From assembly GCA_019633425.1 (NCBI GenBank), contig WSUB01000149.1:1-64000 (forward strand): a stretch of 64,000 bases of DNA, written 5' to 3'. Made by a program: the position numbers and the translations under genes. The notes below the pieces were generated by a model. That model worked only from the letters and a program-made list of their open reading frames with translations. It searched no databases and had not been told where the DNA came from. Shown in pieces: positions 1 through 64,000 of the stretch (position 1 is its first letter; every line of letters begins with the position of its first letter). This DNA comes from Tulasnella sp. 424 (taxonomy: Eukaryota; Basidiomycota; Agaricomycetes; Cantharellales; Tulasnellaceae).

Positions 1-746
1 TCGGTGCAGAGGCGTCTTTCACCCAAGCGTTGGCCATATACGCGAGCACCGAGGACGATCAAGGCCGGGCGGAGGCATTGGCTGGGCTTGGGGACGTCCA
101 GCGAGCGCAGTTCAACTACGTCGATGCGGAGGCGTCTTATACCCAGTTGATTGGCATCTACACCAACATCGGGAATGACCTGGGTCGAGCGAACGCATTT
201 GATGGGCTGGGGGACGTCCACTACCAGCGCTCCAACTACATCGATGCAGAGACGTCTTACACCGAAGCGGTGACCATCTATGCGAGCATCGGGAATGACC
301 TGGGCCGGGCGAACGCATTATATGGGCTTGGAGAGACTCAGAAAGCGCGCTCCAAATACGTCGATGCAGAGGCGTCTTACACCCAAGCGATGACCATCTA
401 TGCGACCATTGGGGATGACCAGGGCCGGGCGAACACATTGTATGGGCTTGGGGACGTCCACCGACAGCGCTACAACTACATCGATGCAGAGGCGTCTTAC
501 ACTCAAGCGATGACCATTTATGCGACCATCGGGGATGACCTGGGCCGGGCGGACTCCTCCCTGGAACTCGGACGTATTCGATTACGCCAAGCTCGCTACT
601 CGGAAGCAAAGGCCCTACTTAACGACGCTGCTGAAATATCCGAGTGGATTGATTATGATTGGGGCATGAGCGTGGCGAACGAGCTTCTAGAGGATGTTTG
701 TAGCCGAGAATTCTTCCACAGAGCCAACCGATACGAGTACGTCTGA
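1..746 (+). CDS. Kinase-TPR gene A, 3' end only, frameshifted tail
   Basis: This is the last exon of a kinase-TPR gene whose 5' part lies outside the window. The frame is open from base 3. It encodes about five 40-residue TPR units (pattern GLGDVQxxRSNYxDAEASYT) followed by the family's conserved C-terminal helix region (xxLxLGRIRLRQARYSEAKAL). After EDV, at about base 699, the sequence loses bases relative to paralogues B, C and D. It therefore leaves the common frame, skips about 90 bp of the usual Pro/Ser/Thr-rich tail and stops at 744-746. The expected tail codons (TSTSDSDDLSE) can still be read in another frame just downstream, which shows the change is a recent deletion or frameshift. 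The role is inferred from the paralogues: a kinase with a TPR protein-binding array. Confidence 0.8.
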   Translation, partial: GAEASFTQALAIYASTEDDQGRAEALAGLGDVQRAQFNYVDAEASYTQLIGIYTNIGNDLGRANAFDGLGDVHYQRSNYIDAETSYTEAVTIYASIGNDLGRANALYGLGETQKARSKYVDAEASYTQAMTIYATIGDDQGRANTLYGLGDVHRQRYNYIDAEASYTQAMTIYATIGDDLGRADSSLELGRIRLRQARYSEAKALLNDAAEISEWIDYDWGMSVANELLEDVCSREFFHRANRYEYV

Positions 747-2783
747 TTCAGACGATCTCTCCGAGTAGCTCCATCGCAAACTCCGTCTGTAAACCTTCCG
801 TCTGTTTCGTCCATCACATTCTTCCGCTTTGATAGCTGTCTCGCTAATTCCGCTTCCGCCTGTATCCCATTTGCCAACAAAGTTCAAGATTTTCCTTAGG
901 CCCACGATCCCCACTCTCCAGATTCTAGAAAGGTGCTATGGAGCCCCCCCCCCCCGAGATGCGTGCTAATTCGGATCCTGTAGGCGGAGAGTCTGAACGA
1001 ATATTCATATTTTTTCCCTTCTCTGTTTATTTATTTTTCTTTACGATTTTTTGCGCTCGATACTCCCTGACTCTCACTTGCTTAAAGTAAACCACTAGCC
1101 ATGCTTTCACACGTTCTGCGATAATTGACAATGACTCAAGTGATTGATCATCTAGTTTGCGCGGGAACCCTAACCCGAACATAGAGAGCGAAAAGATGAA
1201 TGAATACGAACGTAGTAAGCGAATCTATATACTCTGATATTGCGTATACCAGCGTCGACGTGACACGCTAAATGGAAAGAAGTCATGAAAGGGAAAAGTG
1301 GGCAGGAGGTGCACCGCTTGTAGTAGAGCTCGAGCTGATTATGGGGGGGCAAAGGTGAAAGGGGAAAGCGAATTAAGGTATGGGCGTAGGTGAACTAAGA
1401 CGGCAATTGAGGAGATATCTGGAAACGAAACCCGGTGTCGATGACAGCCACGGTGGAATCATTGAAAATTCAAATGCCTTATTTTTCCGTTCCTCGCATA
1501 GGAGCTTCCAAGCGCGATGTTAAAATACCATCTTCCTACTCGTTTTCTGCCCCGCATAGGACCGACCAGGACAGACTGTACATGCCTCACTCTGCCGCCA
1601 GAAAATGCCCAACACCTTTCACGAACAAATACGGCTCCTCCTCGTCTCTGCAAGTCCGTACCGCTGCATTTGTGATATGTCGGAGCTCTGTCTCCCCGCG
1701 CGTGGATATTGTCAAGGAACTGGAAGCAACGTACCAAGGGATGGCTGAGCTACATAGTCTCGGCGTTGGGACTGCAAATGGGTCCTAAAATGACCTGTAC
1801 AGAGACCCCAGAGGCGCGCTGGTGTGTCTTGCTAGAACAAGGGCGACTGACAAAAAAGGGGTCCCATCGGCCAGTGGCGCCAAGGGTTCACCCTGAACTG
1901 TCCATACGGTCACAGGCAAGTCAATTGCCGGTTCATCTCCCACCAGCACAAGTCCCTCACCTCCCCTGCATAACGTCAAGCATGCAAACAAGAAGCTCGC
2001 CCAGATCTCCTCGTCCACATGCACTCAATACAAAGCAACACCCAACCATTAAATTGGCTTGGCAGCATACAGTTCACTAACCTTTCTTACTCCCACCCAC
2101 TCATCTCAACGTACGGAAGCAATCCTGTCCAGACGATATATAATAAAGGGTATATATAATGTAAAATTCAACCGAGACCAGCAACCAGACGTAATCACAA
2201 CGCCTCTTCTCATCCTAGCTTAGGGGTTGCGTCAAAATAGTACAGTCGTACCAGCAGCTGAGAGCAAGTGTGAACCCTGAACTATACAGTTATAGCTACG
2301 ACCGAAACATGATCTCGTCCCTCGGTCGCAGAAAGCGTTCTCTAGCTACGTTATACCACGAGCTGCCCGCCAGAGCCCTTGCTCTGAAAACTCGCGGTTT
2401 CGGGTTAGAGATTCGAGGGGAATCCACGATCTCGTGACCAGGAATTGGACTTCCTCGAAAGCTGAAACCCGGCATACCAGATCCAGTGTCCCCGATTTCA
2501 GTCAACCGCAACATTTCTGCTCTACGGGCCCATTATAAAACGCCACTAACGCTTCTACAACTCGACTCTAAACTTGCAAGCCCGGGTTCGAGGTCCTGAG
2601 GAATAGAAGAATCAGCTCATGTTCTAGAAAAACAGCCTCGAGAATGCGGTGCATCAGGTCAAGTTGGACAAGTCACACCACCGCTCATCAGTCGTTCACC
2701 GACACCCTCCCAAAGTCCATAGACCTTGACTCGACCGCCCACTTCCCATTGATTGTACTCCTGGATTCTCTTGACTTGCACTC
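747..2783. repeat. Intergenic spacer, copy 1 of repeated module M1, no gene
   Basis: There is no convincing coding region here. The stretch from about 780 to 2200 resembles 10.84-11.94 kb and 15.37-16.72 kb in order and content. Shared landmarks are a TTTGATAGCTG 3' flank, the tract near 1500-1530 (GCGCGATGTTA), and CCAGACGATATRTAATAA near 2130. An ORF at 1435-1788 lies in this repeated block, but its frame is not kept in the other copies, so I do not call it a gene. The block also holds a C12 homopolymer (944-955) and an AT-rich TATATAATA stretch near 2137-2162. From about 2214 to 2640 the sequence matches the 5' flanks of the other kinase-TPR genes. Confidence 0.6.
2270..2296 (+). promoter_or_regulatory. 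Conserved upstream element with 12-bp near-palindrome, gene B
   Basis: GTGAACCCTGAACTATACAG followed by TTATAGC is shared with the 5' flanks of C, D, E, G and the ASNSD1-like gene. The core AACTATACAGTT (2280-2291) is one base from the perfect palindrome AACTGTACAGTT. It lies about 490 bp before the predicted ATG. A dimeric transcription-factor site is an inference. Confidence 0.45.
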
Positions 2784-5700
2784 ATGCTTGCACTGCTCAG
2801 GCTGCTCAAACTTGCCGCAAAGTCAAGCCCTCCAACTTCCGCGCCACTGGAGGCTGGAAAGAATCCCCTCAAACGAGAAGTCTATGCTCTAACTGAAGCC
2901 TCCCCGGGTCTGCAGCCTCTTGAATGTGGAGGGAGATCTCGGTCTTTCACGAAAATGGAGAAAGAACAGCCGAATAGGATCAAACTATCTGCAGTAAGCA
3001 GGAATCGAGGCATCATTTTCCTGAAGCACTACTTAATCGCATTTCGCTGCAGCGAGACCTCCTAGCCATTCTATCAGGAAGGCGGATATCCATCACCGAC
3101 ATCAAATTCTCCGGCGATAGTTCCAAAGACGGTGGTACTTATGCCGACGTCGCGGTGGCTACGCTTGTCAGGACGAATGGCAGTGGAGATGAACGAAGAA
3201 CGGTAGCCGTCAAAAAGCTTCGATTCGTTCTCAATGGGGACATGACCGGGGAAAAGTTTCTTCGGGCAAGTTTTTGCGCTTGCTGTGCTCTTCGGCTCAA
3301 CTCACTCGTACTCTCCAGGCGTTCGTTAACGAGTTGCGTGTATTGGACAAACTATCTCATCCAAATATCGTAGAGATCCTTGGATTTGTGGAGGATGCAG
3401 AGAACCGCATTGCTTGGCTTGTTTTTCCATGGGAAGAAAATGGGAACCTTCGGGAGTTCCTTCGTTCTGGGAACTGGGAACTGCCCGAACGGGTGTCGCT
3501 CGTGCGTTATCGACGTAGAAGTCACCGAATAAGGAGCTTATTATCGACGCCTTTTAGGTTCAAGACGTAGCGCGCGGACTCGAATATCTTCATACTCGGA
3601 ATCCACCCATCTGCCATGGCGACCTGAAATCGGTGAGCTCGGCGACCCATCCATCTGCGTCACGCCGTCTTACATTGACTTTCGCTTAGCTGAACATCCT
3701 CGTCAACTCAGAGCATCGCGCCCTTATTACAGACTTCGGTTCGGCGCGTGTTGCTCGAGAAATTCGCGAGCTCGAAGCCGACCCGCCAACGGCCTCAACG
3801 GGGCGCAATCCTCCGAAAACGAAGGACCGCCTTCAGTTCAACCTTTCTGCGTCCGACACCACCCTTACATTGACCGGTCCTCAGTGCTCTTTTCGTTGGG
3901 CGCCACCCGACGTTCTCAATGGAGGGCCACTGAATCTGGCGAGTGACATTTGGGCACTCGGTTGGATCGCTTGGGAGGTGAGCTTCCCAGTCAACTCGGA
4001 GGCAACGCTTCGCTGACACAGCATACCTGCTCGTCTGGCCTCAGGCGATCACTGACAACCACCCATTTGAGGAACTCAATCTGGAATTGGCTGTCATTAT
4101 GAGGATAATAGAAGGCCGATTGCCATTACTCCACGATCACGGTCAACTCTCGCAAATTCGTAGTCTATGCAGCATGATGCTGAGCTGTTGGAAGTCGAAA
4201 CCAAAGGATAGACCGTCGGCGACAGAATGCAGGAGAACTCTCCGTTGGATTGTAAGTGGGGCGCCACCCTGTTAACATGACCTGAAGACATTGATTTGAA
4301 ACAGCCGTCCGTTGTCCCAATGTCGAAGGATGGCGAGGAATCCACGATCCGGTCGGCGATTATATTGCTGCGACTCGGGGAGATTCATCGTTTGCAAGAC
4401 AAGCACGAAGAAGCTACGAAAATGTATGAGCGAGGACTGGTCGTCGCTCAATCTACTAGAGATCAAACTGTAGTGGCACGTCTATTTCTGCAGCTCGCGG
4501 AGACTCAACGAATGCAAGGCAAGTTCATCAAAGCAGAGGCGTCCTACATCAAAGCGATGGCCATCTGCGGGAGCATCGGAGATGACCTCCGTCGAGCGAG
4601 CGCGTTTCATGGACTTGGGGAGATACAGCGAATGCGCCATAACTACTTCGATGCAGAAGCGTCTTACACTCAAGCGATAGCCATCTACGCAAGCATCGGG
4701 AATGACCAGGGCCGAGCGGACGCATTGCTTGGGCTTGGGGAGATCCAGCGAGCGCGCTCCAACTACGTCGATGCAGAGACGTCTTCCATCAAAGCGATAA
4801 CCATCTGCTCCAGCAACAAGCCTGACCTAGGCCGAGCGAACTCATTGCGTGGCCTTGGGAACATCCAGCAACCGCGGTCCAACTATGTCGATGCAGAGGC
4901 GTCTTCCATCAAAGCGATAACCATCTACTCGAGCAATAAGCCCGAACTGGGCCGAGCGAACGCTTTACGTGGGCTCGGGGACATCCAACAAGCCCGGTCC
5001 AGCTACGTCGACGCAGAGGCGTCTTACACCCAAGCGATGGCCCTCTACGCAGGCATCGGGAATGAGCAGGGCCGAGCGGATGCATTGGTTAGGCTTGGGG
5101 AGATCCAGCGAGCACGCTCCAACTACGTCGACGCAGTGGTGTCTTACACCCAAGCGGTGACCATCTACGAAAGCACCGGGGATGACCGGGGCCGAGCGCG
5201 CGCACTGCATAGGCTTGGAGACGTCCAGCGAGTGCGCTCCAACGACGTCGATGCAGAGGCGTCTTACGCCCAGGCGATAGCCATCTACGCCAGCATCGGG
5301 AGTGAACGTGGCCGAGCGAACGCATTGTTTGGGCTTGGGGACGTCCAGCGAGCGCGCTCTAACTGCGTCGATGCAGAGGCGTCTTACGCCCAAGCGATAG
5401 CCATCTACGCCAGCATCGGGGACGACCCGTATCGAGCGAACGCATTGTTTAGCCTTGGGGACGTCCAGCGTGCGCGCTCCAACTATGTCGATGCAGAGGA
5501 GTCTTACACCCAAGCGATGGCCATCTATGCCAGCATCAGGAATGAACGTGGCCGAGCGAACGCATTGTTTTGCCTTGGCAGTGTCCAGCGAGCGCGCTCC
5601 AACTACATCTATGCAGAGGCGTGTTACACCGAAGCGATGACTCTCTACGCGAGCACCGGGGATGGCCGGGGCCTCGCGCGCACACTGCGTAGGCTTGGGG

Positions 5701-6869
5701 ATGTCCAGCGAGTGCGCTCCAATGACGTCGATGCGGAGGCGTCTTACGCCCAAGCGATAGCCATCTACGCCCGCATCGGGAGTGAACGTGGCCGAGCGAA
5801 CGCATTGCTTGGACTTGGGGACGTCCAGCGAGCGCGCTCCAACTACGTCGATGCAGAGGCGTCTTACACCCAAGCGATGGCCATCTACGCGAGCATCGGG
5901 AATAACCTTAGCCGAGCGGACGCATTGGTCGGGCTTGGGGACATCCAGCAAGCGCGCTCCAACCACGTTGATGCGGAGGCGTCTTACACCCAAGCGATGA
6001 CCTTCTACGTGAGCATCGGGAATGAGCATGGCCGAGCGGATGCACTGCTTGGCCTTGGGGACGTCCAACGGCTGACCTCCAAACACGCTGATGCAGAGGC
6101 GTCTTACGCCCAAGCTATGGCCATCTACGGGAACGTCGGGAATGAACATGGCCGAGCGGACGCATTGCTTCGGCTTGGGTGCGTCCAGAACGCGCGCTCC
6201 AATTACATCGATGCAGAGGCATCTTACACCCAAGCGATGGATATCTACGCGAGCAACGGGAATGAGCATGGCCGAGCGGACGCATTGCTTTGGCTTGGGG
6301 ACATCCAGCGAGTGCGGTTCAACCTCGTCGCTGCAGAAGCGTCTTACACCCAGGCGATGACTTTCTATGTGAGTGTCGGGACCAACCTGAGCGGGGCAAA
6401 CGCAATGTTTAGGCTTGGAGACGTCCAGCAAGCCCGCTCCAACTATGCCGAAGCAGAGGCGGCCTATACCGCAGCAGCCGCTATCTATGTGCGCACCGGT
6501 GATGACCTGGGCCGAACAAACTCCTCCCTAAAGCTAGGCTGCATTCGATTCCGCCAAGCTCGTTACTCGGAAGCAAGGATCTTAATTAACCATGCTGCCA
6601 GAATATCCGAACGGATCCATTATAACTGGGGCAAGACCGTCTCCAGCGAGCTTCTAAAGGATCTTGTTGAGGCCGAGAGATATTCCACCGAGCCAACACT
6701 TCGTTCTCCGGTTTGGCTAGCTATGACCCATGCCGAAGCCATCGTTTCAGCACCCCTTTCAACTCAAACGACTGAACCGAATACGTCTTATTCGGCCGAT
6801 CTACCCTCCACGGCAGACACTTTCCGTAGACGCTCCGTCCGCTCCGCCCATCAAATTCTCTCTCTTTGA
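2784..6869 (+). CDS. Kinase-TPR protein B (TKL-like kinase plus 17 TPR units)
   Basis: Predicted exons are 2784-2993, 3053-3265, 3319-3501, 3558-3632, 3690-3977, 4045-4251 and 4305-6869, giving about 1246 residues. The kinase domain (about residues 70-395) shows the lysine in VAVKKL, the helix-C Glu in FVNELRVL, a catalytic loop HGDLKSLNILVN (HRD is HGD, with Asp, Lys and Asn kept), DFGSA, APPD in place of APE, and DIWALGW. It should be active and TKL-like. A long insert rich in Pro/Thr sits between DFG and APPD. A divergent TPR follows, then 17 near-identical 40-residue units, a final conserved segment and a Ser/Thr-rich tail. The tail runs 23 residues past the stop used by C and D. Intron 2 uses a GC donor (GCAAGT at 3266). 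The ATG used by gene D is AAG here, so I chose the in-frame ATG 36 bp upstream. Target and signal are unknown. Confidence 0.85.
5161..6120 (+). repeat. 480-bp higher-order repeat in TPR array of gene B
   Basis: Two successive blocks of four TPR units (about 5161-5640 and 5641-6120) start with the same uncommon unit types. Each opens with a unit carrying RVRSNDVDAEASYAQAIAI followed by one starting IGSERGRAN. This four-unit periodicity inside the 120-bp array indicates a block duplication, as expected from unequal crossing-over or replication slippage. Confidence 0.6.
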
Positions 6870-7933
6870 TAGCCGTAATTTCGCTTTTGCCTGCACCCAG
6901 TTTGCCAACAGAGCTCAAGTTTTGAAATATGGGGGCCATGGTCGAAGGCAAGTGGCGCCAAAGGCAGAACGAGTGTGACGTTGACCCACCTCCTACAAGC
7001 TTGTATGCTGTTATTTACAAAAGGTTTGAATACTATCACAAGGACAATGGACATCTGCAGAGAAAGGGATGAAGGCAGATGAGTCGACTGAGCTAGATTT
7101 GCGCTCCGTTCAGCACGGCCAGTGCACCTTGCTTCATGGTGTTGGAGCTCCTAGTGTTTCTTGTAATAATTCGATGTATTTGTAGATCAGTAGTTGGAGA
7201 AAATTCCGGATATATTTTCCTGATTTTGGGGGTTGTGTCAAGATGGCGGTTGTTGTTTGGAAGGGCTGGGTGGGTGAACCCTGAACTGTACAGCTGCACC
7301 CGCTACCAAAGCATCGTCCCTCCGTCGTCGAACGTACACTTTTCGGCTGCGACTATCTACCTACCAGAAGCCCTTGCTTTTGAAATCTGAATCCTGGGTC
7401 TCGAGATCTGGCGGAAAGACTAACTGTGTAACGCCGCGTGACGTCCTCGATCTTCGGCCTGCCGTAGAATGGCTGGATTAGTCCCCCCATTCAAGTCAAC
7501 TGTAACACTTTCTTCGCACACCCGGAATAAGACGCCATTAGCACTTTCACGACTCGACTCCAACCTTGCAAACCGGTATCCAAGGCATCTTGAGGGATAA
7601 GGAATCAGCTCAAACGGCCCGGTCGCTTATGTAAACCGTCACAAAACCGTCACAAAGCCGGCAAGGATATCGATGCGGTGCATCAGTTCAAATTACACCA
7701 CCGTTCATCAGTCTGCCAACGACACCCTCCCAAATCCATAGACATTTCCTTGACCTCCCACTTCCTTACTAATTCTGCCCTTGCACGGCTACTGAAAGTT
7801 GTCACAACGTCAGATCCTGTGACGGCGTCACCGGACGCTGGAAAATCGCCTTGGACGAAAAGTCGACGTGCTGACTGAAGCCTCTCTGGTTTTGCGGCCT
7901 CAAGGTGGAGAGGAATCCCGGTCTTCTACGAAA
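6870..7933. repeat. Short spacer between genes B and C
   Basis: This spacer begins with the same 3' flank as the other units (TTTGATAGCCG near 6866, TTTGCCAACAGAG near 6900) but lacks about 1 kb of the module M1 that fills the other spacers. The jump is near 6935, where GTCGAAGGCAAGTGGCG picks up sequence found at the far end of M1 in other copies. The promoter element is at 7274-7299, with core AACTGTACAGCT. From about 7310 to 7790 the sequence is the family 5' flank. No other gene was seen. Confidence 0.55.
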
Positions 7934-10826
7934 ATGGAGACAGGACAGTCTCGAAGCATCAAACTATCTGCGGTAAGCAGGAATTGGGGCGTGATTTCCC
8001 GAGCATTGGTTGATCGTCCTTTACGACAGCGAGACCTCCTGACTACTCTATCAGAAAGGCGGATAACTATCACCGAAATTAAATTTGCCGGAAACAGCTC
8101 CAAAGACGGTGGTACCTATGCCGACGTCGCTGTAGCTACCCTCGTCAGGGCCAACAACGGTAGGGAAGAAGAAAGAACCGTGGCCGTGAAGAAGCTTCGA
8201 TTCATTTTAAGTGGTGACACGACTGAGGAAAAGTTTCTTCGGGTAAGTTTTTGCGCTTGACTGCGCTTTTCGACATGAGTAACTTGGCCTTTTTCAGGTG
8301 TTTGTCAACGAGCTGCGTGTCTTGGACAAATTGTCCCACCCAAATATTGTGGAGATCATTGGATTTGTGGAGGATACCGAGAACCGCATTGCCTGGTTGG
8401 TTTTTCCATGGGAGGATAATGGGAACCTTCGGGAGTTCCTTCGTTCTGGGAAGTGGGAATTGCCCGAACGGGTGTCGTTAGTGCGTCACAATCAATAAGG
8501 CATTGCATGAGGGGCTTATCTCAACGCTTTTCAGATTCAAGACGTGGCATGCGGGCTCGAATATCTTCACACTCGACAGCCACCCATCTGCCACGGGGAC
8601 CTTAAATCAGTGAGTTTGGCGACCGATCCATCTTTATCGTGCCGTCTTAGACTGACTATCGCCTAGCTAAATATCCTTGTCAAGTCAGATCATTGCGCTA
8701 TCATCTCAGACTTCGGCTCAGCTCGCATTATTCGCCAAATTCAAGAGCTCGACCCTAATCCAGCAACCCACCCAACGGCTTCAGCAAGTCGCATTCCTCC
8801 AAGAAACGATGGGCGTCTTCAGTTCGACCTTACCGCGTCGGCTACCACACTTACCTTGACCGGTCCTGAATGTTCTTTTCGTTGGGCGCCGCCTGACGTT
8901 CTCAACGGAGGACCACTGGATCTGGCAAGTGACGTCTGGGCGCTTGGTTGGGTCACTTGGGAGGTGAGTAATCCACTCCAATCAAAGGCGCTGGTCCATT
9001 TACCCGTATTTGCCCATCTCGCATTAGGGTATCACTGGTCGCTACCCATTCGAGGAAGTCAATCTGGAGTCGGCTGTCATTATGAGGATAATAACAGGCC
9101 AACTGCCAGTACTCCACGACCACGATCAACTCTCGCAAATCCGTAGTCTATGTAGTATGATGCTGAGCTGTTGGAAGTCGGAACCAAGCGAAAGACCGTC
9201 GGCGACAGACTGCTGGAGAACCCTCCACTGGATGGTAAGTCGGGTGCCAGTCTGGTAACATGATCTGACAACTTATAATTTGAACAGCCGTCCGTTGTCC
9301 CGGAGTCCAAAGATGGCAAGCAATCCACGATTCGGTCGGCGATGATATTCCTGCAACTCGGAGAAATCCATCGTTTGCAAGACAGGCATGAGGAAGCCAC
9401 GAAAATGTATGAGCAGGGACTGGCCATCGCTCGATCTACTCGAGACCAAAGTGGAATAGCACGGCTATCTGTCCATCTCGCGGAGAGCCAACGGTTCCGG
9501 GGCATGTATGATGAAGCTGAGGCGGCTTACACGCAAGCGAGGGCTATCTTCGAGAGCATTGGGGATGATCGGGGCCGAGCGGACGCATTACGTGGGCTTG
9601 GGTACATCCAGCGAGTGCGCTTCGACTACGGTGATGCAGAGGCGTCATTCACCCAAGCGATGGCCATCGACGAAAGCATTGGGAATCACCAGGGCCGAGC
9701 GAACGCATTGCTTGGGCTTGGGCACGTCCAGCAAGCGCGCTGCGACTACGGTGATGCAGAGGCGTCTTTCACCCAGGCGATAACCATCTACGCGAGCATC
9801 GGGGACGACGTGGGCCGAGCGAACGCGTTGCTTGGGCTTGGGGGCGTCCAGCGAGTACGCCACAACCATCATGATGCCCAGGCGTCTTTCGCCCAAGCGA
9901 TGGCCATCTTCGTGAACATCGGGGATGTTCAGGGCCAAGCACAAGCATTGGCTGAGCTTGGGGACGTCCAGGAAGCGTGCTCCAACTATGTCGATGCAGA
10001 GGAGTCCTACACACAAGCGATGACCATCTTCGGGAGCATCGGGGATGACCTGGGGCGAGCGGACGCGTTGCGTGGGCTTGGGCACATCCAGCGAGTGCGC
10101 TCCAACTACATCGACGCAGAGGCATCTTTCACCCAGGCGACGGACATCTACGGGAGCATTGGGCATGATCAAGGCCGAGCAAACGCACTGCTTGGACTTG
10201 GGGACGTCCAGAAAGTGCGCTCCAACTTTCTTGATGCAGAGGCGTCTTTTACCGAAGCGGCGGCCATCTACGAAAGCGTCGGGAATGAGCAAGGCCGAGC
10301 GAGCGCATTGGTCGGGCTTGGGGATGTTCAGAAAGCGCGCTCCAATTACGCCCATGCAGAGGGATCCTACAGCCAGGCGATGGTCATCTTTGCGAGCATC
10401 GGGGATGACCTGGGCCGAGCGAACGCGTTGCTCGGGCTTGGGGACGTCCAGCGGTTGAGCTCCAAAGACGTTGATGCAGAACCGTCTTACACCCAAGCGA
10501 TGTCCTTATACGCGAGCGTCAATGATGACCTAGGCCGAACAAACTCTTCCCTAGCGCTCAGTCGCATTCGATTACACCAAGCTCGGTATTCGGAAGCAAA
10601 GGCCCTGATTAACGATGCTGCAACAATATCCGAACGGATTAATTATGTCTTGGGCAAGAGACTCTCGAGCGAGTTCCTGGAGGATGTTCTTGAAGCCGAG
10701 AGATCTTCCGCCGAGCCACCTCCGGCTTTGCCAGATATGACCCGTGCCGAAGACATCGTTGCAGCACCGCTTTCGCCTCAAGGAACCGATACGAATACAT
10801 CCGATTCGGTCGTTCCGCCCCAGTAG
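7934..10826 (+). CDS. Kinase-TPR protein C (9 TPR units), original start codon lost
   Basis: Predicted exons are 7934-7972, 8030-8242, 8298-8480, 8535-8609, 8667-8963, 9028-9234 and 9288-10826, giving about 850 residues from the internal Met at 7934. The kinase motifs are complete: VAVKKL, HGDLKSLNILVK, DFGSA, APPD, and DVWALGW. Nine 40-residue TPR units follow, then the common C-terminal segment with an intact Pro/Ser/Thr-rich tail ending VVPPQ. The codon matching gene D's ATG is ACG (7807). A net one-base shift and a TGA at 7820-7822 separate that point from the conserved N-terminal frame (ENRLGRKVDVLTEAS). The protein must therefore start at 7934 or use an unseen upstream exon. Intron 1 (7973-8029) is 57 nt with no in-frame stop, so it could be retained without breaking the frame. 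Confidence 0.8.
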
Positions 10827-11942
10827 CTCCGTCGTGGATCATTTCCCCAGAACCTCCGTCTGTTTCGTCCATCACATTCTCGCGCTTTGACAGCTGCTTC
10901 GATAATCTCGCTTTTGTCTGTATCCGGGTTGCCAATTAAGTCCAAGTTCTCTTTTAAGCTTGCGGTAAAGGTTATTCGAACGCTATATATTCGTTTCGTT
11001 TTCCCCTTGGAATGCGTACTGATTCGAACACTGCAAGCGAAACCTTAACGAAAGGTCATTTTTTTTGTTCCGATGTTGCGTGCTAAATACTCCCCACCTC
11101 CTACTTGCTAAGAATATGCTAGCCGAAATGCATCTCACACGTCCTCCTTAAATTGACAACGAATCAGTGATTGATTATCTGGTTATGCGGAAACCCCAAC
11201 CCTAACATAAAGCCGAGTTTGCTTTGATATAGCCCCCTAATGTCAGCATGACACGTCAGACGGGAACAGTCGGGCCGAAGAGACAAGAGGTGCACCGTTT
11301 GTAGTAGACTTCACGATGACTGTGGGGAAGCGAGAGGGAAAGGGAAAGGGAAAAGCGTATTAAGGGCACGAAGGCAGTCGGGACGAGGATGGCGTTCGGA
11401 CGCGGAGATGAAAACGACTCGTCATGGACAACGAACCCGACGACACGCCTCAACCATCGACAGTCCGAATGCCCGATGTTCTTGTCCCTTGCATAGTAGT
11501 CTCTACGCGCGATGTTAGAAAACCATCTTCCAACCAGTCCTCTGCTACGCCTAGGACCCAAGGACAAACTGCACCTGACGGTCCTCACCCTGCCGAAGGG
11601 AAATTGTCCACTGCCTTCGATTTCCGAGAGTCAGTCGTAAATATGGCTCCACTTCGCCTCCGTAACTCCATACCGTCATATGTCCGAGCTCGACTCGACT
11701 CCAGGTAGTGTAGACATTGGAAAGGAAGGCGACGCGCGTCACGGTGCAGTAGTGCAGGGGCTAGCCCCTGAGCTACATAGTTTCCTTTCTCCGACGACAC
11801 CCTGACGACGGTGGAACTGCGAATGGGCCCTAAATGCCCTCTCCGACAGTCTAAGAGCTCGAGAGGTGAGCGTCTGTCAAAAGGACAATCAACCTGGTCG
11901 AAGGCAAGTGGCGACAAGAGGCGCACCCTGAACTGTACAGCG
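10827..11942. repeat. Spacer after gene C, copy 2 of module M1
   Basis: The sequence is alignable by eye with 15.37-16.33 kb: GCGTGCTAAATACTCCC near 11088 against GCGTGCTAAATATTCCC near 15605, and GTAGTCTCTACGCGCGATGT near 11496 against 15954. It is more distantly like 0.8-1.95 kb. An ORF at 11424-11708 is not kept open in the other copies, since the homologous ORF at 15850 stops after eight codons, so it is not called. The copy ends in CACCCTGAACTGTACAG at 11924-11940, a second occurrence of the palindrome core. Confidence 0.55.
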
Positions 11943-12799
11943 AGTAATTAGATGGTGACGCTTCGAGGCAGTCGAACGGCATGAAGGGGAATCGGATCTG
12001 ACAGTTCGACAAACTTTTAATGGGTCCAAGCGGTCATTTTATATGAGAGATGCGCTTTGGCAGAGCGAGCGATGGCAGGGCAGAAGGCCAGACTCGGCGC
12101 TCCTCAACGTCCTGAAGGGAGCTCGAATTTGTCCTCGTCTCGCCCAATCACTTTGTCCCACGTCGATGGAGGACATGAGACGAAGTCAACATTTTTATTT
12201 TATGAACTGGTAATCAGATAAATCTCTTCCTGACTTTGGGGGTTATGTAAGATGGTTTGAAGTTGAGGGTGAGGGTGAACCCTGGACTATACAGTTACAG
12301 CCAACGAAGCATTGTCTCTTGGTTCTCGGAGAGTGTTCTCTGGCTCCTGGCGACAACCTGCCCGACAGCAGCCTTTGCTTTCAAAACCTGGGATTTAGGT
12401 TTGAGGTCCGATGGAAAATCTCCTCGTGACCGCGCGTGACGTCCGTCACGGTGAACTCTGACATGCCAAACATGGCTGAATCCCCGTCCCCATTTCAGTC
12501 AATTGCAACACCTGCTCCGCGCGCCCGCTACAAGACGCAGCTAACTTTCGCTTATATGTACAACCCAACTCTGAAGCTACAAGCCTGGGCTCGCAGGCTT
12601 CCTGGGAAATAAAAAGGACAGCGAGTCTCACATGCCTCGAGGATGTGGCGGTGCGTCAGTTCAACTTGTCCCAACCACCACTCGTTAGTCTTTCAACGAC
12701 ACCCTCCCAAAGTTCAGAGACATTTCCTCGGGCACCCACCTCCTTCTTGATTTTCTTCTTGCACTCCCTTGGCTTGCACGTCTGCTCAAAGTTGCCGCA
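11943..12799. repeat. 5' flank repeat of gene D, matching 18.97-19.75 kb
   Basis: This stretch begins GAGTAATTAGATGGTGACGC and matches 18969-19740 almost throughout. That second copy lies upstream of the orphan exon E. It includes the promoter element at 12275-12301 (core GACTATACAGTT) and the region shared with genes B and C up to the coding start. No coding potential was seen. Confidence 0.6.
12275..12301 (+). promoter_or_regulatory. Conserved upstream element, gene D
   Basis: GTGAACCCTGGACTATACAG continues TTACAGC. The core differs from the perfect palindrome at two positions. It lies about 500 bp before the ATG at 12800. Confidence 0.4.
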
Positions 12800-15221
12800 A
12801 TGTCGAAGCCTCCGAGTCCGACAGTGCCACCGCGCATAGGGGAAAATCGTCTCAAACGAAAAGCCGATGTTCTAGCCGAAGCCTCCCCAGTTCTCCAACC
12901 TGAAGGTGGAGAAGGGTCCCTGTCTTTCACGGAAATAGAGACAGAACAATCGAAGAGGATCAAACTATCTGCGGTACGTAGGAATCGAGGAATGAATCTT
13001 GGGAGGCAGCGATTAATCGCCCCTTCGTTGCAGCGAGACCTCTTGACGGCTCTATCCGGAAAGCGTATACCCATCACAGAAATCAAATTTTCCAGCAACA
13101 GCTCTAAAGATGGCGGTACTTATGCCGACGTGGCGGTAGCTACCCTTATCCGAGCGGGTGGCGGTGGAGAGGATCAAAGAAGAGTAGCCGTGAAGAAGCT
13201 TCGATTCGTTCTAAATGATGACATGACTGAGGAAAAATTTCTTCGGGTGAGTTTCTGCGCTTGTTGTGTTCTCCGACACTACTCATTCGTACTCTCCAGG
13301 TATTGGTTAACGAGCTGCGAGTATTGGACAAACTATCTCATCCAAATATCGTAGAGATCCTTGGATTTGTGGAGGATATCGATAAACGCATTTCCTGGCT
13401 TGTTTTTCCATGGGAGGATAACGGGAACCTTCGGGAGTTCCTTCGTTCTGGGAAGTGGGAACTGCCGGAACGGGTGTCGCTGGTGCGTGATCTACGTGGA
13501 GTTCACCGAATAAAAGGCTTATCATGGACGCCTTTCAGGTCCAAGACGTAGCACGCGGACTGGAATATCTCCACACTCGGGAGCCACCCATCTGCCACGG
13601 TGACCTGAAATCCGTGAGCTTGGCAATCGATACAGCCGTACCACACCGTCTTACATTGACTATCGTATAGCTGAACATCCTTGTCAACTCAGAGCATCGC
13701 GCCCTCATCACCGACTTCGGTTCGGCGCGTGTTGCTCGAGAAATCCAAGACCTAGAAGCCAACCCAGCAAGCCCACCAGTGGCTTCAGGGAGCCGCGTTC
13801 ATCCAAAAGACAATGAACGTCTTCAGTTCAACCTTACTGCGTCCGACACCACTCTTACATTGACCGGTCCTCAATGTTCCTTTCGCTGGGCACCACCTGA
13901 CGTTCACAAGGGAGGGCCACTGAATCTGGCGAGTGACATTTGGGCACTCGGTTGGATCGCTTGGGAGGTGAGCTCCCCAGTCTAATCAAGGCAGAGCTCC
14001 GCTGACCCATCATATCGACCGGCCTTGCTTCAGGCTGTTACCGATAGTCATCCGTTTGAGGAACTCAACGGGGAGTGGGATGTGATGATGAGAATAATAG
14101 ACGGACAACTGCCACCCCTCCACGATCACGGTCAACTCGCGCAAATCCACAGTCTATGCAGTATGATGCTGGGTTGTTGGGAGTCGGAACCAAAGGAAAG
14201 ACCGTCGGCGACGGAATGCTATAGAACACTCCAGTGGATTGTGAGTTGGGTGCCACTCTGGCAGTCATGATCTGACAACATTTATCTGAAACAGCCATCT
14301 GTTGTCCCAGAGTCGAAGGATGGCGAGCAGTCCACGATTCGGTCTGCTAACCTATTCTTGCAGCTCGGGGAAATTCATCGTTTGGAAAACAGGCTTGAAG
14401 AAGCTACAAAAATGTTTGAGCAGGGACTGGCCATCGCTCGATCAACGAGGGATCAAACTGCAGTAGCGGACCTGTCTGTCCGGCTCGCGGATACTCACCG
14501 GGCCCGAGGCATGTACGTTGAGGCAGAGGTGGCTTACACACGAGCAATGTCCATTTCCTGGAGCATAGGGGATGACCTAAGCCGAGCGGACGCATTGGTT
14601 GGGCTTGGGGAGGTCCAGATCATGCGGTCCAACCACATCGGTGCAGAGGCGCCTTACACCCAAGCGATGGCTATCTACGCGAGCATCGGGAATGAACGTG
14701 GCCGAGCGAACGCATTGGTTGGCCTTGGGGACGTCCAGAATGCACGCTCCAACTACGTCAATGCAGAGGCATCCTTCACTCAAGCGATGGCCATCTACGT
14801 GAGCATCGGGAGCGAGCAGGGCCGAGCGAACGCATTGTATGGGCTTGGGAAGGCCCAGCTTGCGCGGTCCAACGACGTCGATGCAGAGGCGTCTCACACC
14901 CAAGCGATGGCCATCTACGCGAGCATCGGGAATGAATGTGGCCGAGCGAACGCATTGGTTGGCCTTGGGGACGTCCAGCAAGCGCGGTTCAACTACGTCG
15001 ATGCAGAGGCGTCTTATACCCAAGCGATATCCATCTACGCGAGCATCGGGGATGAACTTGGCCGAGCGAACTCCTCCCTGGAGCTCGGTTATATTCGATT
15101 ACGCCAAGCTCGCTACTCGGAAGCAAAGATCCTAATTCACGATGCTGCAAGAATATCCGAACGGATCCATTATGTTTGGGGGCAAGAGAGTCTCCAGCAA
15201 GCTCCTAGAGGATGTTCTTGA
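12800..15221 (+). CDS. Kinase-TPR protein D (5 TPR units), C-terminus frameshifted
   Basis: Predicted exons are 12800-12973, 13034-13246, 13300-13482, 13539-13613, 13671-13967, 14034-14240 and 14295-15221, giving about 794 residues. The start GCAATGTCG has good context and is the best preserved N-terminus of the family (MSKPPSPTVPPRIGENRLKR). The kinase motifs are complete: VAVKKL, VNELRVL, HGDLKSLNILVN, DFGSA, APPD, and DIWALGW. Only five 40-residue TPR units follow. At about 15177-15181 a run of five G replaces the four G seen in paralogue B, which shifts the frame and ends the protein at 15221 with QESLQQAPRGCS. The ordinary tail remains open in the other frame to 15363. A sequencing error in the G run is the main alternative. 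Intron 1 is 60 nt and has no in-frame stop. Confidence 0.82.
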
Positions 15222-15363
15222 GGCCGAAAGATCTTCCACCGAGCCAACACTTCCACCTCCGGTCTCACCAGCTGTTACCCATGCCAAAGACCTCATTTCG
15301 GCGCCGCTTTCAACTCAAACAACCGATACGAATACGTCCGATTCGGCCGATCTTCCCGAGTAG
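15222..15363 (+). pseudogene. Out-of-frame relic of gene D's C-terminal tail
   Basis: This is the continuation of the common tail (KLLEDVLEAERSSTEP and further, ending TSDSADLPE) in the frame that gene D would use without the extra G near 15180. Its intact reading to the usual stop TAG at 15361-15363 shows that the frameshift is very young or an error. Confidence 0.7.
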
Positions 15364-17549
15364 CTTGAATTCATCGCCGACACTTTCCGTAGAGGTGGTC
15401 TCTTTGATAGCTGTTTCAATAAGTTCTCTTTTGCCTGTATCCCATTTGCCAACAGAGTTCAAGTTCTTCTTTACAGTAAGCTTGCGAAAAATACTACTAA
15501 AACACGTACTATACAGTCTTTTTCATTTTCCCCTTGACGTGCATACCGATTCGGATCCCGCAAGCGAAGGTTTAACCGAAAGGTCATTTTTTTGTTCCTA
15601 TTTGCGTGCTAAATATTCCCTACCTCCCACTCGCTAATATTATGCTAGCAGAAATGTATCTCACTCATCCTTCTAAATTAGTGACAACGAATCAAGCTAT
15701 TGATTCCTTTGATATTGCCTACATGATACGCGAAATGGGAGGAAACGGGAGGAAAAGACAAGATGTACACCGTTTGTAGTAGAGTTTACAATGACTGTGG
15801 GAAAGAATGAGAAAATGGGAAATGGGAATTAAGGGCACGAAGGACTCGTCATGGACAATAAACCTGACGACACGCCGGGCTAGAAGAAGCTATTAGACAG
15901 CCACGCCTTAACCATGGAAGGTCCGAATGCCCAATGTTCCTGTCCCTTGCATAGTAGTCTCTACGCGCGATGTTAAAAAACCATCTTCCAACTAGTCCTC
16001 TGCTACGCTTAGGACCTGAGGACAAACCGCGCCTCATGGTCTTACCCTGTCACAGGGAAATTGTCCACCATCACCGAATTCCAAGAGTAAATAGTCAACA
16101 CGTCTGCAGCAGTGGAGGGGCTGAGCAGCGCTACATAGTTTCCTTTCTCCGATGACACCCGGACAGAGGTGGAACTGCGAATGGACCCTAGATGCCCTCT
16201 GCGAGAGTCCAAGAGCTCGAGAGGTGCGCTCGTGTCTCTTGTCAGAACAAGAGCGTCTGCCGAAAGAAGGGGGGCAATCAAACAGATCGAAGCTTAAGGC
16301 AAGTGCTTGGCGCCAAGAGGTAGATCCCATACAGTCATCGGCAAGCCAATTTCCGATTCATCTCACAAGAGCGTACATAAGTCCATCACCTGCTTCTCAT
16401 TAATAATGAGCTCGAGCTCACGACGAGGGTACATAAGCGACTCACGAGTCACCGGTGCAAAAGTGAAGCTTGACGCCGTTGACCGGATCTTTATGGGATC
16501 TTCTCGCCCACTACAAAGCAACACTCAGCCATTGAATTTGCTTGGCGGACGAAGCTCGGAACCCAATTCTCCCAAATCGGTCACTCTCATTCACTCCTCT
16601 CGGTGTACGTAAACAAATCCGTCCAGACGATATGTAATAAGAAGGGTGTATCCGTAATGTACTATCGAACCGAGACCAACACCCGTTCATTACAACGCCG
16701 CCTCCCCTTGGACTTGTTCGAAGATCTCGTCAGCACGCACTTTTTGTTAGACGCGACAACCCGATTCAAGCTCACTACTTAATTACTTTTAATTACACCT
16801 TTAGAGGTAGAGGAGACAATCCAGCACGAGATCTCTCCGCATTGGTTTGACGCCTGGGTCGGAGCCTCTTTTTGGATTCGACTCTAGTGCTGGTCCTTCA
16901 TTCCTGCTGCACCACGCTCGAGCTGGATTTTGCGGATCCATCATTGCAAGGTCAGAAGGTCTTCCTTTCTTATCCCCCGCTGAGGCTGATTTGGAGTTTC
17001 CTTAACCCATGTGCGGATAGGGACCTGGGGAAGGATTATCCGCAGTGTGTACCTGATCTCCCAACTAGCTCCGGTACCGATCCCGCCGTGGTCTTTCCTT
17101 GCACCATGCCCCATCGGTGGCTCCCTTCGGGGATCTGGGCTTCGCCGTCATTGCGACTTTGAAAGTGTGCGTGCGAGCGTGAATTCCACATGTAAAGATG
17201 TTTGGCAATTGATAAGACATCCGGCGGAGTGAGTAAAAAATACAGTGCATGAAGCAAAGAGGGAATTCATCCAAGAGAAATGCGGTAAGGGAAGTATAAT
17301 TATATTCAAATTCAAACTCCCTCTTAAATCATTATTTCATCATCCAAGAACGAAGGATCCATAACGCCACGACTCGACGGAGACAGTTCACCAAGCGTCG
17401 TCGTGTTCACATCGACAGGCTGGTGCGCTGGACTGAGAGCGGGCGAGCCCATCAGAGAAGGCGGACTAGAGAAGAAACCTTGTCCGTGCGAGCCAACCGG
17501 GGGGCCAACGACTCTCCGATAATAGTGCTTTGTCGGATCGATGGTCGGT
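15364..17549. repeat. Spacer after gene D, copy 3 of module M1, then unassigned sequence
   Basis: From 15370 to about 16330 this copy matches the spacer after gene C. From about 16330 to 16720 it matches the spacer after gene A (CCAGACGATATGTAATAAG near 16624 against the same motif near 2130). From about 16720 to 17549 I see no gene and no match to other parts of the window. This last part is the 3' flank of the zinc-finger gene on the minus strand. Confidence 0.5.
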
Positions 17550-18967
17550 TCAGTCGGAAAGGTTGAAACTGGAGCGGCGAGCCACGCTTGATGACGAAAA
17601 ATACGGCAATCCTTTGTTGTTTCCCCCTCCGGACCTACTAAACTCAAGCCCGAGCACATTATTATTTGTGAGCGTTCCGACAGGAGACATCACCTCGGGG
17701 AAATGCGTGTTGGACGGTGAGATCTGAGAGTTGCTTGGCAGCTCTGTTGGAACGAGCCGAGGTGCGGCGACGATCGTTGTTGTTCGGAGTGGAGAAGACC
17801 GTCGAGGTGAATGCGAGGACTGGTCCCTGGAGATTGGAGGAGACGGAGCGGCGGTTCTGGAGGGTATGGTTCGCATCAGAGGAGAGTGGCCCAGTGCCGT
17901 TCGTGCATCACGAGTGCAAACCCATTGACCGAGTGGCGACGGAGACCGTTCCGCTCTCATAGGGACATCATCTTGTTCGTAATGCTCCGACGGACCGCTC
18001 GTCTGGTCAGGATCGAGTGATGTCGCGCTTTCTTCTATCTCGACAAAATCGTCGTCCCGGGGAGGTGCAGCAGTGGCAGCGAGTATCGGCGCACCGCTAA
18101 ACGCCGCGAGCGGCTTGTCCGACTCCTCCGACTCCGCCGGTCCGGGGGGCTCGTAATCCTCATCAGAAACATACCCCTCAGCGCGGCGACGAGCTTTGGC
18201 TCGCGCAATTGCAGGCCGAAGGAAGACTTCGTTGAACCTTGCACGAGTCATCTTGTTCGAGAGCTGTTCATCGGTATATGTTGACGCTTTCGCAGGATGG
18301 TGGCGGACAATGTGGGTCTTGAGTGACTCTTTGCGTCTGAAGCTGCCGCCAACAGGCCGTCAGTCAGCCCGGCGACTGAATGGGAATACAGAAATGGAAC
18401 AGTCGACTTACCTTTTACAACCTTCTGGACATTTGAATCCAGGAGGGGCGTGTTTTTCGTACTCGTGACGTTTCCGACTCGACGGGTCGCGGAAACCTGG
18501 GTGTCCACACTTGACCCGGCATACGTACGGCGTGTCGCCGGTGCTTTCGAGGCACCAAGCATTATTCAATGACATAAAATAGAAAGGATCAGAAATGACG
18601 TACTGGCTGTTCATGTGGGTTTGAAGACTGATTCTTTGCGCGAATGACTTGCCGCAGTCCGCGCACTTGAAGTCCCTGCACCGGAGAAAGCGTTCGTTAG
18701 TTTGTGAAAGGAGGGCTGACGTAGTTTCACCATTACTTAATCTTGAGATGCACCGCATCCGTATGTCGTCGGAGGTCCCCAGATCGGGAGAAAGTCTTGG
18801 AACAGTGTTGGCACTTATGTGCCGAGGGATTATTTGAGGTTGCCGTCGTCTGCAGGAAGGAGGGAGGGTTCATATGCTTAGACCGGGTCCTAAGTCCAAA
18901 GCAACTGAAGACATACGTTCATAATAACATCGCTGGAATCAATAGTAATGCTGGCGGCGCCGGACAT
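17550..18967 (-). CDS. C2H2 zinc-finger transcription factor
   Basis: Predicted exons on the minus strand are 18917-18967, 18737-18849, 18604-18675, 18413-18543 (the donor fixes this 3' end to within a base) and 17550-18336. The joins are in phase and rebuild four fingers in order. Finger 1 is HKCQHCSKTFSRSGDLRRH ending in DAVH. Finger 2 is FKCADCGKSFAQ through THMNSH, followed by a TGDTPY linker. Finger 3 is YVCRVKCGHPGF through HEYEKH. Finger 4 is FKCPEGCKRRKE through THIVRHH. The remaining 230 or so residues are acidic, Ser/Pro-rich and low in complexity, typical of an activation or regulatory region. It acts presumably in the nucleus. It sits in the middle of the kinase-TPR array on the opposite strand and is unrelated to it in sequence. 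Its DNA targets are unknown. Confidence 0.85.
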
Positions 18968-18968
18968 T

Positions 18969-19740
18969 GAGTAATTAGTCGGTGACGCTTCGAGGTAGTC
19001 GAACGGAATGAAGGGGAATCTGATCTGAGATCTTGACAAACTTGTAATAGGTCCAAGCGGTCATTTTATGCGAGAGGTGCACTTTGACAAAGCGAGCGAG
19101 GGCAAAGCGGAAGGCCAGCGCGCGCCGTTTCCCGGGCTGGGTGGACAAAGCTGTCTCAGACTTCGCGCTCCTCTGGCATCGTCGTGAAGGGAGCTTGCTT
19201 TTGTCCTCCCGCCCGCACAAACATTTTGTCCCAGGTCGATGGAGAGCATGAGACGAATTCCATGTATTTCATGGACCGATAACTAGAGAAATCGTTGGAT
19301 ATCTCTTCTTGACTACTTTTGGGAGTTGGGCCGTGATGGTTGAAGTTGGTAGCAAGGGTGAACCCTGAACTATACAGTTACAGCCACTGCCGTAGCATTG
19401 TCTCTCGGTCTCGGAGAGTATTATCTGGCTCCTGACGACAATCTGCCCGACAGCAGCCCTAGGCTGCTTTCAAAGTCCGGTGTTTGGGTTTGAGGTTCAA
19501 TGAGAGGATCTCCTCGTGACCGCGCGTGACATCTGTGAACTTCGGCCCGAACACGGCTGGATCCCATTCCCCGTTTCAGGCAGTCGCAACGCCTGCTCCG
19601 TACGCCCGCTACAAGACGCAACTAACGTTCGCATATACAACTCAGCTCTAAACTTGTAAACCTGGGCTCGAAGGCCTCCTGGAAAATAAAAAGAACAATG
19701 AGGATTTCTCACAGGGCTCCGAGTCGAAAAAGCCTCGAGG
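18969..19740. repeat. Second copy of gene D 5' flank
   Basis: GAGTAATTAGTCGGTGACGC and what follows match 11943-12640. The copy begins within a few bases of the zinc-finger gene's start codon, so the two genes' 5' regions meet head to head. The promoter element with core AACTATACAGTT lies at 19368-19379. Confidence 0.6.
19358..19384 (+). promoter_or_regulatory. Conserved upstream element before orphan exon E
   Basis: GTGAACCCTGAACTATACAG plus TTACAGC, the same element as before B and D, here about 470 bp ahead of the orphan exon's ATG. Because gene F has no copy of its own, this may be the nearest promoter for F as well, which is an inference. Confidence 0.4.
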
Positions 19741-19851
19741 ATGTGCACCGGTATGGCACATATGCTGTCCAGAAATTACCACGCTCTACACCTCCCTCTT
19801 GATTGTCTTCTTGCATTCTCTTTACTTGCACGTCTGCTCCAAGTTGCCGCA

Positions 19852-20018
19852 ATGTCGAAGCCTCCGACAGCGCCGCCGGGCATTGAGAAGAATCGTCTCA
19901 AACGAGAGGTCGCTGCTCTCACGGAAACCTCCCCGGTTCCTCAGCCTCAAGGTGGAGAAGGATCCCGATCTTTCACGAGATTAGAGACAGGACAACCGAA
20001 GAGGATTAAACTATCTGC
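19852..20018 (+). pseudogene. Orphan first exon E of a kinase-TPR gene
   Basis: The ATG in GCAATGTCGAAGCC and 55 codons (MSKPPTAPPGIEKNRLKREV through PKRIKLSA) match exon 1 of gene D closely. At the point where the others have the GTAAGC donor, the sequence changes abruptly to TTTTCCTTTTG and the frame stops at 20036. No kinase exons follow until gene F begins with its own exon 1 at 20511. I read E as the broken 5' end of a former gene copy, left together with its promoter. Confidence 0.7.
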
Positions 20019-20510
20019 TTTTCCTTTTGTACTGTAGCCCTCGCATATGGCATGGTTGCCGCATCGCCGAGGTATGTCCCTATTTTCCTTTGTCCCACAA
20101 TTGTCCGTTTCCTCTGGGCCTTAGTATGTCATCCTGACACCCGTCTCTATGACATTCCACCTCCCCTTCCCCACGTCACACTGATCTTTACGAACCTCTT
20201 GAATTCCCAATGCACAGCGGGGGTTAGATGCCAGATTCTGGGCTCGGATTGGGGGGAGGGCACGCCCTCGAGGTCACCTGATTCTCATGTTCCAGAACTG
20301 TCGCAGTGGTGGAAACAGCGGGAAATCAAGCCTTGCCGCGAGGCGCAGTGCTTCATTCCAACTTATGTATGTAATCACCTGCTCGGAACAACAGCCTCCC
20401 AAACTGCCCAGACTCCTGCTCACCACCCCCTCAGTACACTCGACGCCGCGTTCTCACATCCCAGCTGACTTGCAGAGCTGTTGAAATCTACCGATCTGTC
20501 GAACCTTCTG
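20019..20510. other. Unassigned sequence between fragment E and gene F
   Basis: About 490 bp with no match to the family 5' flank. A single ORF (20052-20468) is open but has no recognisable motif, and I do not support it as a gene. This stretch takes the place of the usual promoter module in front of gene F. Confidence 0.4.
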
Positions 20511-23328
20511 ATGGCACCCTCCAACTCCAGGAAGACTCGGAGTCGTCTCAAACGAAAACTCGACGTCCTAACGGAAAACTCGTCGGCCTCAGAGCCTCCG
20601 ACTATGGGGCAGGCCACGTCTTTCACGGAAATTGAGACAGGAGAGTTGAAGAAAATGAAACTGTCTGCGGTAAGTAAGAATTAATGTTCGGACTTCAAGA
20701 TGTCTTCCTAACTCCGAGTCGCATATGGCCTGTAGCGAGACCTCCTAGCTACTCTATCAGGGAGACGAATAACTATTACCGAAATCAAATTTACTGGAAA
20801 CAGCTACAGAGATGGTGGTACTTATGCCGACGTCGCGGTGGCTTCCCTCGGCCGGGCGAGCAGCGGTGGGGAGAAAGGGAGAACCGTCGCCGTGAAGAAG
20901 CTTCGATTTGTTCTAAGTGGTGGCATGACTGAGGAAAAGTTTCTTCGAGTAAGCTCCTGTGCTTGACCGCGATTTTTGACATTACTAACTTGTCCTTGTC
21001 AGGCGTTTGTTAACGAGCTACGTGTCTTGGACAAATTGTCTCACCCAAATATCGTGGAGATTATTGGATTCGTGGAGGATATCGAAAATCGGATCACCTG
21101 GTTAGTTTTTCCTTGGGAAGACAATGGGAACCTTCGGGAGTTCCTTCGTTCTGGGAAATGGGAACTACCCGAACGGGTGTCGTTAGTGCGTCATAAGCGG
21201 AGAAGGCATTGGATGTGGGGCTTATTATCGACGGTTTTCAGATCCGAGACGTGTCACTCGGACTCGAATATCTTCACACTCGACAGCCACCCATCTGCCA
21301 CGGCGACCTGAAATCAGTGAGCCTGGTAGAAATATATTGGTATCTCGTCGCCTGATATTGACTTATTCTCAGCTTAACATACTTGTCAACTCGGAGTATC
21401 GAGCCGTCATCTCCGACTTTGGCTCGGCCCGCATTATTCGCGAAATCCAGGAGCTTGACTCCAATCCAGCACCAAACCCAACGGCTTCAGCAAGCTGCGT
21501 TCCTCCAAAAAACCAAGGACGTCCTCAGTTTGCCGTTACTGCGTCCGATACCGCGCTTACGTTGACTGGCCCGGCATGCTCATTTCGTTGGGCACCACCT
21601 GAAGTTCTCATCGGAGGACCATTGGATCTAGCAAGTGACATCTGGGCGCTTGGTTGGATCGCTTGGGAGGTAAATTTTCCAATCAAAAACGATGACCGGT
21701 TAAGCCATACCCACTTATCATCGTGCGTCAGGCTATCACCGATCGCTATCCATTCGAGGAACTCAAGTTGGAGCTGGACGTCACCATGAGAATAATAGAA
21801 GGGAAACTGCCATTACTCTATGATCATGGTCAACTGTCGCAAATCGACAGTCTATGCAGAATTATGCTGAGCTGTTGGAATTCGGATCCGAAGGAAAGGC
21901 CGTCGGCGACAGAATGCTGGAAAATCCTCCAATGGACCGTAAGTAGCTAACTCCTCTGCTAAAACCCGAGACGCCAACATTAATTTAAATTAGCCGTCCG
22001 CTGTCCCGACGCCGAAAAGCGGCGAGCACCCTACGGTTCGGTCGGCCATCCTATTCATGCAACTCGGGGAAATCCATCGCTTGAAATATAGATACGAAGA
22101 AGCTCTGAAGATGTATGAGCAAGGACTTGCCATCGCTCGATCTACCGGAGATCAAAGTGTAGAGGCACAGATATACCTGTTGCTGGCGGAGGTTCACCGA
22201 ACGCGGTGCAAGTACGCCGAAGCAGAAGTTTTTTCCACCCAAGCGCTGGCCATCCTCAGGAGTATTGGGAAACGCCTCGGCCAAGGAAAGGCATTGGTTG
22301 GGCTCGGGCACACCCAGAAGATGCGCTTCGACCTCGCTGGGGCGGAGTCGTCTTTCACCCAAGCGATGGCCATCTACGAGAGCATCGGGAACGACCCGAA
22401 CCGAGCGAACGCATTGCGTGGACTAGCAGGCATCCAGCAATTGCGCTACAACTACGTTGAAGCGGAAGCAACTTACACCCAGGCACTGGCTATCTACACG
22501 AGCATCGGAGACGACGTGGGCCAAGCGGACACGATGCTGGAGCTTGGGGAGATCCAGCGACTGCGCTCCAACTACGTCGAAGCGGAGGCGTCTTACAACC
22601 GAGCGATAGCCGTCTACGTGAGCACCGGAGATCACGTTGCCCGAGCGCGTGGATTGGTGGGGCTTGGTCTCGTCCAGAAGATGCGCTCCGACTACGTCGA
22701 AGCGGAGGCGTCTTACACTCAAGCAATAACCATCCACGAAGGCATCGGGAATAGCATAGGCCGAGCGCACGTATTGCTTAAGCTTGGAGAACTTCATCTG
22801 GCACGTTCCAACTACCCTGAAGCAGAGGCGTCTTACGTCCAAGTGATGGCCATCTCCGAGAGCATCGGGGCTCATGTGTACCAAGCGCATGCATTGTTTG
22901 GGCTTGGGCTCGTCCAGAAAATGCGGTCCGACTACGTCGAAGCGGAGGCGTCTTGCACCCAAGCGATGACCATTTACGAGGGCATCGGGGATAATGCAAA
23001 CCAAGCGCGCGCATTGCATAGGCTCGGAGAAGCCCAGGAGGCGGACTCTAACTCCACCAAAGCAGAAGCGTCTTACGGCCGAGCGATGGCCATCTTCAGG
23101 AGCATCGGAGATCGCCTGGGGTTAGCGAAATCCTCCTTGAAGTTAAGTAAAATCTACCTACTCCAAGGTCGGTATTTGGAAGCAAGGGCCTTAATTGACG
23201 ATGCGGCTGGAATATCGGAACAAATTGATTATTCCTGGGGCAAGAGATATTCAAAACATCTGAAGGAGGCCCTTGAGGCCATTCGACCATCTATCGTCCG
23301 ACCAAACCAGTCTACGGCACCATTGTAA
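20511..23328 (+). CDS. Kinase-TPR protein F (8 diverged TPR units), intact
   Basis: Predicted exons are 20511-20669, 20736-20948, 21003-21185, 21242-21316, 21373-21669, 21732-21938 and 21994-23328, giving about 822 residues. The start is the ATG of MAPSNSRKTRSRLKRK. The kinase motifs are complete: VAVKKL, VNELRVL, HGDLKSLNILVN, DFGSA, RWAPPEV (closer to canonical APE than B-D), and DIWALGW. The eight TPR units differ more from one another than in B or G, with units such as LGLVQKMRSDYVEAEA. The C-terminus ends in a short basic tail (AIRPSIVRPNQSTAPL) and lacks the long Ser/Thr tail. No lesion was seen in any exon. F has no copy of the conserved upstream element. It is the best candidate for the oldest or most constrained member. 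Confidence 0.87.
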
Positions 23329-23635
23329 GCTTGGTGTTGCATCCGAGGGCCACTCCTTTGGGCCTAGCTAGCTTAATGTCACCTCGGCCCCTTCCGGGAG
23401 CCCCCCGTGTGTTCTAAATGTATTGTATCCCCCTTTTTTGGTCCTAGTTTCGACGAAATTTCTCTTGTCTGTAATTGGCTCACGAATATATCCCAAGAAC
23501 TCCGAGAGGCTTCGCGATCTAAATTGGCTTTCTACAAGACACCAATGGACGGATGGCTGGGTAAGGTTCATTACTCCGGTGACAGCTTTCTGAGCGTGCC
23601 CCAAATCACCTTGATAGAGCGTTTGAGCGTTTGAG

Positions 23636-24204
23636 AAGCTTACTCGTATCTCTTCTGACGAGGGTGTCCGCGTCAAAGCGGAAGCTCTGGTCGGTGGGCA
23701 AGGTTATGCAACGCACCCTGAACTGTACAGTTGTAGCTGCTACGTAAGCATGGCCACCTTCCCAGAGTATTTTCCTTTCACTACTACGATCCCCATCGTG
23801 TCTGTCATTCTAGGGCCTTCACTGGACACCTAGATGACTGCATGCGTGCAAGAACTGCACGACTGTGGGAGATCCAGAGCGATATTTTCAGTGGTCCGAT
23901 ACGCTAATCCCCCGATTGCGATGCCGAGGTGGTCGGGGTTCAAGGAGATCATATATACACTTGATCTGGATGTAGCCTCTCTACATCGCTTTATCATATA
24001 TCATAAAATGTGAATATATGTGCTGAATAGCATGGATTAGACAGAGAGAGGTTGTGAATTGGCACCCTCAAGAGCCAGGGATTTGGTGGCGGAATCGTGG
24101 GAGACGGGAACTGATCTCCTGTTGGGCTTTGCTCTTTCCACATCCGCCTAGAACATCAGCAGCCCATGCAACGAGGTCCTGATATACGGTATCGTTTTCT
24201 CGCT
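23636..24204. repeat. Duplicate of the ASNSD1-like gene's promoter and first codons
   Basis: The segment begins GAGAAGCTTACTCGTATCTC and follows 28876-29424 nearly base for base. That includes CACCCTGAACTGTACAGTTR at 23714-23733, a perfect 12-bp palindrome at 23721-23732, and the block around GGTTGTGAATTG. It ends with GGTATCGTTTTCTCGCT, which is the start of the ASNSD1-like coding exon, but the ATG TGC of that gene reads ATA TAC here. Right after this the family 5' flank of gene G begins. Confidence 0.75.
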
Positions 24205-24451
24205 ACGAATTTGCAAGCCCGGGTTCAACCTTGTGTCCTGGGGCGGAAAATCCGCACCTATCGCTTACGTAAGTGGATGTCACAAACAGCCCTTGATCAA
24301 AGGAGGCGCTGCATCGGTTCAAGTTCTACCAACCGCTTATCAGTCTCCCAACAACATCCCAAAGTCAATAGACCTTGAGGCAATCACCCACTTCCTTATT
24401 GATCATTCTCTTGCATTCTCTTGACTTGCAGGACTGCTCAAAGTTGCCAGA

Positions 24452-27400
24452 ATTTCGAACCCTCCCACACCGCCGCCTCCGGACGCTGCAAAGAATCTTC
24501 CCGGACGAAAAGTCGATGTTCTATCGGAACCCTCCCCGGTTCTGCAAGTGAAAGATGGGCAGGGAACGCGGCCTTTTACGAGGACAGAAACAGGACAGTC
24601 GAAGAAGATCAAACTATCTACGGTAAGCGCCGAGCGGGAATTGAGGCATCGCTTTCCTGAAGCACTCTTAAATCGACTCTTCGCTGTAGCGAGACCTATT
24701 AGCTACTCTATCCCGAAGGCGGATATCCATCACCGACATCAAATTTATTACCAACAGTTCCAAAGATGGTGATACTTATGCCGACGTCGCGGTGGCTACC
24801 CTTGTCAGGGCGAACAGCGGTGGGGAACAAGAAAGAACTGTGGCCGTGAAGAAGCTTCGATTCATTCTAAGTGATGACACGACCGAAGAGAAATTTCTTC
24901 GGGTAAATTCCTGCGCTTGACTGCGATTTTGGACATGACTACCTTGTCCTGTCTGTCAGGCGTTTGTTAACGAGCTATGTGTCTTGGACGGATTGTCTCA
25001 CCCAAATATCGTGGAGATCATTGGATTTGTGGAGGATACCGAGAACCGCATTGCCTGGTTAGTTTTTCCTTGGGAGGATAATGGGAACCTTCGGGAGTTC
25101 CTTCGTTCTGGCAAATGGGAATTGCCCGAACGAGTGTCGTTAGTGCGTCATAAACCGGTCCGGCATTGGATGAGGGGCTTATTCTCAACGCCTTTCAGAT
25201 TCAAGACGTGGCATGCGGACTCGAATATCTTCACACTCGACAGCCACCCATCTGCCATGGCGACCTGAAATCAGTGAGCTTGGTTACGACCTAGCTGGAT
25301 CAAGCCGTCACTGACTCTCACCTAGCTCAATATCCTTGTAAACTCAGAGCATCGGGCCCTCATTTCGGACTTCGGCTCAGCTCGCATTATTCGCGAAATT
25401 CAAGAGCTCAACCCCAATTCAGCAACACAACCAACGCCACCAACGCCACCAACGCCTTCTGCAAGCCGTGTTCCTTCAGGAACCGGTCCATGTCTTCAGT
25501 TCAACGTTACTGTCTCTGGTACTGCGCTTACGTTAACCGGTCCGGCCTGCTCGTTTCGTTGGGCACCACCTGAAGTTCTCGGCGGAGCACCATTGGATCT
25601 GGCAAGTGATATCTGGGCGCTTGGTTGGGTCGCTTGGGAGGTGAGCACTCGATCCCCATCACAAGTGTGGTCCGCTAACCAATATTTGCCCATCGTGCGT
25701 CAGGGTATCACTGATCGCTACCCATTTGAGGAACTTAATCTGGAGTCGGCTGTCATTATGAGTATCATAGAGGGACAACTGCCACTACTCCACGATCACA
25801 GCCAACTCTCGCAAATTCGCAGTCTATGCAACATGATGCTAAGCTGTTGGAAGTCGGAACCAGAGGAAAGGCCGTCAGCGAGAGAATGCTATAGAACCCT
25901 AGAATGGATTGTAAGTTGGGTACCACTCCGGTAAACATGATCTGACAGAATTTGAAACAGCCGTCCGTTGTCCCAGCGTCGAAAGATGGCGAGCAGTCCA
26001 CGATTCGGTCCGCTGCCCTATTGCTGCAGCTCGGGGAAATTCATCGCTTGCAAAACAGGAACGAAGAAGCTACAAAAATGTATGAGCAGGGATTGGCCAT
26101 CGCCCGGTCTACTAGGGATCAAGCTGCAGTGGCACGTCTATCTGTCCAGCTCGCAGAAACTCACCGAATGCGGTGCATGGACATTGAAGCAGAGGCGGCT
26201 TTCACCCAAGCGATGGCCGTCTTTGGGAGCATCGGGAATGACCAGAGCCAAGCGCACGCACTGCGTGGGCTTGGGGAGATCCAGCGAGCTCGCTCCAACT
26301 ATGTCGATGCGGAGGCGTCCTACACCCAAGCGATGGCCATCTTCTCCAGCATCGGGGATGAGTCAGGCCGAGCGAGCACCTTGCTTGGGCTTGGGAACGT
26401 CCAGCACTCGCGCTCCAACTACGTCGATGCAGAAGCGTATTATATCCAAGCGATGGCCATCTACGGGAGCATCGGGAATGACCAGGGCCGAGCGCACGCA
26501 CTGCTTGGGCTTGCACAGGTCCAGCAATCGCACTGCAACACCATCGAAGCAGAGGCGTCTTTTACCCAAGCGATGGCCATCTACGCGAGCATCGGGGAGG
26601 ACCATGGCCGAGCGACCGCGTTGCTTGGCCTTGGGCAGGCCCAGCGAACGCGCTCCAACTACGTCAAAGCCGAGGCGTCGTATACCCAAGCGATGGCAGT
26701 CTACGCGAGCATCGGCGAAAATCAAGGCCGAGCGAATGCATTGCTTGGGCTTGCGGACGTCCAGCGAACGCGTTCCAACTATGTCGATGCAGAGGCGTCT
26801 TATACCCAAGCGATGGTCATATGCACGAGTATTGGGAATCGCCTGGGCCGAGCGAACGCATTGCATGGGCTAGGGGACATCCAGCTAGCGCGCTCCAACT
26901 ACGTCATTGCAGGGGAGTCTTATACCCAAGCGATGGCCATCTTCACGAGCATCGGCAATGAACAGGGCCGAGCGCACGCATTGCTTGGGCTTGGGCACGT
27001 CCAGCGAGTGCTCTCCAACTATTCCGATGCCGAGGCGTCGTATACCCAAGCGACAGCCATCTACGCAAGCATCGGGGAAGATCTGGGCCGAGCGAACACA
27101 TTGCTTGGGCTTGGGCACCTCCGGCGAGAGCGCTCCAATTATGTCGGTGCAGAGGCGTCCTACACCCAAGCGATGACCATCTACGCAAGCATCGGAGTCG
27201 ACCTGGGCCGAGCGAACGCATTGCGTGGACTTGGGGCTGTCCTGCGACTGCGCTCCAACTACGTCGATGCAGAGGCATCTTACACCCAAGCAATGGCCAT
27301 CTACGCGAGCATCGGGTCTGACCTGGGTCGAGCGAACGCGTTGGTTGGACTTGGGGACGTCAAGCGATCGCGCTCCAACTACCCCGATGCGGAGGCGTCT

Positions 27401-28093
27401 TACACCCAAGCGATGGCCATCTATACGAGCATCGGGAATGAAGATGGCCGAGCGGACGCATTCTATGGCCTCGGGGACATCCAGCGATTGCGCTCCAACT
27501 ACGTCGATGCAGAGGCATCTTTCACGCAAGCGATGGTCATCTACGAGGGCACTGGGGACGACCACGGCCGAGCGGATGCATTGCGTAGGCTTGGGGACGT
27601 CCAACGAGCGCGCTCCAACTACATCAAAGCGGATTCATCTTACACTCAGGCGATGGCCATTCACACAAGCATCGGGAATGAGCATGGCCGAGCGGACGCA
27701 TTCCATGGGCTCGGGGACCTCCAGCGATTGCGCTCCAACTATGTCGATGCAGAGGCGTCTTTCACGCAAGCGATGGTGATCTACGAGAGCATCGGGGACG
27801 ACCACGGCCGAGCAGAAGCGTTGCGTGGGCTTGGGGACGTTCAGCGAGCGCGCTCCAACTACATCAAAGCGGATTCATCTTACACCCAAGCGATGGCCAT
27901 TTACACGGGCATCGGGGATGAGCATGGCCGAGCGGACGCATTGCGTGGGCTTGGGGACATCCAGCAAGCGAGCCTCAACTATGTCGATGCAGAGGCGTCT
28001 TATACCCAAGCGATGGCCATCTACACAAGCATCGGGGATGACCTCGGCCAAGCGACCTGCTCCGTGCTACTTAGCAATATTCAATCACACTAA
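24452..28093 (+). CDS. Kinase-TPR protein G (16 TPR units), start and end damaged
   Basis: Predicted exons are 24452(partial start)-24622, 24690-24902, 24960-25142, 25199-25273, 25326-25640, 25704-25910 and 25961-28093. All six introns and the whole frame are open, and the kinase residues are present: VAVKKL, HGDLKSLNILVN, DFGSA, WAPPEV, and DIWALGW. The glycine loop reads DGDTYADV rather than DGGTYADV. The position of the usual ATG is ATT, and no in-frame ATG exists in exons 1-3, so an upstream exon, a non-AUG start or inactivity must be assumed. The coordinate 24452 marks that ATT. The array has 16 units. The last conserved segment stops at TAA (28091-28093), where paralogues have CAA. A short CCAACGCCA-type expansion lengthens exon 5 by 18 bp. 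Confidence 0.72.
27417..27896 (+). repeat. 240-bp higher-order repeat in TPR array of gene G
   Basis: Two copies of a pair of TPR units lie end to end (about 27417-27656 and 27657-27896). Each pair has one unit ending VDAEASFTQAMVI and one ending YIKADSSYTQAMAI, a combination seen nowhere else in the array. This is a very recent two-unit duplication. Confidence 0.7.
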
Positions 28094-28330
28094 GCTCGGT
28101 GTTCGAAAGCCAAGGTCCTAATTCGCGATGCGGCAAGAATATCAGAATGAATTTGCCATGTCGGGGGCAAAACTATCTCGAGCCAGCTTGTATAAGAGGT
28201 TAATTGAGGCTGAGAGATCATCCTCCAGTCCACCACTTCCACCTCCAGCTTTGTCATATATAACCCACACTGGCAACACCACCGCAGGACCCCTTTCACT
28301 TCTAGCGGCCGATACATCTGCCGAAGTTCA
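28094..28330 (+). pseudogene. Decayed C-terminal coding relic of gene G
   Basis: Downstream of the TAA the sequence still aligns with the paralogues' C-terminal coding segment. It carries the counterpart of the ILIHDAARISER region, the EAERSS motif and the Pro/Ser/Thr tail near 28230-28320. A second in-frame TGA sits where others have CGA. The region therefore once coded for the ordinary C-terminus. Confidence 0.65.
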
Positions 28331-28875
28331 TCAGTCCCCGCTCTGTAGCGCATCCTTTTCGCCAAACGTTTGTCTGGTTTGTCTGTCACACATTTTTGCT
28401 TTACGGGTTGTTTCTATGATCCGCTGTCGTCTGTATCTGGTTGACGAATAATAGACTTCCGGACGCTCAATCAGACTTTGCGATATAAGTGTTCCAGACG
28501 GGTGTTTTACACTCATTCTCGCTTTTCTGAGAGGAGTACGCGTGTGCTTGGAAAAGAAGCAATGATTCGAGCCGAGGGAGAGGAACGCAACGTTTCAATT
28601 TATCTTCCAATTCGCCCCTCTGTGAGCCAGGAGCAAACTCCGTCTGGACGGTCTCGCTGCCAAAAAAAGGCCTCGGCACTTTCCAAGAGCGAGCACGATC
28701 CCGTCTTGATTCATTGTAAAGTATATTTTGTGGCAACTGGGGTAAGTCTGGGTCCTGTTCGTGGTGGGTTGGATGTCGACAGGGAAAGCTGCACTCGTGA
28801 TGCCACTGTGTGGATGGTCGGGTGAGCTAGACGACAGTCGCGAGCAGACCCTGAATTACCCAGAGAGGTCTCGAT
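28331..28875. other. Gene G 3' flank, no gene
   Basis: No coding region with recognisable motifs was found. CGTCTGTATCTGGTTGACG near 28428 resembles TGTCTGTAATTGGCTCACG near 23467, so the 3' flank of gene F may be related to this stretch. Confidence 0.4.
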
Positions 28876-29424
28876 GGGTTGAGAAGCTTACTCGTATCTC
28901 TTTCTGACCTGGAGCGTTTATCAAAGCGGATGGCTGTAGTTGAAGGAACAAAGCACCCTGAACTGTACAGTTATAGCTGCACACGTAAGCACGGTCGCCG
29001 TCGCAGAGTTTTTTCTTCAGCTACTACGATCCCTGTCGTGTCTGTCGGTCTAGGGCCTTCACCGGACACCTAGACGACTGCATGAGTGCAAAGAACTGTA
29101 CTATTATGGGAGATCCAGAGTAATATTTATAGTGGTCCGATACGCTAATCCCCCGATTGCGACGCCGAGGTGGTTGGGGTTCAAGGAGATCATACACTTG
29201 ATCCGGATGTAGCTTCTCCGCATTGCTTCATCATCGAATGTAAATATATGTGCTGAATAGAACGGATTAAACAGAGAGAGGTTGTGAATTGACATCCTCA
29301 AGAGCCAGGGATTTGGTGGTGGACTCGTGGGATAGGAGAATTGGTCTCCTGTTGGGCTTGTTCCTTCCACAACATCAGCAGCGCGCACAACAGGGCCCTG
29401 ATGTGCGGTATCGTTTTCTCGCTC
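28876..29424. repeat. Promoter region of the ASNSD1-like gene, duplicated at 23.6-24.2 kb
   Basis: This is the copy that still leads into an intact gene. It carries the perfect palindrome AACTGTACAGTT at 28961-28972, about 430 bp before the ATG at 29401, and a long block identical or nearly so to the segment upstream of gene G. The sharing of this element with the kinase-TPR genes suggests a common upstream regulator, which is an inference. Confidence 0.7.
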
Positions 29425-31933
29425 ACTTCTTCGGGCTCGGACGGTCACACTGTGCCCGAACATGAATCAGTTGTCCCAAGTCTTTATTCTCTAAACGCTG
29501 CTCGAGGTACGAATCCGTAATGCATGCGCAAAAACTCAAGTCATGGTTAGACTAACCGATGGACCTTGAAATAGGACCGGACTACCGTCAAGTCATTAAA
29601 CTAAATTTTCTCTCCCATAGTGGAACCTTTCGAGCTTCGGCTTATGCGTCAGTGCTTCATCTTCGAGGGGAGGGCGTCACACCTCAGCCACACCAGACCC
29701 ATAACGGAGATATACTGTGTTGGAATGGCGAAGTAACTTTTCAGCCTGTGCTCGTACGATTAGGTGCTCATCTCGTGCATTTTTAGATCTTTGAGGGGTT
29801 GGACGTACGTTCTAGAATCTATCACACTGCAACCAATCCGAACTGAGAACAATTCACACTACCGTTTTCTATGCAGATACTATCCAACGAAAACGACGGA
29901 AAGAAGCTATTTGAGATATTGAGCAAAACCGAACGGCCTGTGGAGGTTCTGGCCCAGATCGAGGGGCCGTGAGTCATCGCCGAAATGATGGCTATTTGAG
30001 GGGTCCTTCCCCATCACTCAAGATACGCGTTTGTCTTTTATCAGGTCCGTGCAGAGCAGTGTCTTGATCACATGATAGAACCCGGGTTGATATTCTCAAG
30101 CAGCGAGCCACCAACACGCTATACTATGCTAGGGACCCACTGGGCCGGAGATCGTTACTGGTACACTATCCAACCGCGGAGCAGCCACAATTTATAATAG
30201 CTTCGGCATGCAACGGGCTATCGGCGGACTACGAATTCGAAGAGGTCAAACCTGATGGCATCCATTGCGTCAAGTTGAACAATATCGAGGATGCAAAATC
30301 GTTCGTGTCCGAGTTTGGACAAGCAATTCAATTGCTTAGTCGAGTGCCCGAAGCTGCTTCGAGGATGGAATACGTCAGTCTCTCAGCAAGCTACTTGCAT
30401 GATCGCTTATCATGCTATTTCCCCAGGTGTCGATACCGCCATTAAACACAGCTTTCCCCTCCGCTGAGGTTGAGACCACCTGGTCTTCGCCATCACCCCG
30501 TATCACGCAAGCACTCGAAGACTTCCGAAGCGTATTAGATGAGTCCGTACAATTGCGCGTACAACATATTCCACATCAGTATGCTGGCCGTTTTCCTTTC
30601 CGGTGGTTGATGGGACCCTAACCAGCTGCACCAAAATAGTCTACCGGTTGGCCCAGGCTTGGCTCGCGTCGTAGTCTTATTCAGCGGTGGGATTGACTGC
30701 ACAGTCCTGGCGTATCTTGCTCATAAGTGAGCGCAGCCTCCCCGCCTCCTCAAACTACGCTCCTGATCGCTCATTGTTGCGCTTTGTCAGGCATCTGCCC
30801 CTGTCGGAACCAATAGACCTACTCAACGTGGCTTTTGAGAACCCACGTACTCTTAAAGCTGCTTCCAAGCCGTCGGGAAAGGGCAAGAAGGCACGACGTA
30901 ATTCCAACGAAGGGGGACAAGATGTTTCCGAACAAGGGAGGTCCACATATGACGTCCCAGACCGCTTGACCGGAAGAGAGGAAGTCGAGGAACTCCGCAG
31001 ATGCTGCCCAGAGCGCACGTGGAACTTTGTGAGCGATCCCGTTGCCGTCGTGCGCGGTCCAATGCATTGTGCAGACTAATTCTGCCCATACTACAGGTTG
31101 AGATCAACGTTCCCTATGAGGTATGAGACCCCCTTTTCTCCGCCTATCGTCGACACCGTGAACAAAGGTTATCTTAGGAATGTCAACGCGAACGACCTCG
31201 AGTTCAAAACCTCATGTATCCAAATCAAACAGTGATGGACTTGGTAGGTCGCCGACGAGCCGCTGATGCCTCTCTGCCCATCTGCTGACCTACCCCTTGT
31301 AGAGCTTGGCCCTCGCCTTATACTTCGCATCGAGAGGAATAGGACATGTTACCAACGCTGATGGGATCGCCTCGCCGTACACAAGCGAAGCGCGAGTTCT
31401 CCTCAGCGGACTGGGCTCCGACGAACTCTTGGGTGGATACTCGAGGCATCGAAAAGCCTTCGGTAGGGATGGATGGCAAGGCTTAGTCGAGGAGGTGATA
31501 CCCCTTTGCCTTCTATAACCGTAACGTACGGCGCTCAAACCCAGCCCTCATAGCTCCAACTCGACCTTACCCGCCTCCCAAGTCGGAACCTCGGAAGAGA
31601 CGACCGCGTAATTTCGTCAAACGGGAAAGAAACGCGATATCCATTCCTTTCGCTCTCGGTCGTCTCTTTCCTCGCCAACCTTCCCGTTGAAACGAAGGTC
31701 AATCCATTGTTGGAAGAAGGCAGAGGCGATAAAATGTTGTTGAGGATGCTGGCGGAGAAGATGGGGCTCGTGATAGCAAGTGGAAGAAAAAAGAGGTACG
31801 GGGTGACATAATGGATAGTCTTAGGGGACACCGAGCTTACCAAATATTGCTCCACAGAGCCATGCAGTTTGGTAGTAGGAGTGCCAGGATGGAAGGTGGT
31901 GATGCCGATCGTAAAGGCGACGCCGTTCTCTAA
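29401..31933 (+). CDS. Asparagine synthetase domain-containing protein (ASNSD1-like)
   Basis: Thirteen predicted exons: 29401-29506, 29575-29732, 29787-29804, 29877-29968, 30079-30373, 30427-30578, 30640-30726, 30791-31028, 31097-31120, 31178-31243, 31303-31494, 31554-31795 and 31858-31933, giving about 581 residues. The start MCGIVFSL supplies Cys2, the nucleophile of class II glutamine amidotransferases. RGPD, LHLRGE and WNGEIFEG follow. The synthetase half has the PP-loop VLFSGGIDC, then EPIDLLNVAF, VPDRLTGR, LLSGLGSDELLGGYSRHR, GRDDRVIS and RYPFL, and ends with MQFGSRSARM. This order matches the conserved eukaryotic ASNSD1 family, not the main asparagine synthetase. The exact reaction of that family is not well settled. 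The third exon is only 18 nt. The join into exon 5 lacks the usual aromatic stretch after EGP and is the weakest point of the model. Confidence 0.85.
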
Positions 31934-32220
31934 ATATTATGGTTGGATTTATCAAACCGAAACCCATAAGAACATACGATTCGAGGGACGAATACTTCTT
32001 AATACATAGATGGGGTATTACAATCAAGAAGCAGCAAAAGAAACCGAGAACCACAAAATTAGCAGAAGTACATCGTTAACAAGAAACGTTCTACCAAATC
32101 CGACCAGTTCCACCAGCTAAAGAGAGACGCCTTAAACTTCAGGCCAAAATAGACCTTAAAAAACCCAACGGTACAAAGGTGATTTCAAAAAATCAATCTG
32201 GGGTGCTACCCTTACCAAAG

Positions 32221-34369
32221 TCATTTCCATCCTAGACCTCTCAGCTTCTCCGTAATGGCGTCGACCGCACCCTTCTCTGACCGACCGTCCGGTGTGACAG
32301 CTCGACCCCCCTGTTTTGGCGAACCAAAGTGGAACGACCCGGGCATGCTTGGTCCCTCGTCATCCGAATCGTCATCGCCTTGGTGACTGTGGTGATGTCT
32401 TTGGCTGGGATGAGCGCTTGGGCGTTTCTGTGCGTCAGTAGGCGGAGTCGCTCCGTTGGCATTGGTCTGAGGTTGCACTCCTGCTGTAGGTTGTGGTGCA
32501 GGCGAAGCTGGTGTGGCAACCTTTTCCTTCACTTTCTCCGGCTCCTTCTCCTTCGTTTTGTCCACTTCTTGCGTGCTTCCATTCGCCGCGGACTTTGAAG
32601 CTGCAGAGCCCACCGAAGTAGAAGTCGGGTTAGCCGAAGGATCTTTCTTCTTCACGGAAAAGATCGACACGTCGTCGTCGTCATCCGAATCTTCTTCGTC
32701 GCTGGTCGTGCGCCCATCCTTGACGGAGACTTCTTCCGAACGCAACTTTGCAAGAGAGTTGTTGACGCGGACTTTGAAGATGGCCGCTTTCCATTTGGCC
32801 TTGGGATCAAAGTTGGTGCGGAGGCCTTCGCCGATGTCGATTTCGGACGAAGCGGCGGTAGCCTCGGTGAGCCACTATCATGGAAAAAAAGAGGACGGTT
32901 AACGGTGTTAATAGAGACATGGACAAGAGCGCTGGCAAATTTGCGTACCTTGTCTTGCAAAGCTTGAGTAGCGGTAGGTCGACGATTCGGATCGACTTGG
33001 AGAAGGGACATGATAAACGCCTTGGCTGCAGCCACGGACCAACACATCAGCGTTACACTTCATGAACCACAATAATCCAAATTCACGGACCTTCGCCCGA
33101 TACGTTTTTCCAGAACCGCTCATGGAACTCGATGCGACCGGCGGTCGTTTCGGTGATAAGTTCTTTGGCATCCGTCGATCGGAACGGTGAGTAGCCGCAA
33201 AGGAGAACGTATGTGATGATCCTATTAGGTAGTTTTCACACGTTTATTAGTCTCATTCTGTCGTCCGAGCAGGCAGACCCCCGGGTCGAAGGGGGGGATC
33301 AACCTACCCCGTGCTCCACAAGTCGACCGCTTTGCTGTGTCCTTTGTTGGTCAAAACTTCAGGTGCAACATAGCCGAAACTACCGGCAAGAGAGTGTAAT
33401 ACTTCATCGGGGTTGTCCAGGTGCTTGGCGCTTTAAGGTTGGTGGGAGGTTAGCCTGGGTGGTTGGGGATGAAACAGCGGTGCGCGCTTAACCTACATGC
33501 CAAAGTCCACTATGACAATGTCCGAATCAGACGCTTTCGTCCTGTAAAGGATATTCTCGGGCCTAGAAAGATTGGTTGATGGGCAGAGCCCGTCAGCGTG
33601 ACGTCACACACGCCATTGATGGAGAGAGGCATCATGATGACAGAGTACGCACTTCAAGTCTCGATGTACGATGTCATGCGCGTGGAGGTACTGCACGCCG
33701 TGAAGGATAGACCTATGGGAGATAGAAGGGTGTAGGAGGTTGGGACCCTGAGTGAGGGAATTGCGGGAGGGTCGCGAAGACAGCAGCGCCAGAGTGAAGA
33801 AGACGTACCGAATAACACGAGTAGCGTCTTTTTCGGTAAAACGCCCAAGAGCTGCAATGCGTTCGAACAGCTCCCCTCCCACAGCAAGCTCGAACGACAT
33901 GTAATACTTGTCACGGGACTCAAACCACTCGTAGAACTTTACCTGCACAGCCCGATAAAGCGATGGCGGTTAGCGCTCGTACTCGCCGGAGGGAAAGGGG
34001 GGGATATTGCTGCGCGGCGAAAAGAACTCAACTATATTGGGATGATCGAGTCCATCCAAGACACTCATCTCGCTCCAGACAGCTTGTTCGTTGCCCTTGA
34101 CGCGTTTCTTGGGTATCACTTTGAGGGCAACTAGCCTCGGCTCGGAACCGTCTGGTGGACTCCAGAGTGCTTTGATAACTTTGCCGAAAGAGCCAGTACC
34201 TAGGATTGTCTAGATCGAGCAAATGAGTGAGAAAAGGGGTGTGATTGATGGGTTGGGGCATAGGGGAGAGTGGCTGGCTGATGTGTCCTATACTTACCTG
34301 GAGCTCATATCGCTTCTTCTTGGCAAACGAGGCTGGCTGTGGGAGGATGGCATCTTTTAGTTTTCCCAT
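32221..34369 (-). CDS. Calcium/calmodulin-dependent protein kinase (CaMKI type)
   Basis: A multi-exon gene from [20 protein letters not shown] to a stop at 32221-32223, about 490 residues. The kinase domain (about residues 22-285) has the glycine loop [38 protein letters not shown] after splicing, [11 protein letters not shown] and DLWSTGV. It is followed by [15 protein letters not shown] and NNSLAKL (about residues 300-325), the combined autoinhibitory and calmodulin-binding helix of fungal CMK1-type kinases. The remaining 160 residues are acidic, Ser/Pro-rich and include a DDDDD stretch and a His-rich patch (RHHHSHQ). The role is phosphorylation of Ser/Thr substrates in response to Ca2+/calmodulin. 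It is transcribed divergently from the small membrane-protein gene, about 330 bp away. Confidence 0.9.
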
Positions 34370-34703
34370 CGTATACGAGGATGATTTATTCGCTAAAAAT
34401 CTGAGCGAGGGGAAGGAGTAGAAGACGAGCGGTTCTCGACGAGAAAAGGTGGCGCGAGGGTGATGAGCTGTCTGTGGAAGGGAGAAGGGTCGCAGGTTTG
34501 ATAGAAAAACATCTCGTAAGCCGAGTCCCCAGGAGCAAACCAGCCCAAACAACCTTCAAGGAGCCTCCCTGCGACTTGCAACGTCATCAGCGTCAGCACT
34601 CCAGGTCCAAGAATGGCTCATGAGTTCATCACTGTTGGGAGCCATCCACTCGACTCTATCTTCTACCAACCCTCATCGCCCTGATAGTAGCTGAAAACCC
34701 ACC
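34370..34703. promoter_or_regulatory. Divergent promoter between CaM kinase and small TM gene
   Basis: A 334-bp gap between two divergent start codons. No specific box stands out to me. It must contain both 5' leaders. Confidence 0.4.
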
Positions 34704-35125
34704 ATGGCAGACAACACACGACCCGGTCCATTGCCACCCAAAGAGCCTGGCGTTCATCCTGTACCCGCCTTTCTTCGACAATTATTGCTCCATTCTGTTC
34801 AGCTAACAGTAATTTCGTTTAGTCTCGCCCAGACCCAGTACGAATGGCTCGACGGTTTGCTAAGAGAGACCCCCAATTATATCCTGTTTGGGCTGTTTCC
34901 CTTTGTCACTTCGCAGAAAGGAATGCTGACATGGTGCTTGCTCGATAGCTCTCCATAGCAATAGTTGGAATCATTGGGGTCGGTGCTTGGTTTATGATGT
35001 ACAAGAAGCCAGCAGAACTTTCGAACCCTGCCGCCGTCGGCGGGCTGCCCCATAGTCCAGAACTAAGCAAGAGCCGGATGGAAGAGTGGAAGTCAGCTTC
35101 GAAATCTAAATCCCGAGAGGGATAA
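34704..35125 (+). CDS. Small single-pass membrane protein
   Basis: Predicted exons 34704-34760, 34823-34885 and 34949-35125 encode about 98 residues. The N-terminus is Pro-rich (MADNTRPGPLPPKEPGVHP). A basic segment (MARRFAKRDPQLYP) leads into one clear transmembrane helix (LSIAIVGIIGVGAWFMMY), then KKP and a polar tail ending SKSREG. Positive charges before the helix and the RDPQLYP motif recall small mitochondrial inner-membrane proteins of the B12D/NDUFA4 type, but the match is too weak to name it. Both introns are needed, because each gap contains an in-frame stop. Confidence 0.65.
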
Positions 35126-35498
35126 GGAGGTGAATGCACGTGCAGGAGGTATACCTTTCTAACGGTTGATTCTGACTGATGTTTTGTCCGTCATACGTAG
35201 GTCCCCCCTAAAGAAGCTTTCAAACGATGAACTGCATACCTTTTCTAGTAAATAAACTGCGGCAGCTCCAGCTACCCATTTTAATGTACACAGCTAGCGT
35301 ACTCCATGCGTATCGAATTTTGCTCATTTGTTTGGACTACGGTTAGACGCTTAGGCTGACGTCACAACGCGCACTCCGTGGAGTTTACTGCAACGCGACA
35401 GAACGGCCTCCGTGCGCCCTCCACCTTGTTCCCATCTCGGCCACTTTGTACATGTCCACCTCCTCTGCCTTTCCCCCTACCACCCACTTGTTCATACC
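35126..35498. other. Intergenic, promoter of the acyltransferase gene
   Basis: A 373-bp gap between two plus-strand genes. The stretch from about 35400 to 35490 is pyrimidine-rich, as is common upstream of fungal start codons. No gene was seen. Confidence 0.4.
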
Positions 35499-37149
35499 AT
35501 GAAGCACGGTATATCCAGCAGCACAGTTGTGTCTTTCAGACCTATATTACCACCTTGGACAATGCACTCCATCGCCGAGGCTCTTGAGTAAGCAGCTTTT
35601 CCTCTCCTTTACACGTTTTGAGTTGCGTATCGACCTTTCCCGTCTCCCAGGACCGCCTCACGATGGGTGTTTCCACCACAAGAATCTCGCATCCCTGTAA
35701 CACGTTATAACGTCCTTCAATTCGCCGTCCCTCCCCTCACCCTTTACCTCATTCTCTGCTACCTCGTCCGCCGACCAAATACCCAAGCACTCAGACTCGC
35801 TTTAACTCCCATCATAGTTCCATGGCTATGGTGGCTCACGTTTGGACTCGAATGGTTTCCTGCAAGGACCATGGCGTGGAACGTCCCCTTTAGTAAGCCA
35901 CCGGCACTCTCATCGGCTGCCCGCTACCTTGAATTTGACCTCATATCTCTTTTTAAAATACAGCAACTACTGGAGTCCTCTTCGTCACTCGAGCAGGAGA
36001 ATACTGCCTCTCCCCAACTGGCCGACTTAAACTCACAGAACGTATTCCCGGCGAACATCACGGCCACCTTGATCCAGCTCGTCCATTGTACCTCAAAATA
36101 TACCACGGCTTTACAGACGCTCTCGAATTAATCCTCAGTCATCGTGGGATGGGTTGGGACTTTGGTACAGGCGAAGGTCTCCGTTTACCACCCCTCCAAG
36201 CTCGCCGCCCTACCGACGATCGCGCCGCATGGATCAAGGAGACCGTATTAAAAGACGTAATCAGAAACTATTTAATAGTAGACGCCATTAATACCTGGTG
36301 GAGGACAATACCGCAAATAACCGACCCATCTCAAACGCCCAACGCGTACAGGGATTTAAGCTTTGTGATGCAATTGCTCGTACCAGCGAGCGTGATGATG
36401 GTCGTACGGTCTTACATGTCCATGTGGTACTCGCTCGCTGGGGTATTGGACGTCGCGATTCTTGCAAGAGAGCCTAGTGAATGGCCTGTTCTGTACGGTG
36501 AACCGGTGAGCGGCCTCTGATTCTGCAGGCAGTTCGGGTAGAAGCGGCTAAACGGTGACCTGGACAAACCGTACACAGTGGAAGTCGGAATCGCTACACA
36601 AGCTCTGGGCTATGGAGTGGCATCAAGTAAGGCTTCCTAAAATGTCGCGACAGCGGCTCTCCTCTCGCGGTGCCTAACTCGTGTTGCCTCCTTTCCAGCT
36701 ATCCCGGCGATTGTTCCTCTCGACTTTAGGCTACCCATTGCGTGCCATCGCAGGCACACCAGGGATGATGCTCGGAGCCTTTGCAGCAAGTGGACTTTAT
36801 CACAAGTTCGTATATTCTTCCTTTGGCTCGTTTCCTTCAACTCACATAGCTCACTCACACCTTCCGCAGCCTCATGCTCATTGGCGACGGCCAGCCAGGG
36901 TACGACCTCCCAACAAATTCGTTCTTCCTCCTCCAAGCAGTAGGACTCGTCATCGAACGGCTCTTCCGCCAAATCACAGGGCGGAAAGTCGGTGGCTGGA
37001 TCGGGAACCTCTGGGTGGTCGTGTTTATCGTTGCAACGATCCAGCCCATGGCAAAGTTGTGGTTGGAAAGAGGTTATTTAGAGACGAGTCCTATACCGGC
37101 GAGTTGGAGTTTCGTAGAACGGGTTGTCGGACTTGCAAGGATGATTTGA
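35499..37149 (+). CDS. Wax-synthase-like membrane O-acyltransferase (MBOAT type)
   Basis: Predicted exons are 35499-35587, 35651-35892, 35964-36505, 36579-36626, 36699-36805 and 36870-37149, giving about 435 residues. All joins are in phase. Several hydrophobic segments are visible: FAVPPLTLYLILCYLV, ALTPIIVPWLWWLTFGL, MQLLVPASVMMVVRSY, and VVVFIVATIQPM. The family signature is split over two exons. SESLHKLWAMEWHQ is followed by LSRRLFLSTLGYP, matching the SLxxFWxxxWHQ block of fungal wax-synthase-like proteins, and a GLYHN segment with a conserved His comes later. Such enzymes transfer acyl groups to alcohols in the ER membrane; several sit in secondary-metabolite clusters, but the neighbours here are housekeeping genes. 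The substrate is unknown. The second intron boundary (35893-35963) is less certain than the rest. Confidence 0.8.
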
Positions 37150-37434
37150 ATTTGGGATACGGTGTACGTTTATCTTATGGCGAAGCGAAGTACCGCTCGA
37201 AGTACACAATAAAGCTGGACCTGTTGTACGATGTATTGTGCGTATTTCGGAATAGACATAAATATCCGACAGGAAAGCGATATGAGAGAGCACTATAAGA
37301 AGCAAAAAGGAGAAGAAAACAAGGAAACGCCACGAGTTTCAGACCACAGAGAGGTTCAACAGTGCTTACAACAAGTTCACACCACCGACAATCTGCAAGA
37401 AAAAAACAACCTCCAAGCTCCGATATACAAGACC

Positions 37435-39867
37435 TTATATCTTCGGCGGGGACTCGGAGAAGCTAACCGCTCCATATCCATTTCCATTCGCACCAACATA
37501 ATCCTCAGCCTCTCCATTCGCGGCCATCGAAGCCTTGGGCGTACTAGACGTAGACCCTGCATCGCTTTCATGTATCGGGCTCAACAACCTCGTCTGTTCG
37601 TTCACCTCGCTAGCTTTCAGCGGTCCCGCAGCGGGCTGCCTTGGCGTACCGGGTGACGAAGCCGTCCCAGCGGTGTTCGATGAGTCCGACATCCGCCGCT
37701 TGAAGTTTTCCCGTTCGACGATTCCGCGCATGATCGCTGCCGTGCTTTGACGTTTCGCGCGGCGTTTCGTGTGCATGTCTTCGTACACGTCGGTTTCGTC
37801 GACGATTTCTTCGGAGATGATTTCTTCGATGATGTCTATCGTCCGCGTCGGTGTCGTCGTTCGAAGGGGGGAGAAAAAAGGTAAAAAGAAAGGGAAGAAA
37901 GAGGAAAAGGTCGACGACATTAGACCTGTTCCCCCTCTTATCCTGATCTAAATCGTACCTTCTAATGTGACAACACCCAACGCTCCACCATATTGACCTG
38001 GCGTCTTGCTGATGAGCAGAAGATGTGACCGTCCGGTTTGGCTATCAAACCAAGCCTAATCAGTCCAACTGTCGTCTTCTCCTTCTCCCTTAACGTCTCC
38101 GTTAGGACTCACAAGTAATCTAAAGCCTGGAAGCAACTAATGGTCGGTTTGGCTTCAGGTAAGACCGTCAACTTGAACTCTCCAACACGCTTCGGTTGAG
38201 AAGGGTCGTATAGTAGGAGCTTCTTGACGAGTAAGAATCCGCGGAATGATAGAGGGTGATTCGGCTCGTGTACTGGGAAGCGGGAATATCCGCTTGATAA
38301 GCTGCGAGTATGGAGAAAAGAGTGGTCGGGACGGGAGGGGTGTGTACATGATGCCGTCTTTAGTGCACCCGTTTCACCATCCTCGAGTGCCAACTAGAGA
38401 ATAAGGACGTACATCTTGTCCACCATTGGGTGGTCCAGCCATTGATCCGCGCTCAAGGTGACAACGTCCTATGAGAGGGGAAATCAAGACTCCATGAGCC
38501 CAAAGTGAACATTCGCTGCGACATTGGATTCAACCCTACCTCCATAGGCGTCATGATATCCGCAACCTTCTTCTCACTCAAACTCAAAACACCATTCAAA
38601 ATACCGATTTCCTCGTCCGTCAACGGCAAAGGACTCTCGTCCGTCGGGCTCATGTAGGTGCTGACATTTGTATTTCGGTGGAATTGCAGGAAGGACTTGA
38701 GTTCGGCTTTTTTGTACGTCGTTGGACCTTCTTTGCCTAACGCCCAGTCGAGTAACTTGGCTATTGGGTAGGCGATGGGACTGAGGATGTACATGAGGCC
38801 GAGGACGGGCTTGGCGCTCCTGGCTCCGATTGTGAGACCGTATTTGGCACATACTACGTAGTATCAAGGGGAGTTCAGCGGGTGGTCCCTCGAAACGCGT
38901 GTTCCGCTATCGGCGTCGGCCTCACCTGCTTGCGGAATAATTCTATCATCGTCGGGTTAGAACAAAAGTGGATGATTAGCATTTTCTCTTTGGAAGCGGT
39001 GTATGAAACGCCGAAGAGGGGTAGCATCTCTTTTGTGCAAAGGTTCACTCACTCTCTGTGGAAAATGAAAAGCGCTCGGCAGGTCAGCCAAGAGTAAACC
39101 ACATAAAAAAGTAAAGCCACTTGCCCGAAGACGACGATGGTTCCAGTTGAGATGAGAATGGCTGCGATACCGCCACCGATCTGAGATGAGCAAGTAAGTC
39201 GGGTGAGCCCAAACAAGGCAAGAGGAGCCTCGACGCACCGCGCTGTCGAGGAAGATTGGCAGAGATTCGTTGACGATCTAAAGGTGCCTTCGATGAGCTG
39301 AGCTCCAATGCTGCTTATGCTTCTGTATACATACGACATTGCACAGAAGGAGCGTCTGTAGTTAAAAATGGAATTTCGTCGTCATCAGGAATTGCTTGGC
39401 CGAGAAGGTTCGGTGGGGAAATATCGCGCTCCGAACGCGGTACTCACGACGAGGACCCAGTGCTTTCCTTTCCTCATCAACCTCAACACGACTTTGGCAT
39501 TCGCTCTTTCAGTTGGGTCATCGGCTGCGTTGGCGAGGACTTGCAAGTGGAGAGGGTCCAATCCCATCAAGCCGATTGTCAGTCTAGAATGGCATTTTCA
39601 TCAATCGGAGAAGGCAGGCACAGGTGTCAGTGACGCCACAGCCTCTCAGACCGAAAGCGATTGATATACTAACCCAGCAAAGGCACCTCCCAGTAGCACC
39701 AGGACGGCTGATAGACCGAGCTTGAGGAAGAATCCCTCCGAGCCGATCGGTTCTTCTGGTGCGTCTCCATCCTTGGCCATGAGCTTCACCATCTTTGATG
39801 TGGTTGGGATCGCAACTGCGAAAGCGACATTGTAGAGGAGAGCGAGTGCAGAGGATACGCCCAGCAT
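37435..39867 (-). CDS. DUF21-CBS membrane protein (Mam3/CNNM family)
   Basis: A multi-exon gene from [13 protein letters not shown] to a stop at 37435. The N-terminal DUF21 region has TM helices and the family motifs [29 protein letters not shown] and [20 protein letters not shown] linker with [20 protein letters not shown] follows. A CBS pair then contains [23 protein letters not shown] residues and [20 protein letters not shown]. After the CBS pair comes [19 protein letters not shown], a hallmark of Mam3/CNNM proteins. The C-terminal tail is Ser/Pro-rich and cytosolic. In yeast, Mam3 affects Mn2+/Mg2+ handling at the vacuole, so a role in divalent metal homeostasis is likely. The gene converges on the acyltransferase gene (285-bp gap) and diverges from the protease gene. 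Confidence 0.85.
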
Positions 39868-40350
39868 GTGGACACTTGAGAGAGAGCGAGTCGAAAAATA
39901 TGACTTTGAAGTGAAATTGAAAGTGTCGAGTGGAAGAGAGACGGAAGGAGATGGGAAGAAATGTTGTGTTTATTTGGTAGCGTCAGTGTTACGCACGTTG
40001 GACCCCTTCCTCTCCGTATCATCGGTAACTGTTAACGACCTTCAGCCGACGTTATTATCTCCAGATTACGAACAATCTTTCACCATCCTCACCTCATGAC
40101 CATCCAGCATGTGCTTCAAGTCGAGGGTCGCATCGTTTAACCCTAGGAAATTTGGACTCGGGACGTTCAACCAACAACCTCACCAGCGGGACCACTTTGA
40201 CGCTCTCTTCTGGATGGGATGGAATTTGCCTCCGAGCTGAATAACAGCGACCGTCGTCTCCCGTTCCTTCCATTCAACCCACTACCAGCTTTATAACCTC
40301 GAAGACCATGCCAAAGGTTCACCCAAGGACGACAAGCAAGGCAGTCAGCC
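39868..40350. promoter_or_regulatory. Divergent promoter between Mam3-like and protease genes
   Basis: A 483-bp gap between opposite start codons. No recognised motif. Confidence 0.35.
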
Positions 40351-42187
40351 ATGAAATTATCTTGGACCCTCACCCCCGCCACCATCGTCACTCTCGCTGC
40401 AGCGACTGCAGACGCCCGGGCGCTCACTACGGCCCCGAGAAAGGCCTTGGTTCCACTCAACCATGATCCGACGTTTGACGCTCTCCCAGTATCAAGGATA
40501 CTAAACCGCGTGCTCAGCCGATGGGGAATCCCAACGAAACTCGACCTCAGTCTTCCGCTCCTCTCACCAGGAAAGCAGACCAACAAAGCGGTTCAAGGGC
40601 ACAAGAAACAGCGGAACCACCGCAGACTTCTTGGATTACAGTCTGTAGGAGGGCTGATTGGCGGGCTTACCAGTCCGATATCGAATTTCCTCACCAACGT
40701 TATCGTCGACCCGCTCTTCGGGTCCAATGTCGTTAAAGCGCGGAGTGACAACAGAGACTTCGAGGTGCGGCGCTTTCTTTGTTTCATTTTAGAAGAAACG
40801 GCATCTGACCAGATACTTACCAGTGGTACGGAACACTTTCATTTGGCAATCCACCCCAAGAAATCAAGCTCAATTTCGACACTGGTACGGTCCTCATTCT
40901 TAAATCACCCTTGCCGATTCGGCCCAGCACTCACACCTTACTTCCCTTACAATCAGGCTCCTCCGACCTTTTTCTCTTCGCACCGACCTGCACATCTTGC
41001 TCACTCTCCAACCACACTGCCTACGTTCCATCTAAATCCAAAACCTACCGCAACTCCACCAACCCAAGCCCCAACTCCTGGACGATAGGATATGGAGACG
41101 GTGCAGGAGCTTCAGGATATACGTCCTTCGACACCACCTTCATCGCATCGTCCAACACGCCCGACGAGGGGATGCAATTGGACAACTTCCTCTTCGCCCT
41201 TGCGACGTCGGTTTCGTCTTCCTCATGGACAACATCCGAAACTTCCGGTCTGGTAGGACTCGCTCAAGATCGACTCTCTACGATATCAAATGGCAGAACG
41301 ATCTTTTCGACGCTCGTATCTGAACGAAAGCCCGAGAGGGACCTTCTTGGTATTCGATTAGTCAAGAAGGAGCACGGAGACGCGCACGATGTTGGAGAGA
41401 CGGATCACGGTGGAGGAGGTGCATACGCCTTTGGTTTTGTCGAGGAACAATGGATCGTTGGTGGTGAAGCTGGGTTGACTTGGGTCGACGTCACGAGCAG
41501 CAATTACTGGTGAGCTAAGCCGTTCCGGAGCGCTGGTCCGAGAGATTGACCAGGTGACTCTGGTAACAGGGGTTTTCCAATGGACGATGTTCAAATGAGA
41601 GGAGAGTCTGCTCTGGACAATAAGACTCCTCGCCGAGCAATCCTAGACACCGGGGTAAGTTGGAACCGAGACCCGCTTCTGAACCGCGCTTGCTAAGACT
41701 GGTCTCCTTTCTATCCTAGACCTCGCTCATCATCACCAGCACAGCACTCGCCGCATCTATTCACGCTCACATTCCAGACGCTTACCAGTCCCAGTCTGGT
41801 GGCGTGTGGATTATCCCGTGTAACCAACCTGGAGGCCCTGGCTCTTCCTCATCGTCAACCCCAAATTTCACCAATGATCCTGTCAATCCAAACGTTTTCT
41901 TCACGATCGCTGGGCGACGCTTCGGCGTCCCGCTTCAAGACCTCGCTTGGAAACCCCTGGACAGCGATGGAGTATGGTGTGTTTCTGGAGTGCAGGTGCG
42001 TGTTCCGTACGCTTCGCTGGGATCCCTTAACTGAGTTGAGGGTTTACAGGGCGGCATGGAAGATTTTACAATATTGGGTGCCATGTTCATCAAGAACCAT
42101 TATGTTGCGCTGAGGTACAACGATGGAGAGGGAGCCTCACTCTCGGTGGGGATTGGAGACCGGGTGGACGTAGAGGTGATGGCTTGA
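40351..42187 (+). CDS. Pepsin-like aspartic protease (family A1), secreted
   Basis: Predicted exons are 40351-40764, 40824-40884, 40957-41509, 41570-41654, 41720-41995 and 42050-42187, giving about 508 residues. The N-terminus (MKLSWTLTPATIVTLAAATADA) is a signal peptide. A long basic propeptide (GHKKQRNHRR) follows. The mature enzyme begins near WYGTLSFGNPPQEIKL. The two catalytic motifs FDTGSSDL and ILDTGTSLI are each completed only after splicing, which supports the exon joins. The flap Tyr lies in IGYGDGAGASGYT. CTSC forms the first expected disulphide loop. The C-terminus has FTILGAMFIKNHYVALRY, the usual end of the fold. It is probably secreted or vacuolar and degrades protein. A mildly unusual feature is a Gly/His-rich insert (HGDAHDVGETDHGGGG) on the surface of the C-terminal lobe. 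Confidence 0.88.
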
Positions 42188-42359
42188 AGCACGAAAAGAA
42201 GCGGTTTCAAAGTTTGGGCTCCCCTTTTTCTTTCATTATCGATCTTTATTTTGTGGTACTTCCTTGGTCATTTGGTTTGTTCTTGGGTATCCTTTGCGAC
42301 ACGGGATACGGGGCTTAATAATGCGTAGAGATATATAAACTTAGCGCTTCGATTACAAG

Positions 42360-42779
42360 TTACTGTCTAGCACCGCGTGCTTGGGCTTCTTTTATCTTCG
42401 CTTCGATGATCTCGCGCTCTTTTAGGAGAGCCTGGGCTTCGGAGAGCTCATCTCTGAGGACACAGCGAGGGGTCAAAAGTCGATCAGCTGCCATTTGACT
42501 TACACATTCTTTCCAACGATAAACTCACTCGCTCAGGGGAGGAAGCTCTACTATAGCTTCATTCTGCCTTGGCTGGGAAGGTGAATCTGAAAAATAAGCT
42601 TGTCGGATTTGTGCACCGGCGTAAATGGAAGCTGAACGTCCGGGGGTCCAGGAGCGTTAGCTACAATTTTTCTCGACCAAGCAACTCCAGTTCATAGACG
42701 AACCTGGGACGAGAAACGTTGCTATTCCGGCGATGAAGAGTTGCCTTGGATTCGCCCTTCGAGGCGCGGTGCCGCTCAT
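42360..42779 (-). CDS. Small single-TM protein with C-terminal coiled coil
   Basis: Predicted minus-strand exons 42704-42779, 42529-42631 and 42360-42453 give about 90 residues. The start is MSGTAPRRANPRQ, a short basic leader. One hydrophobic segment follows (LFIAGIATFLVPASIYAGA), then a polar linker and a helical charged tail (ELSEAQALLKEREIIEAKIK) ending ARGARQ. The layout (basic N-terminus, one TM, coiled coil) fits a small mitochondrial or ER membrane protein, but I do not recognise the family. The gene is divergent from TRM2, with only about 110 bp between the start codons. Confidence 0.6.
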
Positions 42780-42891
42780 TCGAGATTGGTCGTTGGGTGG
42801 TAGAAAAACAGAACACGTTGATGATCTAAGCGGAGCAAACACATCACACCTTCTCCTCTCCCGAAAATACGCAAAAACAAACGGACCCAGT

Positions 42892-45114
42892 ATGATTCGT
42901 CAGTTGACCTCGAGGCGACTCAGTCTATCGTTAACTCCATTTCTCCGAGTATCTCCTTCCTCGCAAGTTTGCACTCACTCGACGAACTACCGCTTGCGAC
43001 ACAAATCCTCTGGTCCTTCGAATTCCTTCCAAAATACTGTCAACGCTTCCAGAGTCATGGACCTAGATACCGACGTTGGGACGACCAATCGACCACGATC
43101 ATCATCCGGAACTCCACCACCAGCCAAGAAAGCTCGGTTGGCCGAAGAAAACGGCAGCGGAGACGAAGCAGCAGCAGCAGCAGCAGGTCCTTCTTCCGCA
43201 CCCAGCACCGTCAAGAGCGGCGGCAACCAAGGCCAAAAGGGCAAAGGGAAGAAGAAGCGCAAAATCCGTCGACCACCTCCACCTGAACCGGGCACATCCG
43301 AGGATGTCATTTTACGAGATGTCATCGAGTTGCTGGGTGGCGAGGAAGCTGTGAAAGTACTTGCGGCAGCGGGAAAGGATTGGGAGAGTCCGTTGGAGAA
43401 AGGCCAGGTTTTGGAAGTCGTCGTTGAAGAATTGAGTTCCAACGGTTCGTCTCCCGCTACGTGTCGTCGAATTTGGACATTCGATGAATTTATCTGTTCT
43501 CGTTGCTTGTACAGGAGAAGCAATCGCTCGGGTGCCTTCAACCGTCTCGCCGAATCCGTGGGCGATTCTCGTTCCGTTCGCATTGCCTGGCGAAACGGTC
43601 CGAGTAAGGGTGTATGCAAACGTCAGACTGCATTCCCTTGCCGACCTCGTGGAAGTAGTCATACCGAACGAAGAAATGAGGGATAATAGTCTTGTGCGTT
43701 GTCAATATTTTGGGACTTGTGCAGGATGTCAGTATCAGGTACGGACGAATGTTCTGGTGCTGTGCAGGCATTGACTGATCAGAGTGGACCATGAAGATGT
43801 TATCCTATGATACGCAATTGCAACTTAAACAACGTGTCGTCGAAAAGGCGTACAAGAATTTCTCCGGTGAGGATGCTGTCCGTCGTTTAAACCACGGTCA
43901 CTGACTCTTATCTCGTACAGGCCTTCCACCCTCGCTAGTTCCGTCAATCCTTCCAACGATTGCATCCCCAAAGACTTACGGCTATCGAACCAAAATAACC
44001 CCTCACTTCGACTTGCCACCCATGGCCAAGCGGAAAGAGAGCGACGATCCAAAGAAACTCGCTATCGGCTTCGGTGAGAAGGGTCGAAGAAAGGTCATGG
44101 ACATCGAAGAATGCGTGATTGCTACGCCCGTGTTGAATCAGGCTTTACCGGGAATCAGGGAGAATGTTCGAGGGTTCGTGACTCTGAATCTTCCTTCTTT
44201 TTCGTGGGCATTTTGAATCTGACATTCGCTTCAGCAAACTGCATACGTATAAACGAGGAGCGACTCTTCTACTCCGGGATTCGTTCCAGAGACCTGAGAG
44301 CGACGAACCAGCCGCTGTCCCCATCGACACCGCCCCAAATCCTCCTCAAGCAGACCCACAGGTTCCATTGGACGCTATATCCGTCGAACCGCCCACCGCC
44401 ACGACGTCTGAGCAAGACGGTGAAGCCCACGTCTGTATCACCGACTACAAAGCAACCGTTCGAGAACGCGTCGGGGATACAGTGTTCGAATTCCCCGCCG
44501 GGTCGTTCTTCCAGAACAACAGCTCGGTGTTGTCCCCGCTGGTGGAATACGTTCGAAGCGCAATTTTCGATAGTACTTCAACGCCATCTTCATTAACCCA
44601 CCTTGTCGACACGTACTGCGGATCCGGACTTTTCGCTATCTCCCTGGCCCCTCATTTCGAGCACGTAGCGGGTGTCGAAATATCTCAAGAATCCATCGCC
44701 TCTGCGAAGCATAACGCCGCATTAAACAACCTCCCTCCTCCTTCCACCTCATCCACTCCCGCCATCCGAACGAAATCATTAACCTTCCTCGCTGGGAAAT
44801 CCGAAACCATTTTCTCATCCGTCTCAGACTTCCCCTCACAAAACACGGTGATCATCATCGACCCGCCACGAAAGGGCTGCGACAAGCTTTTCCTACAACA
44901 ACTGGTCGCTTTCAAACCCGCCAAGCTCGTCTACGTGAGCTGCAATGTTCACACCCAGGCGAGGGACTTAGGCATGTTGGTCGAGTTGATGAAGGAGGTT
45001 GGGGAGGGCAAGGAGACGTATGTGATTGAGAGTCTGAGAGGGTTCGATTTATTCCCTCAAACGGCTCATGTGGAGTCTGTCGCGGTGTTGAGACTTGTAC
45101 AGGTAGAAGCGTAA
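42892..45114 (+). CDS. TRM2: tRNA (uracil-54-C5)-methyltransferase
   Basis: Predicted exons 42892-43444, 43515-43738, 43797-43866, 43921-44173 and 44235-45114 give about 659 residues. The N-terminus (MIRQLTSRRLSLSLTPFLR) looks like a mitochondrial presequence, and an internal Met (MDLDTDVG) could yield a cytosolic or nuclear form. A Lys-rich segment (GKGKKKRKIRR) is a likely nuclear signal. CQYFGTCAGCQYQ gives the clustered cysteines of the RlmD/TrmA-like family. The methyltransferase half carries FEFPAGSFFQNN, DTYCGSGLFAISLA (SAM binding), IIIDPPRKGCD and LVYVSCNVHTQARD, where the Cys of SCN is the catalytic nucleophile, and ends FDLFPQTAHVESVAVL. The reaction is methylation of U54 in the T-loop of tRNA. 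The segment from 44746 onward is duplicated downstream as a pseudogene. Confidence 0.92.
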
Positions 45115-46056
45115 GGGCGGTATTGGACCTACTGTAGTATACCTACTTTAGTATTTGTGGGCATCCTCTTGAAACCAAGAGACCTGTCGTGCCATTCTCC
45201 TGCTCCCGGTAGCCTCGAGCGACCTCAACCGGAGCATCAGCTATACAGCATTCACCTATGACGTTGCTGACTGGATCCTGCCTATCTTCGACCGTTTACC
45301 CGAGGCGTGAGATATGCGGCGTCTTGGCGTTGGAACTCAACGTCGACTCTCTGCTAAACGTCGGAGCCGAAAGGTCTCGCAAATCGCTCCAACTGGATCA
45401 AGTCGTCTTCTTCCCTGTGGATATATCCCACGAACGTTGAAGATCAGCAGCACGCACAGCACACGGACCATTCACCATATTTATCATCGCGCCCGATACC
45501 GAAACTTCCTCGGGATGTCCGATTGCGCGTTATATGTGTCCCTTCGATTTCTTGCCAAGCGTTTGCAGCTTCACCGACGACGCCAAATGTGCAATTCGGG
45601 CCCGACGATTGCCCGTCGGAGGACACGGCGCGGTTCTGTCTCGTAGACCCGCTTGTCGACTGATTGGCGACGAAGGTTTGTTCATAATATTGATGAGTGC
45701 TGCAATGGATAATCTGCCTCGCGCCATAGCTCAGCCAACCTTTCGCGCACTTCCATGCGCTCGTTTGATTGGTGCTCCACCTTCGCCAAGGTCGGGTTAA
45801 CCCACTTCGACCTCGCCATGTTGGTGCTCGACCCCAAGAGCCTTCGCACCAGTGTCCAACTGGACTGAGATCCGTCAACTAACTTCGGCAGACGCGTCTG
45901 ATATTTCTTGCGACAATTCTGCAGCCTTGGGCTTAAGCGTGCGCAACAGAACGCTTCCGAAAATAGTCGCTGCCCAATAAATAGACATCAGTCGATGTCC
46001 CGATAGCTCAACAGACTTGCCTCCCCCTACCTCTTGAATCTTGAAAAGTCTTTAAC
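45115..46056. other. TRM2 3' flank and LPMO1 promoter
   Basis: A 942-bp gap without a gene. Most of it (from about 45260) recurs at 47640-48436 with small changes, so the two LPMO genes have nearly the same promoter. CCAATAAATA occurs near 45975 and again near 48360. ORFs in this gap are not kept between the copies. Confidence 0.5.
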
Positions 46057-47113
46057 ATGAAGCTCTTCGCTGTTGCCCTTGCCATCGCGGCTACGGTCGT
46101 GTCCCCAGTTGCGGCACATTACCGCTGGACGTCTTTGATCGTCAACGGAACGGTATGTCCCTTCATATGATCCGCACACAATGATGCTGATTAGTGCCCT
46201 TAACCTCAGACCACAACGGCTTACCAATATGTCCGTCCATACACCAGCTATAACAGCCCCGTCACCGACGTGACATCGTCCGCATTCACCTGCAACCAAG
46301 GAGCCACTGCCGCACCTGGAATTGCCTGGACCAAAGCGGGCAGTCAGGTACGCTGAGAGGTTACTGGACCTTCCCGGTGATTCATGACTGAAAGACGTTC
46401 CTTGGCAGATTGGATTCGCTCTCGATCAAGCCATTTACCATGCCGGTGTTCTCAATGTCTACATGGCCAAAGTACCAGCTGGACAAACTGCTGCCACATG
46501 GAACGGTTCGGGTAGCGTCTGGTTCAAGGTGCGCCGCTGGTGCCGGCTTTCGCTCTGAAAAGGCATAAGCTGACTTTACACAACAGACCGGTCAAATCAG
46601 CGCTGTGACAAACGGTGGCAGTTCGATTACCTTCCCTACGGACAACTTGTCAAAATACACCTTCACCGTTCCCTCCAAGCTCCCGGACGGTGACTACCTC
46701 GTTCGCATCGAACACATTGCGCTGCACTCTGCCAGTAGCTTCCAGGGTGCTCAATTCTACGTCCGTATCTCCGATTCTACCATTGCTCTGGATGTTGACC
46801 AAGTTCTTCGCACAGATCTCCTGCGGTCAGATTCACGTCTTTGGCGGTGGCTCGACACTTCCATCTAGCTACGTCGCCATCCCTGGTGTCTACAACGGTC
46901 ACGAGCCTGGCATCCAGATCAACATTTATTATCCCATCGTAAGTACCTTAGGTTTTCCTCGTAACACAGTTGGACCAGTCCCGCTAAAGGTGCCGCCCTA
47001 CCCATACACAGCCACCTACCTACACTCAGGTAAGCATCGGGCGTCTCAATAGCTCCAATTGACCCCTTGTGCTGACAAACTTCTGATAGCCCGGTCCCGC
47101 CGTTTGGTCGTAA
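46057..47113 (+). CDS. AA9 lytic polysaccharide monooxygenase 1
   Basis: Predicted exons 46057-46152, 46210-46347, 46409-46528, 46587-46760, 46816-46938, 47012-47029 and 47090-47113 give about 230 residues. The signal peptide [20 protein letters not shown] ends right before His21, which becomes the N-terminal copper-binding His of the mature enzyme ([11 protein letters not shown]). The second copper His is in [27 protein letters not shown] supplies the conserved His, Gln and axial Tyr. The Cys pair FTC and ISCGQI is in place. The end is PGPAVWS. Copper-dependent oxidative cleavage of cellulose outside the cell is the family role. The join FY|ISCGQ needs a GTCCGT donor. Without that intron the frame ends early at 46868. 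No CBM1 is attached. Confidence 0.9.
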
Positions 47114-47261
47114 AGCGCGAAAACCTGGAAGAAATGCCCCGAAGGGCAGGTACTCGATTACGACCTCCTGTATAGTACCACAAAAATGGTTGCATCTCAA
47201 CGTTCGTCTGAGCTTGACGCCGGTCGCATGTACTATAAGCCGCAGGGAATCTGCCAACCTA

Positions 47262-47640
47262 ACCTCATCCACTCCTGCCGTCCGAAAGAAATCTCTAACC
47301 TTCCTGGCCGGGAAGTCTGAAACCATATTCTCATCCGTCGCAGATTTCACCACACAAAACACGGTGATCATCATCGACCCGCCGCGAAAGGGCTGGCGAA
47401 AGGGCTGCGACAAGCTTTTCCTACAGCAACTTGTCGCTTTTAAACCCGCCAAGCTGGTCTGTGTGAGCTGTAATGTTCATACCCAGGCGAGGATGTGGGT
47501 ATGTTGGTCGAGTTGAGGAAGGAGGCTGGAGAGGGCAAGGAGACGTATGTGATCGATAGTCTGAGAGGGTTCGATTTAATCCCCTAAAACGGCTCCTGTA
47601 GAGTCCGTCGCGGTATTGAGACTTGCACAGAAGCGTAAGG
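47262..47640 (+). pseudogene. Truncated TRM2 pseudogene (3' fragment)
   Basis: The fragment matches the last third of TRM2 exon 5: KSLTFLAGKSETIFSSV, IIIDPPRKG and CNVHTQAR are readable. It has a 12-bp tandem duplication that inserts WRKG after PPRKG, a one-base deletion after HTQAR that breaks the frame, and a CAA to TAA change in the segment matching FPQTAHV. It has no start, no SAM-binding motif and no upstream exons, so it cannot be a working enzyme. Confidence 0.88.
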
Positions 47641-48436
47641 ACGACTGGATCCTGCTTGTCTCGGACCGTTTCCCCGAAGCGTGAGATCTGCGGCGTCTTG
47701 GCGTTGGTTCACAACGTCGACCCTCTGCAAAACGTCGGAGCCAAAAAGTCTCGACGCAAAAATAGAAGCGACGCTAACCGCTTCAGCTGGATAAAATCGT
47801 CTTCTTCCTTGTGGACATATCCCACGAACGAGGATCAGTAGCACGTCCAGCACACGGACCATTCACCATATTTATCATCGCGCCCGACACCGAACCTTCC
47901 TCGGGACGCCCGATGGAGCGTTATATGCGTCCCTTCGATTTCTTGCCAAGCGTGCTCAGCTTCGCCGTGGCCAAAGGTGCAATGAGGGCCCGACAATCGC
48001 CCGTCGGAGGACACGGCGCAGTTTTGTCTCATAAACCTGCCTGTCGACTGATTGGTAACGAGGGTTCTTCATAAGATTGGTAAATGCTGCAATGGATAAT
48101 CTGCCTCGCGCCATCGCTCGGCCCCCCTCCCGCACACCTCCATGCGCTCGTTTCATTGGCGGTCCACCTTCACCGAGGTCGGGTTAACCCACTTCGACCT
48201 CGCCATGTTTGTGCTCAATCCTAAGAGCCTTCGCACGAACGTCCAGGTGGACTGACATCCGTCAACTAACCTCGGCAGATGCGTCTGGTATTTCTTGCGA
48301 CAATTTTGCAGCATTGGACTCAAGAACGCGCTGTGGAGCGCTTCCGAAAATAATCGTTGCCCAATAAATAGGCACCAGTCGATCCCCCAATAGTTCAACA
48401 GACTTGCCTCTTCCAATTCCTTGAAAAGTCCTTAAC
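47641..48436. other. LPMO2 promoter region, copy of LPMO1's
   Basis: A 796-bp stretch paralogous to 45260-46056. No gene. Short ORFs differ between the copies. Confidence 0.5.
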
Positions 48437-49497
48437 ATGAAGTTCTTCGCTGTTGCTCTTGCCATTGCGGCTACGGTCGTGTCCCCAGTTGCGGCACATT
48501 ACCGCTGGACGTCTTTGATCGTCAACGGAACAGTATGTCCCTTCATATGACCCATACACAATGATGCTAATTACCGTCCTCAACCTCAGACCACAACGGC
48601 TTACCAATATGTCCGCCCATACACAAGCTACAACAGCCCCGTGACCGACGTGACATCGGCCGACTTCACCTGCAACGCAGGAGCCACTGCGGCACCTGGA
48701 ATTGCCTGGACCAAGGCGGGCAGTCAGGTACGTTGAGAGGTTACCGGACCCTCTCGATGATTCATGACTGAAAGATGTCCCTCGAAAGATTGGATTCGCC
48801 CTGGATCAACCTATCTACCATGCCGGTGTTCTCAATGCCTATATGGCCAAAGTACCAGCTGGACAAACCGCTGCCACATTCAACGGTGCGGGTGCCGTCT
48901 GGTTCAAGGTCCGCTGCCTGTGCTGGTTTCACTCTGAAAGACAGAAGCTGACTTTACACGATAGGTCGGCCAAATCACCGCTGTGACAAACGGCGGTACT
49001 TCGATCACCTTCCCTACGGACAACTTGGCCCAATACACCTTCACCGTTCCCTCAAAGCTCCCGACCGGTGACTACCTTGTTCGCATCGAGCACATTGCGC
49101 TGCACGCCGCCAGTACCTTCCAGGGTGCTCAATTCTACGTCCGTATCTCCGATTCGACCGTTGCTGCTGGCTCGATGCTGACCAAGTTCTTCACATAGAT
49201 CTCCTGCGGTCAGATTCACGTCTTTGGCGGTGGCTCGACATCCCCATCTAGCTTCGTCTCCATCCCTGGCGTTTACAACGGTCACGAGCCTGGCATTCTG
49301 ATCAACATCTATTATCCCATCGTAAGTACCTTAGTGTTTCCTCGGAACGCAATCGGACTAGTCCCGCTAAAGGTGCCGCCCTACCCATACACAGCCAACT
49401 ACCTACACTCAGGTAAGCATCGGGCATTCCGATAACACCGATTGATCTCTTGTGCTAACCAAACTTCCAATAGCCCGGCCCCGCCGTTTGGTCATAA
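48437..49497 (+). CDS. AA9 lytic polysaccharide monooxygenase 2
   Basis: Predicted exons 48437-48532, 48590-48727, 48789-48908, 48965-49138, 49199-49321, 49395-49412 and 49474-49497 have the same lengths as in LPMO1 and give about 230 residues. The signal peptide ends in VSPVAA before the mature [41 protein letters not shown] and ISCGQI keep both copper His, the Gln, the axial Tyr and the disulphide. Substitutions fall outside the active site (for example NQGA to NAGA, and WNGSGS to FNGAGA). All splice sites remain usable, including the GTCCGT donor. Unlike the TRM2 piece in the same block, it has no lesion. Selection has therefore kept this copy. Confidence 0.9.
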
Positions 49498-49655
49498 AGT
49501 GCGAGAACTCAGAAGAAACTTTAGCCCGAAGGGCAGGTACTCGAGTACAACCTCCTGTATTGTACCACAAAAATGGTTATCTCAACGTTCGTCTAAGCTT
49601 GACGCCGGTCGTGTGTACTATGTGCCGCAGGAAAGCTGCCAACCTGAGTCGCCGC

Positions 49656-50945
49656 CTACACGAAGTAATGAGGAATGCCCATCGCACCACCCTAAACATC
49701 AATGCATGAGCTATAAGTCGGACAATCACATATGCCAGCGATCTCACTGTCCGCTTCATTGGCACATGCCTGTCCTTCTCGTTCTCCGGTGCGGCATTAA
49801 AGACGGTGAATTGCCTCGATCCATCGTCCTTCAAAGTCAAGATGCTGGCCAAGTTCCCACAACGATAACAGTAGTTCGGTGCAGACCAGACTGTCACGAG
49901 TCGTTCGTCGAACATGTACTTGTAGCCTTCTTGAACTAGTTGATGGGCCCTGGCAATAAGTGTCAGGCCGTTTACGCGGTTGAACTATGTTATTAGGGGC
50001 ATGGGTTGAGCCAGCCCGAACCAATGCGAGAGGATTGGCAGCAACGAACCTCTCGAGTCACGGCTGAACCAAATAGCCAACCAGCTCCTCTTGGACTAAC
50101 AGCCCAAGTCTCAACCTCGTCTGGATCCGACCACATCAAGTCACAGAAAGCGCCTTCGTGCGGGACCTCCTGAGCCCTTGACAACACTCGGATCTGGTCC
50201 AACGTTCGAATATCCGGTGAAAGACCTCCGTGAACGCACAAGGTTTGGCCGTCAATAATCTTGAAGATCATGGAGAAATGATAGACATTAGTTGGTGAAG
50301 GAAAGCTATACAGCGACCGGGGCACCTTACCGCTGCGAGGTTGAGATAATCAAAGACATTGCAACAGGCCTTCCAAACCGCGGCACTACCGTACTTTTGC
50401 TGGCATTCGTCTGGAAAACGATCTTAAATTTTGTCAACCTGAGAATTCGCTGCGATCCTTACCATAAAATCCATAGACCTGGGTGATCTGCCGGCTCTCG
50501 TGGTTGCCCCTGAGCAAAGTCACCCGATCTGGATACCTGGGTCGGGAGTAATAAGCCAAGGAAATCATCAGACAGAGATCTAGGAGTGGCTACCTTGCCT
50601 TAAGAGCGAGGAGGAGAGAAACCGTCTCAAGACTATAGTAACCTCGATCGACAAAGTCTCCCTAGCAACAAGACGATGGTCATCCGGCTGGTAGGGTTGG
50701 CTCTCCGTAACACTTGCCATGAAGATGTAGCTCGTTTCCGGAACCATCCCTCCCTTTCTTAGTAACTCCAGCAAGTCCCAGAATTGCCCGTGAATGTCGC
50801 CGCATATTGTGACCGGGCTCGATACCGGTTGTACGTTAGATTCCTCCATGAGAATATTCCGGACCTTGTCGCACAGTATCCGCATGTCGGCTTCGGGGAG
50901 AAATTGGCATGTGAGGAGTTGCTCAATCCATTGATCTTCTCGCAT
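49656..50945 (-). CDS. PPG1: Ser/Thr protein phosphatase, PP2A family, Ppg1-like
   Basis: From [15 protein letters not shown], exon 1 is 50718-50945, and several short exons follow. The metal and catalytic motifs are [40 protein letters not shown] and [52 protein letters not shown] and [13 protein letters not shown] match fungal Ppg1 better than PP2A, PP4 or Sit4. Intron 1 begins with a GC donor (GCAAGT) after ATG, as shown by the need to join M to GDFVD. A last intron restores the C-terminus as MGIPHYFV, the counterpart of the YFL tail that PP2A-type enzymes carry for methylation and regulator binding. Reading through instead gives an unlikely 50-residue tail. The stop at 49656-49658 sits right at the edge of the duplicated LPMO block. 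Confidence 0.88.
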
Positions 50946-51176
50946 TTTGATGGTGGGAGGTGGTGGCGGGGGTAAGCTAACTCGCGTCTCCGTAAGCGCT
51001 TGGTGCTGTTTATTCCTTGGTCACAACAGTGATCGAGTTTTATAAAGTATTTCCATCCTAATGAGACGTCTCTACGAATACGATCTCTACGGACCATTAG
51101 ATATAGAAAACAAGTCGGGCAATCTATTGAAACAGACGAGTATAACTACGGGCAATTTGAGGAGAGGCTACAACGT

Positions 51177-54100
51177 TCAGGGTGCTCGTTCGGACGTTGG
51201 TCCCGGAACGGTTGAGGGACCATTGAGCATTGCTCCAAAGGGCGGGAGAGAACCATGAGGTGTGGGAGCTCTTCGTTGCTGAGGTGATTGGGAGTGACGT
51301 ATCGGTGCAGATGACAAGGGCGTCGCAGTCGAACGGGGTGGCAGGGAATTGTAGCCCTGAGAGTTTGGAATAGTAGCAGTGGGCGAGCCCATGGGTGGCT
51401 GATGCGATGATCTCGGAGCAGAGGTTGGATGAGGTAGCGTACTTGGCGGACGGGGTGTGGTCGTGGAACTTGTTGGTGGTGGAAGGGTTCGGGGGAGGCC
51501 CGGCTGAGGTTGTTCCAGAGGGGGCTGCATAGACATGGGAGGCCTGTCACCGGGCCTTCCTGACGAAGACGGTGGCCTGTCGTCCCTCAACAGTCGCTCA
51601 GGAGGTGGAGGTTCTTGCTTTGGATGGACGGTGTGTGGTCGAGAACCAGGACCGTTCTATGATGTTCGTTTAGATCTCTAGACGTATGAGGAACATAAAT
51701 ACGAGAACTGTACCTCTTTGGGACCAGGACCAGGCTTGGAACCAGTGCCTGGGCCAGGCCATGCATTTCGAGGTTGATACCCACTACCCCCTGGTGGCGG
51801 GCTCGGGTCTTGCCCAGGAAACCGGTAAGGGTAAGGTTGGGGCTGAGGTTGATGCAAAGGTTGAGGCGGGTAATGCTGGGGGACCTGTGAAGGATGGGGC
51901 GGGGGCGGACCCTGGGGTGGAGGCGGAGGATATGACGATTGCTGAGGGGGCGGGGGATGACCAGCATACTGCGGGTGACCAGGAGGGGGTCCAGGAGGAT
52001 ATTGGTGTGTTGGCGGTAATCCGCTGGGATACATGTCATAGCCTTGTTCAGGATAGCCCTGAGGCGGGTGTTGTTGGGGATGAGGTGGGTATGGACCAGC
52101 AGCTGGATCGCCTGGGTGCCCATATCCTATTGGCTGTCCGTAACGTGGACCACCATGTTGTGGTGGGGGCCCATAGCCATTCGGAGGGCCGTAAGGAGGC
52201 TGTGGAGGGTATGGGGGATGAGACTGAACGTGTGGCTGCTGTGGAGGGCCTGGAGGATAAGGCGCAGGGGGCGGAGCTGGGTGAGGCGGCGGGAGTGCAT
52301 GGTGGGGAACACCCCCAGACTGTCTCCGAACGCGCCCAGTGATAAGTTCCAGGTCTTGCGATAATTCGTCTTTTGACAAAGGGGCGAGGGTGGGAGCTGC
52401 CCGAGGTTGACCAAAACTGGGCGACGAATGTCGATGTGTCTGCGACTTTATAGCAGCCCGCAGCGACTTTGGAGAGCCCGGTGTGCGCATAGGCAAAGGA
52501 TCCGGCATAAGTGGAGGAGGTCGAGCTGAGGAAATGCGGATCAGCCATCCCAATAACACCGATGGAACGAGTATCACTCACGGATTCGAGGATAGTCCAG
52601 TCCGCGTTTTTCCCTTTCGAGTCTCCGACGCTTGGCATTAGTCTCTGCCACAAGATCATCTCTGACAACATCCCGGGTCTCGTTCCACCAGGCCCAGACG
52701 GCATGTTCCTCCATCTTGCGCTTGTGAGACGCGAACTCCCGCTCGTTTTCAAGTCGAATACCCGTCAGGTCAAGCTTGCGATCTCTCCTTCGTTGAAGTT
52801 CGGACAGGAGGTGAAGGTACTCCGGATGGGTTCCTACAACACGCCAGTAAGCGAGGTGGTTCACAAGTGCTAAAGTGAGCTTACCTTCAGTGAGTAGCTT
52901 CTCTTCGCGTGCAATGAATCGCATCTTGTCGAGGTAAATCCTTTCCCGCAGGAGAGCGTGTTTCAGTTCCATCGCGGCAAGTAGTTCTAAAGCCTCTGCC
53001 CGTTGAGTCGGTTGTATTTCATTTTCAATCTCGGCCTCCATCTCAGGTTCCTCATCGGGACCTATTTCGCTTTCGCCATCTACAGGTTTGGCCTTCTGAG
53101 CGACTTCAGCCTCACTCTCGCGGTCACTGTCGGCCGCTTGCTCTTGTTCCTCGTCTTCATCCTCTTCCGGGGCATCCTCAACTGCCGACTGTCGGGAAGG
53201 AGGAACATCATCGCCTTCATCTTCATCTCCCTCGTCCCCGTTTTCCTTCATAGGTTCATCGTCCCCGTCACGTGCTCCGTCGTCCTCGTCCTGATCGCCA
53301 TCTTCGGGGACTCGACCAGCGTCGTCCCCAGGCTCGTCCCCGGCAGCGCTGGATGCTGCATCACCTTCGGCCGGAGCGGTATCCTCAGGCTCTGTGGATG
53401 CACTTGGGTCTCTCTTGACGGCCGTAGCGGCTAGTTGAGCAAGGAGATCCAGGCTGGGCGCGGCGGCCACGGGACTCGCGCCTGCACCCTGTGTATTTCG
53501 ACGCGAGCTGGTGGGAGGATTCGCGGGTGGATCGACATCCATTGCGTCTGCATTCGCAGGAACTTCTTCTCCCATCGCATTCGTGCCTTTCTTGGCTGAG
53601 CTGGCTGAAAACGATCGACGAGACCCCTTGGTGAAGTCTGCTAACGGCAAGCCAGGAGACGTACGATTGGATTCTGGAACAGAGCCACTTGGCTTGACCC
53701 CGACATCGGGAGCTTTAGAGGGGATCACTGGATTTGACTGTAAAGTGGTGATGTCTGGCTTGACGTCCTCCTCCTCCTCCGCATTTGCTGTTCCTTCGAA
53801 GGATGCTGCTGAAACCCCTGACTTTTCATCTTGGTCCACACTAGCAGGCGCGGTGCTTGCTCCTTCAGGTTCTCGTGAGGGGCTGGAGGGCTCTCGCACG
53901 GGGCTGCCGTGGTTGGACTCGCTGCCAGCATTAGCCTGAGATTTAGCCTTCCTGGGTTTGGGAGCCTTTGGAAGCGCCCACTCCCACATCTGACCGGGTA
54001 CGATCGAGGTACGTTTGCGACTTCTGGACGATCGCCTCCCTGTATCCTCCTCGTCACTCTCACCCACCGAATTGTTTACGCCATATGAGGAAGAAGCAGA

Positions 54101-54732
54101 CATGGGTGGTGCGGCAGCCCCAGACACCGAAGCCGAGCTGAAACTGTCGCTTTCTCTACGTGTGTGACGAGATGTGTGTGGTTGACCTGCGGAAGCTTTA
54201 GAGGACGCGGGTTTGGTTCTGGACGAAGATTTGGATGGCGACTGCGATTTGGAACGTGATGTCTTTGGTCGTCGAATGGCAGCCACTGGTTTAGCTTTGC
54301 TCTTTCTCTTTCCCTTTGAAGGCTTGCGTCTTGAAGATGGAGATACAAATGGCCGGTCCGTACTGCTCCCGTCGTCGTCTTCGTCGTCGTCATCGTCCTC
54401 GCTGGTCAATACATCCTCGACTGATTCTTGCTCCTCAGGTTCTTCTGCATCCTCTTCTTTGAAAAAGAACTCGTGTCAATCGCTTGATTGAAGGGAGTTA
54501 ACAAGCCGAACCTACTTTCTCCGTCGCTTGAAAGCTCTGAGAGGTCGGAACTAGCGTCAGAGGCTCCGGTCCGAGCTTTGGCTTTCGAAGATTCGGCTGT
54601 TTTCAGCGGTGGACCCGTTGAAGGTGGAGGAGACGGATCCAGCGACGTCAAAGAGCCGCCCGATGATGGAGAACGGGCTGTAGATGGCATGTACACGGGT
54701 GTTGAGGGATGGGCTCGTGGTGGGGAAAACAA
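51177..54732 (-). CDS. Sds3/Dep1-like chromatin protein (Rpd3L HDAC complex type)
   Basis: A long minus-strand gene from MFSPPRAHPSTPVYMPSTA to a stop at 51177. The first 600 or so residues are Ser/Pro-rich and highly acidic (DDDDDEDDD near 54390, a long Glu/Asp stretch near 53150-53340), with basic NLS-like parts (KGKRKSKAK). The only folded-looking segment is about 52580-52990. There, MELKHALLRERIYLDKMR, THPEYLHLLSELQRRRDR and HAVWAWWNETRDVVRDDL match the Sds3-like domain, which binds Sin3 and bridges to the histone deacetylase. Two introns in this part restore EGTHPEY and YPRIPRPPP. The C-terminal third is Pro/Gln/Tyr/Gly-rich, low in complexity and probably disordered. It is a nuclear corepressor subunit. 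Whether it is the Sds3 or the Dep1 orthologue I cannot tell. Confidence 0.78.
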
Positions 54733-55208
54733 CAGGGGCGGACGACATTCAAATTCAGTCCATGTTCGTTCGACAGAAATTCACACGCCCCCTCTCAGAG
54801 GTCAACACCCCTTATTCTCCGCTCCGCAAGTCCGGCCTTATATAGCCCTCAGCTACGCTCCAGACGCTCCAGAAATCAGGATGCGATTTCCTAAAAAAAG
54901 GATAAATTTTTATAACTTGGGTCTTTCAAACTTTGCTTTCGCCCGCAGACAACACTGTAGAATGTGCGCGGACAAAAAAGAATTTTGATCTAGGGCTCAA
55001 TGTGCACTCTGACTCGCAAAATCTACTGTTTTTCAATTTACCGGGTAACACGGCGTTGAATGTATCTGATCGAAATTTCTGTCTAGAAGCTTGGATGATC
55101 ATCTTCCTCGCTGTCACCTGGTGTCGCGCCCATGCAGGATGATCCTTTTCTCATCTCCAGCATCGACACCTAGGTATACCACCTCTCACCAACTTGATCT
55201 GTACATAC
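54733..55208. promoter_or_regulatory. Divergent promoter region between Sds3-like and dsRBD-like genes
   Basis: A 476-bp gap between opposite starts. AT-rich near 54890-54930. No known motif was recognised. Confidence 0.35.
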
Positions 55209-55519
55209 ATGAGCTCCAGCCCTGCTACTCAGTACTATATGCATCTTCACAACCTGGCTCAGCGCCACGGCTGGAGCGTAACACGAGAGACGTACGCCTT
55301 AAACCGAGCAGCTAACGAAGATTGGGTCGCTGTAATCACCGGTAGAGCACTTCTAACTGAGCGGTCGGTCTCACACTTACCTATTAACCGGGGACTCTTC
55401 CAGTGAATGGTCAGATTTTCAACGGTGGCCCGGCAGCCAAGAAACAGCAAGCAGTTGATGAAGCCGCCCTGGGGGCTCTGATTACTCTTGGAGTCGATAT
55501 TGAGGCCCTTAAGGACTAA
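55209..55519 (+). CDS. Small protein with a single dsRBD-like fold
   Basis: Predicted exons 55209-55341 and 55404-55519 give 82 residues. The intron has a TTAACC branch-like site and its removal joins VIT to VNGQIFNGG. The layout is that of a double-stranded RNA-binding domain. An opening helix (YYMHLHNLAQRHGWSV) is followed by a strand pair (DWVAVITVNGQIF). A Gly-containing loop with GGPAAKKQQAV then matches the GxxxxKKxA signature, and the closing helix is DEAALGALITL. The protein is little more than this one domain. Such mini dsRBD proteins are common in basidiomycete genomes but not assigned a role. RNA binding is an inference from the motif. Confidence 0.65.
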
Positions 55520-58021
55520 CACTATCAAACTGCCGGTCCTTATACAATCCTGTCTCGGCTGGCCCGTGCCTCGTTTCGTGTCTCTTCCAAAGACTGGGAT
55601 TGGCGAGCTTGTCTACTGCGTTCGGCGCTTGAGGCCCCACTCAATAGCCTTGCTTTGTATAGCCCTGTCGATATGCCGCTTCTCCTCGTTCGAGCTTCCC
55701 TCTTTGAAATTTCTTGGTTCTGTGCTGCGGAGGCCACTGCCCATCGGGCCCACTTCTACTCAGCATTCGCGCTCAGAATCTGTGCACGTCCAAATTCAAA
55801 CTTGCAAGGCCCTCATTCCCCGAAAAAACACCGTTGATGTCTGGGCAGACTGATGCACAATGCGACTGTCAACACCTTGATCTTACTCGGTGAACCCACA
55901 ACCCAGCTGACAACCAGGCATGTGTGTGAGATAGATCACCTACTATTGTTCGTCTTCTCCACCTGCGAGAATCTCCAGATTTAGTTCTAGTTCCGATCTG
56001 GAATGAGGGAGATCACCCGGGGCACTACAATACCGGGAAATGACGACGGTCTCGGTTTAGAAGGCCCTGCCCACTTGTTCCTTCGGGTCTTTTCGGTGGA
56101 AAGTATCGGGTTGCCAACGAACCACGATCCTTATTGTGGATCCGAACAGCAGGCCGATGGGTAGTCCCCTGTTAAGGTATTGTCCAAGATAACGTTAGTC
56201 TCCAACTCCTCAACTATCGAACATGATGGAGGCCACACCGTCAGAGGGTGCATGACGATGCACTAATCATAGTTGGGATGGTCAAGTCCGCCGAAGTGTG
56301 TATCCCATTTGCATCTCGTGATGGCCTATAGTATATCTGATCGTTGTGGACTTGAGCGTCAAAGCCTCTTTGGCCCGATGCTACTTTATTAATGTCTGTC
56401 GTAGGAAAAACTATTTCAAGCAGATATTGACCCGTCTTTGTCTGGGACGCCGTTCCTTGTTGTGGGAACATGACTGCGCATTGTAGACTCGGAACTCCGC
56501 CTAAAATTTGGTGGTCGTGGGCACGTTCGAGATACGAAAGTCCTTCTCTACTATTCGGAGACAGATCCTATCCCCACCATCCATAACACCGTACGCAGAA
56601 GCATCCGGTGCATCGGAATAGGGAACGCCAAGAGCGAGGGATGCAGGATTCCTGCGCTATTAAAGCCCGTGTCCACCGGCACGATTGAATCGACCGCCCA
56701 TTAGTGGCGAAAGGGAGTAGCTACATAGTTTACCGTCACCCTGGGTTAATATAAGCTCAAAGAGCCTAACGGTCGCTTGGGTGTATGATGCTGAGCCCGC
56801 TATCGAATTGTTACCTCGATTGTTGCTGATCAACGGAGGAACCTTGCTCGAGCAAACACGAAAGGACGGTCGCTGCAGCGTCATCCTTCGTTCTGCATTG
56901 TGCTCGGCGAAGGGGCACCGTATGACCTCTGAGACTTGTACCTCCCGGCATAATCGGGCGGCTATGTGGCTTTTTGCATCGAGTAGCGCGCTTCCAGGAT
57001 AGAAAGAAACGAGCCCAATTGTCCACACTTGATCCATTCATCTACGGATCTCACCTGAGCCGGGATAGAGTTCTAAATCGGACATTAACTGAATCCGTTG
57101 GAGGCATGCTGCGATCAATCGAGGCCAAAACCTTCCGCACTCCTCCCAAATAAAGGATGTCATAGATCCGAACGGAGAACGGCGTTTCTTTTGACTTGGG
57201 TTAGATTGCGCGAGTCAAGGCTATGTTGTCCGAATTGCTCCCGAGCTCATGAACGTTGGAGTTCTCATTAGCGAGAAACACACCAAAGACTTGAAGGTGC
57301 AGTGAGATAGCATTCGTCCAAGTTTCTCGGGCTTGATCGCAAAGCCCCGTCGTAACAAGGTGAAGCAAGATCTGCTAGATGCAGGACAGGAGTCCTTCGA
57401 TACCTGCAGGCAGCAGTAGTGTAGACAGGTCATCCACGGAAGCCCATCGAATCGTTGAAACTCTTAAATCTTAGGCTCTTGCCTGCTGTGGGCTCAGAGC
57501 ACAAGCAAGCAAGCAGATAGATTCGGCACAAGCATTGCCATATAACGAGGGGGCGTAACAAGACCTGGGCTTGTACGTCGAATTGGACTGGGGCCTAGTT
57601 GTCTCGATCTCCCGTAGCAAGTTGGGAAGGACTAGATCGACATAGTCGGCTGGCCTCACCAGCATCAAGCTAGATAGACAGTCGGAGTTTAGAGGATGCC
57701 AAGAAAGTAAGGGTTTTCACCAAACGGTGGAGACGCAAGCAATACCCATCTGGGAATTTCTCGGCTCCCCGGACCGGAAGCCGAATTTTGAGTTCGAAGC
57801 CAACGGTAGTCCTGCTGCCGTTGCCCGTGTGCGGACCGACTTAAATTGTGGTTTAGACTGCTGAACACACGTAGAATTTCGCCTGTACGCCGTCGATAGA
57901 GTCGATGAAACGCTGTATGGTATTAGAATGCGAGAGGAAACCAAGTCTATGTTGAAGCAAATGTATGAAGAATAATAGCAACACCGACTCCAACGAATGA
58001 CATGACGACAAATGTAGTCTT
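55520..58021. other. 2.5-kb stretch without recognisable gene
   Basis: Frames are broken by frequent stops on both strands, and the short ORFs (for example 56660-57037 minus) show no motif, no codon pattern like the neighbours and no supporting splice sites. No transposon ends or rRNA-like blocks were recognised. It may hold a decayed element or a long noncoding RNA, but nothing in the bases shows it. Confidence 0.5.
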
Positions 58022-59355
58022 TTAACCAGATCCACCAGAGTAGACCTTGCCGAACATGACCTCCTGCAGCTTGTCGTAGAGGGACAACACACCAGCACCA
58101 GCAACACCACGAAGGATGTTGGCACCAGCACCCTTGAAGAGAGACTTGGTACCCTCCTTGGCAATGATCTGAGAACCAGCGTCGAACATCGACTTGTAGT
58201 GAACGGTTCCACCAGAAGTCATCATCATGCGACGACTGTAATGAGGACGTCAGTATCTGACCAAGCACTTTAACAGGAGGAACAACATACCGAATGGTGT
58301 CGAGAGGGTAAGAAGCAAGACCAGCACCAATAGTAACACCCCAGCCGAGCAAGAAGGAAGCAAGGAAGGAGCCCTGGAGAGCACCGACGAGGACGACAGG
58401 CTTGAGCGAGTCGTAGACACCGAAGCTATGTTGCAGTCTAGATCAGAATACCGAATAATACCGTCTCGCGGGAATCGACTTACTAGAGACCACGGTAGAC
58501 GATGATACCAACGACGGAGGGCACGAAGCCACGGTAGAGACCGGCAATACCGTCGGAGGCAAGAGTCTTCCTGTAGACATCGACCAAGCCGTTGAATTGA
58601 CGGGCTCCTCCACCCTTAGCGGACTTGGCGTCGTTGGCGAGACGAGTACGGGCGTAGTCGAGGGAGTAGACGAAGAGGAGAGAAGAAGCACCAGCAGCAC
58701 CACCAGAGGCGACGTTACCAGCGAACCATTTCCAGTAGCCCTCGTTCTTCTTGAAACCGAAGAGCGACTTGAAGTAGTCCTCTGTTCAAAATTTGGTCGC
58801 GGTTAGAATAAACATCCCAAGGCTATTCCAAAATTTTGGGAAACGCACTGAAGGCAAAGTTGAGGGCCTGGGTCGGGAAGTAACGAATGACGTTGGCAGT
58901 GTTGCCACGCCAGAGCGACAAGAGACCCTCGTCACGGTAGGTACGAGAGAAGCAGTCGACGATGCCCTTGTAGGGGGAGGCAAGACGACCTTGCTTGATC
59001 ATCTCATCCTGGTTTTGGATCAAGAGCTGTTGTGCCGAAAAAAAATAGGCCAGGGTCAGAATTTAGGTGCCACGAGGTTAATATTTTGGCACAGACTGAC
59101 CTTGATACGCTCGATGGGGGCGGCAGAGGTCTTAGCGACAGCGGCCGAGACACCACCCATCATGAAATCGGCTGTAGGGAGACGCGAGCCATTGTCAGTC
59201 TACAGTTCATGGCCACAGCTTTCCAAAAATGAAAAGAATTCGAAAATTTCCACGTCATGGGAAAAACAAAGTACGATCGACGACGACTAGTGCAAAGAAA
59301 GCGACAACTCACTGGCGAACTCAGCGGGAGTCTTGGACTTCTTTACTGCGGCCAT
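58022..59355 (-). CDS. Mitochondrial ADP/ATP carrier
   Basis: Multi-exon, from [13 protein letters not shown] to VYSGGSG with a stop at 58022, about 310 residues. Three mitochondrial-carrier repeats are visible. The first holds [16 protein letters not shown], the second [16 protein letters not shown], and the third [22 protein letters not shown] is the diagnostic signature of the ATP/ADP carrier. [20 protein letters not shown] opens helix 1, and [21 protein letters not shown] and [20 protein letters not shown] follow the PxDxxR motifs as expected. It exchanges cytosolic ADP for matrix ATP in the inner membrane. Codon use is strongly C/G-ending and regular, as expected of a highly expressed gene. 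The first intron follows only 14 codons. Confidence 0.95.
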
Positions 59356-59863
59356 TTTGGGGAGAGGGAGAGAGGTAAAAGAGGAGGGAAAGTAGAGGTG
59401 GTGGGTGAGGAAGGTTGGAGAGAATGGAGTACGCGCGCGATGCCTGCAGTTTTTGAAGACAAGAGGGAACCCGATTTACCACGGTCTCTCCCGGCGCGCC
59501 CGAAAGTTCGCCTTGAAACCCCCGCATCGGCCTAGCGCTTCAATCCAATCTCACACGACCATCTCCCCATACTACGCGACGTGAACGTAAAAGAATGCAC
59601 CCTTGAATAGTAAAATGAAACGAACCCCCGACGGGTTCCATACTAATCGAGTAATTACAGCCGACATGTACTAGCAAAAAGAACAATAAAATACGTAGTG
59701 TGAACCGCTTCTGCACAGGATCGGAAGAAATAAGTCCACGGGTGACCGGAGGGACTACCGGAAACATCACACCGGACCTTATGCAAAAGGGTTGCAAAGC
59801 CATTTGCCACGTCATGAAACGAGGGGGTCCTTCTCCGGCTCAAAAACTTCGACTTTTGTGATA
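59356..59863. other. Carrier promoter and PIAS-gene 3' flank
   Basis: A 508-bp gap between two minus-strand genes. It is pyrimidine-rich on the minus strand (about 59360-59400), consistent with a strong fungal promoter next to the carrier start. No gene was seen. Confidence 0.4.
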
Positions 59864-62718
59864 TTACCATCGGTCAGTTCGCCGTTGATATGTGTCCCTG
59901 TCCGGAGATGGAGGTGCTCTCCACGATGGTCCAGGGCGATGAGGCGGAGGGAACGTCCGCGGCGAGATGGGAGGATTCGGGAGTCCGGGCAATCTTGGAT
60001 TGTTATTTCCGTTGAACTGGAGCGGCGGGAGGATGATTGCTCCGTTATCGGGGCGGTAACCTCCGGGTGGTGCAGGTAAAGGAGGCGAGTTCACGTTAGG
60101 AGAAGACGAGTTGATAGACGGAGAGGGGAGAGCGTTGTTGGGAGGTGAGACGTTGTATGCCGGGTGTCCACCATAGCTATTCGACGAAGGGAGCTGAAGG
60201 CTTGGGAGGAAGTTGAGACTATTTGCAGAGGCCGAAGGTGGCGGAGGAGGGTATGTAGAAGATGCCGACCGCATCCCATAACTTGAACTCGATCCACTAC
60301 CACCTCCGCTGTACCCGTTGGGTGTGCTGCTAGCAGTCCCATTACTGGGCCAGGACCGGTAGCCGTTTCCTGTCGAAGCTCCACCCGAAGTCTCTCGCCA
60401 GGCACCTGGCGGTGGCTCGTACCGCATTCTTTTACTAGAGTCGGATGTCGAACCGTCAGTCGGACTGCGTTCCTTCCTCTTTCCGACCGTTATAGCCAGG
60501 GGCGCTTCGTCCTCGGAATCGCTCAGAGTAAGGTCGATCACGTCATCACCACCGCCACCTGTTGTTGAACGGGCTCGGGGAAGAAGCGGCCGCAGTGCCG
60601 TGGCACTTGGTATGACGGGTGCGTTGGCCTCCTCATCATCCGAATCCACGACAATTTCCTCCGCGGCTGTATGGAATGACGAGGTTCTCCGCGGCGAGGT
60701 GTGAGGCTCTTGCTTGAACGGGCTCTTGTCATACCCGCTGGGGAATACTGGTGCGGACTCCGGGCTCCGTAATGTGGTCGACGAACTTGTGGATGCTGAG
60801 GCAACACGGGTAGCCGGATCTGTGACTGGCGGCACCCAACCTCCCGAGTGGTATTTGTTATCTTGAGTGTGCCACTCCCCATTTGACTCTACAATGACGT
60901 CCTCCACCTCTTCGTCTGTCGTCTTCAGGATATTGTCAAAGTACCTGTATAGTCGCAAGCAATTAGTGTCTTCGTGTCGCACAAGCCAGGTTGGTCCGTT
61001 ACTCACCCATCCACAAACATCTCGTCCAAATTCAGCGTTTTCTCGCATATTGGACACTGCCACGTAGTCGTCATCTCCATCATCCCATACCATGATTCGG
61101 CGTCGAAGCAAGCTGGATGAGGACACGCTGATGATCGTATTGGGATTTCGATTCTTGTATAGCTCAGCTGCATTCACAGGCTCTCCGTCAGAGTGGCGCA
61201 ATAACCCGACAACGAAAAAAGAAGCTTACTGGGCATTTCAAGCTCAGCTTCTGCGATCCCGCTTCGATTTCATCGTCGTCGTCCAAGGATTGCCTCACTG
61301 AAACGCTTGCGTTAGGATAATTCCGACCATGAAAATAACACGTAGAGCGCTCACTCTTCATAAGGATGTCTTCTTTTGGCTTATATTTCCCTTTTCTCAG
61401 CCTTTGCACCAATTGATCCGCCGTCGTGACTTTGACGAGGTTGACTTGGACGAAGTACTTCTATTGCCGAGTCGGCCATCGCACGTGAGCGTTTCATATA
61501 ACCTATCCAATCGGTGATGGCTCTGCTTACCCGGTTGTTTGGCGCCTGCCCCTGCACCGGATTCTGATTGCAATACAGCATCTCAACCTTGTTGGTCGTA
61601 CCAGCTGCGGTTCGCACACTTGACCCAAGGTTCGCAGGTGGAGCCGTCCCAGGCTTCTTCTTTAAACCCTTCGTCTGAGCATGGAGATTGGTGTTATTGA
61701 CTCTAATTTCGCAAGTATTCGGGAACTCCATTGGGCAAGGGTTATTGACAGGTGAAGGCCGGAAGGCGGTAGGAGCGGTGTAGAAGTTCGAGGAAGTGCA
61801 GTATAACCGGAGTTGGTATATCGTGCTAGAACAATGCAGATGAGAGAAATTGCCAGGAGAACATGAGGATGAAGCGCGTACTTTGGAGCGGTGAGCTTCT
61901 CTCTTTGGTCAGCAGTTAAAGTGAAATCGAAGTATATCGTTTTTCTATCTTGCATATGGAGGGATTCTACATTTACAACAGCACGTGGTCAGAAAAATCA
62001 AATTCCCAGATCACACAGAGAGTTATACACGACTTACCTGGGCAAGGGGTTATGCTGGAAACGTGTTGCTCAATTTCGAAAAACGGCGAAGTCCTGAAGG
62101 AGATGCCAGGAATCGCTGGACAAAGTGGCGAGTGCCCAAAATAAGATTCTGACATGCAAGCAAAGACGGGCAAAGCGGGAAACCACACACATGACCTAGA
62201 GGCTGAAGGGTACGAGACTGCCCCATTCGAGGGACCGGCGCTACTGGGTTGCGCCGAGGCGCCATTTGGGGTAGTTTGTGGCAATGCAGTTCGTTTCATA
62301 AGCGGAGTCGGAGTGTGTAACGTCGGTATCAATTGGGTAGCGTTGTATCTAGACCACATTGCGGAGAGGCGGGTGAGTTAGGGTTGGAGCGTAGAAGACT
62401 CTGGGAAGGGAAGCTCAAAGCAAGGAACGTTAAGCCCGTCGAACGCCCGCGTAGAGGCAGGCAAACGGGTGGTCACGGCTTCCAGGACGGCAAGAGTCAT
62501 TCCAAAAATCTCTATACTTACGTTCCATTCGTGTCGATGTGGTCTAGCACTTTCTTCGCATTTGCAACGGACACGAAGCTGTTGGTCGCCTCCCACTGAT
62601 CCAGTTGAGCCTTTAGCTTTTCCTGCAACTCCGATTTCTTGCCAGTTCTATTCAAGTTGCTACCACAATGCTCGTTGAAGCCTTGAATAATGCCTTTGAG
62701 CCGGTCAACAGTGTACAT
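59864..62718 (-). CDS. PIAS/Siz-type E3 SUMO-protein ligase
   Basis: Multi-exon, from MYTVDRLKGIIQGFNEHC to RRTDRW with a stop at 59864. The N-terminal SAP domain (LKGIIQGFNEHCGSNLNRTG, then KSELQEKLKAQL) binds DNA. A PINIT-like region follows (about 61350-61960) with FEIEQHVS, RKTIYFDFTL and CEIRVNNTNLHAQTKGLKKK. The SP-RING is split by an intron. LSLKCP joins to LSYTRIEIPIRSSACPH and PACFDAESWYGMM, then TWQCPICEKTL, giving the single-zinc Cys/His set of Siz/PIAS proteins. FVDGYFDNIL and DVIVESNGEW follow as in the family. DDVIDLTLSDSEDE (about 60500-60540) is a SUMO-interacting motif with an acidic tail. The remaining C-terminus is Ser/Pro/Asn/Gly-rich. Role: transfer of SUMO from the E2 Ubc9 to nuclear targets. 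Confidence 0.92.
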
Positions 62719-63035
62719 TGATATCCGGGTTTTGAGGGAAGACTGATGGGTGGTGTGGAGGGGGAACTGTCAGATAAGGTGCTTCCTCACGAGAGGTTCG
62801 AGACGACGAGACGCACCACGAGCGGCGGGAGGTTTTGTTCGACCATGGTGAGTAGCCCCTTGGTTCGAGAGAGACGGCAATAAAGCCTCCAACGGGGCCA
62901 GTGAGAGCTGGTGAGCGGAATTGCAAAATAGACCGACGCTGGAGAAACGGAGCTAACGTGCGGTTAGCTCCGTTTTGCGAAGCTGAATCAGACTCCCCAC
63001 AACGTTCCCGTCCCGCACATCCCCATCTGGCAGAT
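62719..63035. promoter_or_regulatory. Divergent promoter between PIAS and NudC genes
   Basis: A 317-bp gap between opposite start codons. A palindromic stretch GCTAACGTGCGGTTAGC lies at about 62952-62968, with arms GCTAAC and GTTAGC. Its meaning is unknown. Confidence 0.4.
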
Positions 63036-63960
63036 ATGGACGACTACGACAAACTCACCCCAGAGCAGCGAGAAGCTAAAGATAAGGAGGATCGGGCGAG
63101 AGAGGAGGCAGAGCAAGCAGGTTTGATTGCTTCTGATCATCCCTTCAGTGGACTCCGATAACAATGATAAATGAATAAAGCTCTTCCCTACAGGTGGAAG
63201 CAGGAACTCGGAGAGGTTGATGTCTACGTTCCTGTGCCGAAGGGTACGCGTGGAAGGGACTTGGCTGTCAACATCCAGAAGAAGAAACTCGTCGTTGGAC
63301 TCAAAGGCAAGGAGCCCATTATGGAGGGCGAGCTGTGCAAGGAAATCAAAGTGGATGAAAGCACTTGGACGCTAGGTGTGCATTTACTTCTTTATCTTAT
63401 GCTTGCGATCTGATATACCGTTATATTCTCTAGAGGATCAATCGACGTTGTTGGTGCACTTGGAGAAACTGAACGCGATGGAGTGGTGGGAGAACGTCCT
63501 CAAACACCACCCAAAGATTGACGTTCGAAAGATCAATCCGGAGCCCGGAAAGCTGAGTGATCTGGATGGCGAGACTCGGTGAGCTCCTCTCATCAAATAT
63601 CCCGAGAGTTTTACTGATTCGTGATCGTTTCAAAGCGGGATGGTTGAAAAGATGATGGTCAGTAATCCTCTGCGTTGGTCCCCTCCCATTGATTGATTGC
63701 GTGCTCATTACCCCACAAACCGCAGTTTGACAACCAGCAGAAGGTATGTATTATAACTTCCGTATTTATTTTCATGCCGCTCAACGGGACTCTTTTCTTG
63801 CAGCAACTCGGCAAACCGACTTCCGACGAAATGAAGAAGATGGAGGTAAGTGCTCTGGAGTTTATTAGCGGCTACTACTAACTCGCTGTATTTTTAGATG
63901 CTGGAGAAGTTCAAAGCGGCTCATCCTGAGATGGATTTCTCGAATGCAAAGATCTCTTAG
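63036..63960 (+). CDS. Nuclear movement protein NudC-like (CS domain)
   Basis: Predicted exons 63036-63120, 63181-63375, 63434-63578, 63636-63657, 63726-63743, 63804-63845 and 63898-63960 give 189 residues, the normal size of fungal NudC. An acidic/basic charged N-terminal helix ([20 protein letters not shown]) leads into a CS domain (p23/Hsp20-like): [47 protein letters not shown] and [14 protein letters not shown]. The C-terminal tail ends [20 protein letters not shown], the typical NudC ending. Two micro-exons (22 and 18 nt) are needed. It is a co-chaperone linked to dynein and nuclear migration. The gene is complete within the window with 40 bp to spare. Confidence 0.93.
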
Positions 63961-64000
63961 TCCTTCTGTGGCATCCGGCGTTGAAGAGTCCCTGTATCGA

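Follow-up and report, generated by a model that had tools for sequence, protein, structure and literature searches.

Gene G of Tulasnella sp. 424 carries a long array of tetratricopeptide repeat (TPR) units, and the initial annotation had noted that the differences among these units fall on positions 2, 5, 9, 12 and 13, here called the groove sites. The same positions are described as hypervariable on the concave face of TPRs (Magliery and Regan 2005, PMC1261162). This raises the question of whether the array presents a diversifying recognition surface, as had been proposed. We analysed a window of 64,000 nucleotides (bases 1–64000 of its contig) and searched the genome to which it belongs (46.8 Mb in 448 contigs).

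Gene G and its kinase–TPR family

Gene G lies on the forward strand, and our model splices five kinase exons (24690–25910) onto a TPR exon at 25961, with all six introns having GT..AG borders and lengths of 50–67 bp. The kinase exons are placed at 24690–24902 (with the VAVKK lysine), 24960–25142, 25199–25273 (the catalytic HGDLK loop), 25326–25640 (NILV, DFG and APPE, by motif match as well as splicing) and 25704–25910 (the C-lobe). The joined exons match Pfam PK_Tyr_Ser-Thr with an E-value of 2.6e-38, and VAVKK, HGDLK and SDFG are all present. The TPR exon (25961–28093) matches TPR_12 with an E-value of 3e-86 and, by unit scoring, comprises 16 tandem 40-residue units at 26132–28051 with a period of 120 bp. 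Upstream, an open frame at 24425–24622, which resembles the N-terminal region of the sister genes and is followed by a GT..AG intron, is the presumed first coding exon; no in-frame ATG was seen in it. The TPR exon ends at its own stop (TAA, 28091–28093), at a point where its sisters A, B, C and D have Gln; the C-terminal segment of these paralogues is thus missing from gene G. Possible readings are that gene G is truncated, that its start lies in an exon we did not see, or that it is decaying. Many arrays, and not gene G alone, carry the selection signal reported below.

The window's first 28 kb holds a same-strand cluster of such arrays. Its earlier lettering, A to G, implies seven, of which six were parsed (A, B, C, D, E and G), and kinase exons lie 5′ of arrays B, C, D, E and G. 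Array A (3–743), assigned to the family by TPR match and unit scoring, is cut by the contig end. Gene B (3690–6866) has a kinase exon at 3690–3917 (match span, with NILV, DFG and APE) and a TPR array at 4281–6866; the corresponding match spans and arrays are 8667–8903 and 9279–10823 for gene C (8667–10823), 13671–13904 and 14271–15218 for gene D (13671–15218), and 21373–21609 and 21994–23325 for gene E (21373–23325), all on the forward strand. In gene D, a C-terminal segment read from the translations at 15136–15360 is in another frame than the array, pointing to a frameshift or to an intron that was not recognised. At 31303–31515, a translation that by eye resembles asparagine synthase marks the end of the cluster.

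The family extends well beyond the window. Using one kinase exon of gene G as the query, we found at least 150 family kinase exons in the genome (all 150 scored were matches, from 720 candidates). For the TPR arrays, 63 of 1018 candidates were scored and 126 matches listed; a stop falls inside six of these 126, and most of those listed are therefore open. From this list we fetched 40 loci, chosen by TPR similarity to gene G and thus not a genome-wide census, and in 39 of them two or more kinase motifs precede the array on its 5′ side; the remaining array starts at the end of its contig. The distance from the APE motif to the first recognised unit is 601–854 bp in 38 of these 39 kinase loci and 1695 bp in the other (L024). 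The best-scoring proteins elsewhere are Tulasnella kinase–TPR proteins, of which 41 were used (32–52% identical over the aligned part).

Pfam detected neither NACHT nor NB-ARC in the array of gene G or in its first 420 residues. Across the genome there are at least 91 NACHT matches (91 scored of 165 candidates) and two marginal NB-ARC matches, and none of these lies on the window's contig or in the 40 fetched stretches. A NACHT repertoire thus seemingly exists alongside the kinase–TPR family in the same genome.

Variation and codon selection across the TPR unit

The residues listed in the initial annotation agree with the 16 units of gene G, and positions 2 (N5, D4, H3 and one each of R, S, T and E), 5 (L6, R5, V2, H2, Y), 9 (D8, E2, Q2, H2, N, A) and 13 (A5, S3, L3, T2, M, V, E) are among the most variable. 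Their entropies are 2.48, 2.06, 2.12 and 2.56 bits, respectively, while position 12 (R12, Q2, H, L) is moderate, at only 1.19 bits. The five groove sites average 2.08 bits against 0.81 at the other 35, a mean equalled by none of 39 circular shifts and by 7 of 20,000 random five-site sets. Entropy spread evenly over the unit, named beforehand as evidence against the proposal, was therefore not what gene G displayed. The description of the rest of the unit as nearly fixed holds for sites 1, 7, 20, 26, 27 and 35, which are fixed, but was overstated: sites 32 (2.06), 38 (2.05) and 36 (2.01) are about as variable as site 5, and sites 10 (1.88), 19 (1.79), 37 (1.49), 18 (1.42), 31 (1.32) and 11 (1.31) also exceed site 12. 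All 16 units of gene G differ in their five-site code, and over 15 related arrays 133 of 153 units have distinct codes, compared with 12 to 94 for five other five-site sets.

Part of this pattern is generic to TPRs, since two protein-level controls showed a groove excess too. Among 267 units from 41 kinase–TPR proteins of other Tulasnella strains, the groove mean was reached by 2 of 39 shifts and 270 of 20,000 random sets, with sites 5, 18, 25 and 38 the most variable. In a mixed control of 167 units from 79 other proteins (bacterial proteins, some further Tulasnella proteins and unnamed proteins), it was reached by 7 of 39 shifts and 2240 of 20,000 sets.

We then compared replacement (beta) with synonymous (alpha) rates using a site-wise codon likelihood test (own code, FastTree topology), in which the units compared are paralogous and not alleles. 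The window set contained the 51 of 59 units that scored at least 110 and, with 93 of 98 units from related loci outside the window, formed a set of 144 units; the gene G, window and 144-unit sets are nested. Three further subfamilies, sf2 (166 of 171 units), sf3 (138 of 142) and sf4 (124 of 130), were tested separately, and loci L003, L008, L036 and L038 (61 of 602 units) entered no subfamily test.

Pooled over the groove sites, dN/dS was 3.72 in gene G (P = 0.0015), 2.38 in the window (P = 1.2e-4) and 2.11 in the 144 units (P = 9.7e-8). Subfamilies sf2 (1.50, P = 0.004) and sf3 (1.45, P = 0.008) repeat the groove signal more weakly, and sf4 does not (1.04, P = 0.81). Buried helix-A sites gave 0.35 in gene G, 0.19 in the window, 0.18 in the 144 units, 0.18 in sf2, 0.10 in sf3 and 0.12 in sf4. 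For the exposed helix-B sites (18, 22, 25, 29 and 32), the values were 0.69, 0.67 and 0.77 in the three nested sets, 1.32 in sf2 (P = 0.09), 0.76 in sf3 and 0.51 in sf4; variation concentrated on the convex face, another outcome named in advance as contrary, is thus absent from gene G, the window and the 144 units.

Taken singly, no sites other than 5 (P = 0.0005) and 12 (P = 0.001) were positive in the 51 window units; among the 93 units from related loci elsewhere in the genome, site 12 alone was positive (P = 0.002), with P = 0.09 for site 5 and P = 0.14 for site 13. Sites 5, 12, 13 and 36 were positive in the 144 units, sites 5, 9 and 13 in sf2, sites 5, 9, 13 and 18 in sf3, and sites 13, 14, 31 and 38 in sf4; these P-values are uncorrected for 40 tests per set, and sites 5 and 12 in the 144 units would survive correction. 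Sites 2 and 9 singly do not exceed a dN/dS of 1 in the window or related sets. Counting the 144 units, sf2, sf3 and sf4 together, 15 sites are significantly positive, and 10 of them are groove sites, where 1.9 are expected. The off-groove selected sites are 18 in sf3 and 14 and 31 in sf4, and these two subfamilies may use a partly different surface. Site 38 of sf4 continues the groove face. We do not trust site 36, which was positive in the 144 units, falsely positive in one simulation and at P = 0.056 after masking of CpG-transition codons.

A tree-free pairwise measure, pN/pS, gave groove and remaining-site values of 2.09 and 0.49 in gene G, 1.45 and 0.55 in the window, 1.37 and 0.58 in the 144 units, 0.98 and 0.55 in sf2, 0.82 and 0.34 in sf3, and 1.05 and 0.50 in sf4; for pairs at most 12% apart, the groove values rise to 1.25 (sf2), 1.36 (sf3) and 1.45 (sf4). 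By array, the groove values are 3.12 for A (four units), 1.08 for B, 0.99 for C, 0.67 for D and 0.88 for E, which makes gene G the strongest of the long arrays. Mostly synonymous variation at the groove sites, the remaining contrary outcome, does not describe gene G on either measure. At site 5, 46 of 51 codons end in T while eight different residues occur; for site 13, G is the last base in 45 of 51 and nine residues occur.

The kinase, examined in 16 genes (five from the window and 11 loci, L003 and L008 among them), gave a dN/dS of 0.22, with one positive and 92 negative sites among 220 at P < 0.05. Its HGDLK and DFG regions align in all 16 genes with the catalytic motifs kept; L003 reads DFS. 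The kinase is under purifying selection and the TPR scaffold is conserved, while the face of helix A that borders the groove of known TPRs changes faster than synonymous sites in three of four subfamilies.

The predicted groove and competing explanations

The AlphaFold prediction for the array is an LGN-like superhelix of 40-residue helix-turn-helix units with an inner groove, in which the variable sites would lie on one face of helix A. Foldseek ranks Ctr9 and comparable TPR proteins highest, at low TM-scores, and LGN appears from rank 4; after realignment LGN comes first, at about 18–19% identity, and position 9 of the family aligns to a ligand-contact Asn of LGN. In LGN/GPSM2 and Pins, the ligand runs along the inner TPR groove (PMC3438535). 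The kinase–TPR arrays resemble LGN in their 40-residue units, their register and this Asn position, but LGN carries GoLoco motifs after its eight TPRs and is without a kinase. A helical wheel places the fast-changing face of helix A at the same side in all four subfamilies. Along this face a ligand would presumably bind.

Could the method itself have produced the signal, through recombination between units or CpG decay imitating positive selection? We regard this as very improbable. The codon at site 12 is CGA, and CpG transitions account for 28 of its 144 cells, yet sites 5 (P = 0.0004), 12 (P = 0.003) and 13 (P = 0.03) remain positive after CpG-transition codons are masked. In null simulations of the 144 units, with a groove dN/dS of 1 and gene conversion, the pooled value stayed at or below 1.40 in 24 runs, compared with the observed 2.11. 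Two of the 24 pooled tests nonetheless had P < 0.05 with dN/dS above 1, and the site tests under gene conversion gave 3 of 120 at P < 0.05, one of them below 0.001. The null reached the observed value in one of 30 sf2 runs (1.73) and in none of 30 sf3 runs. The likelihood P-values are thus somewhat too small and sf2 is marginal. The tree-free pN/pS agrees for the window family (1.37 against 0.58 in the 144 units), and the same fast face recurs in four subfamilies; neither CpG decay nor gene conversion as simulated accounts for the main signal.

Relaxed constraint, in which the groove sites are exposed and dispensable for the fold and their variety reflects neutral drift, is improbable, if less so than an artefact. 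In its favour, TPRs in general are hypervariable at these positions (PMC1261162), the 79-protein mixed control leans weakly towards the groove (7 of 39 shifts), and sf4 sits at 1.04. Against this, drift would bring dN/dS near 1, compared with 2.1–3.7 in the nested sets; the exposed face of helix B, which is no more tied to the core, remains at 0.5–0.8 in five of six sets (sf2 being the exception); and the simulations at a dN/dS of 1 fell short of the 144-unit value in every run. A stronger contender, although we doubt it, is that the proteins are adaptors of the fungus's own signalling, each paralogue's groove fitting a different internal partner through specialisation after duplication, like plant kinase–TPR scaffolds. 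Plant BSK kinases have the same order of a kinase followed by TPRs; these have few TPRs and are not known to carry a hypervariable tandem array. The architecture, the intact kinase motifs and the differing groove codes of the paralogues all suit such adaptors, as does the developmental role proposed for expanded kinase lineages of Agaricomycetes (PMC3937382). Family size, tandem clusters, turnover and 16 codes in one gene would fit an arms race better.

On balance we favour intracellular receptor kinases with a diversifying groove as the best explanation of the whole, and the earlier reading of a diversifying recognition surface gains support from a groove dN/dS above 1 in three of four subfamilies; the ligand and its binding, a non-self role and kinase activity we infer. 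In such receptors, the TPR superhelix groove would hold a peptide or protein ligand via positions 2, 5, 9, 12, 13 and 38, and binding would alter the activity or clustering of the preceding kinase to give a signal. New specificities would arise from unit duplication, loss and exchange together with selection on groove codons. What they recognise would most plausibly be non-self, be it a competitor, a virus, a bacterium, another fungal individual or the plant partner.

Comparison with known receptors and turnover of units

The signature itself is known. In the Podospora anserina NLR Pa_2_10340, three TPR positions on the concave face were reported as positively selected, along with polymorphism in repeat number, and units of such NLR arrays recombine (Dyrka et al. 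2014, PMC4986451). The kinase–TPR family shares with fungal NLRs long arrays of similar TPR units and selected concave-face sites, so it is the carrier that differs: as that paper presents them, fungal NLRs are defined by NACHT or NB-ARC, with a kinase among their N-terminal domains, whereas here the kinase directly precedes the array and neither domain was detected. The Podospora result also concerns three positions at one locus, compared with several arrays and subfamilies here. Like NLR and STAND proteins, the family has C-terminal superstructure-forming repeats with diversifying selection on a predicted interaction surface. We rejected membership of the fungal NLRs or STAND proteins because no NOD domain was detected.

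The groove positions were defined from entropy over unrelated 34-residue TPRs (PMC1261162), unlike the dN/dS above 1 within one gene family reported here, and in the kinase–TPR family position 38 replaces 33/34 of that set. Tyrosine-kinase-like (TKL) and FslK kinases are expanded in Agaricomycetes (PMC2838846, PMC3937382), and the present family resembles them, compared by description, as a lineage-specific kinase expansion in basidiomycetes. A term search of the accessible text found neither TPR nor tetratricopeptide in PMC3937382 and no tetratricopeptide in PMC2838846. We found no description of a kinase–TPR receptor family of this kind in the accessible open-licence literature, and a NOD-free kinase–TPR family carrying the known groove signature appears to be new.

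Little is understood of how basidiomycetes recognise non-self, and surveys for receptors search for NOD domains; if the receptor reading is true, such surveys would miss the kinase–TPR repertoire. Kinase–TPR proteins with groove-limited selection would then make up a parallel class of receptors in a lineage of orchid-mycorrhizal fungi. More tentatively, the genome could hold a second, NOD-free receptor repertoire beside NACHT, consisting of at least 150 receptor kinases with a combinatorial groove code that unit duplication and exchange, together with selection at five to six codons per unit, would keep renewing in the germline. The proposed specificity code at positions 38, 2, 5, 9, 12 and 13 is open to test, and the arrays offer a natural collection of groove variants that share a scaffold.

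The units turn over within genes. For 41% of 153 units the nearest unit is in the same gene, compared with 7% in label shuffles (maximum 15%), and first units group with other first units in 73%. Internal unit pairs of gene G are mostly 72–84% identical in DNA, and two pairs reach 90–92%, with units 12–13 and 14–15 forming a recent two-unit duplication; these are DNA identities, while high internal conservation in fungal NLRs is defined as at least 85% identity by T-reks over 100 residues. The neighbouring arrays L031 and L032, on one contig, have first units that are 98% identical in DNA and later units that differ, which makes them a natural case in which to follow recent array turnover.
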